From a virus, in the IMG/VR virus record IMGVR_UViG_3300021185_002914, positions 1 through 44,647 of that record: a stretch of DNA of 44,647 nt. One strand, 5' to 3'. Shown one piece after another: positions 1 to 44,647 of the stretch. How positions within the stretch are numbered: position 1 is the stretch's first letter; every line of letters starts with the position of its first letter. The position numbers were made by a program, and so were the translations under genes. The notes beneath the pieces were generated by a model. That model saw only the letters and a list, made by a program, of their open reading frames with translations. It did not search any database and was not told the DNA's origin.

Positions 1-6
1 TATCTA

Positions 7-180
7 TCATTTAGTTACTCGTTTTATAAGGCTAAATAGCACTTGTTGTTTTACTTTTAATTCTAGCTCGGCAGAATACTCGATGGTGTCATCGTCGAGT
101 TGCCAGTGTATAGTATTATCAATGTGCTCATCAATTTCTTCGATTATGTGACTTGCTATTGTTTCAATCATTTTGTTCAT
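7..180 (-). CDS. Small acidic early protein, 57 aa, function unknown
   Basis: A short minus-strand reading frame from ATG at 178-180 to a TGA at 7-9. The product is helical-looking and acidic in its middle (a run of four Asp/Thr residues around 29-32), and it ends in a basic tail. It starts one base after the stop of the 116-aa gene upstream, so the two are probably co-transcribed from the motif at 541-586. There is no signal peptide or membrane segment. I do not recognise a family. The tight spacing and the same A/T-only leader as its neighbours are the main reasons to call it a gene. Confidence 0.6.
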   Translation of the reverse strand: MNKMIETIASHIIEEIDEHIDNTIHWQLDDDTIEYSAELELKVKQQVLFSLIKRVTK

Positions 181-181
181 A

Positions 182-532
182 TTATTTTATTTTAGTGTCT
201 GCTTCGTGTAATACATGCTCCATTTCTACCCAGGTTACTGTGTCAGGACTATCCATAAGATAATCGTAAAGACAAGCAAAGGCAGCTTGAGCAATGTTTT
301 CAGGTCGACCGTAAACATCATGCTCGTTGTAATGATACTCGGAATTGCCTTCTAGTATAGCTTCGCAATCACGTGTGTAGATAACTGCGTTGTCAATCCA
401 TTCATGAAAGAAATCGTAGAAGTCATCTTGATTGTTTATATCACCCTGGTGAAACGCATGCCATGCATCTTCGCTGAATGATTGGTCCATTGCTTCTAAT
501 TTCCAATTGTGTAATGCTCTATATAATTCCAT
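182..532 (-). CDS. Early-region protein of unknown function, 116 aa
   Basis: Acidic, aromatic-rich soluble protein with a dense run of His, Asp, Tyr and Trp in the middle (around residues 25-75, including HEWIDNAVIY and a Cys at about 56). It resembles small proteins of unknown function common in early regions of phages of Bacteroidota and other hosts; I cannot name a family. It is the first gene downstream of the promoter-like motif at 541-586, with only 17 bases between the GTGATAATA half of that motif and the ATG, so its mRNA would have a very short leader. Confidence 0.75.
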   Translation of the reverse strand: MELYRALHNWKLEAMDQSFSEDAWHAFHQGDINNQDDFYDFFHEWIDNAVIYTRDCEAILEGNSEYHYNEHDVYGRPENIAQAAFACLYDYLMDSPDTVTWVEMEHVLHEADTKIK

Positions 533-540
533 ATTGTTTT

Positions 541-586
541 ATTTTATATTATTATCACGTTTGTATTTATTTTGTTGTGTATTTTA
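541..586 (-). promoter_or_regulatory. Promoter-like early motif, copy 1
   Basis: Read on the minus strand this holds AATACACAACAAAA, then 11 bases, then GTGATAATA (complement of 550-558), followed by an A/T run and the ATG at 532. The same two blocks with exactly the same 11-base spacer recur at 1172-1218, 1521-1560 and 2104-2148, each ahead of a minus-strand gene group. The motif begins at the stop codon of the upstream gene (584-586). It does not match the Bacteroidota sigma consensus (TTG and TAnnTTTG). Confidence 0.75.
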
Positions 587-715
587 GTACATATTTTGTT
601 GCCATTGTGGAATACCCGAGTTATATCTTTCCCAATATTCTTGTTCAATTATTTTTATTCGTTCTTGCGTTATCTTTGCAATAGTTTTTCTGCTATTCTT
701 TCTAGTTTTTTTCAT
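584..715 (-). CDS. Small basic early protein, 43 aa
   Basis: Starts at ATG 713-715, overlapping the stop of the 101-aa gene upstream (TAATG arrangement), which points to translational coupling. The N-terminal third is strongly basic (Lys/Arg/Asn/Ser), followed by a charged amphipathic helix and a Gln-rich C-terminus. It may bind nucleic acid, but this is only suggested by its charge. Its stop codon is the first triplet of promoter-like motif copy 1. No family recognised. Confidence 0.65.
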   Translation of the reverse strand: MKKTRKNSRKTIAKITQERIKIIEQEYWERYNSGIPQWQQNMY

Positions 716-1020
716 TAGTACATTTTATTTTTACGAATGTATTCGCCTAAGGATTTTTGTGATCGCTCAATTGCAATTCGATTTGTTTCTTGATATTCGA
801 TAATTTCAATTGCATCGTTTATATTTGGACAGTATACAATAGTTGTTGCAGGGTCGTGACGGTTTTGAAAGTACATGGTAACACCAGGCATTGTTTCGTC
901 ATGGTCAGAATACATTTGTTTTTTACCTTTATATATTTTGTAAAGGAATGTATCGTTGAAACTTCGGTTGTAAGCTGGTATTGCACCGCTTTCTACATCT
1001 TTAACTATTGCTTTTATCAT
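715..1020 (-). CDS. Early protein of unknown function, 101 aa
   Basis: Soluble mixed alpha/beta protein with a basic C-terminal helix. No signal peptide or membrane segment is seen. It sits in a three-gene group (44, 101 and 43 aa) downstream of the motif at 1172-1218: 10 bases separate it from the upstream small membrane protein, and its stop overlaps the next start. I do not recognise conserved motifs. The length, coupling and consistent A/T leader support it as a real gene; the plus-strand frame over the same bases is low-complexity and hydrophobic and is a shadow. Confidence 0.75.
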   Translation of the reverse strand: MIKAIVKDVESGAIPAYNRSFNDTFLYKIYKGKKQMYSDHDETMPGVTMYFQNRHDPATTIVYCPNINDAIEIIEYQETNRIAIERSQKSLGEYIRKNKMY

Positions 1021-1030
1021 ATCTTTTATT

Positions 1031-1165
1031 TTAGTAGCCGAGATTTGTGAATCCTAATTTTATTACACCGTAGTACATTGTTACAAGCCATAATGGAATG
1101 AAAATACTTATTGCAATTATTCGGATTATATTCTCGATTGTTATTAATTTTTTTATTGTAGTCAT
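1031..1165 (-). CDS. Small single-pass membrane protein, 44 aa
   Basis: Short frame from ATG 1163-1165 to TAA 1031-1033. After a basic N-terminus there is one hydrophobic stretch of about 20 residues (residues 13-32, Ile/Phe/Leu rich), so the product should be a membrane peptide. It is the first gene after promoter-like motif copy 2, with 16 bases between the GTGATAATA block and the ATG. Small membrane peptides in early phage blocks often act in host takeover or superinfection exclusion, but nothing here shows which, if either, applies. Confidence 0.65.
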   Translation of the reverse strand: MTTIKKLITIENIIRIIAISIFIPLWLVTMYYGVIKLGFTNLGY

Positions 1166-1171
1166 TTGTTT

Positions 1172-1218
1172 TATTTTATATTATTATCACACATTAAATT
1201 ATTTTGTTGTGTATTTTA
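1172..1218 (-). promoter_or_regulatory. Promoter-like early motif, copy 2
   Basis: On the minus strand AATACACAACAAAA (complement of 1202-1215) is separated by 11 bases from GTGATAATA (complement of 1182-1190), then a TATAAAATAA-type run. It directly follows the stop codon (1216-1218) of the 75-aa gene and precedes the 44, 101 and 43 aa gene group. Block sequences and spacing are identical to copy 1, while the 11-base spacer differs, as expected of conserved recognition elements rather than a simple duplication. Confidence 0.75.
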
Positions 1219-1443
1219 TAGTATATCTTGCTTAATTCTAGGTAAACTGTTGTGAGTCCATAAATTACCTTTAGAGTGTGTTCGTCTAGTTGTTGAGGTC
1301 TTACGCTTAATTTGTTTCACGGACTCATTAAACTCTTTCTGTGTGAATCCTTGGATAGTGTCGTAGCCATCTACTTGTTTCCACTGGTTTGCACGTTCTT
1401 TTTTCTGTTGAGCTGAGTAAGCTAATAAGTCTTTCATGTTCAT
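1216..1443 (-). CDS. Basic early protein of unknown function, 75 aa
   Basis: Lys/Arg/Gln-rich soluble protein (Q-K-K-E-R near residue 14; an Arg/Thr/Ser-rich stretch around residues 47-57). The start could be ATG 1441-1443 or the in-frame Met two codons later. It is the only gene between motif copies 2 and 3 and has the longest leader of the block, about 80 bases, in which ATTGATT and AATCAAT could pair as a weak hairpin. No family recognised; DNA or RNA binding is possible from charge alone. Confidence 0.65.
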   Translation of the reverse strand: MNMKDLLAYSAQQKKERANQWKQVDGYDTIQGFTQKEFNESVKQIKRKTSTTRRTHSKGNLWTHNSLPRIKQDIL

Positions 1444-1520
1444 AATTTATATTTTTAAAGTTGTGCCCTGCATTGATTAATATTGTTTTAAGAGAGGCAA
1501 TCAATTTTATAAAACTCTCA

Positions 1521-1560
1521 TTTATATTATCACAACTTTAGTTATTTTGTTGTGTATTAT
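1521..1560 (-). promoter_or_regulatory. Promoter-like early motif, copy 3
   Basis: Minus strand: AATACACAACAAAA (complement of 1545-1558), an 11-base spacer, and GTGATAATA (complement of 1525-1533). Unlike the other copies it lies partly inside a gene: the last six codons and the stop of the 74-aa gene (1538-1762) are written by the first block. It precedes the 75-aa gene with an unusually long leader. Confidence 0.7.
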
Positions 1561-1762
1561 ATTTGTTTATCATTTCTTTTAAGGCGTTGATATCTCGCAT
1601 AACATCCATTGATTGAACAATTCTATCATTATCCCAGTACAATTCATGTTCTTTATATAAGTGATCTAACACATCTTGGAAGCTTTTATTAAGATTTCCA
1701 TCATTCATTAACACTCTTTCTTGTACTTCTTTTTGAAGTCTTTTCATTCTTAATTCTTTCAT
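1538..1762 (-). CDS. Helical early protein of unknown function, 74 aa
   Basis: Highly charged protein that should be almost entirely alpha-helical, with a heptad-like pattern in residues 1-20 and 45-68. It follows the 32-aa frame by one base and belongs to the three-gene group read from motif copy 4. Its C-terminal residues Asn-Thr-Gln-Gln-Asn-Asn are encoded by promoter-like motif copy 3, so the C-terminus is probably not under strong protein-level constraint. No family recognised. Confidence 0.65.
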   Translation of the reverse strand: MKELRMKRLQKEVQERVLMNDGNLNKSFQDVLDHLYKEHELYWDNDRIVQSMDVMRDINALKEMINKYNTQQNN

Positions 1763-1763
1763 A

Positions 1764-1862
1764 TTATTTATTTTTTAATTCTTCTTGCATTTCTAATACT
1801 AACCATATTAAGTCACCATTACTCCATTCATTTAAGCTTTCAAAAGTATATTCTGTTTTCAT
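1764..1862 (-). CDS. Very small early protein, 32 aa
   Basis: Begins at ATG 1860-1862 and ends with TAA 1764-1766. It has one base between it and both neighbours, which is the main reason for calling it. The product is acidic, contains two Trp residues and would form one amphipathic helix. It is probably translated by reinitiation within the group from motif copy 4. No function can be given, and a chance frame filling the gap cannot be fully excluded. Confidence 0.5.
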   Translation of the reverse strand: MKTEYTFESLNEWSNGDLIWLVLEMQEELKNK

Positions 1863-1863
1863 A

Positions 1864-2085
1864 TTATATTAGTTTTTTAGTTAGCATTAACATTCTTTCA
1901 TACCATTCTATAATGGTTTCATCATATTTCATTTCATTATCTAAGTTTACAATCTTATCTAATTCATTTATAATTTCTATTTCATTTTTAATTTGAATCT
2001 CACTTCCCCAGTAATCTTTAATATAAAAGGATGTTTTTTCTCTAAACTTAGCTAACTCTTTTACTATCTTTAATCTTACATTCAT
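1864..2085 (-). CDS. First early gene of the minus-strand block, 73 aa, unknown
   Basis: The first minus-strand gene leftward of the divergence region, 25 bases after the GTGATAATA block of motif copy 4. The product is helical and charged, with two Trp residues (about 25 and 61) and an acidic C-terminal half. It may be among the first phage products made, given its promoter-proximal position; that is inference. No motif recognised. Confidence 0.65.
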   Translation of the reverse strand: MNVRLKIVKELAKFREKTSFYIKDYWGSEIQIKNEIEIINELDKIVNLDNEMKYDETIIEWYERMLMLTKKLI

Positions 2086-2103
2086 AATACTTATATTTTA
2101 ATT

Positions 2104-2148
2104 ACACTTATATTATCACATGTTAATAATATTTGTTGTGTATTTTTT
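2104..2148 (-). promoter_or_regulatory. Promoter-like early motif, copy 4
   Basis: Minus strand: ATACACAACAAAT (complement of 2131-2143), an 11-base spacer, GTGATAATA (complement of 2111-2119). It lies at the edge of the long AT-rich intergenic region and heads the 73, 32 and 74 aa gene group. Because no gene lies directly upstream, this copy shows that the motif is not a by-product of gene ends. Confidence 0.75.
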
Positions 2149-2356
2149 ATTAATATAACTACAAAAATGTAACAATAAAGTAAAAATGTCCCTTTTTGCA
2201 AATATTGCACTATAATATAATATATACTATTAAATAATTAAAATACTAAGATATAATTATTAATAACACAATTGTAAAAGTAAATACTATAAAACATTAA
2301 TGTACAATTATTATATATGCAGTGATAATAGAATATATACACGTATATAACAACAA

Positions 2357-2420
2357 AACAATGTAATAAACGTATATAATGTGACGATAACAATGTATAA
2401 ACGATAATAATGCAACGTAT
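2357..2420. repeat. Two tandem imperfect direct repeats of about 32 bp
   Basis: Unit 1 (2357-2388) and unit 2 (2389-2420) both open with AACAATGTA and TAAACG, then share an ATAATG core and end with a GACG or AACG plus AT. An ACGTATAT element lies just before unit 1 (2341-2348), within it (2370-2377) and just after unit 2 (2425-2432). Such clustered units are typical of binding-site arrays (iterons or operators). Confidence 0.6.
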
Positions 2421-2469
2421 TGACACGTATATTGTTACAATGGCATGTCATATTGATAGGATATTGTAT

Positions 2470-2496
2470 GTTTTACTGTAAATATGATAGTAAAAC
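2470..2496. promoter_or_regulatory. Inverted repeat, candidate operator
   Basis: GTTTTACT (2470-2477) and AGTAAAAC (2489-2496) are perfect reverse complements separated by 11 bases. The lack of GC in the arms and of a T-run makes a terminator unlikely; a dimeric regulator site ahead of the rightward genes fits better. Confidence 0.45.
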
Positions 2497-2612
2497 GTTA
2501 CATTTATTGCATATATGGGGGCTTTATATAATATGATTTTCCTATGTACTTGGTTATCAAATACATATGTGTTATACAAAACTTCTATATACGAAACAAT
2601 AAAATTAGAGTT

Positions 2613-2855
2613 ATGCCGGATACATTTATAAAAAATAACATGTCTATCGTGCTATCTTTTTTAGTTGCTGTGTTTACAGCAGGCGGTGTATTTGCAGAGT
2701 TTACGGCTATTAAGAATGAGCTTACAACTGTGCACGAGCGTCTTGATAAAAAGATAAAGGTTATAAACAACCTTGAGGACAGGATATTAGATATGGAAAA
2801 GCAGTTAGAATACGAACGTGGATTCTTAGAAGCTGCAGCTAAAAAGAAAAGATAA
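2613..2855 (+). CDS. Small membrane-anchored coiled-coil protein, 80 aa
   Basis: First plus-strand gene. I start it at ATG 2613 rather than at the upstream in-frame ATG 2544, because the intervening codons are A/T-rich filler from the intergenic region; ATG 2640 is also possible. The product has a single membrane segment (residues about 11-30) followed by a charged helix with a heptad pattern (31-75) and a basic end. The shape would suit a spanin-like or holin-accessory protein, but the lysis genes lie 21 kb away. Function unknown. Confidence 0.6.
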   Translation: MPDTFIKNNMSIVLSFLVAVFTAGGVFAEFTAIKNELTTVHERLDKKIKVINNLEDRILDMEKQLEYERGFLEAAAKKKR

Positions 2856-2856
2856 T

Positions 2857-3030
2857 ATGTCACGAACAAGAAGAAGAATGAGTCGAAGACGATCAGGTTC
2901 AAACCTATCTTCACCATTCCCATTAAAGGACAGTTGCTACCATAGTGTGAAAGCAAGGTATGATGTATTTCCATCTGCTTATGCTTCTGGAGCTATAGCA
3001 AAGTGTAGAAAGAACAAAGGAAAAAAATAA
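2857..3030 (+). CDS. Small basic phage protein with PSAYASGAIAKCRK motif, 57 aa
   Basis: ATG 2857-2859 follows the previous stop by one base. The first 13 residues are mostly Arg and Ser. The second half carries the pattern V-K-A-R-Y-D-V-F-P-S-A-Y-A-S-G-A-I-A-K-C-R, which I recognise from small basic proteins common in marine phage genomes and of unknown function. Two Cys are present. It is probably a DNA-binding or virion-associated peptide judged by charge, which is inference. It belongs with the basic proteins of 4558-7330 by type though not by position. Confidence 0.7.
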   Translation: MSRTRRRMSRRRSGSNLSSPFPLKDSCYHSVKARYDVFPSAYASGAIAKCRKNKGKK

Positions 3031-3033
3031 GAT

Positions 3034-3417
3034 ATGTCATTAACTAAAGTAACATCGGATGTATTAGAAGCGCGTTATACAGACGCAGCGGTTATAAGCG
3101 GTACGTCTGGTACTATTAGTGTTGACTGGTCGGCAGCCGCGGTATATAAAATGAATGCATCGTTAACCGGTGCAGCTACATTAAACTTTACAGGATTTGT
3201 AACAGGGCAAGTATTAACTATATATGCTTTGCAAGGAGCTCAAACATTAACATTGACTTCCGACGCTACTAGCAGTTCTACATTCCATAAAGTCGGCGGC
3301 GACTACGACGGATCTTCCGATCCTAATGTATTACAAGTAGAGTGTTTAGATGATAATAGTGTAAATGCAGTATTTGCATATACAGTAGCTACCTCAGCAA
3401 CAGATCCAACACCATAA
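3034..3417 (+). CDS. Small beta-rich virion or fibre-associated protein, 127 aa
   Basis: Ser/Thr/Ala-rich beta protein that parallels the products of 21072-21419 and 21422-21781. All three start with a short polar segment, continue with a V-x-(I/L)-(D/N)-(W/F) strand and a T-L-x-F strand, and end with G-G-x-Y-D(D/G)...(N/V)-(F/L)-(I/L)-Q-V-x-C. It is therefore one of three diverged paralogues in the window. Proteins like this are common near marine phage tail-fibre genes. No enzymatic motif is present. Confidence 0.65.
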   Translation: MSLTKVTSDVLEARYTDAAVISGTSGTISVDWSAAAVYKMNASLTGAATLNFTGFVTGQVLTIYALQGAQTLTLTSDATSSSTFHKVGGDYDGSSDPNVLQVECLDDNSVNAVFAYTVATSATDPTP

Positions 3418-3418
3418 T

Positions 3419-3883
3419 ATGAAAGCAAAAGATTATAACGGAACTATAAAAACGTTCCCAGCAGTTCCCAAATCATATGGAAATATAATTGGAGGATTCG
3501 ATTTGCTATCAGACAGTGAGCTACAAGGGTATGGATTCTATAATTTGGTCACGCCAGAATATAATGATTCAATACAGGAGCTAGGCGATATATCATTTGA
3601 TTCGGATAACAATCAGTTTGTATACGCTATTGTAGATATTACATGGGAAGAAACTCTTGCAGAGTTAAAAGCTCAGCAAATAGCATTAGCTAAATCAGAT
3701 GCGGGGTCTATATTAAGGGCTACTGATTGGATAATAGTAAGAGATACTGAACTAGGCAATACCACAGATCAAGCGACTCTAGATAGTAGAGCAGCGGTAA
3801 GAACAGCGTGTGATGCTCATGAAGCAGCAATAAATAGTAAAACAACCAAAGCTTCAGTTATGTCATACTTAATAACTTATTAG
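3419..3883 (+). CDS. Tail-fibre-assembly-chaperone-like protein, 154 aa
   Basis: The C-terminal half matches the pattern of phage tail-fibre assembly and fibre-accessory proteins: a long helix starting A-E-L-K-A-Q-Q, then A-T-D-W-I-I-V-R-D-T-E (residues about 101-111), then R-A-A-V-R-T-A-C-D and a C-terminal helix with E-A-A-I. The N-terminal part is beta-rich. Its position between fibre-type genes fits. The family assignment rests on the W-(x2)-V-R motif and length and could be wrong; a structural role is the alternative. Confidence 0.55.
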   Translation: MKAKDYNGTIKTFPAVPKSYGNIIGGFDLLSDSELQGYGFYNLVTPEYNDSIQELGDISFDSDNNQFVYAIVDITWEETLAELKAQQIALAKSDAGSILRATDWIIVRDTELGNTTDQATLDSRAAVRTACDAHEAAINSKTTKASVMSYLITY

Positions 3884-3884
3884 T

Positions 3885-4541
3885 ATGAGTGTAAACGGTA
3901 AAAAATTATTTGTACCAGCAGCAGCCGCAGGCGGGGTAGATTTTTTTGGCGATGGAAGCGGTATAGCCTGGTATAAATTTCAAGGGAACTTAAATGATGA
4001 ATCAGGCAACTATAATGCCACTGCACCATCTTCCGGGCCTGCTGAAGGTTATACTACCAGTATTGTAAGATTCGGAACACAGAGCTTTGCTCCTACAGGA
4101 TCAGGATCAACATCAAATGGTGGGGCTTTTACAACAAGTCTACCAACAACCAAAAGAACTGAATCTTTTTGGGTGTATCAAACCGGACGTCATACAGATG
4201 ACACGCTAATACTTTCTTTAGATATAGAAAGAGAAGCTTATAATGGTGTTTATTTGTTTGATGCGTTAGGTAACGTGGCTACAGGAATACCAAATATGTC
4301 TACGGGCACATGGCATCATCTAGTAGTAAGTTATAACGGATCTAACCAAACTAAGATTTATATAGACAATAGCTTAGGTGGCACAAAAACCAGAAGTGGT
4401 GGAACTCTTACTAGAACCAATGTAGCTTCTTTTTCACAAGGGCAAGATGCCCCTAGAACTAAACTAGTTAATTTAAGAGTATTTAATAGAGAAATTAGTG
4501 CCGCAGAAGTTACGGCATTATATCAAGAAACTTGGGCATAA
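3885..4541 (+). CDS. LamG/concanavalin-like adhesin, 218 aa
   Basis: A single jelly-roll LamG-type domain: I-A-W-Y-K-F-Q-G-N-L-N-D-E-S-G-N opening (residues about 27-42), a central G-T-W-H-H-L-V-V-S-Y-N-G strand with I-Y-I-D-N, and a closing L-R-V-F-N-R-E-I-S-A-A-E-V-T-A-L-Y. Such domains bind sugars. In a phage they usually sit on fibres or decoration proteins. No long N-terminal anchor is present, so it may be a decoration protein or a fibre tip assembled onto another protein. Confidence 0.75.
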   Translation: MSVNGKKLFVPAAAAGGVDFFGDGSGIAWYKFQGNLNDESGNYNATAPSSGPAEGYTTSIVRFGTQSFAPTGSGSTSNGGAFTTSLPTTKRTESFWVYQTGRHTDDTLILSLDIEREAYNGVYLFDALGNVATGIPNMSTGTWHHLVVSYNGSNQTKIYIDNSLGGTKTRSGGTLTRTNVASFSQGQDAPRTKLVNLRVFNREISAAEVTALYQETWA

Positions 4542-4557
4542 TAAAAAACATAAAGAT

Positions 4558-5136
4558 ATGATAAAAGGAATAGGGCCGCAAAACTTAGGCTCACAGGGGA
4601 TGAACCCCAAAAGCACACCATGCGGTCATTCTAGATCGCCTTTAGATTTTAACGAAAAGTTACGCGCAGCAGAAGCAGCGGGTAAGCTTCCAGATTCATT
4701 TGCATCGGCAGTTAGATCAGAAGGGGATTCCCCTATGCTCTACCAAGGTGATATTGATAATATACAAGCAGCAGCAGATACCTTATCTAAACATAATATC
4801 GGCGGCGGCGGAAGCGGTGGCGGTAGTGCAGCATCACCTGCAGCGCCTGCAACACAGCTTGAAAACTTTTTTACTAAAACACAAGCAAGTCTTGCATCAG
4901 CTGTTAACAATCAGTCAAGAGGTACAGCTAGCGCTCCAAGCGCAGGAGGCTTTACACAAGCTGTTGTAAACCCTGCTAGACCAGAACCAATTCCGAGCGC
5001 AGTTCCACGTGGAAGCTCTAATGCAATACTAGGTCCGGCTTCAGATAGAATAATCAATCAAGATTATGATAGACGTCAAAGTCTTCCTTTAGAAGGTCCA
5101 GACTTTAGTAGAATGGGTAGCGGTAGATATATGTAA
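4558..5136 (+). CDS. Gly/Ser/Ala-rich protein of unknown function, 192 aa
   Basis: I place the start at ATG 4558 (17 bases after the previous stop, A-rich leader); an earlier in-frame ATG at 4498 lies inside the upstream gene. The protein is low-complexity, with a Gly/Ser linker (GGGGSGGGS, about residues 81-89), Pro/Ala stretches and short polar segments, and looks largely disordered. It opens the island of small basic proteins and may be a virion or scaffold-like component. No family recognised. Confidence 0.6.
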   Translation: MIKGIGPQNLGSQGMNPKSTPCGHSRSPLDFNEKLRAAEAAGKLPDSFASAVRSEGDSPMLYQGDIDNIQAAADTLSKHNIGGGGSGGGSAASPAAPATQLENFFTKTQASLASAVNNQSRGTASAPSAGGFTQAVVNPARPEPIPSAVPRGSSNAILGPASDRIINQDYDRRQSLPLEGPDFSRMGSGRYM

Positions 5137-5137
5137 A

Positions 5138-5314
5138 ATGGCAGCTGGTAAAACAAAGCGCGTAAAAGCGCCCGATAGCTACCATTGGATGAAAAAAGGA
5201 AATAGCTATAAACTTATGAAGCATACAGGTAAATTTGTAAAGCACCCTGGGGCTTCATTATATGCTAATTTCCCAATACAAAAAATTCATAAAAGTGGCA
5301 GTAAGAAAAACTAA
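5138..5314 (+). CDS. Small basic phage protein, 58 aa
   Basis: ATG 5138-5140 follows the previous stop by one base. The product carries Y-H-W-M-K-K-G-N-S-Y-K-L-M-K and K-H-P-G-A-S, a pattern typical of short Lys-rich marine phage peptides with a 'PDG-LMK' type core. It is net strongly basic and rich in Tyr, His and Lys. Its 3' end overlaps the next gene by 20 bases. Function is unknown; nucleic-acid binding or packaging into the virion is a guess from charge. Confidence 0.65.
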   Translation: MAAGKTKRVKAPDSYHWMKKGNSYKLMKHTGKFVKHPGASLYANFPIQKIHKSGSKKN

Positions 5315-5570
5315 AAAAGGATTAGCACTTAAACGTTGGTTTAAAGAAAAGTGGACTGACGAAAAAGGCAATGCTTGTGGTTCCACTAAAAATAAAAAAA
5401 CAAAAAAGTGCCGCCCATCTAAAAGAGTATCTCGTAGTACTGTAAAGACGTGGAGAGAAATGTCTCCCGCAGAAAAGAAGAAAGCGGTTGCAGAAAAGAA
5501 GCGAGTTGGTATGGGTAGAAAAACGTCTCAGATAAGAAGAAAAACAACTAAACGCAAAACCAAAAAATGA
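5295..5570 (+). CDS. DUF5872-like basic protein, 91 aa, GTG start
   Basis: The core F-K-E-K-W-T-D, then C-G-S-T-K, then K-C-R-P-S-K-R-V-S, then T-W-R-E-M matches what I know as DUF5872: short Lys/Arg-rich proteins with paired Cys found in viruses and bacteria, function unknown. I choose GTG 5295 as start because it gives the family-typical beginning (M)-A-V-R-K-T-K-K-G-L; the upstream ATG at 5262 would add codons that lie inside the previous gene. The stop overlaps the next start (ATGA). The C-terminal 30 residues are almost pure Lys/Arg/Thr. Confidence 0.7.
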   Translation: MAVRKTKKGLALKRWFKEKWTDEKGNACGSTKNKKTKKCRPSKRVSRSTVKTWREMSPAEKKKAVAEKKRVGMGRKTSQIRRKTTKRKTKK

Positions 5571-6001
5571 AACTCCCAAAGAACGGCGTAGCCAAAGAAA
5601 TACGACACTACGTAGGAAGCTTATTTATATTCCTACTAGTAATGGCAATCATATTTATTTTAATGCGATACCCGGTTCTAGAAACCAACAAAGAAGTTGT
5701 TATGATGTTGATTGGTACTATATCAGCGTCTATTGGTCTTGTGGTTAGTACAATCACAGGAGCTAAGCCTGATGACGTCAACGCTTTAAAGTCAAGTCTA
5801 GAAAAGAAAGAACATCAGATTGAAACTTTAGTAGCAGCCAAAGATAATTTAGAAGAAATGATTATTAACCTACAAAGGCAAATTCTTGAAAATCAAGATG
5901 ATGTTATGGATAAAATCATTTTAAAAGCAGCATTAGATTACGACGATAGAATAGCTGCTAAGAAAATACTTAAAGATAATGAGTCAGAAACTAACCCTTA
6001 A
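5567..6001 (+). CDS. Two-TM coiled-coil membrane protein, 144 aa
   Basis: Residues about 17-34 and 44-66 are membrane segments (Phe/Ile/Leu rich; then Met/Ile/Gly/Ser/Val rich), followed by a long charged helix with a heptad pattern (about 70-125) and an acidic end. The topology resembles small phage membrane proteins sometimes annotated as holins or pore proteins, but no lysis gene is adjacent. It overlaps both neighbours (ATGA at its start, 23 bases at its end), so it is translationally coupled within the basic-protein island. Confidence 0.65.
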   Translation: MKLPKNGVAKEIRHYVGSLFIFLLVMAIIFILMRYPVLETNKEVVMMLIGTISASIGLVVSTITGAKPDDVNALKSSLEKKEHQIETLVAAKDNLEEMIINLQRQILENQDDVMDKIILKAALDYDDRIAAKKILKDNESETNP

Positions 6002-6224
6002 AGCCCGAGCGGCTAAGGCTAAGCGGGATTTGCAATATGCGAATTCACCAGCACGTAAGAAAAAACGAGCAGATAGCCAAAAGAAACGTAGAGCTGCAAA
6101 GAAGGCGGGTAGATCTCTGACCAATAAAGATTACGATCATAAAGACCGAAAATTTAAAAGCGTAAAAGCAAACCGCGGAAACGACGGTAAAGGAACAAAA
6201 ATAGAAGGTAAAAGAAAATATTAA
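5979..6224 (+). CDS. HNH-derived-looking basic protein, 81 aa
   Basis: The pattern Y-A-N-S-P-A-R-K-K-K-R-A-D-S-Q-K-K-R-R-A-A-K-K-A-G followed by K-D-Y-D-H-K-D and N-R-G-N-D-G is one I associate with short phage proteins that look like relics of HNH-type sequences. Only the D-H core remains of a nuclease motif, so enzymatic activity is unlikely. The first half is extremely basic. It overlaps the end of the preceding membrane-protein gene by 23 bases. Confidence 0.65.
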   Translation: MSQKLTLKARAAKAKRDLQYANSPARKKKRADSQKKRRAAKKAGRSLTNKDYDHKDRKFKSVKANRGNDGKGTKIEGKRKY

Positions 6225-6227
6225 ATT

Positions 6228-7034
6228 ATGAGCAAAGCAAACAAATACCTAAAAGAGCAAAAAGCTAAAAAGAAACAACGTGCAACACAAGCATTTCGTG
6301 AAGGTAAAGGAAGAATTAAAGAAGACAGCAGTGCGAAGCGTGAAGCCAGAGGTGTTAATAGTGGACTAGGAACAGGAGGCGAAGGTAAAGTAGCAGGTTC
6401 AGCGGGTACTAGAGGTATCAAATCAACAAGAGGAGGTAACACAACACGTGTGGTTACAGAAAAAGGAGCAAATGCTATTAAAAAGAAAGGATTAGTAGAT
6501 AAAAGCTCTAAACTTAAAAATACCGGTCGCTTGGTAAAAAAAGCAGATGGTACGTTAAGCTCTACTACACGCCCAAAGGCAAAATCAGTAGTAGCAAAGA
6601 AAAAGAAAGAGAAGGCTAAAAATAAAGAACCATTAAATTACGGAACACCTATGAACTATTCAATGAAACCCGGCTCAAGAGAAAAAGATTCTCCTGGCGC
6701 ATTTAGAGATACTGCTATAAACAAATATATGGGATCGGGCATTAATTACGGAACCGAAGGAGATGCTCCACTAAATGATGGGCATGATAAAAAACGTAAG
6801 TTAGGTACAGAAGGAATGACTGCTGACCAAAAAGTAGCTTATTACAAAAAGCAGAGCGAAAATATGAAGAAGAAAAAATCATCTTCTAATAAAGCTCCAC
6901 GCGGTCCTCAAAATATTAGTGCAGGTGGTGTAAAAGGTCGTGCTACAATTAAAGGTCAATACGAAAAAAATACAGACTTATTAGAAGAAGGCAAGAAAGT
7001 ATATAAAAAAGTAAAAAAATACTTTAGCTCTTAA
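6228..7034 (+). CDS. Lysine-rich disordered protein, 268 aa
   Basis: Strongly basic, low-complexity protein with Lys clusters throughout (for example around residues 120-136 and 215-222) and Gly/Asn/Tyr segments. Y-G-T-P-M-N-Y-S-M and I-N-Y-G-T-E suggest a short repeated 'NYGT' element (about residues 138 and 172). It probably binds DNA or another polyanion and could be virion-packaged, but no family is recognised. It abuts the next gene with a one-base stop/start overlap. Confidence 0.6.
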   Translation: MSKANKYLKEQKAKKKQRATQAFREGKGRIKEDSSAKREARGVNSGLGTGGEGKVAGSAGTRGIKSTRGGNTTRVVTEKGANAIKKKGLVDKSSKLKNTGRLVKKADGTLSSTTRPKAKSVVAKKKKEKAKNKEPLNYGTPMNYSMKPGSREKDSPGAFRDTAINKYMGSGINYGTEGDAPLNDGHDKKRKLGTEGMTADQKVAYYKKQSENMKKKKSSSNKAPRGPQNISAGGVKGRATIKGQYEKNTDLLEEGKKVYKKVKKYFSS

Positions 7035-7330
7035 TGCCTATTAAAAAAAGAAAACCAGCTCCTTCTCGCAAAAAGTCATTAGGCTATTATGCGAAGGTTA
7101 AGAAGGGCGGTGGCGCAGGTAAAAAAGCCGGAGGCGGTATGACTGCTAAAGGTGTTAAAGCTTATAAAAAAGCTAATCCTGGTAGTAAGCTTAAAACAGC
7201 TGTTACTACACCACCTTCTAAATTAAAAAAGGGCAGTAAAGCTGCTAAGCGAAGAAAATCATTTTGCGCACGTTCAAAAAGCTGGACCTCAGAAAGAGGA
7301 AGAGCAGCACGTCGTAAATGGAATTGCTAA
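7034..7330 (+). CDS. DUF6321-like basic protein, 98 aa
   Basis: Recognisable pattern G-G-G-M-T-A-K-G-V-K-A-Y-K-K-A-N-P-G-S-K-L-K (about residues 34-55) followed by R-R-K-S-F-C-A-R-S-K-S-W (75-86) and the C-terminal R-K-W-N-C. I know this from small phage proteins classed around DUF6321, function unknown. Two Cys flank the C-terminal part. The leader of the next gene (groEL-like) contains a short AAATT-type tandem repeat (7334-7358). Confidence 0.7.
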   Translation: MPIKKRKPAPSRKKSLGYYAKVKKGGGAGKKAGGGMTAKGVKAYKKANPGSKLKTAVTTPPSKLKKGSKAAKRRKSFCARSKSWTSERGRAARRKWNC

Positions 7331-7361
7331 AATAAAATTAAATTAAATTAAATACAATTAA

Positions 7362-8939
7362 ATGACACAATTTGGCGGACCAAAGCTCGTTAAGAAAACA
7401 TATTTTAAAGACGAAGCTAAAAGCAAATTAATTAAAGGAATAGAAAAGATAGCAGATGCCGTTGGCTCTACATTAGGAGCTAGCGGTAAAACTGTAATAT
7501 TAGAAGACGACTTCGGTGGTCCTCACGTAACTAAAGATGGTGTTACTGTAGCCAACAGTATATTACTTCAAGATCCAGTTGAAAACTTAGCTGTATCTAT
7601 GATGAAGCAAGCTGCGCAGAACACGGCATCAGTTGCCGGTGATGGAACCACAACGTCAATAGTACTTACTAAAGCTATTATAGATTCTTATTTTAAATTA
7701 GAAGGTAACAAGTTTTCCTTCAGAGACATTAAGTCTGGTATTAATAAGTTATCTAGTGTTGTTGTAGATGAGCTAACTAAAAGAGCACTACAAGTGGATG
7801 ATAAGATGTTACACGACGTTTCTATTATATCTGCTAACAACGATCACGATCTAGGAAACTTAATTACACAAGCCTTTTTAAATGCAGGTGATAATGGTAT
7901 TGTTACCATGGAAACATCACCTACTAATGATACTTACATTGATTCTGTAGAAGGAACTAAAATAGGTAGCACCTCAAAATCTCCTCACTTCCATACTAAC
8001 AAAGAAAAAGAAGTTAGCGAGCTAGAAAATCCTTTGATTTTTATGAGTGCTTCTAGTATACCTAATGTAAGAAAAATTCAAGACATCTTGGAGTATGCTA
8101 TTAAGACCAATAGATCCATACTCCTTATTGCACCTTTAGAATCGCAGCCATTAACTGCGTTAGCTATGAATAAAGTAAAGGGCAATATTAAGGTCAATGT
8201 TGTTGAACCTCCTAGTTTCGGTCTAAAACGTAAAGATATATTGGAGGATCTCGCATTGCTTGTCGGAGCGAAAGTATTTGATGAGTCACTTGGTGATTCT
8301 ATTGATGCTATCACCACTGACATGTTAGGGTCGGCTGATAAAGCCATTTCAGATAAAGATGGTACTGTACTTGTTGTGTCAGAAAAAAGTGACGAAGTAC
8401 AAGAGCGTATTGATTATTTAAAAACTGAACTTGAGAAAGAAGATCATTTTGTTACTACAAAACATTTAAATGATCGCTTAGCTTTATTATCAGGAGGTGT
8501 ATCTGTAATTTATGTAGGTGCGGCAACTGAGGTAGAACTAAAAGAAAAACAAGACAGAGTAGATGATGCTATACACGCAGTTCGTGCGGCTAAGAAAGAA
8601 GGAATACTACCAGGTGGTGGTTCTGCTTTAGCTTATGCGGCAACAGCGGATTGGAAGTTAGAATTAAACCAAGGCGAGCTTAAGGGTGTAGATATACTAA
8701 AAGACGCGTTGGTTGCGCCATTTACAAAAATATTAGATAACGCTGGCTTATCTCCAAAATCTTATACACTAGATGGTTGGGGCATTGGCGTAGACGTAAA
8801 CTGCGGTTGTCAAAAAGTAATGATAGACATGGGTATTATAGACCCATTGCTAGTTACTAAGACAGCACTCAGTAGTGCTATTTCAGTAGCAACAACAATT
8901 TTATCAACAGAATGTGTAGTAAGTAACGTGAGAGAATAA
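7362..8939 (+). CDS. groEL: Phage-encoded chaperonin, GroEL-like, 525 aa
   Basis: Full-length group I chaperonin. ATPase residues equivalent to E. coli Asp52, Asp87 and Asp398 are present as Asp59 (V-T-K-D-G-V-T-V), Asp94 (V-A-G-D-G-T-T-T-S) and Asp402 (R-V-D-D-A-I-H-A-V-R-A-A), followed by G-I-L-P-G-G-G-S-A-L. The apical region (N-V-R-K-I-Q-D-I-L to S-F-G-L-K-R-K-D-I-L-E-D) aligns with the GroEL substrate- and GroES-binding surface. It is divergent: the usual TLGPKGRNV is TLGASGKTV, and the GGM tail is missing (525 against 548 residues). It sits one base ahead of its GroES partner. It probably folds phage virion proteins such as the capsid protein. Enzymatic competence is inferred from residues only. 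Confidence 0.93.
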   Translation: MTQFGGPKLVKKTYFKDEAKSKLIKGIEKIADAVGSTLGASGKTVILEDDFGGPHVTKDGVTVANSILLQDPVENLAVSMMKQAAQNTASVAGDGTTTSIVLTKAIIDSYFKLEGNKFSFRDIKSGINKLSSVVVDELTKRALQVDDKMLHDVSIISANNDHDLGNLITQAFLNAGDNGIVTMETSPTNDTYIDSVEGTKIGSTSKSPHFHTNKEKEVSELENPLIFMSASSIPNVRKIQDILEYAIKTNRSILLIAPLESQPLTALAMNKVKGNIKVNVVEPPSFGLKRKDILEDLALLVGAKVFDESLGDSIDAITTDMLGSADKAISDKDGTVLVVSEKSDEVQERIDYLKTELEKEDHFVTTKHLNDRLALLSGGVSVIYVGAATEVELKEKQDRVDDAIHAVRAAKKEGILPGGGSALAYAATADWKLELNQGELKGVDILKDALVAPFTKILDNAGLSPKSYTLDGWGIGVDVNCGCQKVMIDMGIIDPLLVTKTALSSAISVATTILSTECVVSNVRE

Positions 8940-9193
8940 TGAAAGCTATAGGTAATTATATTATATTAAAAGAAATTTTAGAACAATCTAAGAAAACAGC
9001 AGGTGGTTTAGAACTTGCTGAAAAACATAGAGAAGACATAAGATACAGACAAGGCCGGGTAATTTCATCCGGTCCTAGTCAATTAGAAAAAGATCAAGTT
9101 ATATTGTTTGATAGAGTAGCAGGCCATCAAATTGAACAAGGCAACGATATATATAAGGTTATTATGTTGAGAGACGTAGTGGCTATTGTATAA
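8939..9193 (+). CDS. groES: Phage-encoded co-chaperonin, GroES-like, 84 aa
   Basis: Cpn10 fold by pattern: I-G-N-Y-I-I-L-K-E start, mobile-loop-like segment with K-K-T-A-G-G-L-E-L (about residues 18-26, compare the S-A-G-G-I-V-L of GroES), G-R-V-I-S-S-G (38-44), and the closing V-I-M-L-R-D-V-V-A-I-V. It is shorter than the usual 95-97 residues, with a reduced roof loop. Its start overlaps the groEL-like stop by one base (TAATG), and its stop overlaps the next gene, so it is co-translated with its partner. It should cap the GroEL-like ring. The E. coli precedent is T4 gp31, which replaces host GroES; here both partners are carried. Confidence 0.88.
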   Translation: MKAIGNYIILKEILEQSKKTAGGLELAEKHREDIRYRQGRVISSGPSQLEKDQVILFDRVAGHQIEQGNDIYKVIMLRDVVAIV

Positions 9194-9642
9194 TGGATAG
9201 AAGCGACTTCGCACAGCGAGGCGAGCTAAAAGTTGATTTTTTAAAATACTATAGACTTGTATCAAGATGGGCCTGCACAAACTACGATTTAGGTGTTGCT
9301 GATTTAGAATTATTATTTTACTTAGATCCTATTAAATATTTTACAATAGAAGATTTTAAAGAAGGCACTTTATATTACTCTTGGGATAAAGAACGTTTTT
9401 ATAGACTTCAAAGAAATGGGTGGATTGAAAAAATACACAAAGGAGTTGGAAGGCGAGGCGATCACAATAAATATAAAGTAAGCCAAAAAGGTAAATTATT
9501 AATAAATAGAATATATAGAATATTAATAAACGAAGAGGATCTACCCGAATCAGCAAAGCGCAATAAAATAATGAAGCGCAATAGATATATAGATAAAGTA
9601 TATAGTCAAGCAATTAAAAAATTTAACAACCAAAAAAAATAA
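9193..9642 (+). CDS. Winged-helix DNA-binding-like protein, 149 aa
   Basis: Residues about 25-110 read as a MarR-type winged helix: a helical segment ending D-L-E-L-L-F-Y-L, a recognition-like stretch with D-K-E-R-F-Y-R-L-Q-R-N-G-W-I-E-K-I (69-85), a basic wing (G-R-R-G-D-H-N-K-Y-K-V-S) and a following helix. The C-terminal 40 residues are strongly basic. It overlaps groES by one base, so it is made together with the chaperonin pair. It could regulate the late genes or act in the virion; the sequence does not say which. Confidence 0.65.
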   Translation: MDRSDFAQRGELKVDFLKYYRLVSRWACTNYDLGVADLELLFYLDPIKYFTIEDFKEGTLYYSWDKERFYRLQRNGWIEKIHKGVGRRGDHNKYKVSQKGKLLINRIYRILINEEDLPESAKRNKIMKRNRYIDKVYSQAIKKFNNQKK

Positions 9643-9645
9643 AAC

Positions 9646-10011
9646 ATGGGATTTTTAGCTATAACTCCATCAGTTAACGGTACTACAGGTGAAATAACTT
9701 ATACTTCAGCTGCACCATCGGCAGGTGTTAAAATCACAGGTGTGGTTTTACGCCCGTTTATGACTAATGGACCAAATCAAAATACAAACGGAACATACGA
9801 TACAAATGTGGCAAACTTAGTATATGATGTAAAGGTACGACCTAACAGTGTTACAGCTGTAATGACAGTAACCCCAACAGGGGCTAGTGCACCTTCTTAC
9901 CCAATCATAATCTTTAAAACGCCTGAAGGTATCGCTCAAGAATACAAATATACAGCTGGTGACACTATTACAGTAAATGGTGTAGTTGAAGCATTAATAA
10001 CAGACGCATAG
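9646..10011 (+). CDS. Small beta-rich structural protein, 121 aa
   Basis: Thr/Val/Ala/Gly-rich protein with alternating strand pattern and no helices of note, as in phage decoration or fibre-accessory proteins. It includes V-T-A-V-M-T-V-T-P-T and a C-terminal G-D-T-I-T-V-N-G-V-V-E-A. It opens the long fibre locus. No family recognised. Confidence 0.6.
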   Translation: MGFLAITPSVNGTTGEITYTSAAPSAGVKITGVVLRPFMTNGPNQNTNGTYDTNVANLVYDVKVRPNSVTAVMTVTPTGASAPSYPIIIFKTPEGIAQEYKYTAGDTITVNGVVEALITDA

Positions 10012-10015
10012 TACG

Positions 10016-10165
10016 ATGAAAAACGAAAAGCACTTATATAAAGGGTTACCCGGCATTGATACAAAAGGATGCGACTGTGGTAGTGGTAAAAATTGTGATT
10101 GCAATAAACCAATAACTCAAAGAGTAAAAAATAGTAGTAACGGGACTTTATTAAAAAATAAATAA
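10016..10165 (+). CDS. Small Cys-rich peptide, 49 aa
   Basis: ATG 10016-10018 lies four bases after the previous stop, and TAA is at 10163-10165. The product carries C-D-C-G-S-G-K-N-C-D-C (residues 19-29), four Cys in two CxC pairs, flanked by polar, basic segments. The pattern suggests binding of zinc, iron or copper, or redox-active thiols, but too little is present to name a fold. It fills the gap between two fibre-locus genes exactly. Confidence 0.6.
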   Translation: MKNEKHLYKGLPGIDTKGCDCGSGKNCDCNKPITQRVKNSSNGTLLKNK

Positions 10166-10167
10166 TT

Positions 10168-12189
10168 ATGGCAAGAATCAGTACATATACCATTGACTCA
10201 TTAGTTGAAGGTAGTGATAAACTTTTGGGTACTGATGCAAATTCAAGTTCCGCATTAGCTACCAAAAATTATACGATAGACAGCCTAAAGTCTTATATAC
10301 TTGGCAATCAGCCATCTATTAATAACATACCAGATTATGTTCCTTTAGGCTTTTTCCTTTCTGTAAATAGAGAAGGAACTGCGTACGAAAAAGCGCAGGT
10401 TAGAACATTAGCTGGATCTGTATTAACTAATGTTGTTTTAAAAAGCAGCACAGTAAATACAGGCTCAGAAATATATTTAAATACTCTTGGTAATGGCCAA
10501 GTGTTTTTAATTATAAGAGATTACAATGACGGTCAGTTTGGATTAGACTACGATTTTCAGGCATTTGCTGACAACTCCGCTACATTTACAGGAGTTTTAG
10601 CTGGTGACACATTTACTGGTACAATAACTTCTTTTAACGCTGGATCATTCCTTACAGATTCACCAGAAGCTAATTTTAGTAAATATGTTAATAACGGAAA
10701 TAACAAATATACTGAATGGTGTTTTAATGTTACATTAGGAGAAACTTATACAGGAGGTAAAGTTGCTTTTTCTGAGTTTACATTTTTAACAGGTGTTCAG
10801 CAAGTTAAAACACAAATAGTAGGAGACTTAGAAGTTAGTAAAGAATTTGTAGTAAATAATATAGACTTAGGAGGCAATTTAAATATAAAAACCTCAGCTC
10901 AATCAATTACTTTTGGAGATACTGCGCCTAACGTTAAATTAAGTACAGACGGTACAAATTTAACTGTTACAGGGGCTGGCTCTAATCTAGTTGCAAATTC
11001 TACGACATTTTCTGCTAATACAACAGCGCCTGAATTTCATGCGCTAAATGCAAACAGCACTAAATCAGTATTGTCTTCAACAGGCGTCCAATTAAAAGAT
11101 GCTTCAGGCAATGATATAGACAATCAAGTTGCAGGTAATATATCTCAGGGTACTTTAAGTAATGAAGGGTATTTAACATCATTAAAAGTAGATAATAAAT
11201 ATTTTAGTCTACCAGCTTTGTCATCGGGTGTAGCAGAAGCTATTCCGGGACTCACAGAAGTGCTTGCGGGACCTCCAACTGGTATTACGCCAGGTAGATT
11301 TTTCTATGCAACACAGAACGCTGCAGGAGCTTTGTTTTCAGCGGCCACATCTCCAGCTTCATTGAGTAGCGCCCCTTCTGTTACAGCGGGGACTACATCA
11401 TTTACAGTTGCATCTGGTGATAGAACAGACTTTCAAAATACATTTGAAAATATACCTTCGGGTAAGAAGTTATATTTTGTAAGTAGTACGTACACCGCAG
11501 CATTTCCTTCAGCAGGAGGTCAGATGTTAGACAACTCTATAGACATGTACTTAGTTGTTGCTTATGATACCGGAACTAATGTTTTAACATTTGGTAGACA
11601 AGGTTACGGTACTATGAATTTGCATACCAGTACGTTTAATATAGATTCTGAGGTTGTAAAGCTTAATTCAATACCGCAGGCTACTAAAACAAACTTTGTG
11701 TTTTTAGATCCTGCAACAAATGCGTTATCTCACAATCCTTTAAGCGTATTAGGAAGTGCTAATGGTGCTAGATATACGTATGGAGGTAATACAGATGTTC
11801 CATTAGTAAGTATAGACTTTGGTAATTTACAAACAGTAGCTGGTTCTAACGGACAAGTTGTTTTAAATCAAGGTTATGCATTTGGAGGCGCTTTGTCTAC
11901 GAATACTACCGTAGAAAACTTTAAGCATTATATATTAGATGGTATTACAGCCGATAGAACAGTTACATTACCAGCAGGCTCTGCAGGCGATACAGTTAGA
12001 TTTACTAATATGTCATCGCTAGATTCTTCTGGTAGTTATTCCGCATCATCATATGTATGGACAATAAATCCTAATGGATCAGAAAAAATAATGAGATCAA
12101 CAACTTTAGTGTTAGATGAATCAACAGCTTCTTTTGAACTGTTTTATTCTAACGCAGCTAATGGTTGGATCGTAAACGGAATTAACTAA
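10168..12189 (+). CDS. Tail-fibre protein with modular anchor, 673 aa
   Basis: N-terminal anchor M-A-R-I-S-T-Y-T-I-D-S-L-V-E-G-S-D-K-L-L-G-T-D (residues 1-23) parallels that of the 239-aa protein at 15864. The body is Ser/Thr/Asn/Gly-rich beta repeat, including N-L-N-I-K-T-S-A-Q-S-I-T-F and a long segment with 'SSTGVQLKDASGN'. The C-terminal domain (about residues 580-673) ends A-S-F-E-L-F-Y-S-N-A-A-N-G-W-I-V-N-G, much like the C-terminus of the 620-aa fibre at 17563. It is probably a trimeric receptor-binding or fibre protein. It overlaps the next gene by one base. Confidence 0.75.
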   Translation: MARISTYTIDSLVEGSDKLLGTDANSSSALATKNYTIDSLKSYILGNQPSINNIPDYVPLGFFLSVNREGTAYEKAQVRTLAGSVLTNVVLKSSTVNTGSEIYLNTLGNGQVFLIIRDYNDGQFGLDYDFQAFADNSATFTGVLAGDTFTGTITSFNAGSFLTDSPEANFSKYVNNGNNKYTEWCFNVTLGETYTGGKVAFSEFTFLTGVQQVKTQIVGDLEVSKEFVVNNIDLGGNLNIKTSAQSITFGDTAPNVKLSTDGTNLTVTGAGSNLVANSTTFSANTTAPEFHALNANSTKSVLSSTGVQLKDASGNDIDNQVAGNISQGTLSNEGYLTSLKVDNKYFSLPALSSGVAEAIPGLTEVLAGPPTGITPGRFFYATQNAAGALFSAATSPASLSSAPSVTAGTTSFTVASGDRTDFQNTFENIPSGKKLYFVSSTYTAAFPSAGGQMLDNSIDMYLVVAYDTGTNVLTFGRQGYGTMNLHTSTFNIDSEVVKLNSIPQATKTNFVFLDPATNALSHNPLSVLGSANGARYTYGGNTDVPLVSIDFGNLQTVAGSNGQVVLNQGYAFGGALSTNTTVENFKHYILDGITADRTVTLPAGSAGDTVRFTNMSSLDSSGSYSASSYVWTINPNGSEKIMRSTTLVLDESTASFELFYSNAANGWIVNGIN

Positions 12190-12500
12190 TGGGACTTACA
12201 ATAGAGCTACCAAGCGCTGGACTTCTAGGAATTGCCGGCGCTCAAGCCTTTCAAATATCAAGCAATACTACTTTATCAGATAATAGTATATATGTATTAG
12301 ATGGATCCAATAACTTTACTATAACACTTCCAGCTGCTCCTGCAGATGGATCAACTATATTAGTTAAAAGAATTGGAACTGCAACTATCACAGTAGCTGC
12401 TGCTTTAATAGAAGGGTCATCGCAATCATTGACTATAACTAATAATCAACCAATAAGATTTACACATATAAACTCTTCTGTTGGTTACTTAATGACATAA
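12189..12500 (+). CDS. Small fibre-type beta domain protein, 103 aa
   Basis: A free-standing copy of the C-terminal domain type found at the ends of the large fibres (pattern Y-V-L-D-G-S-N-N-F-T-I-T-L-P-A-A-P-A-D-G-S-T-I-L-V-K-R, residues about 37-63, compare R-T-V-T-L-P-A-G-S-A-G-D-T-V-R-F in the gene upstream). It has no anchor, so it may be a fibre tip, a decoration protein or a remnant of fibre shuffling. Its start overlaps the preceding stop. Confidence 0.6.
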   Translation: MGLTIELPSAGLLGIAGAQAFQISSNTTLSDNSIYVLDGSNNFTITLPAAPADGSTILVKRIGTATITVAAALIEGSSQSLTITNNQPIRFTHINSSVGYLMT

Positions 12501-12502
12501 TT

Positions 12503-12703
12503 ATGGCAGATTCAAAAACATTTTATCCAGGTGGTCTTGATGTAAAACCAGTAGATTTTACAACTAATGCCGATCAGGTGGATTATTTATTACATGACGG
12601 GTCTTCTCAAACTCCTACTACAGGTTTTAAATTTTGGGTTGGACCGGAAGCTAACGCACCATCATCAAGAGATGGATCAACATTATATATATTTACTAGC
12701 TAA
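12503..12703 (+). CDS. Small protein of the fibre locus, 66 aa
   Basis: Acidic, aromatic peptide with G-F-K-F-W-V-G-P-E-A-N-A-P-S-S-R-D-G-S-T-L-Y-I-F. The last segment resembles strand-turn-strand ends of phage fibre domains. The gene sits between stop/start overlaps on both sides (12500 and 12703), so it is part of a coupled string. Probably a virion component; family not recognised. Confidence 0.6.
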   Translation: MADSKTFYPGGLDVKPVDFTTNADQVDYLLHDGSSQTPTTGFKFWVGPEANAPSSRDGSTLYIFTS

Positions 12704-14724
12704 TGGCGGAAGATATAAACTTTGGTACACTAACCGATAGACTAAATTTTCACTTTGGGCCAAACCAGGTTCAAAAGATAGATCAAGGTGGTACCACTGT
12801 TTGGGTAAATAACCAAGTTCCAGTAATTAGTATTACAGGACCTGTAGTTGGAACACCGGGGGCTAACAATACAGATATACAGGTTACTGCTGGTGCTAGT
12901 CAAGTTATAGCGTTTACTTATTCAGACTCGGACGCAGCAGATACAGTAAGCACTATTACAGTAGCCGACCCAAGTGGTGGCAATGTAAACGTAAGTGGTT
13001 TTTCAGCTGGGCAGAATTCAGGAACATGCAATTTTACTATAGCTAGTTCGTGGTTTCCCACGATAGGACCGGTTACGTCAAACAATGTTTTTACTATAAC
13101 TGCAACTGATAATAGAGGTGGGGTAGCAACGTCAACAATAACTGTTACAGCTGCGGCATTTAATGGCCCTACAATTTCAGCTAGTAATTCATCAGTAACG
13201 CATCCCGCTAACGCTTCATCAACAGGAACAATTGCATCGCCAGCATCAGGTGTATTTTCAAAGGTATCAACTACTTCAGCAGGTTTAGGGTTTGGTAATC
13301 CAGCTTTAACAAGCAATACGCTTTCTGCTGTACAAAGCAACGGTACTTGCGGAACTTCTGTTAGCAGAACATTTTATGCGGCTAGCTATGATACAAATAG
13401 TAGCACATGGAGCGGTATATCAACAAAAACCGTAACACTAACTGTTAACGGCTCGGGCCCATATAGTGCAACTATACCAACTTATACCGCAGTTTGGTCT
13501 TATGGTGGTGGTTCATATTGGAGATGGACACAAGGCTGTTCTAGCGTAATTACTGGCTTTCAAGCTTATGCGCGGGCAACACCAAATTCTGGATATGCTT
13601 GGAGAAGCGGTGCAAATTTTACTTCTTCTACTATATCACGTAATGGTTACGCACATACGGATTCAAGTATATCAAACCCAACATCATTAACGCAATATGT
13701 TACATTTCAATCTCCGGTTACTATAACGAATTCTTCTTTTATAAGTGGAGTAACTTCAAGTAATGCTAGTTCAACATCCCCTTCTTTCACGGTATTGGCA
13801 ACAAATGGTTCACCAGGTAGAGTATGGCAAAATGGCAATACCACATTTTCAGGAACAGCTGGAGTACAGTTTTCTTGGAATATACCATATACATCACCAG
13901 GAGGATTTACACTAACGACCGGACCTAGTTATTCTTCTGCAGCTTCTAATGGATCAGCTTCAGGAGGTGGTACATCTGCTTCAAACTATCCTTCTTTAGG
14001 TGGTAATAGTTTAAGTTCTCAAAATTTAACTTTTCCATCTGCGGGAACATACATTTATACAGTAACAGGAAGTTCATTTGTAAATATTTCAGGAGGCGGA
14101 GTAAGTACAGGCGCTTTTTTGGTGCCAGCTAGCCATGTAAGTACGTTAACATTTAACATCGCAGCACCTGGGCCTACCAATGCTACTACTGGAAGCATAA
14201 CAACTAGTTTTGCTGCTCCAAAAGTTCACACTGCGCACTCAGGAACATTCGATGTTACTGCAAACGGAGTTTGGAACACGGTAGCTACAGGAACTGGTAT
14301 GACTGCTACAAATTCTGGTACAACAAGTACAACTGGAAACTCATGGAGCTTATCAGCGAATACTACTGGAAGCACACGCACTGGAACCATAAAATTATAT
14401 AGCGGATCTACTCAAAGTACATTATTAGATTCTGTAACTTGGACACAAGAAGCTGCTCCAGTTAGTCCACCTTCGCTCAGTCAAATGGCAATGGATTATG
14501 ATATGGATGGAAACTACCTTACTACAGATTCCTTTACTGTAACATCAAGTGTTCCATTCACTGTTTCTGACAATCAAAGTTGGATTTCAACATCAACAAG
14601 TGGTAATACTGTTACCGTTTATTGTGTATTCAACGGAACATTGCAAACTAGAAATGGAGTTGTAACAGTTACGAATAGTGGGGGAAGCAATACCGTAAAT
14701 ATTCGTCAATTCCCTTACAACTAA
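12703..14724 (+). CDS. Ig/BACON-domain adhesin or fibre, 673 aa
   Basis: N-terminal 33 residues with a fibre-type N-F-G-T-L-T-D-R-L-N-F-H-F-G-P start, then a cadherin/PKD-like Ig domain (about 34-150, ending N-V-F-T-I-T-A-T-D-N-R-G-G-V-A-T-S-T-I-T-V). The middle is Ser/Thr-rich beta. Two C-terminal BACON-type domains follow (about 510-590 and 595-673), shown by the W-N/S-W-I turn, the tR-x-G-T/V-V strand and the W-T-Q-E or I-R-Q-F end. BACON domains are characteristic of Bacteroidota surface proteins and of crAss-like phages, where they are thought to bind carbohydrate or mucin. Probably a host-surface adhesin. Confidence 0.8.
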   Translation: MAEDINFGTLTDRLNFHFGPNQVQKIDQGGTTVWVNNQVPVISITGPVVGTPGANNTDIQVTAGASQVIAFTYSDSDAADTVSTITVADPSGGNVNVSGFSAGQNSGTCNFTIASSWFPTIGPVTSNNVFTITATDNRGGVATSTITVTAAAFNGPTISASNSSVTHPANASSTGTIASPASGVFSKVSTTSAGLGFGNPALTSNTLSAVQSNGTCGTSVSRTFYAASYDTNSSTWSGISTKTVTLTVNGSGPYSATIPTYTAVWSYGGGSYWRWTQGCSSVITGFQAYARATPNSGYAWRSGANFTSSTISRNGYAHTDSSISNPTSLTQYVTFQSPVTITNSSFISGVTSSNASSTSPSFTVLATNGSPGRVWQNGNTTFSGTAGVQFSWNIPYTSPGGFTLTTGPSYSSAASNGSASGGGTSASNYPSLGGNSLSSQNLTFPSAGTYIYTVTGSSFVNISGGGVSTGAFLVPASHVSTLTFNIAAPGPTNATTGSITTSFAAPKVHTAHSGTFDVTANGVWNTVATGTGMTATNSGTTSTTGNSWSLSANTTGSTRTGTIKLYSGSTQSTLLDSVTWTQEAAPVSPPSLSQMAMDYDMDGNYLTTDSFTVTSSVPFTVSDNQSWISTSTSGNTVTVYCVFNGTLQTRNGVVTVTNSGGSNTVNIRQFPYN

Positions 14725-14738
14725 AATATAAAAACAAT

Positions 14739-15125
14739 ATGTCAAATTTAACAGAAATAATCGGTGGTCAACCATTTACGGATGGCACCACCGGTAATAA
14801 AAAAAATCAGCAACTAGAGTTCTGGAAGGGTTCACAAGCCGAGTATGATGCACTTAAACAAACAAGTGCATCAACCGGTAGTAATCCAGCTAGCTCTGCA
14901 ACTGTTGACTTTACAGTTACTTCATCATCTATATTTAGTGTTGGAGCAACTGTATATGTAACGGGAAGTGGTGCCGGTAACACAACAAGAACAACGGGCA
15001 CTGTAGACAGCGTGCCAGATGCAACAAGTGTTGTGGTGGCATTTACTCCTGCATATACATCAGCAGCAACTGCAGGTTATCAGATAGACATCTATGACCC
15101 TAAAACAATATACGTAATAGCATAA
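14739..15125 (+). CDS. Phage upper-fibre-like protein, 128 aa
   Basis: N-terminal F-W-K-G-S-Q-A-E-Y-D-A-L (about residues 28-39) and the C-terminal D-P-K-T-I-Y-V-I are the two ends of a short fibre module known from many phages, where it attaches to or sits at the base of a tail fibre. Between them is an inserted Ser/Thr-rich beta domain (about 45-118, S-V-G-A-T-V-Y-V-T-G). Short intergenic distances place it with the fibre genes. Confidence 0.65.
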   Translation: MSNLTEIIGGQPFTDGTTGNKKNQQLEFWKGSQAEYDALKQTSASTGSNPASSATVDFTVTSSSIFSVGATVYVTGSGAGNTTRTTGTVDSVPDATSVVVAFTPAYTSAATAGYQIDIYDPKTIYVIA

Positions 15126-15126
15126 T

Positions 15127-15861
15127 ATGCCAACTAATTTAGGACCAGAAGCTATATCCGCCATAAAGGCAGGCCACGCAGACGTAGTTGCCATGTATGC
15201 GGGAGATACGCAAATATTCCCCAATGAAGTGGTATTGCAAAGTGCAGCTTATACAGATACAAGCAATATGAGCACTACTGGAGGTAGCCGCATATTTAGG
15301 GTTACAGGTGAAATTGGTTGTTCATATTCTTTATCGGGTTCGCTTTCTGGATCATATAATTTAGCAACTTCACCATTTGACCACACTGTTACAGCTGGTT
15401 ATAACGGGAGTTGTACCGCATCATCTAGATCGTTTCCGGTAACTTTAACACCATTAGGGAATACAACTTTACAAGGGGGTGGATCAACCTTTACCTCTTC
15501 ATTTACACAAGGTGGTGGACCAGGAATAACTTATTACACGCCTACCGGATCAGTCACTGTTACGAACACAAACTATGTAACTACTACCGTGTCTGGACAA
15601 TTAAGATGGGCACAAGGAGCAGCGTGGAGTATTGCGTGGAGTTACAATAATAGTAATATTAGTAGTGCTAATTTAGCCGTAGCGCCAGGCTTAGCAGGAA
15701 CTTACGGTGGAACGCTACCCGGTTCTGGTTCTTCAGGAAGCGGTACAGGAACGTTTACGTTAGGAGCACAATCAAGTACCCAAGTTGCTTTTAGATTGAT
15801 TTTTAATTCCGTTGGTTGTTTTGAAGCGTACAATGTTAGCTCATCAACTCAATATCCATAA
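15127..15861 (+). CDS. Ser/Gly-rich beta-repeat fibre protein, 244 aa
   Basis: Opens with P-T-N-L-G-P-E-A-I-S-A-I-K-A-G-H-A-D-V-V-A-M-Y-A-G-D-T-Q-I, a start I know from marine phage virion proteins in which a short helical anchor precedes beta repeats. The rest is Ser/Gly/Thr-rich with several Cys (about residues 65, 90 and 235) and repeated Y-x-L-S-G-S-type strands. It probably contains Ig-like folds. No catalytic motif. Confidence 0.65.
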   Translation: MPTNLGPEAISAIKAGHADVVAMYAGDTQIFPNEVVLQSAAYTDTSNMSTTGGSRIFRVTGEIGCSYSLSGSLSGSYNLATSPFDHTVTAGYNGSCTASSRSFPVTLTPLGNTTLQGGGSTFTSSFTQGGGPGITYYTPTGSVTVTNTNYVTTTVSGQLRWAQGAAWSIAWSYNNSNISSANLAVAPGLAGTYGGTLPGSGSSGSGTGTFTLGAQSSTQVAFRLIFNSVGCFEAYNVSSSTQYP

Positions 15862-15863
15862 AC

Positions 15864-16583
15864 ATGTCAAGAATAAAAAACTATCAAATAGATACCGCTA
15901 TCACTGGCGGAGATAAACTAGTAGGTTCTGACATAGGGGATAACAACGCAACCAAGCTGTACTCAATAGGTGGCATTGCAGAATTTTATTCTAAAACAGG
16001 CGATGCTGATGGCGCAAAAATAGGTTTACAATATCAGTATGCAGGTAAGTATGAAAATAATGCTATACACGCAAAAGAGTTTAGGTACGCTGTAGATAAT
16101 ACAGCACCTCAACAATTTGGTTGGTCTAATATAACAGCTATTGCTTTTTCTAAAAAAACAATAAGTCTTGTTGATATTTCACCAATAGTTGATTTACTTT
16201 TAAATCAAAATATTAAAATAACAAACTCAGCACAAGGAGGACAATCTAATTACGCGATTTATGTTGTTGTATCAATAACTAACTTAGCGGATGCTTTCTT
16301 ATTAAATTTAACACATGTAGGGAGCAGTGGTACGCCAGCTTTAGATTCGATTGCTGTAGCAGCTATAGGGGTTTCTAATGTTGAAACTGATAAGTTTTTT
16401 ACATTTGACCAACCAAGTGCTTCAAGCGTTTGGAATATACAACATAATTTAGGAAAATTTCCTAGCGTAAGCGTAGTGGATAGTGCTAATAATATAGTAC
16501 AAGGATTTACAACATATTTAGATAACAATAATTTAACAATAAGTTTTACATCTGCTTTTTCAGGAAAAGCATATTTAAACTAA
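15864..16583 (+). CDS. Tail-fibre protein with shared anchor, 239 aa
   Basis: Same N-terminal anchor type as the 673-aa fibre at 10168 (M-S-R-I-K-N-Y-Q-I-D...G-G-D-K-L-V-G-S-D). The C-terminus reads V-W-N-I-Q-H-N-L-G-K-F-P-S-V-S-V-V-D...F-T-S-A-F-S-G-K-A-Y-L-N, a widespread phage fibre tip domain. The middle resembles a short receptor-binding beta domain. It is thus a compact fibre built from two recognisable ends. Confidence 0.75.
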   Translation: MSRIKNYQIDTAITGGDKLVGSDIGDNNATKLYSIGGIAEFYSKTGDADGAKIGLQYQYAGKYENNAIHAKEFRYAVDNTAPQQFGWSNITAIAFSKKTISLVDISPIVDLLLNQNIKITNSAQGGQSNYAIYVVVSITNLADAFLLNLTHVGSSGTPALDSIAVAAIGVSNVETDKFFTFDQPSASSVWNIQHNLGKFPSVSVVDSANNIVQGFTTYLDNNNLTISFTSAFSGKAYLN

Positions 16584-16596
16584 AACAAAAAAACAA

Positions 16597-17556
16597 ATGG
16601 CTATTAAGTATTTAAACAACATAGACTTAAACAAAAATGAATTACAGAATGCTGTAATCCAAGTGCTAGGATCAGCACCTTCTAGCCCTGTAGAAGGTCA
16701 GGTGTATTATGACTCTACAGATGATGTAGTCAAATATTACAACGGAACCGGTTGGGAATCGATGGGCGGCGATGTAACTGGAATTACCACCGCAACCGGA
16801 AATCAAGTATCGATAATAAATCCAGGTGGGCCTGTACCACAAATTGACATTACTACAGGTACCGTAGCAAACGCCGGAACAGCACTTGCTACAGGAGATC
16901 AAATATTTGACTTTGTAACTTCAGGAACTAAGAACGCTAGAATTGAAAATATATCTGACCCAACGTCTGCTCAAGATGCGGCCACAAAAAATTATGTAGA
17001 TACAGTAGCAACAGGTCTTTTAGATTATAAAGGAGGATATGACGCTAGCGCAAACTCGCCTGCTTTATCAGGAGCGTCAAACATTGCTATTGATAAAGGA
17101 GATGCATATACGGTAACAGCCGACGGAGTTTTCATAGGAGAGCAAGTAAGAATAGGTGATTTCATTATTGCTGAAGTTGCAATATCAGCAAATTCAGGAC
17201 CAACACTTGGCAACTTTACAATAACACAGTCTAATATTGATTTAGCAACTGCTGGTACCCAGGTAAGCGCGGTAAAAGGTATTGCTTCATTTGACTCTGA
17301 TGATTTTACTGTAAGTAGTGGTTTTGTTGCATTACAAAACACTGTTTATGTAGCATCTGTCGGGGGATCTAATTCTGTCACTGTAACACACAGTTTTGGA
17401 ACTACAGACGTTAATGTACAATTATTTGAAATTAGTACAGGTGAAACAGTATTTGCAGAAGTTGTAAGAACAAATGCAAACACAATTACTATTAATTTTG
17501 CCGGTACAGCACCCGGTACAGCGTCAATCAGAGTACTTATTAGTAAAATAGCATAA
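16597..17556 (+). CDS. Tail-fibre protein, 319 aa
   Basis: Opens with L-N-K-N-E-L-Q-N-A-V-I-Q-V-L...P-V-E-G-Q-V-Y-Y-D-S-T-D-D-V-V-K-Y-Y-N-G-T-G-W, a standard module of phage fibres. A linker with D-P-T-S-A-Q-D-A-A-T-K-N-Y-V-D (about residues 125-140) precedes a globular domain starting Y-K-G-G-Y-D. It ends with a distal domain related to that of the 239-aa fibre (S-V-T-V-T-H-S-F-G-T-T-D-V-N-V-Q-L). Trimeric fibre is the likely assembly. Confidence 0.78.
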   Translation: MAIKYLNNIDLNKNELQNAVIQVLGSAPSSPVEGQVYYDSTDDVVKYYNGTGWESMGGDVTGITTATGNQVSIINPGGPVPQIDITTGTVANAGTALATGDQIFDFVTSGTKNARIENISDPTSAQDAATKNYVDTVATGLLDYKGGYDASANSPALSGASNIAIDKGDAYTVTADGVFIGEQVRIGDFIIAEVAISANSGPTLGNFTITQSNIDLATAGTQVSAVKGIASFDSDDFTVSSGFVALQNTVYVASVGGSNSVTVTHSFGTTDVNVQLFEISTGETVFAEVVRTNANTITINFAGTAPGTASIRVLISKIA

Positions 17557-17562
17557 TAAAAT

Positions 17563-19425
17563 ATGGGCATTCAATTTAAATCACCGATAGACCTTTCGGC
17601 GCATAGAGCTATAAGGCATAGCGACACTGCCCAGAACTTAATAGTTAAAGTTGTAACTAAAACTACCGCTCACCCAGAACATGGAAGCGGTAGTTCTAAT
17701 GGCTATACTATAGACGGTATTGAAGGTGCTTATCTTGAATTGACTCCAGGTAATACGTATTATTTTGATCAAACAGATAGTTCAAATGCAGGACACCCCT
17801 TAAGATTTTACGAGGACGCTACAAAAAATACTGCCTATACAACAGGTGTAACTACAAGTGGGACACCCGGTATGTCAGGAGCATATACTCAAATAATACC
17901 GACTACGTCTACTCCTCCTGTTTTATTTTACCAATGTACTGCACACCCTCTTATGGGTAGTTATGCTAAATTTGGCACAGGAACTATTGGAGATACTTAT
18001 GGTATTAATGCTAGCACAAACGGGACTAATGTTAATTTAAATTTAGATGCGGGTTCGGGAACGGATTCGTTAGTGCAACTTACTTCGGGACAAAATATTG
18101 TATTAACTAGAAATAATTCTGCACAAGTAACTATAGATGCTGAAGAATACGAGTTAGGATCAGTTCAAGATGGTAGTAATGTAGATTTAAATTTAACATC
18201 TGGTACGGGTAGTGATAACTCAACAGTTCAACTTACTGCAGGCTCAAATGTAACACTTACTTCTCTTAATAATGAAGTTACGATAGCCGCTTCTGCGGGT
18301 CTGTCTGGAATAACAGTACAAGAAGAGGGTTCATCTTTATCTACTTTAGCTACTACATTAAACTTTGTAGGAAGTGGAGTAACAGCTAGTGGAACTGGTA
18401 ATACAAAAACTATTACTGTAACAGGTGGTGGTGGTGGAGGATCTTCAACTTTTTATAAAGATACTTTTAGTGGGAACGGTTCAACAACTGGATTTACTTT
18501 AGCAAACTCTGTATCTAACGAAAATTTAACGCAAATATATATAAGTGGTGTATACCAATCTAAAGACAATTATAGCGTTAGCGGTACAGGAATAACATTT
18601 ACAACAGCTCCTGCAGCAGGAACTAATAATATAGAGGTTATATCAGTAGGCTCTGTTAGTGTTTCAGATGAAGGTACGCTTTCTAGAGATTCATTTACTG
18701 GAGATGGTACTACTACACAATTTACTTTAGGTGTTGCACCAACTTCAGAGGATTTAACTTATGTATTTATTCAAGGTGTGTATCAAGAAAAATCAACGTA
18801 TTCCTTATCAGGTAGTACATTGTCTTTTTCTGAAGCGCCGCAAAATGGGTATACATTTGAAGTAATGTCTTTAACTGCTACTAATTTATCACAAACAACT
18901 TATTTAGCTAATGATACTTTTACAGGTACAGGATCACAAACATCTTTTACTCTTGTAAATGGAACGCCAACAAATAAAGCGTTTACTATGGTTTTTCTTT
19001 CTGGTGTGTATCAGCAGAAATCTACATATAGTTTAACTAGTGGCGCTATTGTTTTTGGCACAGCGCCCGCTAATAATGATACAATAGAAATTGTTTCAAT
19101 AGGTAATGGTGGTCTTATTGGCGCTTCTATAAACGATGCTAATAATGCTAAATATAACGTAAACGTTATAAATAATAGCACTACAGCTTCGGCTGGGTCA
19201 GTTTATGTATTTACAGCTAATTTAAATTTAACACTACCGGCTAACCCAACTTCTGGTGATAGTATAAAAATATCGAATAGATCTAACGTAGCTACATGCC
19301 AACTTCTTAGGAATGGAAATAGAATATTAGGAGCAGCTTCTGATTTAACTTTGGATACTATTGGAGCAAGCTTTGAATTAATATATTCAGACGCAACTAA
19401 TGGTTGGGTAATAATAGGACAATAA
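17563..19425 (+). CDS. Fibre with cupredoxin-like domain and triple repeat, 620 aa
   Basis: Residues about 45-140 form a cupredoxin-like domain. Y-T-I-D-G-I-E-G and Y-Y-F-D-Q-T-D-S-S-N-A-G-H-P-L-R-F (His about 77) are followed by Y-Q-C-T-A-H-P-L-M-G (about 124-133). The His, Cys, His and Met are spaced like a type 1 copper site. Residues about 296-522 hold three tandem ~75-residue repeats, each opening D-(T/S)-F-(S/T)-G-x-G...F-T-L and containing G-V-Y-Q-x-K-(D/S)-x-Y-S. The C-terminus (S-F-E-L-I-Y-S-D-A-T-N-G-W-V-I-I-G) matches that of the 673-aa fibre at 10168. Copper binding is inference. Confidence 0.78.
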   Translation: MGIQFKSPIDLSAHRAIRHSDTAQNLIVKVVTKTTAHPEHGSGSSNGYTIDGIEGAYLELTPGNTYYFDQTDSSNAGHPLRFYEDATKNTAYTTGVTTSGTPGMSGAYTQIIPTTSTPPVLFYQCTAHPLMGSYAKFGTGTIGDTYGINASTNGTNVNLNLDAGSGTDSLVQLTSGQNIVLTRNNSAQVTIDAEEYELGSVQDGSNVDLNLTSGTGSDNSTVQLTAGSNVTLTSLNNEVTIAASAGLSGITVQEEGSSLSTLATTLNFVGSGVTASGTGNTKTITVTGGGGGGSSTFYKDTFSGNGSTTGFTLANSVSNENLTQIYISGVYQSKDNYSVSGTGITFTTAPAAGTNNIEVISVGSVSVSDEGTLSRDSFTGDGTTTQFTLGVAPTSEDLTYVFIQGVYQEKSTYSLSGSTLSFSEAPQNGYTFEVMSLTATNLSQTTYLANDTFTGTGSQTSFTLVNGTPTNKAFTMVFLSGVYQQKSTYSLTSGAIVFGTAPANNDTIEIVSIGNGGLIGASINDANNAKYNVNVINNSTTASAGSVYVFTANLNLTLPANPTSGDSIKISNRSNVATCQLLRNGNRILGAASDLTLDTIGASFELIYSDATNGWVIIGQ

Positions 19426-19426
19426 T

Positions 19427-19978
19427 ATGGGAAATTTATCAGATTTTTTTGCAAGTGGTGGCGGAAGTAATATTTTAGAAGTTTTATCAGCGCCTTGCGA
19501 CGGAAGAGACGTTACGGTTAGTTCTGGTACGTATACTCTTCAAAACCCCACAACTTATACTAATCCTTCAACGTCATATTCGGATTACAACGGCTCTGTA
19601 ATAGATTACTTACCGCCTGAAGGCACGAAAAAAGTAATTTATGAATTTAATCATCAAACTGGATTTCGTGATAGTCACTCAATAATTCATTTTAGATTAT
19701 ATATTGCAGGTGCCGAGGTAACAGCAGCAAGGTGTACAAGCTCTGGATATTATGGCCCCGACACTACGCATAATTTTAGATGGACATTTGAAATAGGCGA
19801 TACAGCTGACGCGGTAAACGGTGTAGTAACCTCTTGGGATACAGCTAAGGAATTAAAATGGCAGCATAGAAATTACGGCACTGGTAACGAAGGTTATACA
19901 AACGGAAAGAGATACTTTGACGGTGCCGGCTCTGTTTATTTTACTAGACCTGTATTAACTATAACAGCATTATCATAA
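19427..19978 (+). CDS. Fibre-associated beta protein, 183 aa
   Basis: Short N-terminal N-L-S-D-F-F-A-S-G-G-G-S-N-I-L-E-V-L followed by a domain opening A-P-C-D-G-R-D-V-T-V-S-S-G-T-Y-T-L and Y-L-P-P-E-G-T-K-K-V-I-Y-E-F. It is a pattern I associate with marine phage fibre-locus proteins. The remainder is aromatic-rich beta and contains a second Cys. Probably receptor-binding or a fibre cap. It ends in a stop/start overlap with the next gene. Confidence 0.65.
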   Translation: MGNLSDFFASGGGSNILEVLSAPCDGRDVTVSSGTYTLQNPTTYTNPSTSYSDYNGSVIDYLPPEGTKKVIYEFNHQTGFRDSHSIIHFRLYIAGAEVTAARCTSSGYYGPDTTHNFRWTFEIGDTADAVNGVVTSWDTAKELKWQHRNYGTGNEGYTNGKRYFDGAGSVYFTRPVLTITALS

Positions 19979-20295
19979 TGGCAAATACATACACATATAG
20001 CGTTGCGTCTTTAAAAAAGGCAGATGAGGTTTATCCGAGTGTAGTAAAAAGCGCTATAATAAACGTTGTTGCTTCAGATGGAACAAATCAGGTAAACGAT
20101 CAAATAGAAGTTATATTTGGTGAAATTATTGGTGGACCGTCAATAGAGTTTATAGAATATACAGATTTAACAGAACAAAACATTATAGATTGGGCCGCTA
20201 ACGATCCTGCATTATTAATGGTGCCAAAGCAATTAGATAAAAAATTAATTGAGCTATCACAGGACTCAGTTGATTCTAATTTTCCCTGGTCATGA
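19978..20295 (+). CDS. Fibre-locus helper protein, 105 aa
   Basis: Mixed alpha/beta protein starting T-Y-T-Y-S-V-A-S-L-K-K-A-D with a middle F-I-E-Y-T-D-L-T-E-Q-N-I-I-D-W and a C-terminal helix. Unlike its neighbours it is not Ser/Thr/Gly-rich and looks like a folded helper, perhaps a fibre chaperone. Its stop overlaps the start of the following fibre gene (ATGA). Similar short proteins accompany fibres in other marine phages; exact function unknown. Confidence 0.6.
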   Translation: MANTYTYSVASLKKADEVYPSVVKSAIINVVASDGTNQVNDQIEVIFGEIIGGPSIEFIEYTDLTEQNIIDWAANDPALLMVPKQLDKKLIELSQDSVDSNFPWS

Positions 20296-21068
20296 TAGGC
20301 GTTACACAACTGGTTAATAGTAATCTTGATCCACCACCTTATGATGGACAATCGGCTGCAACAGCGTATATATCTTATGACCAAGTTGCAAATGATGGCG
20401 GATCAAATGGAGCGCGTTGGTTTAATGACGGCACACGTACTAAACAAATGTATTTTGATATTGACGGCACGGAAAATGGAACAGGGACAGCCGGATGGGC
20501 AAGATGGGATAATTTTGTAGGTGGTCAATACGAAGGGACCGAATGCATTTTAGCAGATACTGGAATTACTCCTCAAGGTCTAATATCAATTAGAGCTGGT
20601 AATTATCCAACTGGAGCTTATTCAGGACAAAGCAATTATAGCAGTAGTCATGGAGCATGCGGTATTGGCGGTGGAAATTATGTTAGAGCAAATAAAATAG
20701 CTTTTAGTGACATATCTTTTCCAGGCCATACAGGCTATTATAAAAATAATAGATTTTATGTTTATAGTGCACCTACAACTTTAAGAAGTGATTGGAGAGG
20801 CAATCAAGCAGGAAACTGTGGGACGTATTATCCCGGCACATGTGCTTTTCCAACCAACACAGCTGATGAATTTGACTTGTACATGAACAGCACCTCTTCT
20901 CCAAACCCGGATTCAAGTTATGTCGCAGCAAATAAAGCAACGTACGGAATAAAGAATGGTTATGTTTATCATCTTAACGGCGATACGGATAAAGTTTTTC
21001 ATTGGGGACAAATAAATTATTCGAGCACAAATAGTAAGGTTCAAATGAAAGTTTGGTTTAAATTTTAA
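20292..21068 (+). CDS. Receptor-binding-like fibre protein, 258 aa
   Basis: Gly/Asn/Tyr/Ser-rich, aromatic beta protein with four Cys in the second half (for example N-C-G-T-Y-Y-P-G-T-C-A-F) and no recognisable catalytic motif. The distal part (H-L-N-G-D-T-D-K-V-F-H-W-G) looks like a compact C-terminal tip. Coupled to the 105-aa protein upstream, so that protein may assist its assembly. Family not recognised. Confidence 0.6.
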   Translation: MIGVTQLVNSNLDPPPYDGQSAATAYISYDQVANDGGSNGARWFNDGTRTKQMYFDIDGTENGTGTAGWARWDNFVGGQYEGTECILADTGITPQGLISIRAGNYPTGAYSGQSNYSSSHGACGIGGGNYVRANKIAFSDISFPGHTGYYKNNRFYVYSAPTTLRSDWRGNQAGNCGTYYPGTCAFPTNTADEFDLYMNSTSSPNPDSSYVAANKATYGIKNGYVYHLNGDTDKVFHWGQINYSSTNSKVQMKVWFKF

Positions 21069-21071
21069 AAT

Positions 21072-21419
21072 ATGTCAAGAACAAGAATAACCACAAGTGT
21101 AATATCGGATGAATTCCAGACTAGTCATTCTTTGACAGCTGCAGCTACTGTAAATTTAGATTTTGATTCCGCTCAGATATTTACATTAACGCCAAATCAA
21201 AATACAACTTTTACTTTTAGTGATTATGTTATTGGTATGGTAAAGATACTAAGAATAAACGGTACAGGTGGCACAAAAACATTAACATTTCCTACAACAG
21301 CTTATAAAATTGGAGGAACTTATGATGATGCAACAAATGTAAAAAATTTTATACAAATAGTATGTACTGATGATACTGGTAACGGCGAATTCTTTTACAC
21401 TATATCAAACCCTAGTTAA
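21072..21419 (+). CDS. Small beta fibre-accessory protein, paralogue 2, 115 aa
   Basis: Parallels the 119-aa protein directly downstream and the 127-aa protein at 3034: polar N-terminus with I-S-D-E-F-Q-T, strand V-N-L-D-F-D-S-A-Q-I-F-T-L, strand T-T-F-T-F, then G-G-T-Y-D-D-A-T-N-V-K-N-F-I-Q-I-V-C (about residues 80-100). Role probably structural (decoration or fibre base). Confidence 0.65.
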   Translation: MSRTRITTSVISDEFQTSHSLTAAATVNLDFDSAQIFTLTPNQNTTFTFSDYVIGMVKILRINGTGGTKTLTFPTTAYKIGGTYDDATNVKNFIQIVCTDDTGNGEFFYTISNPS

Positions 21420-21421
21420 TT

Positions 21422-21781
21422 ATGGCACAAACTAAATATAGGGGCGGACAACTAGGTGATGAATTTACTACTGCGTCAGCCTTAACACAATCTTCTGGTA
21501 CTGTAAACATAAACTGGTCCTTAAACCAGATATTTAATTTTACAGCAACTGAAAATATTACGCTTAACATGCAGAACGTTATTCCTGGGGTAACAAAAAT
21601 AATTGTAATAACAGGGGAAGGACAAAGCAACACACTAGCGTTTAATGTTGGTGGTAGTGCAGGTACCTTTAACAAACTAAATGGAGATTACGACGACACT
21701 GGTGCAGCTAAAAACTTTATACAAGTTACATGCGTAAGTGCTACAGAGTTTTGGTATTCAATATCACAAATAGCTACATAA
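21422..21781 (+). CDS. Small beta fibre-accessory protein, paralogue 3, 119 aa
   Basis: Adjacent paralogue of the 115-aa gene. It shares L-G-D-E-F-T-T-A-S-A-L, V-N-I-N-W-S-L-N-Q-I-F-N-F and G-D-Y-D-D-T-G-A-A-K-N-F-I-Q-V-T-C. The two genes are separated by two bases, so this is a tandem duplication that has diverged well beyond the DNA level. Same inferred structural role. Confidence 0.65.
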   Translation: MAQTKYRGGQLGDEFTTASALTQSSGTVNINWSLNQIFNFTATENITLNMQNVIPGVTKIIVITGEGQSNTLAFNVGGSAGTFNKLNGDYDDTGAAKNFIQVTCVSATEFWYSISQIAT

Positions 21782-21782
21782 T

Positions 21783-23432
21783 ATGTTTGGACAATTACAT
21801 CAAATACCAATACCTTTAGGTAATTTAATTAGTTATTTAGTTATTGCTGGAGGCGGAGGGGCTAGTTATGGAGGTGGAGCTGGTGCTGGTGGTTATAAAA
21901 ATTCATATAACAACGAAAGCTCTGGAGGAAATTCTGCCACATTAACACCATTAGAACCTTCATTTCCGGTAACTTATTCAATTACTATAGGAGGCGGTGG
22001 CGGTGGTGTTCTTAGAGGAGCTAGTGCCGCATCAAAAGGAAGCAACACTACGTTTGGTAATATAACATCAGACGGGGGTGGTGCTGGGCCTAGATCAATC
22101 ACTGACTCAAGCGTCGCTGGCGGTGGGTCCGGTGGTGGAGAAGGTTTTACAGACACTAATGCTCCGGCTGGAGGACATAGAGGATCAGGCGTGACTGGAC
22201 AGGGAACGCGCGGTGGAACTGCTTGGGACTATACGCAAGCTGGCGCTTATGTAGGCCGTTGGGCAATGGCCGGCGGAGGAGGTGCTGGTGGACAAGGAGT
22301 TGATGTGCCTCAAGTTGGTGGAGGTTCATATAATGGATCTGCTGGTGGTCCTGGGCTATCATCTCAAATTACAGGAACTGCAGTCGCACGAGGTGGCGGT
22401 GGCGGTGGAACTGGTTGGGGCGGTGCGCAAGCAGCAAGTGGAGGCTCTGGCGGGGGCGGTAACGGTACCCGAGGAACAGCTGCAGGAAGTGGAACAGCTA
22501 ATACTGGTGGAGGCGGTGGTGCTTCAGGTACTTCAGGCCAAGCAACTGCTGGTACAAACCAAGGAGGTTCAGGAGGATCAGGGGTTGTTATTTTAAGATA
22601 CCCTTCTACTATAACTGGAACTTATACTAATGGATTAACTGTAGCATCTTCTACAGATGGCGCGTTTACGATTGACCAAATAACAGCAGGAACAGGATCA
22701 GTTACATTTACTAGCAGCGGAGGCGGTGCTACTAATGCAGTATTAAATAACTCTTGGAGAGCTTGGGATTCAAACTCGTTTACCAACGGTGGGACTTCGT
22801 GTACTGATGTAACAAATGGTTTAGTCTTAGGTCCCTATTCTAGTGGAAGTCCTGGAGCTTTTTTCTATGGTTCTTACAACAACGTAAGCGGAAATAAATA
22901 TTGGGTTTTAAACGGTTCGGCATCTCACGCTAGAAGAGCCGGTTTTACTAGACCTACAGAGTTTAGTATATCATATTGGGGTAACAAACCAAACAACCCA
23001 GGATTTAATTCTGAGCGGGGAATATGGGCTTTTAATGCTTTTGGTACAAACCACATAAGATTAGTTCGTAGAAATAATTCTAATACACAATCTCTTAGAA
23101 TATATTCAGGAAATTCTGCTATAGCCACCTTTGCCGATGGTATGAGTCTTAGCACATGGTATAATATAACAACAACATTTAGCACAGATACAGTAAAAAC
23201 TTACATAGGCGCTGAAGGGAGTTCAACAACAACTTTAGTAAATGAAACTACATTATCTAGCGGTACTTTTCCAACAGGAGTAACAAACAATGGAGCTTCC
23301 GGTTTTTGGATAGGTACTACCCCTGGCTATACAGACTGGTCATCAGATAGTTGGTCTAGTCTTAGTATATATGATGGGGTTATGCCTAAATCACAAATAG
23401 ACACGGTAGTTTCTGACGGATACCAACAATAA
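21783..23432 (+). CDS. Glycine-rich fibre with LamG-like tip, 549 aa
   Basis: Residues about 20-280 are a Gly-rich region with many GGGG-type runs interleaved with short polar segments, including G-G-S-G-G-S-G-V-V-I-L-R-Y-P at its end (about 270-283), the known closing motif of phage glycine-rich fibre domains. A C-terminal LamG/concanavalin-like domain follows (about 320-549; S-A-S-H-A-R-R-A-G-F-T-R-P-T-E-F-S-I-S-Y-W, L-S-T-W-Y-N-I-T-T-T-F, I-Y-D-G-V-M-P-K-S-Q-I-D). The architecture suggests a sugar-binding adhesin on a polyglycine sandwich shaft. Confidence 0.75.
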   Translation: MFGQLHQIPIPLGNLISYLVIAGGGGASYGGGAGAGGYKNSYNNESSGGNSATLTPLEPSFPVTYSITIGGGGGGVLRGASAASKGSNTTFGNITSDGGGAGPRSITDSSVAGGGSGGGEGFTDTNAPAGGHRGSGVTGQGTRGGTAWDYTQAGAYVGRWAMAGGGGAGGQGVDVPQVGGGSYNGSAGGPGLSSQITGTAVARGGGGGGTGWGGAQAASGGSGGGGNGTRGTAAGSGTANTGGGGGASGTSGQATAGTNQGGSGGSGVVILRYPSTITGTYTNGLTVASSTDGAFTIDQITAGTGSVTFTSSGGGATNAVLNNSWRAWDSNSFTNGGTSCTDVTNGLVLGPYSSGSPGAFFYGSYNNVSGNKYWVLNGSASHARRAGFTRPTEFSISYWGNKPNNPGFNSERGIWAFNAFGTNHIRLVRRNNSNTQSLRIYSGNSAIATFADGMSLSTWYNITTTFSTDTVKTYIGAEGSSTTTLVNETTLSSGTFPTGVTNNGASGFWIGTTPGYTDWSSDSWSSLSIYDGVMPKSQIDTVVSDGYQQ

Positions 23433-23433
23433 T

Positions 23434-23802
23434 ATGGGACATTACGCACTGTTAGACGAAAATAGCATAGTTACTGAAGTTATAGTAGGTAAAGATGAAA
23501 CAGATCTTTCATATGATTGGGAAGAAATATATGGGGCTTTAAAAAGGCAAACTTGTAAAAGAACATCTTATAACACGGTTGCGGGCACACATAAAAATGG
23601 AGGTACACCTTTTAGAGGCAATTACGCGGGAATTGGAATGAAATACGACCAAGACCTGGATGCATTTATTGAAATACAACCATATCTATCGTGGACGCTA
23701 ATTGATTACATTTGGCATCCGCCTGTACCATTACCAGATGACGCAAATCCAACAAATGAATATTCATGGGACGAAGACAATCAACAATGGGTTAATGTTT
23801 AA
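23434..23802 (+). CDS. Marine-phage structural-locus protein, 122 aa
   Basis: H-Y-A-L-L-D-E-N-S-I-V-T-E-V-I-V-G-K-D-E, then Y-N-T-V-A-G-T-H, then F-R-G-N-Y-A-G-I-G-M-K-Y-D-Q-D-L-D-A-F-I, and a C-terminal W-x-P-P-V-P-L-P...Y-S-W-D-E. I recognise this arrangement as a very widespread small protein of T4-like cyanophages and other marine phages, with no assigned function. It ends the fibre locus and precedes lysis. Confidence 0.72.
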   Translation: MGHYALLDENSIVTEVIVGKDETDLSYDWEEIYGALKRQTCKRTSYNTVAGTHKNGGTPFRGNYAGIGMKYDQDLDAFIEIQPYLSWTLIDYIWHPPVPLPDDANPTNEYSWDEDNQQWVNV

Positions 23803-23804
23803 TT

Positions 23805-24218
23805 ATGTCTAAAAAAAAATTTAAAGATACCAACGTTGGGAAATTTTTATTACAAAAGATTCCTAGCGTTGTTGGAGCTATTGCAGGTGACACACCTGTT
23901 GGTTCTGTAATACAAGCTATAATCGGAGGCAGCGATATGTCACCAGAAGATAAAGAAGTTGCTCTTAAAAAATTAGATATTGAAAGAGCTGAAATTGACG
24001 GTACAACAAGAAGGTGGGTAGCAGATGCAAGATCAGGAAGCTGGCTTGCAGCTAATGTACGGCCATTAACGTTGGTGTTTTTAACATCATCATATGTTGC
24101 TGGTTGGTATATGGGTTACCCATTAGATGATATAACGGGACTATTAACAATAGTTATCGGGGGCTATTTCGGATCACGAGGTGTCGAGAAGGTATTCGGA
24201 AATAATAAACATAAATGA
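23805..24218 (+). CDS. Holin, 3-TM-type family, 137 aa
   Basis: Helical N-terminal half with charged segments, then a membrane segment following the motif S-W-L-A-A-N-V-R-P-L-T-L-V-F-L (about residues 78-92) and a second one (L-L-T-I-V-I-G-G-Y-F-G, about 111-121), then a basic tail. The V-R-P-L-T pattern and layout match the Holin_3TMs-type family (DUF3154). It should form the inner-membrane lesions that start lysis. It overlaps the next small membrane gene by four bases (ATGA) and stands before an endolysin, which supports the call. Confidence 0.8.
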   Translation: MSKKKFKDTNVGKFLLQKIPSVVGAIAGDTPVGSVIQAIIGGSDMSPEDKEVALKKLDIERAEIDGTTRRWVADARSGSWLAANVRPLTLVFLTSSYVAGWYMGYPLDDITGLLTIVIGGYFGSRGVEKVFGNNKHK

Positions 24219-24370
24219 TAAATACAGATTTAAAAATATACGGTTTAAACATTACAGCATTATTTGCTAGTTCAGATATGGCACACAATATTAATCCTAC
24301 ACTACAAACGCTAGTGTTAGTGCTTACAATAGTTTATACTTCAATCAATATATATAAAAAATTTAAATAA
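24215..24370 (+). CDS. Small single-TM lysis-cassette protein, 51 aa
   Basis: ATG 24215-24217 overlaps the holin stop (ATGA); TAA at 24368-24370. One membrane segment near the C-terminus (about residues 31-46: L-Q-T-L-V-L-V-L-T-I-V-Y) with a Lys-rich end. Placed between holin and peptidase, it may be an antiholin, accessory holin or spanin-like peptide; the sequence alone does not separate these. Confidence 0.65.
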   Translation: MINTDLKIYGLNITALFASSDMAHNINPTLQTLVLVLTIVYTSINIYKKFK

Positions 24371-24371
24371 T

Positions 24372-24728
24372 ATGAAATTAAAGTACTTTACAGACGAAGA
24401 TGATTTTAAAGGAAACATGGATAAAATGGATCCTAAACTTTTAGGTATGTTAGATGCTCTTAGAAAAGAGTATGGCTTTCCTATAGTTATAAATTCATCG
24501 TATAGATCACCAGAACATCCTATTGAAGCCGCCAAAAATAATCCAGGTGAGCATACATATGGTGCTGCTGTAGATATTAAATGTGTCGGTGGAGAAGCTA
24601 CATACTTATTAGTTGCTGCTGCAATTAAATGTGGGTTTAAAAGAATTGGAATATCAAGAAAAAGTAATTTTGTTCACGTAGGTATTGGTTATCCTGGTGC
24701 ACCTAGCACGACTATCTGGACATATTAA
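24372..24728 (+). CDS. Endolysin, M15-type zinc peptidase, 118 aa
   Basis: Single M15-family (M15_3/VanY-like) peptidase domain with S-S-Y-R-S-P-E-H-P (residues 42-50), H-T-Y-G-A-A-V-D-I (61-69) and V-H-V-G-I (101-105). His61, Asp68 and His102 are the predicted zinc ligands. It would cut peptidoglycan stem peptides during lysis. There is no signal peptide, so it should rely on the holin at 23805 for access to the wall. The size is typical for the family. Confidence 0.85.
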   Translation: MKLKYFTDEDDFKGNMDKMDPKLLGMLDALRKEYGFPIVINSSYRSPEHPIEAAKNNPGEHTYGAAVDIKCVGGEATYLLVAAAIKCGFKRIGISRKSNFVHVGIGYPGAPSTTIWTY

Positions 24729-24738
24729 AATAAATTAA

Positions 24739-24960
24739 ATGAAATTAATTAGAAAAATATCAATTGGTCAAGACTATAAGAATGAAGCAATGCATTATTC
24801 TGTTGGCCAAGAAGTTTATGGCGGGCATACTATTTGTGATATACTTGCAGAAAATGATGGTTCGTATAAAATATACATTACTAAGAATAAAGAAGTTTTG
24901 CCTTGGAAACATTTCAATGTGAACATGGCAGTATCGGTTGAATACAATTTAGATTATTAA
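24739..24960 (+). CDS. Small protein of unknown function, 73 aa
   Basis: Mixed alpha/beta peptide (K-I-S-I-G-Q-D-Y-K-N-E-A-M-H-Y-S-V-G-Q-E-V-Y-G, then H-T-I-C-D-I, ending V-S-V-E-Y-N-L-D-Y). The stop overlaps the next start by one base. I do not recognise it. Its location between the lysis and packaging modules gives no clear hint. Confidence 0.6.
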   Translation: MKLIRKISIGQDYKNEAMHYSVGQEVYGGHTICDILAENDGSYKIYITKNKEVLPWKHFNVNMAVSVEYNLDY

Positions 24961-25526
24961 TGAAGTCTATATACAATTATATTATATTTTCTCAAAACAG
25001 ATACAATAACTCAACAAACGTAGAGGGTAAAGAACTTATTTTAAATACTGAAATAACAGAAAGAGATTATCAGTTTGTAAATAGAATAGGAACTATTGTA
25101 TCAACACCATTGTTAGAAGACGATCCTATTAAAGAAGGCGTTGAGGTTATATTACATCACAATGTATTTAGACGATGGGTAGATATACGAGGCGTGGAAA
25201 AAGATTCATCTAGCCTTATTAAAGAAGACTATTACATGGTTTCTCCAGATCAAATATATGCTTATAAAGAAAACAATGAATGGAAATGCCCAGATCAATA
25301 TTGCTTTGTAAAGCCTATAAATGATGAATCAAAATGGAGCACCGAGAAGGAACGAAAATTACTTGGTGAGCTTGTGTATAGCAACGAGTATTTAGAGTCA
25401 TTAGGGTTAGCCACAGGAGACGTGGTTGGCTTTACGCCGGATTCAGAATACGAGTTTAATATTGACGACACAAAATTATATAGAATTTTATCAAATCACA
25501 TAACACTACAATATGAATCGCACTGA
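24960..25526 (+). CDS. GroES-like (Cpn10-type) beta protein, 188 aa
   Basis: The order of elements resembles a co-chaperonin: an opening I-Y-N-Y-I-I-F-S, a flexible stretch, V-N-R-I-G-T-I-V-S-T-P-L (about residues 40-51), I-K-E-G-V-E-V-I-L-H-H-N-V-F-R-R-W (58-74) and Y-Y-M-V-S-P-D-Q-I-Y-A-Y (92-103), comparable to the GroES G-x-V-L, G-D-x-V and Y-x-I-x-E-x-D-I-L-A segments. The C-terminal half (about 105-188) contains Y-C-F-V-K-P-I and E-Y-E-F-N-I. This is inference from pattern; a virion protein is possible. It overlaps the next gene by 14 bases. Confidence 0.5.
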   Translation: MKSIYNYIIFSQNRYNNSTNVEGKELILNTEITERDYQFVNRIGTIVSTPLLEDDPIKEGVEVILHHNVFRRWVDIRGVEKDSSSLIKEDYYMVSPDQIYAYKENNEWKCPDQYCFVKPINDESKWSTEKERKLLGELVYSNEYLESLGLATGDVVGFTPDSEYEFNIDDTKLYRILSNHITLQYESH

Positions 25527-25752
25527 AAGAATAATTGATGCTTCAGAAAAAGCATTAGTAGAACTGGAAAAAGTAATAAGACAAAGAATTGACTTAGAAG
25601 ACTTAGATCCGGAGAAAGCTAAGATTGCTGCGCAAGCTAAATGGGTTGCAATAGAAGATTCATTAAAAATAATACAAAAGATAGAAGAGCTTAATACTAA
25701 CGATAAAAAAGACGCTGCAAAGTTTCTTGGCGTTGAAGATAGATTAAAATAA
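25513..25752 (+). CDS. Small helical protein ahead of TerL, small terminase candidate, 79 aa
   Basis: An almost fully helical charged protein (A-S-E-K-A-L-V-E-L-E-K-V-I-R-Q-R-I at about residues 10-26, then K-I-I-Q-K-I-E-E-L). Position directly before terL, with a one-base overlap, and size (about 80-90 residues in T7-like phages) make a small terminase subunit the best guess. No helix-turn-helix is clear, so this is positional inference. Confidence 0.5.
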   Translation: MNRTERIIDASEKALVELEKVIRQRIDLEDLDPEKAKIAAQAKWVAIEDSLKIIQKIEELNTNDKKDAAKFLGVEDRLK

Positions 25753-27983
25753 TGTATACACAAACTTTATACAATGTTATTTCAGATCATCTTGACGACA
25801 AAAAAGTAAAAAAAAATAATAAGCTTAAAAAATATAAGTATGGTTATGACAAAGATTTAGATTGTGTCATAATAAGTAAAGATGGAACTCTAGGCGAAAT
25901 ATACGAAATACAAGGTCTTAAGGTAGGATTACCTCAAATCCCAGAAAGTGTTGACGGTGAAAAACTTAAAAAAGATAAACAAGTATTCACAAGAAGGGAA
26001 AGACCGGAATCGTTAAGTAAAATAAAAACTCTGTATGATTTTAAACAATATCAAGACGATATTAAAGAAAAATATTACGACTATATTAACGGTGAGTTTA
26101 CTAGGCGTGATAATGGTTATTGGTTCATGTGCAATGGCACCCCGTGTTACATTACAGGGTCACACTATATCTACCTTAACTGGACAAAGATCGATGTGGG
26201 AGCACCGGACTTTAGGCAGGCAAATAGAATATTCTATTACTTTTGGGAGGCGTGCAAGGCTGATCAGAGAAGTTATGGCATGTGCTACCTTAAGAACAGA
26301 CGGTCAGGTTTTTCATTCATGGCAAGCTCAGAAACTGTTAACCAAGCTACGATCTCAAGAGACGCTAGATTCGGAATTTTATCTAAATCTGGATCTGATG
26401 CTAAGAAGATGTTCACAGACAAGGTGGTTCCAATATCATCAAACTACCCTTTCTTCTTCAAGCCAGTACAAGACGGTATGGAAAGACCCAAAACCGAGTT
26501 ATCCTATAAGGTTCCGTCAAGAAGACTTACCAGAAATTCTATGCGCTCCACCGCGTCGGAAGAAGACCAACAACAGGGTTTGGACACAACAATCGACTGG
26601 AAGAATACAGGAGACAACTCGTATGATGGGGAGAAGCTCAGGTTACTTGTCCACGATGAATCGGGTAAATGGGAAAGGCCGGACAACATCCTCAATAACT
26701 GGAGGGTCACGAAAACGTGTCTTAGACTCGGAGCAAGAGTAGTAGGCAAATGCATGATGGGATCAACTTCTAATGCTTTAGCAAAGGGAGGCGATAACTT
26801 TAAAAAATTATATTATGACTCCGACGTTACTAAACGAAATAAAAATGGACAGACTGCAAGTGGATTATATTCTTTGTTCATACCTATGGAATGGGGCTAC
26901 GAAGGATTTATTGATAAGTATGGATACCCTGTGTTCGACTCACCACAAGAAAAGATTGAAGGAATTGACGGAGAGCTCATATACACAGGCGTTATTGAGC
27001 ACTGGGAAAACGAAGTCGAAGGGTTACAATCTGATGCAGATGCACTAAACGAATACTACAGACAGTTTCCAAGATCAGAAAAGCATGCTTTTAGAGATGA
27101 AACCGTTAATTCATTATTTAATTTAAGTAAAATATACGAACAAATTGATTTTAATGAAGAAATGACCATGAGCGGCTATGTTGTTCGCGGTGGGTTTTCA
27201 TGGAAAAATGGTATAAAAGACTCAGAAGTTGTCTGGACACCAATGCGTAATGGCAGGTTTTTAGTTAGCTGGATACCTCCAAAGCATCTACGTAATAATG
27301 TAATAGAAAAAAATGGAATCAAATATCCAGGCAATGATGGCCTTGGAGCTTTTGGTTGTGACTCTTATGATATTTCTGGAACTGTGGGTGGTGGTGGATC
27401 TAACGGTGCTTTGCACGGTTTAACAACATTTTCAATGACTGAAGATGTACCAAATACAAAATTCTTTTTAGAGTATATCGCACGACCACAAACTGCTGAA
27501 ATATTTTTTGAAGACGTACTTATGGCAATGATATTTTATGGAATGCCAATACTAGCAGAAAATAACAAGCCTAGACTATTATATCATATTAAAAGAAGAG
27601 GTTATAGGGGTTACTCTATGAATCGCCCAGATAAATTAAAAGCAAGATTATCTAAAACTGAAAATGAATTAGGTGGTATACCTAATACGTCTGAAGATAT
27701 AAAGCAAGCTCACGCTGCTGCTATAGAGTCTTATATAGAAGACTACGTTGGTAAAATTAACGAAGACTATGGTAATATGTATTTTCAACGAACACTTGAA
27801 GATTGGGCAACATTTGATATTTCAAAACGTACTGCACACGATGCTTCTATAAGCAGCGGATTAGCCATTATGGCGTGTAGAAAACATTTATATAGACCAG
27901 CGCCTGTTAGGCAAAAAACAAAATTAAACTTTGGTTTTTCTAAATATAGAAACTCCGGAGCTAGAAGCGAGATAATAAAATAA
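25752..27983 (+). CDS. terL: Terminase large subunit, 743 aa
   Basis: DNA-packaging ATPase and nuclease. The Walker-A-like segment C-Y-L-K-N-R-R-S-G-F-S-F (residues 178-189) is the deviant K-x-R-R-x-G-x-S form of crAss-like terminases. Walker B is L-L-V-H-D-E-S-G-K-W (298-307). The C-terminal nuclease starts G-C-D-S-Y-D-I-S (Asp537, Asp540) and has a later acidic residue in T-A-H-D-A-S (Asp697). Bases about 26101-26760 (ATPase core) are clearly more GC-rich than the flanks and use different codons; see findings. The start overlaps the preceding stop. It is followed by portal after two bases. Confidence 0.92.
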   Translation: MYTQTLYNVISDHLDDKKVKKNNKLKKYKYGYDKDLDCVIISKDGTLGEIYEIQGLKVGLPQIPESVDGEKLKKDKQVFTRRERPESLSKIKTLYDFKQYQDDIKEKYYDYINGEFTRRDNGYWFMCNGTPCYITGSHYIYLNWTKIDVGAPDFRQANRIFYYFWEACKADQRSYGMCYLKNRRSGFSFMASSETVNQATISRDARFGILSKSGSDAKKMFTDKVVPISSNYPFFFKPVQDGMERPKTELSYKVPSRRLTRNSMRSTASEEDQQQGLDTTIDWKNTGDNSYDGEKLRLLVHDESGKWERPDNILNNWRVTKTCLRLGARVVGKCMMGSTSNALAKGGDNFKKLYYDSDVTKRNKNGQTASGLYSLFIPMEWGYEGFIDKYGYPVFDSPQEKIEGIDGELIYTGVIEHWENEVEGLQSDADALNEYYRQFPRSEKHAFRDETVNSLFNLSKIYEQIDFNEEMTMSGYVVRGGFSWKNGIKDSEVVWTPMRNGRFLVSWIPPKHLRNNVIEKNGIKYPGNDGLGAFGCDSYDISGTVGGGGSNGALHGLTTFSMTEDVPNTKFFLEYIARPQTAEIFFEDVLMAMIFYGMPILAENNKPRLLYHIKRRGYRGYSMNRPDKLKARLSKTENELGGIPNTSEDIKQAHAAAIESYIEDYVGKINEDYGNMYFQRTLEDWATFDISKRTAHDASISSGLAIMACRKHLYRPAPVRQKTKLNFGFSKYRNSGARSEIIK

Positions 27984-27985
27984 AT

Positions 27986-30415
27986 ATGGCAAAGACTAAA
28001 TCGCAAAGTTATGATTTTCCAAGTCAAGCTGTTTCGGACTCTGAAAAAAAATCAGTTGAATACGGAACAAAAGTAGCTAAGGCTATAGAGCAAGAATGGT
28101 TTAACCAAGGCCAGGGGATTACAGGAAGGTATTATTCTACTGGAGATGAGTTTCATAAATTACGGCTTTATGCTAGAGGAGATCAATCTATTAAAAAATA
28201 CAAAGATGAATTTGCTATAAATGGTGACTTATCTTATTTAAATCTTGATTGGAAACCAGTACCTATCATTCCTAAGTTTGTTGATATCGTTGTTAATGGA
28301 ATGCAAGATAGGCTTTATACTATTAGAGCAAAAGGGGAAGATGCGCTTTCTAATGATAAAAGAACAGCGTATGTAGAAGCTGTAGAGCGTGATATGAATG
28401 CTGCAGCTATGCTTGATTTAGTTGAAAATGAGTTAGGCGTTGATGTTAGAAATATAGAAAAACAAGATCTTCCTAAAAGTTCAGAAGAGTTTGATTTATA
28501 TATGCAGCTTAATTATAAGCAAAGCGTTGAAATTGCAGAAGAACAAGCTATACAAAACATTTTTAATTTTAATAAATACGAATATTTAAAAACTCGTGTA
28601 GATTATGATTTAACAGTTTTAGGTATAGGTGCAATGAAACATTCTTTTAATAATACAGATGGTGTTAAATTAGACTATGTTGATCCTGCAAATTTAGTAT
28701 ATTCATATACTGAAGACCCATATTTTGATGACGTATATTACTTTGGAGAAGTTAAAAAAGTTAAATTAAACGAACTTAAAAAACAATTTCCTTCATTAAA
28801 TAACGAAGAGTTTGAGGAAATATCTAAAAAAAGTAATAGCTGGGCTAATTACAATATGAACTTTAATGACAATAAAAATAACGATACTGATGAAAACAAT
28901 GTAGCAACAGTACTTTATTTTAATTGGAAAACATGGGGAAACAACGTATACAAAATTAAAGAAACGTCTACAGGTGCAGAAAAGGCAATTAAAAAAGACG
29001 ATACCTTCGATCCACCAAAAGATAAAAGAACTAGATTTCAAAAAGTAGCGAAAGCTGAAGAAGTATTATATGAAGGCGTTTACATTTTAGGGCAAAACAA
29101 ACTTTTAAAATGGCAAAAGGCTAGTAATATGATTAGACCTAATTCAAATGTGAATAAGGTTCTTATGAATTATGTTGTTTGTGCTCCTAGAATATATAAG
29201 GGTAAAATAAACTCTTTAGTTTCTAAAATGACACCATACGCTGATTTAATTCAGTTAACGCATTTAAAACTACAGCAAGCAATACAAAGAATGACACCGT
29301 CAGGTGTTTATCTTGACGCAGATGGCTTAGCTGAAATTGATTTAGGTAATGGAACATCATATAACCCGCAAGAGGCATTAAATATGTATTTCCAAACAGG
29401 ATCTATTATAGGTAGATCATTAACTGTTGAAGGTGACCCAAATCCCGGTAAAGTTCCAATTCAAGAATTACCCGGAGGCGGCGGTAACCAAGTACAGCTT
29501 CTTATTGGTGCTTATAATCAGTATCTACAAATGATACGCGATATAACCGGATTAAATGAAGCTAGAGATGGCTCAGATCCAGATCCTAAAGCTTTAGTGG
29601 GTGTGCAAAAAATGGCTGCTGCTAATAGTAACGTAGCAACAAGACACATATTAGACTCAAGCATGTTTATAACTAAAAAGCTTGCTGAATGTATATCATT
29701 AAGGTTTAAAGATGTTTTAGAATTTCACCCTACAAGAGAAATTTTTATAAATTCAATTGGTAATTTTTCAGTAGGTGCATTAAAAGAATTAAGCAAGCTA
29801 CATCTGCATGATTTTGGTATATTTTTAGATTTAGAACCTGATGAAGAAGAAAAGTCTAGATTAGAAACTAATATACAAATGGCTTTAACGCAAGGAAGTA
29901 TATTCCTTGAAGATGCTATTGATATTAGGCAAGTGCGAAACATAAAGCTAGCTAACCAACTTTTAAAGCTTAGAAGAATACAAAAGCAACAAGCGGACGC
30001 GCAACAATCTCAGGCTGCGGCTGTAGCACAAGCTGAAGCTCAAGGTCAAGCACAAATTCAAATTGAAGAAGCAAAAGTACAAGCTACGCAAATTGCAACT
30101 GAATCTAAAATTCAAATTCAAAAAACTGAAAATGAATTAGATATTAAAAAGATGCAATATGAAGCGTCTACTAAAAAAGAATTAATGCAGTTTGAGTATG
30201 ATCTAAATGTTAAGCTTAAAGAGCTTGAACTTTCAGCTCAAAAAGAATTAGTTGAAAAACAAAGTGAAACACAAGAAAGAATAGCAGATAAAAAGAATAT
30301 ATCTGTCAACTCTATAGCTGGCCCACCGAGGACAGAAAAACCAAAAAAGTCCTTTGAATCAAAAGGCAATGATGTTTTAGGCGGTTTTGACTTATCTAGG
30401 TTTGAAGCTAAATAA
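27986..30415 (+). CDS. Portal protein, 809 aa
   Basis: Size, place after terL and the segment M-I-R-D-I-T-G-L-N-E-A-R-D-G-S...A-L-V-G-V-Q-K-M-A-A-A-N-S-N (about residues 515-550) fit the portal family of crAss-like and related podoviruses. N-terminal wing and stem parts are mixed alpha/beta. From about 660 to 770 it is a Gln/Ala/Glu-rich long helix with heptads (the barrel-like extension typical for portals of this group). It forms the dodecameric channel for DNA. Gap to the next gene is 26 bases. Confidence 0.85.
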   Translation: MAKTKSQSYDFPSQAVSDSEKKSVEYGTKVAKAIEQEWFNQGQGITGRYYSTGDEFHKLRLYARGDQSIKKYKDEFAINGDLSYLNLDWKPVPIIPKFVDIVVNGMQDRLYTIRAKGEDALSNDKRTAYVEAVERDMNAAAMLDLVENELGVDVRNIEKQDLPKSSEEFDLYMQLNYKQSVEIAEEQAIQNIFNFNKYEYLKTRVDYDLTVLGIGAMKHSFNNTDGVKLDYVDPANLVYSYTEDPYFDDVYYFGEVKKVKLNELKKQFPSLNNEEFEEISKKSNSWANYNMNFNDNKNNDTDENNVATVLYFNWKTWGNNVYKIKETSTGAEKAIKKDDTFDPPKDKRTRFQKVAKAEEVLYEGVYILGQNKLLKWQKASNMIRPNSNVNKVLMNYVVCAPRIYKGKINSLVSKMTPYADLIQLTHLKLQQAIQRMTPSGVYLDADGLAEIDLGNGTSYNPQEALNMYFQTGSIIGRSLTVEGDPNPGKVPIQELPGGGGNQVQLLIGAYNQYLQMIRDITGLNEARDGSDPDPKALVGVQKMAAANSNVATRHILDSSMFITKKLAECISLRFKDVLEFHPTREIFINSIGNFSVGALKELSKLHLHDFGIFLDLEPDEEEKSRLETNIQMALTQGSIFLEDAIDIRQVRNIKLANQLLKLRRIQKQQADAQQSQAAAVAQAEAQGQAQIQIEEAKVQATQIATESKIQIQKTENELDIKKMQYEASTKKELMQFEYDLNVKLKELELSAQKELVEKQSETQERIADKKNISVNSIAGPPRTEKPKKSFESKGNDVLGGFDLSRFEAK

Positions 30416-30441
30416 AATTATTAATTATCTTATTATATATT

Positions 30442-31671
30442 ATGGAACAAGAGAACATTGAAGTAAAAGCTGTTGATGGTGTTGAAAACACAACAGCTCA
30501 ACAAAAAGAAGCGGCTGTTATTGAACAGGCTGTTGAACAGGGGGAAGTTAGTCCTGAGTATGGATTTCAAGACGATGGAACCTACAAAGTTAATTTGGAT
30601 AAACCAGTAAACACAGAAGAAAATGCCATTCAAGAGTCAAGCCCAGAGGAAGTACCTTTACGCAACGAACCCGAGGCTAGCGGAGAAGTTCAGCAAGAAA
30701 ACGAGCAAGAACCAAATGAAGAATCTGCCGAGCAGAGCAACGAGCAGGGGTCGCCGCTAGAGCTTATATCAGACGAAACGCCTCTAACTCCAGAATCTAT
30801 TGAAGAAAAAATAGTTGAGGCAGTTGAAGAGGCAGAAGAAAAAAATATTGAAATGCCGGAGGATATTCAAAAGCTAGTAAGCTTTATGGACGAAACAGGT
30901 GGAAGTCTTGAAGACTACGTTAGTCTAAATAGAGATTTTTCAGCTCTTGAGCCCACAAGCTTAGTTTACGAATATTTAAAAGCAACAAAGCCTCATTTAG
31001 ACGATGCTGATATTTCATTCATGATGCAAAATAAATTTGGATATGATGAAGAAGCAGCAGACGAAAGCGAGACTAAAGCTAAGCAATTAGCATTTAAAGA
31101 AGACTTATATAAAGCACAAAATCATTTTAATAGTTCAAAGGAGAAATATTACGCTGATCTTAAGTTAAGAAAGCAAAGTAATGTTCCTGAGGAGTATAAA
31201 GAAGCTTTTGACTTTTATAAACAAGCAAAAGAGTCAGAATCTATTAATAACCAAAATTCTGAATTTTTTCAACAAGCAACTAATAAAGTTTTTAACGAGG
31301 AGTTCAAAGGTTTTGACTTCAAAGTAGGAGACAAAAAATATAGGTTTAAAGTTGAAAATTCAAATAAAGTTAGAGATAGACAGTCAGACCTTACAAATTT
31401 CGTATCTGGTTTTTTAGATGAAAAAACAGGTAAGATAACAAAACCATTAGAATACCATAGAGCTTTGTTTGCAGCAGAAAATGTAGATAAAATAGCTAAT
31501 CACTTTTATGAGCAAGGCCGTGCCGACGCTTTAAAAAATAGTGCTAAGCAATCTAAAAATATTGATATGTCGCCAAGACAAGATGCTGCGTCCCAAGCCC
31601 AATATTCTAATAGTCCAGTTAAAGTTGTAAGTTCTAATAATTCTGATAAATTGCGTATAAAATGGAAATAA
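30442..31671 (+). CDS. Acidic scaffold-like protein, 409 aa
   Basis: The first 150 residues are highly acidic and low complexity (Glu, Gln, Asn, Ser), followed by helical segments, and the C-terminal part is basic (F-K-V-G-D-K-K-Y-R-F-K-V, about residues 293-304; later K-N-S-A-K-Q-S-K-N). An acidic-to-basic protein directly ahead of the capsid gene is the typical layout of a scaffold that guides head assembly and interacts through its basic end. No protease motif seen. It could alternatively be an internal core protein. Confidence 0.65.
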   Translation: MEQENIEVKAVDGVENTTAQQKEAAVIEQAVEQGEVSPEYGFQDDGTYKVNLDKPVNTEENAIQESSPEEVPLRNEPEASGEVQQENEQEPNEESAEQSNEQGSPLELISDETPLTPESIEEKIVEAVEEAEEKNIEMPEDIQKLVSFMDETGGSLEDYVSLNRDFSALEPTSLVYEYLKATKPHLDDADISFMMQNKFGYDEEAADESETKAKQLAFKEDLYKAQNHFNSSKEKYYADLKLRKQSNVPEEYKEAFDFYKQAKESESINNQNSEFFQQATNKVFNEEFKGFDFKVGDKKYRFKVENSNKVRDRQSDLTNFVSGFLDEKTGKITKPLEYHRALFAAENVDKIANHFYEQGRADALKNSAKQSKNIDMSPRQDAASQAQYSNSPVKVVSSNNSDKLRIKWK

Positions 31672-31694
31672 ACAATTATTAAAAACTTTTTATT

Positions 31695-33224
31695 ATGGCT
31701 TTTACAAGCGGTATACCAGCTGCTTTGCAACCAACACAAAGCAAAGCATTATATGCTGGAAATTACATTGATTTTACAGACAGCTCATTTAATATGTGGG
31801 CACAACAATTCTTACCAGATGTTTACGAACAAGAAGTAGAGCGTTACGGAAATCGCTCTATTGGATCTTTCCTTCGTATGGTATCTGCTGAGATGCCTAC
31901 TACTTCAGACCAAATTATCTGGACTGAACAAGGTAGATTACACACACGTTATGCAAACCTACAATGTGTAGGTAATGCTGGAACAATGCCAACATCAGGA
32001 TCTACTCCTGCTGCTGTTGCTCAAGCTGCTAACGGTGGTGCGGTACTTAACTTTCACGTACCAGCTGCACAACCTACTAGCCTAGGATTAACTACACAAG
32101 GAACAACTGCTTGTAACTTCCGTAAGGGACAAACAGTAATGGTTCAAGCTCAATCTTCAGCTACTTCAGCTGTAGGTGGATCAGATGCAGTTATCAAAGG
32201 TATTATTACTAACGTAGTTGGACAGCACTTCCAAGTTAAAACTTTTAAAGGGCACGCTGCTATTACTACAGCTCAGCGCTTTACTGCTTTAGCTTACGGT
32301 TCTGAATTTGCTAAAGGATCTTCTAACTTTACTGAAAAGCTAGATCCTAGCTATGCTACTTTTGCAAATAGCCCAGTTATTTTAAAAGAGCACTATTCTA
32401 TCAACGGTTCTGACACTGCTCAAATCGGATGGATTGAAGTTTCTTCTGAAAATGGAGCTAGCGGATACCTATGGTACCTAAAGTCTGAGCACGAAAACAG
32501 ACTACGTTGGGAAGATTATTTAGAGATGAGTATGGTTGAAGGCGTGGAGCAGGCTAATACAGGTGCTACACTTGACTTTTACGATGCTAACATCACTGCT
32601 ACTGCTAAAGGAACTGAAGGTTTCTTTGCGGCAATCGAATCTCGTGGTAATGTATATTCTGACTTTGGAGCACAGTCTTCTGGAGGTGGAGCATTAACTG
32701 ATTTTGATGCAGTACTTAAGCAACTAGATAAGCAGGGAGCTATTGAAGAAAACATGCTTTTCTTAAATCGTGATCTTTCTTTAGAGATTGATGACATTTT
32801 AGCTCAACAAAACGGTGGATATTCTGGAGGAACTTCTTTCGGAGTATTTAACAATTCTGAAGATATGGCCCTTAACTTAGGGTTTACAGGATACCGTCGT
32901 GGGTCTTATGACTTCTACAAAACTGACTGGAAATACTTAAACGACTGGTCTACAAGAGGTGGTTTTAAAGATATTGAAGGAGTACTAGTACCAGCTGGAA
33001 CTTCAACAGTATATGACCAACAACTTGGAGCTAACATCAAGCGTCCATTCTTACACGTACGTTACCGTGCATCGGAAACTGAAAATCGTAAGAACAAGTC
33101 TTGGGTTACTGGATCTGTTGGTGGAGCTTCTTCATCTCCAATTGATGAGATGAGAATGCACTACTTAAGTGAAAGATGTCTTATTGCACAAGCTGCTAAC
33201 AACTTCGTATTGTTTAAAGCTTAA
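31695..33224 (+). CDS. Major capsid protein, 509 aa
   Basis: Expected HK97-fold capsid protein by place and length. The N-terminal part reads Y-I-D-F-T-D-S-S-F-N-M-W-A-Q-Q-F-L-P-D-V-Y, then R-S-I-G-S-F-L-R-M-V-S-A-E-M-P-T-T-S-D-Q-I-I-W-T-E, a segment I associate with crAss-like capsid proteins; the C-terminal part ends with R-M-H-Y-L-S-E-R-C-L-I-A-Q-A-A-N-N-F-V-L-F. Codon use differs from neighbours: more CGT, AAC, TTC and GAC and fewer A/T-ending codons, which suggests selection for high expression. The hairpin at 33240-33266 follows its stop. Confidence 0.88.
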   Translation: MAFTSGIPAALQPTQSKALYAGNYIDFTDSSFNMWAQQFLPDVYEQEVERYGNRSIGSFLRMVSAEMPTTSDQIIWTEQGRLHTRYANLQCVGNAGTMPTSGSTPAAVAQAANGGAVLNFHVPAAQPTSLGLTTQGTTACNFRKGQTVMVQAQSSATSAVGGSDAVIKGIITNVVGQHFQVKTFKGHAAITTAQRFTALAYGSEFAKGSSNFTEKLDPSYATFANSPVILKEHYSINGSDTAQIGWIEVSSENGASGYLWYLKSEHENRLRWEDYLEMSMVEGVEQANTGATLDFYDANITATAKGTEGFFAAIESRGNVYSDFGAQSSGGGALTDFDAVLKQLDKQGAIEENMLFLNRDLSLEIDDILAQQNGGYSGGTSFGVFNNSEDMALNLGFTGYRRGSYDFYKTDWKYLNDWSTRGGFKDIEGVLVPAGTSTVYDQQLGANIKRPFLHVRYRASETENRKNKSWVTGSVGGASSSPIDEMRMHYLSERCLIAQAANNFVLFKA

Positions 33225-33239
33225 GAATATTTAGTGGAA

Positions 33240-33266
33240 TTACCCTCGTTATAAAGACGGGGGTAA
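33240..33266 (+). terminator. Hairpin terminator after the capsid gene
   Basis: TTACCCTCGT (33240-33249) pairs with ACGGGGGTAA (33257-33266): ten base pairs with one G-T wobble and a 7-base loop. It starts 16 bases after the capsid stop. The following bases (CTTCTACTTTTAATT) are T-rich but not a strict T-run. It may be a partial terminator or a stabilising 3' end for the capsid mRNA. Confidence 0.7.
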
Positions 33267-33301
33267 CTTCTACTTTTAATTATTATATTATATTTTATAT
33301 T

Positions 33302-34069
33302 ATGTCAACAAAAACTACAAAAACTAATCCTGAAACGGGTTGGGAAATAAAAGATCGAACTTATATTTTAAAAGGTAACAGGTCTCCAATAACATGGACC
33401 ATTCAATCAAAGCATACTTCGCGTAAGCCATTATTATACTTTGATGAAGTAAAGGGTGAAAATAAAGAAATCAGATATGCTACAAATCAAAAATCATTAT
33501 TTGTAGATGAACAAGATGGTTTTGCAACTCTTGGCCATATAATCTTTTTAGATGGTGTATTAGAAGCACCAAGACAAATGCAAAGCTTACAAAAGCTATT
33601 ATCATTATATCACCCATTAACAAATGTGCTTTGGGAAGAAGTCGACGAAGCAGCTGAAGCAGCTGATGAAGTTGAAGTAATGGAATTAGAAATTGAAGCT
33701 TTAAGCTTAGTTAGATCTTTAGATATTGAACACTTAGAAGCTATAATGAGAACTGAATTAGGTTCTTCAGTAGCTACTATGACATCAAAAGAATTAAAAC
33801 GTGATGCGTATAGATTTGCGCAAAACAATCCAACGCTTTTTATAGAGCTTTCAGAAGATGAAGACATTAAGCTAAGGAACTTAGCAAACCGAGCTGTTGA
33901 ATCTGGAATTTTACAACTTACTGATGAAAATACAGTATTTAAATTCCCCAATGGCAAAAAGGTAATGACTGTTCCTTTTGATCAACATCCATATGGTGCA
34001 TTAGCACAATACTTTAAAACTGATGAAGGCGTTGACCTTATGAAGTCAATTATGAAAAAACTTTCATAA
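33302..34069 (+). CDS. Head protein of unknown function, 255 aa
   Basis: N-terminal half is mixed alpha/beta with aromatic strands (W-T-I-Q-S-K-H, L-L-Y-F-D-E-V); the centre is an acidic helix (V-D-E-A-A-E-A-A-D-E-V-E-V-M-E-L-E-I-E, about residues 114-132); the C-terminus is helical with F-K-F-P-N-G-K-K-V. Placed between capsid and connectors, it is probably a head-completion, decoration or core protein. It is flanked by two hairpins (33240-33266 and 34078-34106), so it may be transcribed partly as its own unit. Family not recognised. Confidence 0.6.
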   Translation: MSTKTTKTNPETGWEIKDRTYILKGNRSPITWTIQSKHTSRKPLLYFDEVKGENKEIRYATNQKSLFVDEQDGFATLGHIIFLDGVLEAPRQMQSLQKLLSLYHPLTNVLWEEVDEAAEAADEVEVMELEIEALSLVRSLDIEHLEAIMRTELGSSVATMTSKELKRDAYRFAQNNPTLFIELSEDEDIKLRNLANRAVESGILQLTDENTVFKFPNGKKVMTVPFDQHPYGALAQYFKTDEGVDLMKSIMKKLS

Positions 34070-34077
34070 TACTACCA

Positions 34078-34106
34078 GATATAAGGCAAGAAATTAGCCT
34101 TATATC
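34078..34106. terminator. Perfect 10-bp inverted repeat, terminator-like
   Basis: GATATAAGGC (34078-34087) and GCCTTATATC (34097-34106) are exact reverse complements with a 9-base loop, just after the 255-aa gene. The following bases are A/T-rich without a clear T-run on the plus strand. It could be an attenuating hairpin or mRNA processing/stability element between head and connector genes. Confidence 0.55.
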
Positions 34107-34126
34107 GCCTAACTAAAAATATACTA

Positions 34127-34870
34127 ATGATAAATATAAACGATGTATACAAAACTGTTCTTGTTGTAATCAACAAAGAGAATAGAGGTTATATTACACC
34201 GGAAGAATTTAACAGATTATCAGCTCTTGCGCAAAACGAAATATTTGAAGGATATTTTAACAAACAAGTAATGTACGAGTCTGGTATAAATGTACAAACA
34301 GACTTTTCAGACCCAGTACTTACTAACTCTGAAAAAATAAATGTTTTTTACGGTTCTTCTGCTTTAACAGAATCAAATGAAATGTTTGCTTTTCCATCTG
34401 ACTTTTATAAATTGGGTGTTGTTTCTGTTAACGGAGCTACTGCGGATTTTGTATCACACGAAGATCTTAAGTATATAACATTGTCCCCGCTTACTTATCC
34501 TGCAACAACACAACCAGTTTACGCGATTATAGGAAACGGCATTAAAATATTACCCAGTTCAATAAGTTCTGGGGTTACATTAGAGTACCTTAAAAAGCCT
34601 ATAAATCCTAAATGGGGTTATATAATGCCAACAGCTCCTCAGATTGCTGCAGGCGTTCCTAATGAGCCCATATACGATTCTACGGCCTTTAATCCAGATA
34701 CAGATAGCTATACTGCAACAGCTAAATCGTATAATTTTGATTTACATGCTTCCGAGCAAAATAATTTAGTAATGAAAATATTATCATATGCAGGTGTAGT
34801 TATAAAACAAGCAGACATATCTGGATTTGCACAAGGTAAAGATCAACAACTACAAGCAACTGAACAATAA
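34127..34870 (+). CDS. Head-tail connector/ring protein, 247 aa
   Basis: Starts with D-V-Y-K-T-V-L-V-V-I-N-K-E-N-R-G-Y-I-T-P-E-E-F-N-R-L-S-A-L-A-Q-N-E-I-F-E-G-Y-F, a helical opening I associate with the small connector proteins of crAss-like and related phages. A beta domain (about residues 85-160) follows and then a long C-terminal part with K-I-L-S-Y-A-G-V. It probably forms a ring under the portal. The next gene overlaps by one base. Confidence 0.65.
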   Translation: MININDVYKTVLVVINKENRGYITPEEFNRLSALAQNEIFEGYFNKQVMYESGINVQTDFSDPVLTNSEKINVFYGSSALTESNEMFAFPSDFYKLGVVSVNGATADFVSHEDLKYITLSPLTYPATTQPVYAIIGNGIKILPSSISSGVTLEYLKKPINPKWGYIMPTAPQIAAGVPNEPIYDSTAFNPDTDSYTATAKSYNFDLHASEQNNLVMKILSYAGVVIKQADISGFAQGKDQQLQATEQ

Positions 34871-35781
34871 TGGCAATATCAAGAAAACCTTTAGACGTAG
34901 ATAACTACTCAGCCGCAGAAGGCGGTAATGGAAGCGCTATACCAGGATACTATAGTAGAGTTAATTTAAATGATATAATTAACAATTTTATAGTTGGATA
35001 TACAGGAGACGGAAAAGTGTTGCCTAAAGTTCCAAGATATGAAGTTGCATTCTGGGCTCAAAGAACAGTGCAAGAGTTTAGCTATGATATTTTTCATGCA
35101 GAAAAAAACATGGAAATAGAGCTAAGCAGCACTTTACAAATATCATTACCTTCAGATTATGTAAATTATGTTGATATATCTTGTTTAGATGCTGATGGCA
35201 ATTTAAGACCTTTGCAAAATAGCAAACGATTAAAGCCTACAAAATCAGCCTCGCAAGATCAAGACTATAATTATATATATGACCAAGAAGGTAATATTAT
35301 ATATGAGCAAACATCTCAAACGCTAAAACAATTTGGCAAAAGCGATATTTCAACTAAAAAACAAAATTACGAAAGTGAAGAATATGACGTAAGAGATGAA
35401 GCTTATGGTGCAAAGTATGGTTCCGAGCCGGAACGTGCAAATGCAAACGGTACTTATGTATTAGACTTAGAAGCTGGTAAGATTTATTTTGATTCAATGT
35501 TTGGTGAAGGAGATATAATTGTTTTAAGTTATATTTCTGACGGACTTGGAGATAACGGTGATTTTGCCAATGTATTAGTGCCTAAACTAGCCGAAGATGC
35601 TGTTTATGCTAATATATTATATAATTTATCCAAGTTAAGACCTTCTGCTAGCGGTGCTGCAGGACTGTATAAAAAAGAAGCATACGCTAAACTGCGTAAT
35701 GCAAAAATACGGCTATCTAATATGAAAATAAAAGAAATTGCACAAGTATTAAGAGGTAAGTCTAAGTGGATTAAACATTAA
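34870..35781 (+). CDS. Second connector/ring protein, 303 aa
   Basis: Begins K-P-L-D-V-D-N-Y-S-A-A-E-G-G, with P-G-Y-Y-S-R-V (about residue 27) and a helix-rich middle, a beta segment (Y-V-L-D-L-E-A-G-K-I-Y-F-D-S) and C-terminal helices with basic residues (K-L-R-N-A-K-I-R-L-S-N-M-K). Such proteins sit next to the stabilization protein gene in marine and crAss-like phages and are taken as tail-tube or head-tail ring proteins. Exact position in the virion is not deducible here. Confidence 0.65.
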   Translation: MAISRKPLDVDNYSAAEGGNGSAIPGYYSRVNLNDIINNFIVGYTGDGKVLPKVPRYEVAFWAQRTVQEFSYDIFHAEKNMEIELSSTLQISLPSDYVNYVDISCLDADGNLRPLQNSKRLKPTKSASQDQDYNYIYDQEGNIIYEQTSQTLKQFGKSDISTKKQNYESEEYDVRDEAYGAKYGSEPERANANGTYVLDLEAGKIYFDSMFGEGDIIVLSYISDGLGDNGDFANVLVPKLAEDAVYANILYNLSKLRPSASGAAGLYKKEAYAKLRNAKIRLSNMKIKEIAQVLRGKSKWIKH

Positions 35782-35785
35782 ATTT

Positions 35786-38700
35786 ATGCCAGAAATTAAA
35801 AGAGTCTTTAGCGCGAGTCGAATGAATCGTGATTTAGATGATAGACTATTGCAACCCGGTGAATACCGAGAAGCATTGAATATAAATGTAAGCAAGTCAG
35901 AAGGCTCTGATTCAGGTGCAATTGAAAATTTATTAGGAAATAAACTAATATACGATGCGAGTGGTATTGCTAACGCTAAGGTAATTGGGCAATACAAAGA
36001 CACTGGTAATGAAAAATTATTTTATTATATAACTAATAATGATCAATATGATCATAGTAACCCTTCTAATAAAAAATCACAAATAATTCAGTACGATCAA
36101 AAAGCTGATAAAATTACAGTACTTGTTAATAGTAACTCTTTAAATTTTCATAAAGATTTTCCTATAACAGGTATAAACTTAGTTGATAATTTATTATTTT
36201 GGACAGATGATAGAAATCCTCCGAGAAAAATAAATGTTGAAACAGCTATTAACAACCCAGGACATTATAATCTTGCTGTTGATATAGATAGTTTAATATC
36301 TGTAGCTAAATTTTCGCCGTATGAAGCCGCTAATATATTACAGCTTTCAGACTCTGACGAAGAGGGTAACTTAATTACATCAAATTTTTTAGAAAATAAA
36401 TTAATACGATTTTCTTATAGATGGAAATTTGAAGATGGCGAGTATAGCATTTTAGCACCGTTTACACCAATATGTTTTTCAAGATTAGGATTGCCTGACG
36501 CAATAAATACTGGAAGCATTTCAGATTTTGGTGAAATTGAAACATTTGTTAATGCTGTAAAATCAGTACAACTTTCAGTTCCTACACCATCTGGTTACGG
36601 GATAACAGGTGTTGAATTAATATATAAAGAAAGTCAATCTTCTGTTTTATATGTTGTAGAAGATAAGCCTATTACTACAGAATCATTAACAACGTTTTTT
36701 TATAAATCACAAGATCCATTTAAAACTTTACCAGGGGATCAATTAACTAGAATATACGATGCTGTCCCTAGAAAAGCTAAATCACAAGAATTAGCAGGAG
36801 GTAGATTAGTTTATGGTAACTTTTTACAAAATTTTGATATACCAGATATATCATTTAGTGTTGCAAGAACAGGTGAAACATCTGCTAGATATACAGCACT
36901 AGATGATCATATGTCGGTAAAATCACGAAGAACATATCAAGTTGGTATTGTTTTAGCTGATAAATTCGGCAGACAATCTCCCGTAATATTATCTAGCACA
37001 GGTAATGACACTGTTTTTATTGATGCAGGAGCTGGAGAATATGACAGTACTAATGTATTTAATGCTTTGCGAGTTTCTTTTTCACAAGCAACAGTTGAAA
37101 CCTTACAAGGTTTAGACTGGGCTTATTCGTATAGAATTGTAGTAAAACAAAGAGAGCAAGAATATTATAACTGGATTTCAGTAGTTAGCGGAGCTAATAC
37201 AGTTTCAAGATTAGGAGACAGTATTAACAAAATACCAAGAGATCAAACAGCTGTAATACCGCCAAGTACTTCAAATACTATATCACCTTGTGATGTTTCA
37301 GTATATCCAAAGGTACTAAGTGGGGCTAATCAAGTAACGGCGTCTTTAACAAAAGTACAATCTATTAACAATCCTTCAGGGTCCGCTACTGTTCCAACAA
37401 GAACAGATGCAGGCGCTACAATTAGCTCTGGAATTGTTGTTTACGAAACAGAGCCTTTTGAATCAGATCTTGATATATTTTATGAAACATCTACAGGAGG
37501 TGCTATAAACTTATTAAACACTTCCGGAGCAACTATAGACGTTGTATTTTTTAACTGCTATCTGTTAACGTTTTCTACAGGAACACATGTAGAGCTAAAT
37601 AGGTTACGTGCAGGCTTTAATCAAAAGTTTTTTGATGTAGGTGTTAGAGCTTATGTTGTTAAAGAAAATTTTGCTGAAGAAAGAAGATTTAATACTCTTA
37701 TACATTCTAGTGGATTATTTAATTCTAGAACAAATATAAATTACATAAATCAATTTAATGAAGCTGAAGGTGGTTTAACAATATCGCTAGACCCGCAAGA
37801 TGGATCAGTGCAAAAGATATTTGCAGACGATACACAAATAATTATTGCTCAAGAAGATAAAATATCAAGGTCTCCAATAAATAAAGACTTTATATATTCC
37901 GCAGAGGGAGGAGCTATACCAGTAACTAGTAACACACAATTTTTAGGAACTATAGCACCCTATGCTGGAGAGTTTGGAATTTCAAAAGATGCGCAGTCAT
38001 TTGCAGCTTACGGTTATGCTAAATATTTTACAGATAAAAGTAGAGGAACTGTATTAAGACTTTCTCAAAATGGACTTGTAGAAATTTCAAATGCAGGAAT
38101 GAGTGATTTTTTTAGAGACGCTTTAAAAAATTCAACTGAAATAATAGGGTCATATGATGAATATCATGGGCTATATAATTTAACTATAATAGGCGAAGGT
38201 TACGAGGGCAATGATGACACAAACATTGCTACAGCTAGCGATAATTACTTTACAATATCATTTGATGAAAACTCAAAAGGGTGGAGTAGTTTTAAATCTT
38301 TTAAACAAGAGGGTGGTATTAGTTTAAATAACATGTACTACACTTTTAGTGGAGGTTCTTTGTGGAAACATAATGATGCTTCTGTAACTAGAAATAATTT
38401 TTACAATGCTGGCACAGCAGAATCTTACGTTGAGCCTATATTAAATGACAGCCCGTCTTTAGTAAAAACTTTTAATAACATTAGTTATGAAGGTACGGGA
38501 GGCTGGGAGCTTGATTATTTAAGAACAGACTTAAGCGATATTGGTGTTGTTCCTACTGCTGCTAATGTTTTTGATGCTACATTGCAAATAAACAGAGCAG
38601 ATGCTGTTGTTGGAGCAAATACTATAATTAGTGGAGAAAGAGTTGGCAGAGGTAAAACAGGCGATATTCTTGAATGGGCTATATTTGTTTCACCTAAAAA

Positions 38701-40183
38701 TTCAGATTACGCATTTAAAGATCCTAGCTTGCCAGGTAATCCTTCTGTAACAGATCAAATAAGTATAACTTATTCTGGTTCTGAAACAGTTAACATTACA
38801 AATCCTACTGAAATAGTAGATGGCAAGTTTGTTTTTAAAGTGCAATACACTATAGGCAATTCAAATCAGTTATTATCTTTAGATGTTAATGGATCTGGAG
38901 CTGCTGTTGCTTTTGCTGTTTCATTACTTACTATAACTATAAGTGATACAGTTACAAGCGCGGCTGTTAGTCCAACATTAGTTGAATTATCAACACCTGG
39001 TGCACAAACGCAAAACGTGGTTATTGCGCCAAATACAGGTTACTACATGGAGCCTGGATTCATTACAGCTGGTATTTCAGCACTTAGCTCTTTAAATGCT
39101 TCTGCTATAACAGGCGCAGAAACAAAAATTGTTAAGGTAGTTAATTACAACGGAACTAATAATTATACTATTGACGGTATACGACAAAACATATTGTCGC
39201 TTGTAGAAGGTTACACTTATACATTTGATCAAAGTGATAGTAGCAATACAGGTCACCCTCTTATGTTTAGTGTAAACGCTAATGGGCCAGATTATGGCAC
39301 AGGGGTTACTGTTACAGGAACTCCAGGCAACCCTGGAGCTGCTACTACTATAGTTGTAACTACTGCAACACCATCATTGTATTATTACTGCACAAATCAC
39401 AGCGGTATGGGCGGAGCTATTGGCATAACGCCATTGCCTTATGTTAGAACGTCTAACGGTACAACAGAAGATGTTAATGGGTTACAATTATTATATTCAA
39501 TACCGTTAACAGTTCCTAATACAGTAACAAATAATGTATTAAGTTTTTCAGGAAATGCTAATGCTTTATATGATTTAACTTGGGCAACACCTGCATCCGG
39601 TGTATTAACTACTCCGGCTGGAACATCTGTTGGCAACGCTTATACAACGCATCCATTTGATACTGTGGCTACAAGAACAGCTACATTAAGATGGACTGCT
39701 TCAGCAACTGATAAAACATTTTTATTAACTTCACACGATGTTACTTACAATGTTGCAGATGCTAATTTAACAGAAGTGCTTTCAAGTGATGGTGGGTATT
39801 TAGAAACTACAATAGTATTGCCTAAGATATATGAAGACACTGTTGCTACTGCGACTATAACAGGAGCTGGCGAAGAAACTGCTGCTTTAGGGACATACCC
39901 TTCAGCACATACGTTTGCTGCAACCTCTCCAACACCGTTGATAATAGGCGATGACGTTGCTGAAAAAGCTAATATAAAAACAAGAGCTACACCAAATCAA
40001 CCTTGGATTTTAATAAACGGGGTTAATGGAGTAGGTGTTGCGAATGAACTTGGCCAATATACATTTTCAGTCGCTGAAAATGCAACAGGTTCTTCAAGAA
40101 CAGGTACTATAACTATAGATAAAAATAATTCAAGAGTAACAGGTATTACTGCACATGTAATAACCATAACGCAATCTGCTTAA
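35786..40183 (+). CDS. Stabilization/tail-hub protein with cupredoxin and BACON-like domains, 1465 aa
   Basis: Residues 1 to about 900 resemble the stabilization protein of crAss-like phages (P22 gp10-like needle-head region): an opening with M-N-R-D-L-D-D-R-L-L-Q-P-G-E-Y-R-E-A-L-N and L-L-F-W-T-D-D-R-N-P-P-R-K-I-N. The C-terminal 500 residues are added Ig-like modules, including a cupredoxin-like domain (about 1110-1215; G-H-P-L-M-F His about 1156; Y-Y-C-T-N-H-S-G-M-G) similar to that of the fibre at 17563, and a BACON-like end (about 1375-1465; R-T-G-T-I-T-I...I-T-I-T-Q). It could act both as plug of the head-tail joint and as host-surface contact. It overlaps the next gene by one base. Confidence 0.78.
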   Translation: MPEIKRVFSASRMNRDLDDRLLQPGEYREALNINVSKSEGSDSGAIENLLGNKLIYDASGIANAKVIGQYKDTGNEKLFYYITNNDQYDHSNPSNKKSQIIQYDQKADKITVLVNSNSLNFHKDFPITGINLVDNLLFWTDDRNPPRKINVETAINNPGHYNLAVDIDSLISVAKFSPYEAANILQLSDSDEEGNLITSNFLENKLIRFSYRWKFEDGEYSILAPFTPICFSRLGLPDAINTGSISDFGEIETFVNAVKSVQLSVPTPSGYGITGVELIYKESQSSVLYVVEDKPITTESLTTFFYKSQDPFKTLPGDQLTRIYDAVPRKAKSQELAGGRLVYGNFLQNFDIPDISFSVARTGETSARYTALDDHMSVKSRRTYQVGIVLADKFGRQSPVILSSTGNDTVFIDAGAGEYDSTNVFNALRVSFSQATVETLQGLDWAYSYRIVVKQREQEYYNWISVVSGANTVSRLGDSINKIPRDQTAVIPPSTSNTISPCDVSVYPKVLSGANQVTASLTKVQSINNPSGSATVPTRTDAGATISSGIVVYETEPFESDLDIFYETSTGGAINLLNTSGATIDVVFFNCYLLTFSTGTHVELNRLRAGFNQKFFDVGVRAYVVKENFAEERRFNTLIHSSGLFNSRTNINYINQFNEAEGGLTISLDPQDGSVQKIFADDTQIIIAQEDKISRSPINKDFIYSAEGGAIPVTSNTQFLGTIAPYAGEFGISKDAQSFAAYGYAKYFTDKSRGTVLRLSQNGLVEISNAGMSDFFRDALKNSTEIIGSYDEYHGLYNLTIIGEGYEGNDDTNIATASDNYFTISFDENSKGWSSFKSFKQEGGISLNNMYYTFSGGSLWKHNDASVTRNNFYNAGTAESYVEPILNDSPSLVKTFNNISYEGTGGWELDYLRTDLSDIGVVPTAANVFDATLQINRADAVVGANTIISGERVGRGKTGDILEWAIFVSPKNSDYAFKDPSLPGNPSVTDQISITYSGSETVNITNPTEIVDGKFVFKVQYTIGNSNQLLSLDVNGSGAAVAFAVSLLTITISDTVTSAAVSPTLVELSTPGAQTQNVVIAPNTGYYMEPGFITAGISALSSLNASAITGAETKIVKVVNYNGTNNYTIDGIRQNILSLVEGYTYTFDQSDSSNTGHPLMFSVNANGPDYGTGVTVTGTPGNPGAATTIVVTTATPSLYYYCTNHSGMGGAIGITPLPYVRTSNGTTEDVNGLQLLYSIPLTVPNTVTNNVLSFSGNANALYDLTWATPASGVLTTPAGTSVGNAYTTHPFDTVATRTATLRWTASATDKTFLLTSHDVTYNVADANLTEVLSSDGGYLETTIVLPKIYEDTVATATITGAGEETAALGTYPSAHTFAATSPTPLIIGDDVAEKANIKTRATPNQPWILINGVNGVGVANELGQYTFSVAENATGSSRTGTITIDKNNSRVTGITAHVITITQSA

Positions 40184-40422
40184 TGAGTACAATAATTAAA
40201 TTTCCATTCAAAGAGAAGGAAGGTAAATATTTCGCTCCGATTGTTTCGGAAGAAACAACATATAAGGTTGAAAATAGTGCAGTAGTTGCTGATTCTACTA
40301 AGTTAGTGTCGGGAGTCAAAGGTGTTTTATTAAAAGCACGAATTGTTCTCCCGGCATCTAATGCCAGTACAAAAGCAGAACTATACGCTGTAAACTCAGA
40401 AGCTGTTAACTCAAGCAATTAA
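40183..40422 (+). CDS. Small protein downstream of the stabilization gene, 79 aa
   Basis: Mixed sequence with a Lys/Glu-rich start (F-P-F-K-E-K-E-G-K-Y-F), short beta segments and an Asn/Ser/Ala-rich end. It overlaps the preceding stop by one base (TAATG). Function is unknown; the position suggests a virion accessory protein. Confidence 0.55.
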   Translation: MSTIIKFPFKEKEGKYFAPIVSEETTYKVENSAVVADSTKLVSGVKGVLLKARIVLPASNASTKAELYAVNSEAVNSSN

Positions 40423-40427
40423 TTAAT

Positions 40428-40919
40428 ATGAATTTAATCAAATATATAAAAGAAAAAATTGTTGAAAGATCTTTTTCAAAAAAAGTTGGAGGGTTTTTAA
40501 AAGAACTTTATAAAAGTCCTGTAACTGAAGATCTTATACATAATAACGGAAGGTGCGTAAGAGAGGGAGGAAAGCTATTTAAATTAGAGCATGATTTTAC
40601 TGATGGCTTATACTTAAGGAAAATGATTATGCAAGAAGGCTCAATGATTTTTAGTGCTATACACAAAAGAGACCATGTATGGTTTTTATTGACAGGGCAT
40701 TTAAGCATATCAACAGGCGGCAATGTAGAGCATTTTGTAGCGCCCTATATAGGTTTTTCTAAAGCTGGAACGCAAAGAATACTATATGCTCATGAAGAAA
40801 GCATATTTCAAAATGTTTTTAAAAATCCATTAGAATTAACAGACTTAGACGAATTAGAAGATTTTAATTACTCATACACAAAAGATGATTATACAGACTA
40901 TATTAGAAACAGCAAGTAA
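40428..40919 (+). CDS. Cupin-like protein of the virion module, 163 aa
   Basis: The stretch from Y-L-R-K-M-I-M-Q-E-G-S to Q-N-V-F-K-N-P (about residues 63-142) has the strand order and spacing of a small cupin: H-K-R-D-H-V-W-F-L-L-T-G-H-L-S-I, then V-A-P-Y-I-G-F and S-K-A-G-T-Q-R-I-L-Y-A-H-E-E-S. His residues at the D-H and A-H positions could bind a metal. Proteins of this type recur in marine phage structural regions. Enzymatic role unproven. The next gene starts 35 bases before this stop. Confidence 0.6.
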   Translation: MNLIKYIKEKIVERSFSKKVGGFLKELYKSPVTEDLIHNNGRCVREGGKLFKLEHDFTDGLYLRKMIMQEGSMIFSAIHKRDHVWFLLTGHLSISTGGNVEHFVAPYIGFSKAGTQRILYAHEESIFQNVFKNPLELTDLDELEDFNYSYTKDDYTDYIRNSK

Positions 40920-42120
40920 TACAATAGTACCTTTAGAGCTGCATGATCCCTCACACTATAGACAATATGGAGGAGGTGTTCTAACTGCCGGGGCAATAGG
41001 TGCACTTGCAGGTGCTGCCGGGGGATTGATAAAAGGTATTGGTTCTTTATTTGGAAGAAGAAGAAAAAGAAGAGCGGCTGCGCGTGCAGCTGCGGCTAAA
41101 AAGAAAGCTGAAGCAAAAGTAATGGCGTTTAAATTTAAAAACGCTTATGACGGCATGCAAGGTGCTTCTTATACGCCAAGTTCTGCTGAAGCAGGTGTTT
41201 TAGCAAGCGCTGCTCAGGCTGATATGCCTATACTAGGCAGTGCTCAAGGCTATACTTCTCAAGGATACGACGCTCAAGGTTATAGTGCGGCTAATACAAA
41301 TGTTGCAGGTTTAGCAACAGGTGCCGACACCGGCCTTACAAATGAATTTAGAAATTTAGAAGTTTCTACTGCAGCATCTGAAATGGCCGCACAAGAAGCT
41401 GATCAATCGCTTGCTGCATCACAAGACTTAGCTGCACAAGCTGGTACCGGAGGTGGTGGTGCAACAGCATTAGCAGCTGCGGCTGCAAAATCTAAAGCAG
41501 GAATTGCGGCAGATATAGATCAACAGGTTAAAGCTAATAATATTAGAAGGGCTGAGGGTGAAATGCAATTACAAAGAGAGCAACTTGCTCAAGGCAATTT
41601 ATCTTCTCAATTTGATTTAGGCCAAGCACAGTTTAATGTAGGGCAAACTAATCAGGCATCTGCTTTTAACGCTAGTGCCCAAAATCAAGCCGCGGCATTT
41701 GGAGCAAGCGCGGCAAACGATGCTGCTAGATTTAACGCTGGAGCTCTTAACCAGTTTGCTCAAACCAGGTTTGGTGCTGAGGCTAATATGAATCAGTTTA
41801 ATGTTGGCTCTCAAAACCAATTTGCTCAAACACAGTTTGCAGCTAACAATCAGTTTAATTTAGCCAATATGGGCGCTCAGAATGACGCAGCTCGATTTGG
41901 AGCACAAATGTCGTTTGAAGCAGATAGATTATCAAGAGCTGGTGATATGACTGTTCAAGGTGCTAAATATAATAGATTAGCCAGCATAATGGGTGTTAGA
42001 CAAGCTGAAGCCGGACAAAAAGCTGCAGCATACGAAAAACAACGTGGAATGTTCTTAGAAGGAATGAGCCAAGCCGCGAGCGGAGCAGGGTCAGGATTTA
42101 TGCAAGCAAAATACGGATAA
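40885..42120 (+). CDS. Ala/Gln/Asn-rich internal virion protein candidate, 411 aa
   Basis: A Gly/Ala segment (G-A-I-G-A-L-A-G-A-A-G-G-L-I-K-G-I-G, about residues 38-55) able to insert in membrane precedes an Arg/Ala/Lys helix (57-79). The remainder is polar with a degenerate repeat of F-x-x-G-x-x-N-Q-(F/A) type (about 240-345). This layout is typical of small ejected proteins. The start is uncertain: ATG 40885 lies inside the previous gene (35-base overlap), and there is no other ATG nearby. Confidence 0.65.
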   Translation: MIIQTILETASNTIVPLELHDPSHYRQYGGGVLTAGAIGALAGAAGGLIKGIGSLFGRRRKRRAAARAAAAKKKAEAKVMAFKFKNAYDGMQGASYTPSSAEAGVLASAAQADMPILGSAQGYTSQGYDAQGYSAANTNVAGLATGADTGLTNEFRNLEVSTAASEMAAQEADQSLAASQDLAAQAGTGGGGATALAAAAAKSKAGIAADIDQQVKANNIRRAEGEMQLQREQLAQGNLSSQFDLGQAQFNVGQTNQASAFNASAQNQAAAFGASAANDAARFNAGALNQFAQTRFGAEANMNQFNVGSQNQFAQTQFAANNQFNLANMGAQNDAARFGAQMSFEADRLSRAGDMTVQGAKYNRLASIMGVRQAEAGQKAAAYEKQRGMFLEGMSQAASGAGSGFMQAKYG

Positions 42121-42131
42121 TTTAGATACAC

Positions 42132-43709
42132 ATGGATACAAATTTAGGAAGCTTTAGAAATTACTTAGCGGGGCAAAGAATTGCAGAGTATGATCCTTCA
42201 GAAGCAATCAACAGAGCAATAGAGCTAGGCTCTAGACAGGGTTCACGTGCTGGGCAAATAATTAGCCGAGGAAGCAGAGACAGAGAAAATCAAGAGTGGC
42301 AGCGAATGAGCCGTCAAATTCAACTTGATAAAATAACTAAGGAGCAGGAAGAAGGGCTTTATTTTAAAGGTAAAACAAAAGTTGAGCCTTTGAGCAATAA
42401 TAGAGCTTTATTTGCTACAGCACAGGTAGACAAAGCAAATAAGTTAGCAATTGCTTTAAAAGATAACGAAATAACTTATGCTGATTATAGAAAAGGCATG
42501 ACAACACTTCAATCTCAGACTGGGCAATATAAGGCTGCGGAACAAGTATTATTAACTGGAGCTGAAAAGTATCTTGCAGGTTTAGAAAATGATACATTGT
42601 CAAATGCAAACGACCCTTATTATGAAGAGTTTTGGAGTGCAGTAGTAAATGGAGAAGCAGATATAAAATGGAATACTGATGAAAACGGAGAAATTATAAT
42701 GGAAGGTAATTTTCCTACCAGAGATGGATCCGAACCAGTAAGAGTTCCCCTGTCAGATATAGATAAACTACCAAGTGTTTTATATAAACCAACAGTTTCT
42801 TCAGAAGATTTTCTTGAATCAGATGTTAAAAACATATATGAGACTAGATCTATGCGCGCTATTGAAAAAATGGGTGAAGATGGTATTTATAATATGGACA
42901 AAATAGAGCGTGATGAGCAAGGAATTGCACAAGGTTGGGCTCGAGAAAAGTTTGGTGCATCATTTGAAGAATATACAGAAGCTTTAGGTGAAGGCGATTT
43001 AAGCAAAAAGCTTACACAATATATAACTGACGAGCGTTTTGGTACAGAAGCTTTTAGAGAAGCACGTAATACAGATTTAGCAAAGTCATTTGATCCAACA
43101 AAACAAACTGTATCAAGTTTTGTTAATAGCATGCCTGAGGTTGATAAAAAGAAGCTTCTTGATTTTTTTAAAGAAGATTGGATTCAGGTTTCTTCTGGCT
43201 TATACGATAAAGTAGAGCAAGATAAATTTAATGCCGCTGAAAAAGCAAGAACAAAAGGAAGTGGTGCTAATACTGGTAATAATAACACATCAGAAGATGC
43301 AGTTATTCAAAGACTTAAAGATATAAATAGAAATGCTCAACAAATTTTCAATCAATCATATGATGACGAAGGAAATTTAATAAGTCAAGAAAAAAATACT
43401 TTAAGAAAAGCTATTAAGCGTGGAGATATTAAAGGCGTTGAGATTGCTGATAAAATAGGCACGAAAATTGAATCTATTCCAGACCGTGATGGAGGGCCTA
43501 GTAAAGAGGTAGAAACAACAAAGCCCATTGAAGGTATGTATACTGTAACCACTGATGGCGGAATTTTAATTGATATAAGTGAAGATGAATTAAATGATCC
43601 AATAGCGTTTTCAAGAGCTTACTTGGCATCTATGAAACTAAAACCTAAAGAAATACAAGAATACATGAGCAAGCTATTTAGCTCTCGTGAACAATTTAAT
43701 TATCAATAG
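42132..43709 (+). CDS. Probable internal virion protein, 525 aa
   Basis: Charged, helical, soluble protein with no clear domain. The N-terminus contains G-Q-R-I-A-E-Y-D-P-S-E-A-I-N-R-A-I-E-L-G and R-G-S-R-D-R-E-N-Q-E-W; the C-terminal part has short beta pieces with G-M-Y-T-V-T-T-D-G-G-I-L-I-D-I. Its place after the 411-aa protein and before a large open gene matches the cargo region of podoviruses. Function unknown. Confidence 0.6.
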   Translation: MDTNLGSFRNYLAGQRIAEYDPSEAINRAIELGSRQGSRAGQIISRGSRDRENQEWQRMSRQIQLDKITKEQEEGLYFKGKTKVEPLSNNRALFATAQVDKANKLAIALKDNEITYADYRKGMTTLQSQTGQYKAAEQVLLTGAEKYLAGLENDTLSNANDPYYEEFWSAVVNGEADIKWNTDENGEIIMEGNFPTRDGSEPVRVPLSDIDKLPSVLYKPTVSSEDFLESDVKNIYETRSMRAIEKMGEDGIYNMDKIERDEQGIAQGWAREKFGASFEEYTEALGEGDLSKKLTQYITDERFGTEAFREARNTDLAKSFDPTKQTVSSFVNSMPEVDKKKLLDFFKEDWIQVSSGLYDKVEQDKFNAAEKARTKGSGANTGNNNTSEDAVIQRLKDINRNAQQIFNQSYDDEGNLISQEKNTLRKAIKRGDIKGVEIADKIGTKIESIPDRDGGPSKEVETTKPIEGMYTVTTDGGILIDISEDELNDPIAFSRAYLASMKLKPKEIQEYMSKLFSSREQFNYQ

Positions 43710-43724
43710 CCTAAAAAAAACTAT

Positions 43725-44647
43725 ATGTTAACAGAAGAGCAAAAACAAATTTTAGACAACTTAGTTGCTAATTTGCAAGCTGAAGGTAAAACTAATGCTG
43801 AAATTCAAGCTGAAGTAGACAAATATAAAGCTTCTTTTTTGGGAAAGCTAACGCCCGAAACAAATCCTGCGATTGCAGAGGGCGAAACTATGGAATTACC
43901 GCAGGCAGATTCTTTATTGGAATCAGAATTACAAGCAAAGGAGCCAAAGTATAAAATAAAAGACGGGGGTTATTATTCAAAAACAGAACTTGTAGAACAA
44001 TATCCTGAATTAGCTGACGATAATGCTTTTCAAAGATATGCTAATAAATATTTTGAAAGAGATAAAGACGGGGGAGCTAAAGCAATAGGTCCAATGGCTG
44101 GAAATCAGCTAGAGGAAGTTGTTGTAACCAAAGAAATTGACAGGTTCAAAGAAGAAAAAAAGGTAGCAGAAGAAGCAGATAATACAGAAGCTGAAGAACT
44201 TTTTGCTAATGACTACACCTCAACTGAAATGTATTATCCTCCAGTTGCTGGTGCTAAAGGCGTTGAAGTAGAAAAAGAAAGTAATAAAATTAGAAAACAA
44301 TTTTTAGCTGCTAATGAGAATGATCTTTCTAAGGCTAAAGAAGCATATTTAGAATCAAAAAAAGAAGGTAGACTTGCTAGTGTTATTGAGCAAGAGCTGT
44401 TGACATCAGAAGATGAAGAGCTAAAACAGTTTGGAGAAACATTAGCTAAAACAGGGCAAAAAATAGAAAAAGAAGATATAGTTTTAGAGTCTTTTAAAGA
44501 AAGAAAACTATCTAAACTATTGTCTAATTCTACTGCTGAAGCTAATAGAATTGTCTCACAAAGCTTTCAAACGCAAGAGGAGGTTGATGCAGCTAAAGAA
44601 GATTTAAAATATCAATCAGCTGTTCAAGGTGCTATTATAAAAAAATA
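43725..44647 (+). CDS. Large virion (cargo) protein, 5' part only, at least 307 aa
   Basis: Opens at ATG 43725-43727, 15 bases after the upstream stop, and stays open through the window end (307 codons, last codon incomplete). The N-terminus L-T-E-E-Q-K-Q-I-L-D-N-L-V-A-N-L and the acidic helical content (Glu and Lys dominant) resemble starts of large internal virion proteins in marine podoviruses. The rest lies outside the window, so domains such as a lytic enzyme or RNA polymerase cannot be judged. Confidence 0.65.
   Translation, partial: MLTEEQKQILDNLVANLQAEGKTNAEIQAEVDKYKASFLGKLTPETNPAIAEGETMELPQADSLLESELQAKEPKYKIKDGGYYSKTELVEQYPELADDNAFQRYANKYFERDKDGGAKAIGPMAGNQLEEVVVTKEIDRFKEEKKVAEEADNTEAEELFANDYTSTEMYYPPVAGAKGVEVEKESNKIRKQFLAANENDLSKAKEAYLESKKEGRLASVIEQELLTSEDEELKQFGETLAKTGQKIEKEDIVLESFKERKLSKLLSNSTAEANRIVSQSFQTQEEVDAAKEDLKYQSAVQGAIIKK

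Follow-up and report, generated by a model that had tools for sequence, protein, structure and literature searches.

A two-block promoter-like element in the early arm of uncultured marine phages and a phage-encoded sigma70-family factor that probably reads it

The window, the whole stretch of DNA analysed here, comprises 44,647 bases. It is an entire IMG/VR record, a fragment without end repeats. At the start of its early arm lies a series of small minus-strand genes, interspersed with four copies of a two-block element (Table 1), and the contig ends 0.5 kb beyond the last of these copies. One of the genes, that of 101 amino acids, is judged from sequence clustering to be probably the window's representative of a family shared by 7 of 10 long motif-bearing genomes (G015 18154–18471). 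A GroEL-like chaperonin, common to the relatives, is encoded at 7362–8939 (PHROG 5725, E 7.7e-128).

Table 1. Promoter-like elements and early genes at the start of the early arm in the window
Feature	Coordinates	Strand	Description	Position	Basis
Motif copy 4	2111..2143	-	-35-like 2132-2143, -10-like 2111-2119	first promoter, adjoins divergent early/late switch; 25 nt before gene 1864-2085	exact match
First early gene	1864..2085	-	73 aa; no PHROG match below E 0.1		ORF
Early gene	1538..1762	-	74 aa		ORF
Motif copy 3	1525..1557	-	-35-like 1546-1557, -10-like 1525-1533	~80 nt before gene 1216-1443; -35-like block overlaps 3' end of ORF 1538-1762	exact match
Early gene	1216..1443	-	75 aa		ORF
Motif copy 2	1182..1214	-	-35-like 1203-1214, -10-like 1182-1190	16 nt before small ORF 1031-1165	exact match
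Small early ORF	1031..1165	-	44 aa	directly after copy 2	read from sequence
Early gene	715..1020	-	101 aa		clustering
Small early ORF	584..715	-	43 aa	ends just before copy 1	read from sequence
Motif copy 1	550..582	-	-35-like ATACACAACAAA 571-582, 12-nt spacer, extended -10-like GTGATAATA 550-558	17 nt before start of gene 182-532	exact match
Early gene	182..532	-	116 aa	directly after copy 1	ORF

A first-pass annotation of this DNA had described a bipartite minus-strand motif at four sites, and an exact search recovered all four as ATACACAACAAA-N12-GTGATAATA, a pattern with no match in 100 dinucleotide shuffles. The gap of 11 bases given there holds if the upstream block is taken as ATACACAACAAAW; after ATACACAACAAA the gap is 12. 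A relaxed scan of the whole record, with gaps of 8–16, revealed no fifth site within the 44,647 bases; the next-best site had five mismatches and lay within a gene. It was also right that three of the four copies stand 16–25 bases from a start codon, the distances from GTGATAATA being 17, 16 and 25. A near-identical contig, L007, carries the same four copies, so those in the window are not an assembly error. Copy 4 has corresponding first promoters in G015, G068, G049, G077 and G033. Copy 3 is followed by a leader of about 75 nt (1443–1521, minus strand; ATGAGAGTTTTATAAAATTGATTGCCTCTCTTAAAACAATATTAA...), which is kept in the otherwise distant phages G048 (41839) and G081 (859, oriented). This leader may itself be a small ORF, or it may have a regulatory role; its predicted structure is weak. 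An Rfam search of the window gave no match.

The terminase and portal of the window matched those of MW202828 at 62 and 50% and those of the Flavobacterium phages elemo at 44 and 40%, with a more distant match to Cellulophaga phages such as phi38:1. The nearest phages are those of Elemovirus and Callevirus (Pervagoviridae), not Crassvirales; in the NCBI taxonomy elemo belongs to Elemovirus, phi38:1 to Pervagoviridae and phi14:2 to Crassvirales. From these distant cultured relatives the host group is presumed to be Bacteroidota. One phage contig of the motif clade, L235, was binned in a marine 'Rickettsiales' MAG; this binning is probably an error. Longer relatives have two divergent arms, one structural and one for early and replication functions, the latter in the order small genes, ligase, sigma, ERF, exonuclease, primase-helicase, thymidylate synthase and ribonucleotide reductase. 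In the early arm of MW202828 (L105) the palindrome GTGTCGTTAACGACAC occurs in 14 copies, from 43747–50000 and on to record position 55156, several of them just before genes. These palindromes may be operators; the record also annotates a repressor protein.

The element is found as [AG]TAC(ACA|GTT)ACAAA-N12-GTGATAATATAA in more than 20 related marine phage records, in up to 9 copies that are clustered on the early-gene strand with rigid spacing; in the relatives it was first seen with altered upstream blocks. A scan of the collection gave 51 stretches. Counted over whole records, the longer relatives mostly hold 3–9 copies within about 4–8 kb on one strand, and the same count with the pattern reversed, as a control, gave a single match over 41 records. 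Single non-canonical matches in eight unrelated contigs (G045, G046, G052, G062, G069, G070, G074 and G076) were taken as chance. Across 18 genomes the TAC...ACAAA block stands exactly 12 nt upstream of 74 of the 76 GTGATAATAT words. Variable block spacing was looked for and not seen except in rare variants, for example ACGATAATA in G066. The motif words are the top-enriched words upstream of early-strand genes; they were not found among the enriched words of late-strand genes, and motif discovery on the late strand gave no comparable element. The 20-base pattern occurs twice in 84,980 bacterial and archaeal species (one genome each), one occurrence being in a marine contig that is itself of the motif phage type. 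Both the motif and the sigma gene described below are absent from MW202828, elemo and phi38:1. Together with the short leaders and the gene groups downstream, confinement to the early strand in the relatives supports the earlier proposal of a phage-specific bipartite promoter.

Some copies of the motif, in a point against the promoter reading, overlap the first codons of small ORFs. One such copy lies in a small conserved ORF (M-K-S/N-T-Q/L-Q...SDNISEEI) at L109 19065–19169 and in its orthologues, where a switch of the central triplet, described below, also alters the peptide. Another overlaps the first codons of a conserved ORF of 44 amino acids (MKARD...), which itself overlaps the ERF gene in another frame (L110 3731–4373, G015 23731–24373, and orthologues); this may point to a frameshift or to another start for ERF.

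A sigma70-family gene lies about 2–7 kb downstream of the motifs in the relatives. Its product, a core early-arm protein of 243–261 amino acids, matched PHROG 351, 'RNA polymerase sigma factor', in 8 of 9 members, and its profile matched SigA in the PDB over region 4 (E 1.6e-8) and region 2 (E about 3e-4). A fold model built from 23 rows, which replaced a poor 9-row model (pLDDT 54), is of moderate confidence (pLDDT 67); nearly all of the Foldseek matches listed for it were sigma factors (best E 2.6e-3). The 24 sigma loci form two subfamilies, about 27% identical, both of which go with the GTT form of the motif, a point against the reading given below. The gene is present in 16 of the 16 motif records that extend more than about 2 kb past the motif cluster (G015, G033, G047, G048, G053, G054, G058, G065, G066, G067, G073, G077, G078, G081, G082 and G084), a count that omits the eight chance records and G071, whose sigma is divergent and gives weak matches. 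Motif records without the gene end sooner downstream of the cluster. Conversely, where a sigma locus has at least 2.75 kb of upstream sequence, the motif is present there. The window phage's own sigma gene is predicted to lie just to the left of base 1, off the contig. No match to this sigma was obtained by tblastn against 50,697 phage records, and a search of the phage collection found no cultured relative with it.

It is very probable, on the evidence of sequence, that the four elements are early-arm promoters of sigma70 geometry, recognised by this phage-encoded factor, which would redirect the host core RNA polymerase. Each promoter would consist of a -35-like block, AAA[AG]TAC-ACA/GTT-ACAAA, then 12 nt and an extended -10-like block, GTGATAATATAA (TG-A-TAATAT). 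If TG-A-TAATAT is read as an extended -10, a hexamer falls at -35, the spacer being 17 nt, which is the sigma70 geometry. Region 4 of the phage sigma would bind the upstream block and region 2 the downstream block, and host core polymerase would in this way be steered to the sites. The expected transcription start is about 7 nt past the -10 block. Leaders would then be roughly 10–20 nt long, which would suit hosts whose translation does not depend on Shine-Dalgarno sites. Expression is presumed to be early, as fits the position of the genes; if synthesis of the sigma has to come first, the promoters would belong to a delayed-early or middle class and not to the immediate-early one. The sigma gene itself lies inside the early arm with no motif directly upstream, and its first transcription could depend on a host-read promoter, on read-through with positive feedback, or on delivery of the protein in the virion.

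The 9-mer TGCTATACA was considered as a second promoter upstream of the sigma gene and rejected, since it proved to be dispersed over both strands, within genes as well. It is over-represented about 4–10 fold in the motif clade, falls inside genes in several frames and commonly has C or T as its next base. There are four copies in the window (8567–8575, 16061–16069 and 40655–40663 on the plus strand, 25375–25383 on the minus strand), 6–10 in the longer relatives and none in elemo, phi38:1 or MW202828. It may be a Chi-like word or one that serves modification or packaging.

The central triplet of the upstream block is ACA or ACT in the window, G015, G082, G068 and G049, and GTT or GTC (once GCT) elsewhere, and each of 18 genomes has only one type. 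In the portal tree the ACA phages are not a clade. G015 aligns with G077 and G053 at about 74–90% over most of 17.8–22.5 kb and at 80–88% from 23.8 to 30.5 kb and beyond; between these segments is a gap, in which lie the sigma gene, the ORF after it and one promoter. G015 is 92–94% identical to G077 and G053 in its ERF and primase proteins, whereas its sigma is only 29–31% identical to theirs and 72% identical to that of the ACA-type G082. The ERF tree groups G015, G077 and G053 (100/100). The sigma tree rejects this grouping (p 2.9e-18) and places G015 with G082, not strongly (72/85). As judged from these comparisons, G015 has GTT-type replication genes, like those of G077 and G053, flanking a foreign sigma cassette, and its promoters are of the ACA form, as in the phage with the similar sigma. 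Orthologous promoters keep their flanks and -10 block and differ in the triplet and some spacer bases. In the recognition helix of subfamily A, the two complete ACA types have P at position 206 and A at 208, and the GTT types V, M or Q and N, S or T; only three ACA-type sigmas are known. Exchange of the sigma cassette thus appears usually to be accompanied by a change of the upstream-block triplet.

The exception is L235. Its sigma has the P-D-A helix and an ACA promoter next to it, but the promoter 3 kb upstream is of the GTT form. The L235 ligase is similar to those of the GTT phages and of G015, and the part from sigma to primase is similar to that of the ACA-type G082. From sequence it looks like a recent recombinant; it may be an assembly chimera. 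Its mixed promoters may also mean that the code is tolerant and the triplet no strict specificity code. We propose tentatively, as an idea whose chances fall a little short of even, that sigma genes swap as cassettes and that all the scattered -35 triplets are then rewritten to match, giving interchangeable transcription codes in one clade. Recognition-helix residues 206–208 of region 4 (P-x-A in ACA types, mostly V/M-E-N in GTT types) would set the code, and L235 would have been caught halfway.

The first-pass annotation had linked the motif to a virion RNA polymerase of the kind known from the crAss-like phage phi14:2. Such an enzyme is reported for phi14:2, and homologues of it for every crAss-like phage (PMC8375218). 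An early promoter for such a packaged enzyme, crAss-like or N4-like, would agree with the early-strand position and with a consensus foreign to the host, and a polymerase ejected with the DNA would solve the transcription of the first genes. The link gained no support from comparison with the genomes: the phage is nearest Elemovirus and Callevirus, not Crassvirales, and phmmer with the large phi14:2 proteins, the RNA polymerase gp66, terminase and portal among them, found no match in these genomes. Searches of Pfam and the PDB with the giant last structural protein of the relatives gave no RNA polymerase, the rest of the window's own genome lying off the contig, and none of these searches found a giant RNA polymerase protein with a DxDxD-type catalytic motif. 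The -35/-10 geometry and the encoded sigma are already sufficient; the motif is better explained by a sigma70-family factor of the early arm, and a virion polymerase is very unlikely.

A host sigma might instead read the promoters with the help of a MotA-like activator, encoded by phage or host, on the upstream block, the phage sigma acting elsewhere. An upstream block next to a near-fixed extended -10 does resemble activator-plus-sigma promoters, and it is the upstream block that varies and the downstream block that is constant. The consensus for the Bacteroidota primary sigma (sigma-ABfr), however, is TTTG around -33 and TAnnTTTG at -7 (PMC7366714), and neither block of the motif matches it, as had been noticed at first reading. 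Host-type sites stand at about the chance level in these genomes, and host-type promoters were rejected as the drivers of the early arm. The triplet, moreover, tracks the sigma cassette, and the activator has only a slim chance of being correct. That the elements are operators of a phage repressor and not promoters is hardly to be credited. Such sites would be repeated before genes, as these are, and MW202828 has repeated palindromes of such a kind, but the motif is no palindrome: its two blocks are unlike, they keep a rigid sigma-type spacing, and their orientation is always that of the downstream gene.

Phage-encoded sigma factors with dedicated promoters include T4 gp55 and SPO1 gp28 and gp33-34. 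The motif phages resemble these systems in having a sigma70-family protein and a phage-only consensus that recurs, with its spacing constant, before genes of a single class. The promoters described here have a full -35 and an extended -10, with a new consensus, whereas the late promoters of T4 possess a -10 alone. Unlike in T4 and SPO1, the sigma is of a different lineage (tblastn as above), the sites are in the early arm, and the -35 triplet changes with exchange of the sigma cassette. With phi14:2 the likeness lies in phage-specific machinery for transcribing an early operon, but the motif phages belong to another order, no RNA polymerase gene was found in them, and there is no sequence match. 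Bacteroidota primary sigma promoters share the presumed host group and a two-part structure; the difference lies in the blocks themselves. In the distant relative phi38:1 (L122 11964–31812), the word ACACTATCAA is repeated on the early strand in about 10 copies, mostly intergenic and shortly before start codons. It is possibly that phage's own early signal, alike in standing just before early-arm genes, but it is a single-block word of unrelated sequence, and no homologous sigma was found.

To our knowledge no phage-encoded sigma/promoter pair has been mapped in phages that infect marine Bacteroidota, and none was found in the open-licence literature. What is gained here is a precise consensus together with the protein that probably reads it, a candidate orthogonal promoter-sigma pair. 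The natural allele swaps make the -35 specificity of the sigma factor directly testable, and the motif offers a means of finding early genes in uncultured marine phages.
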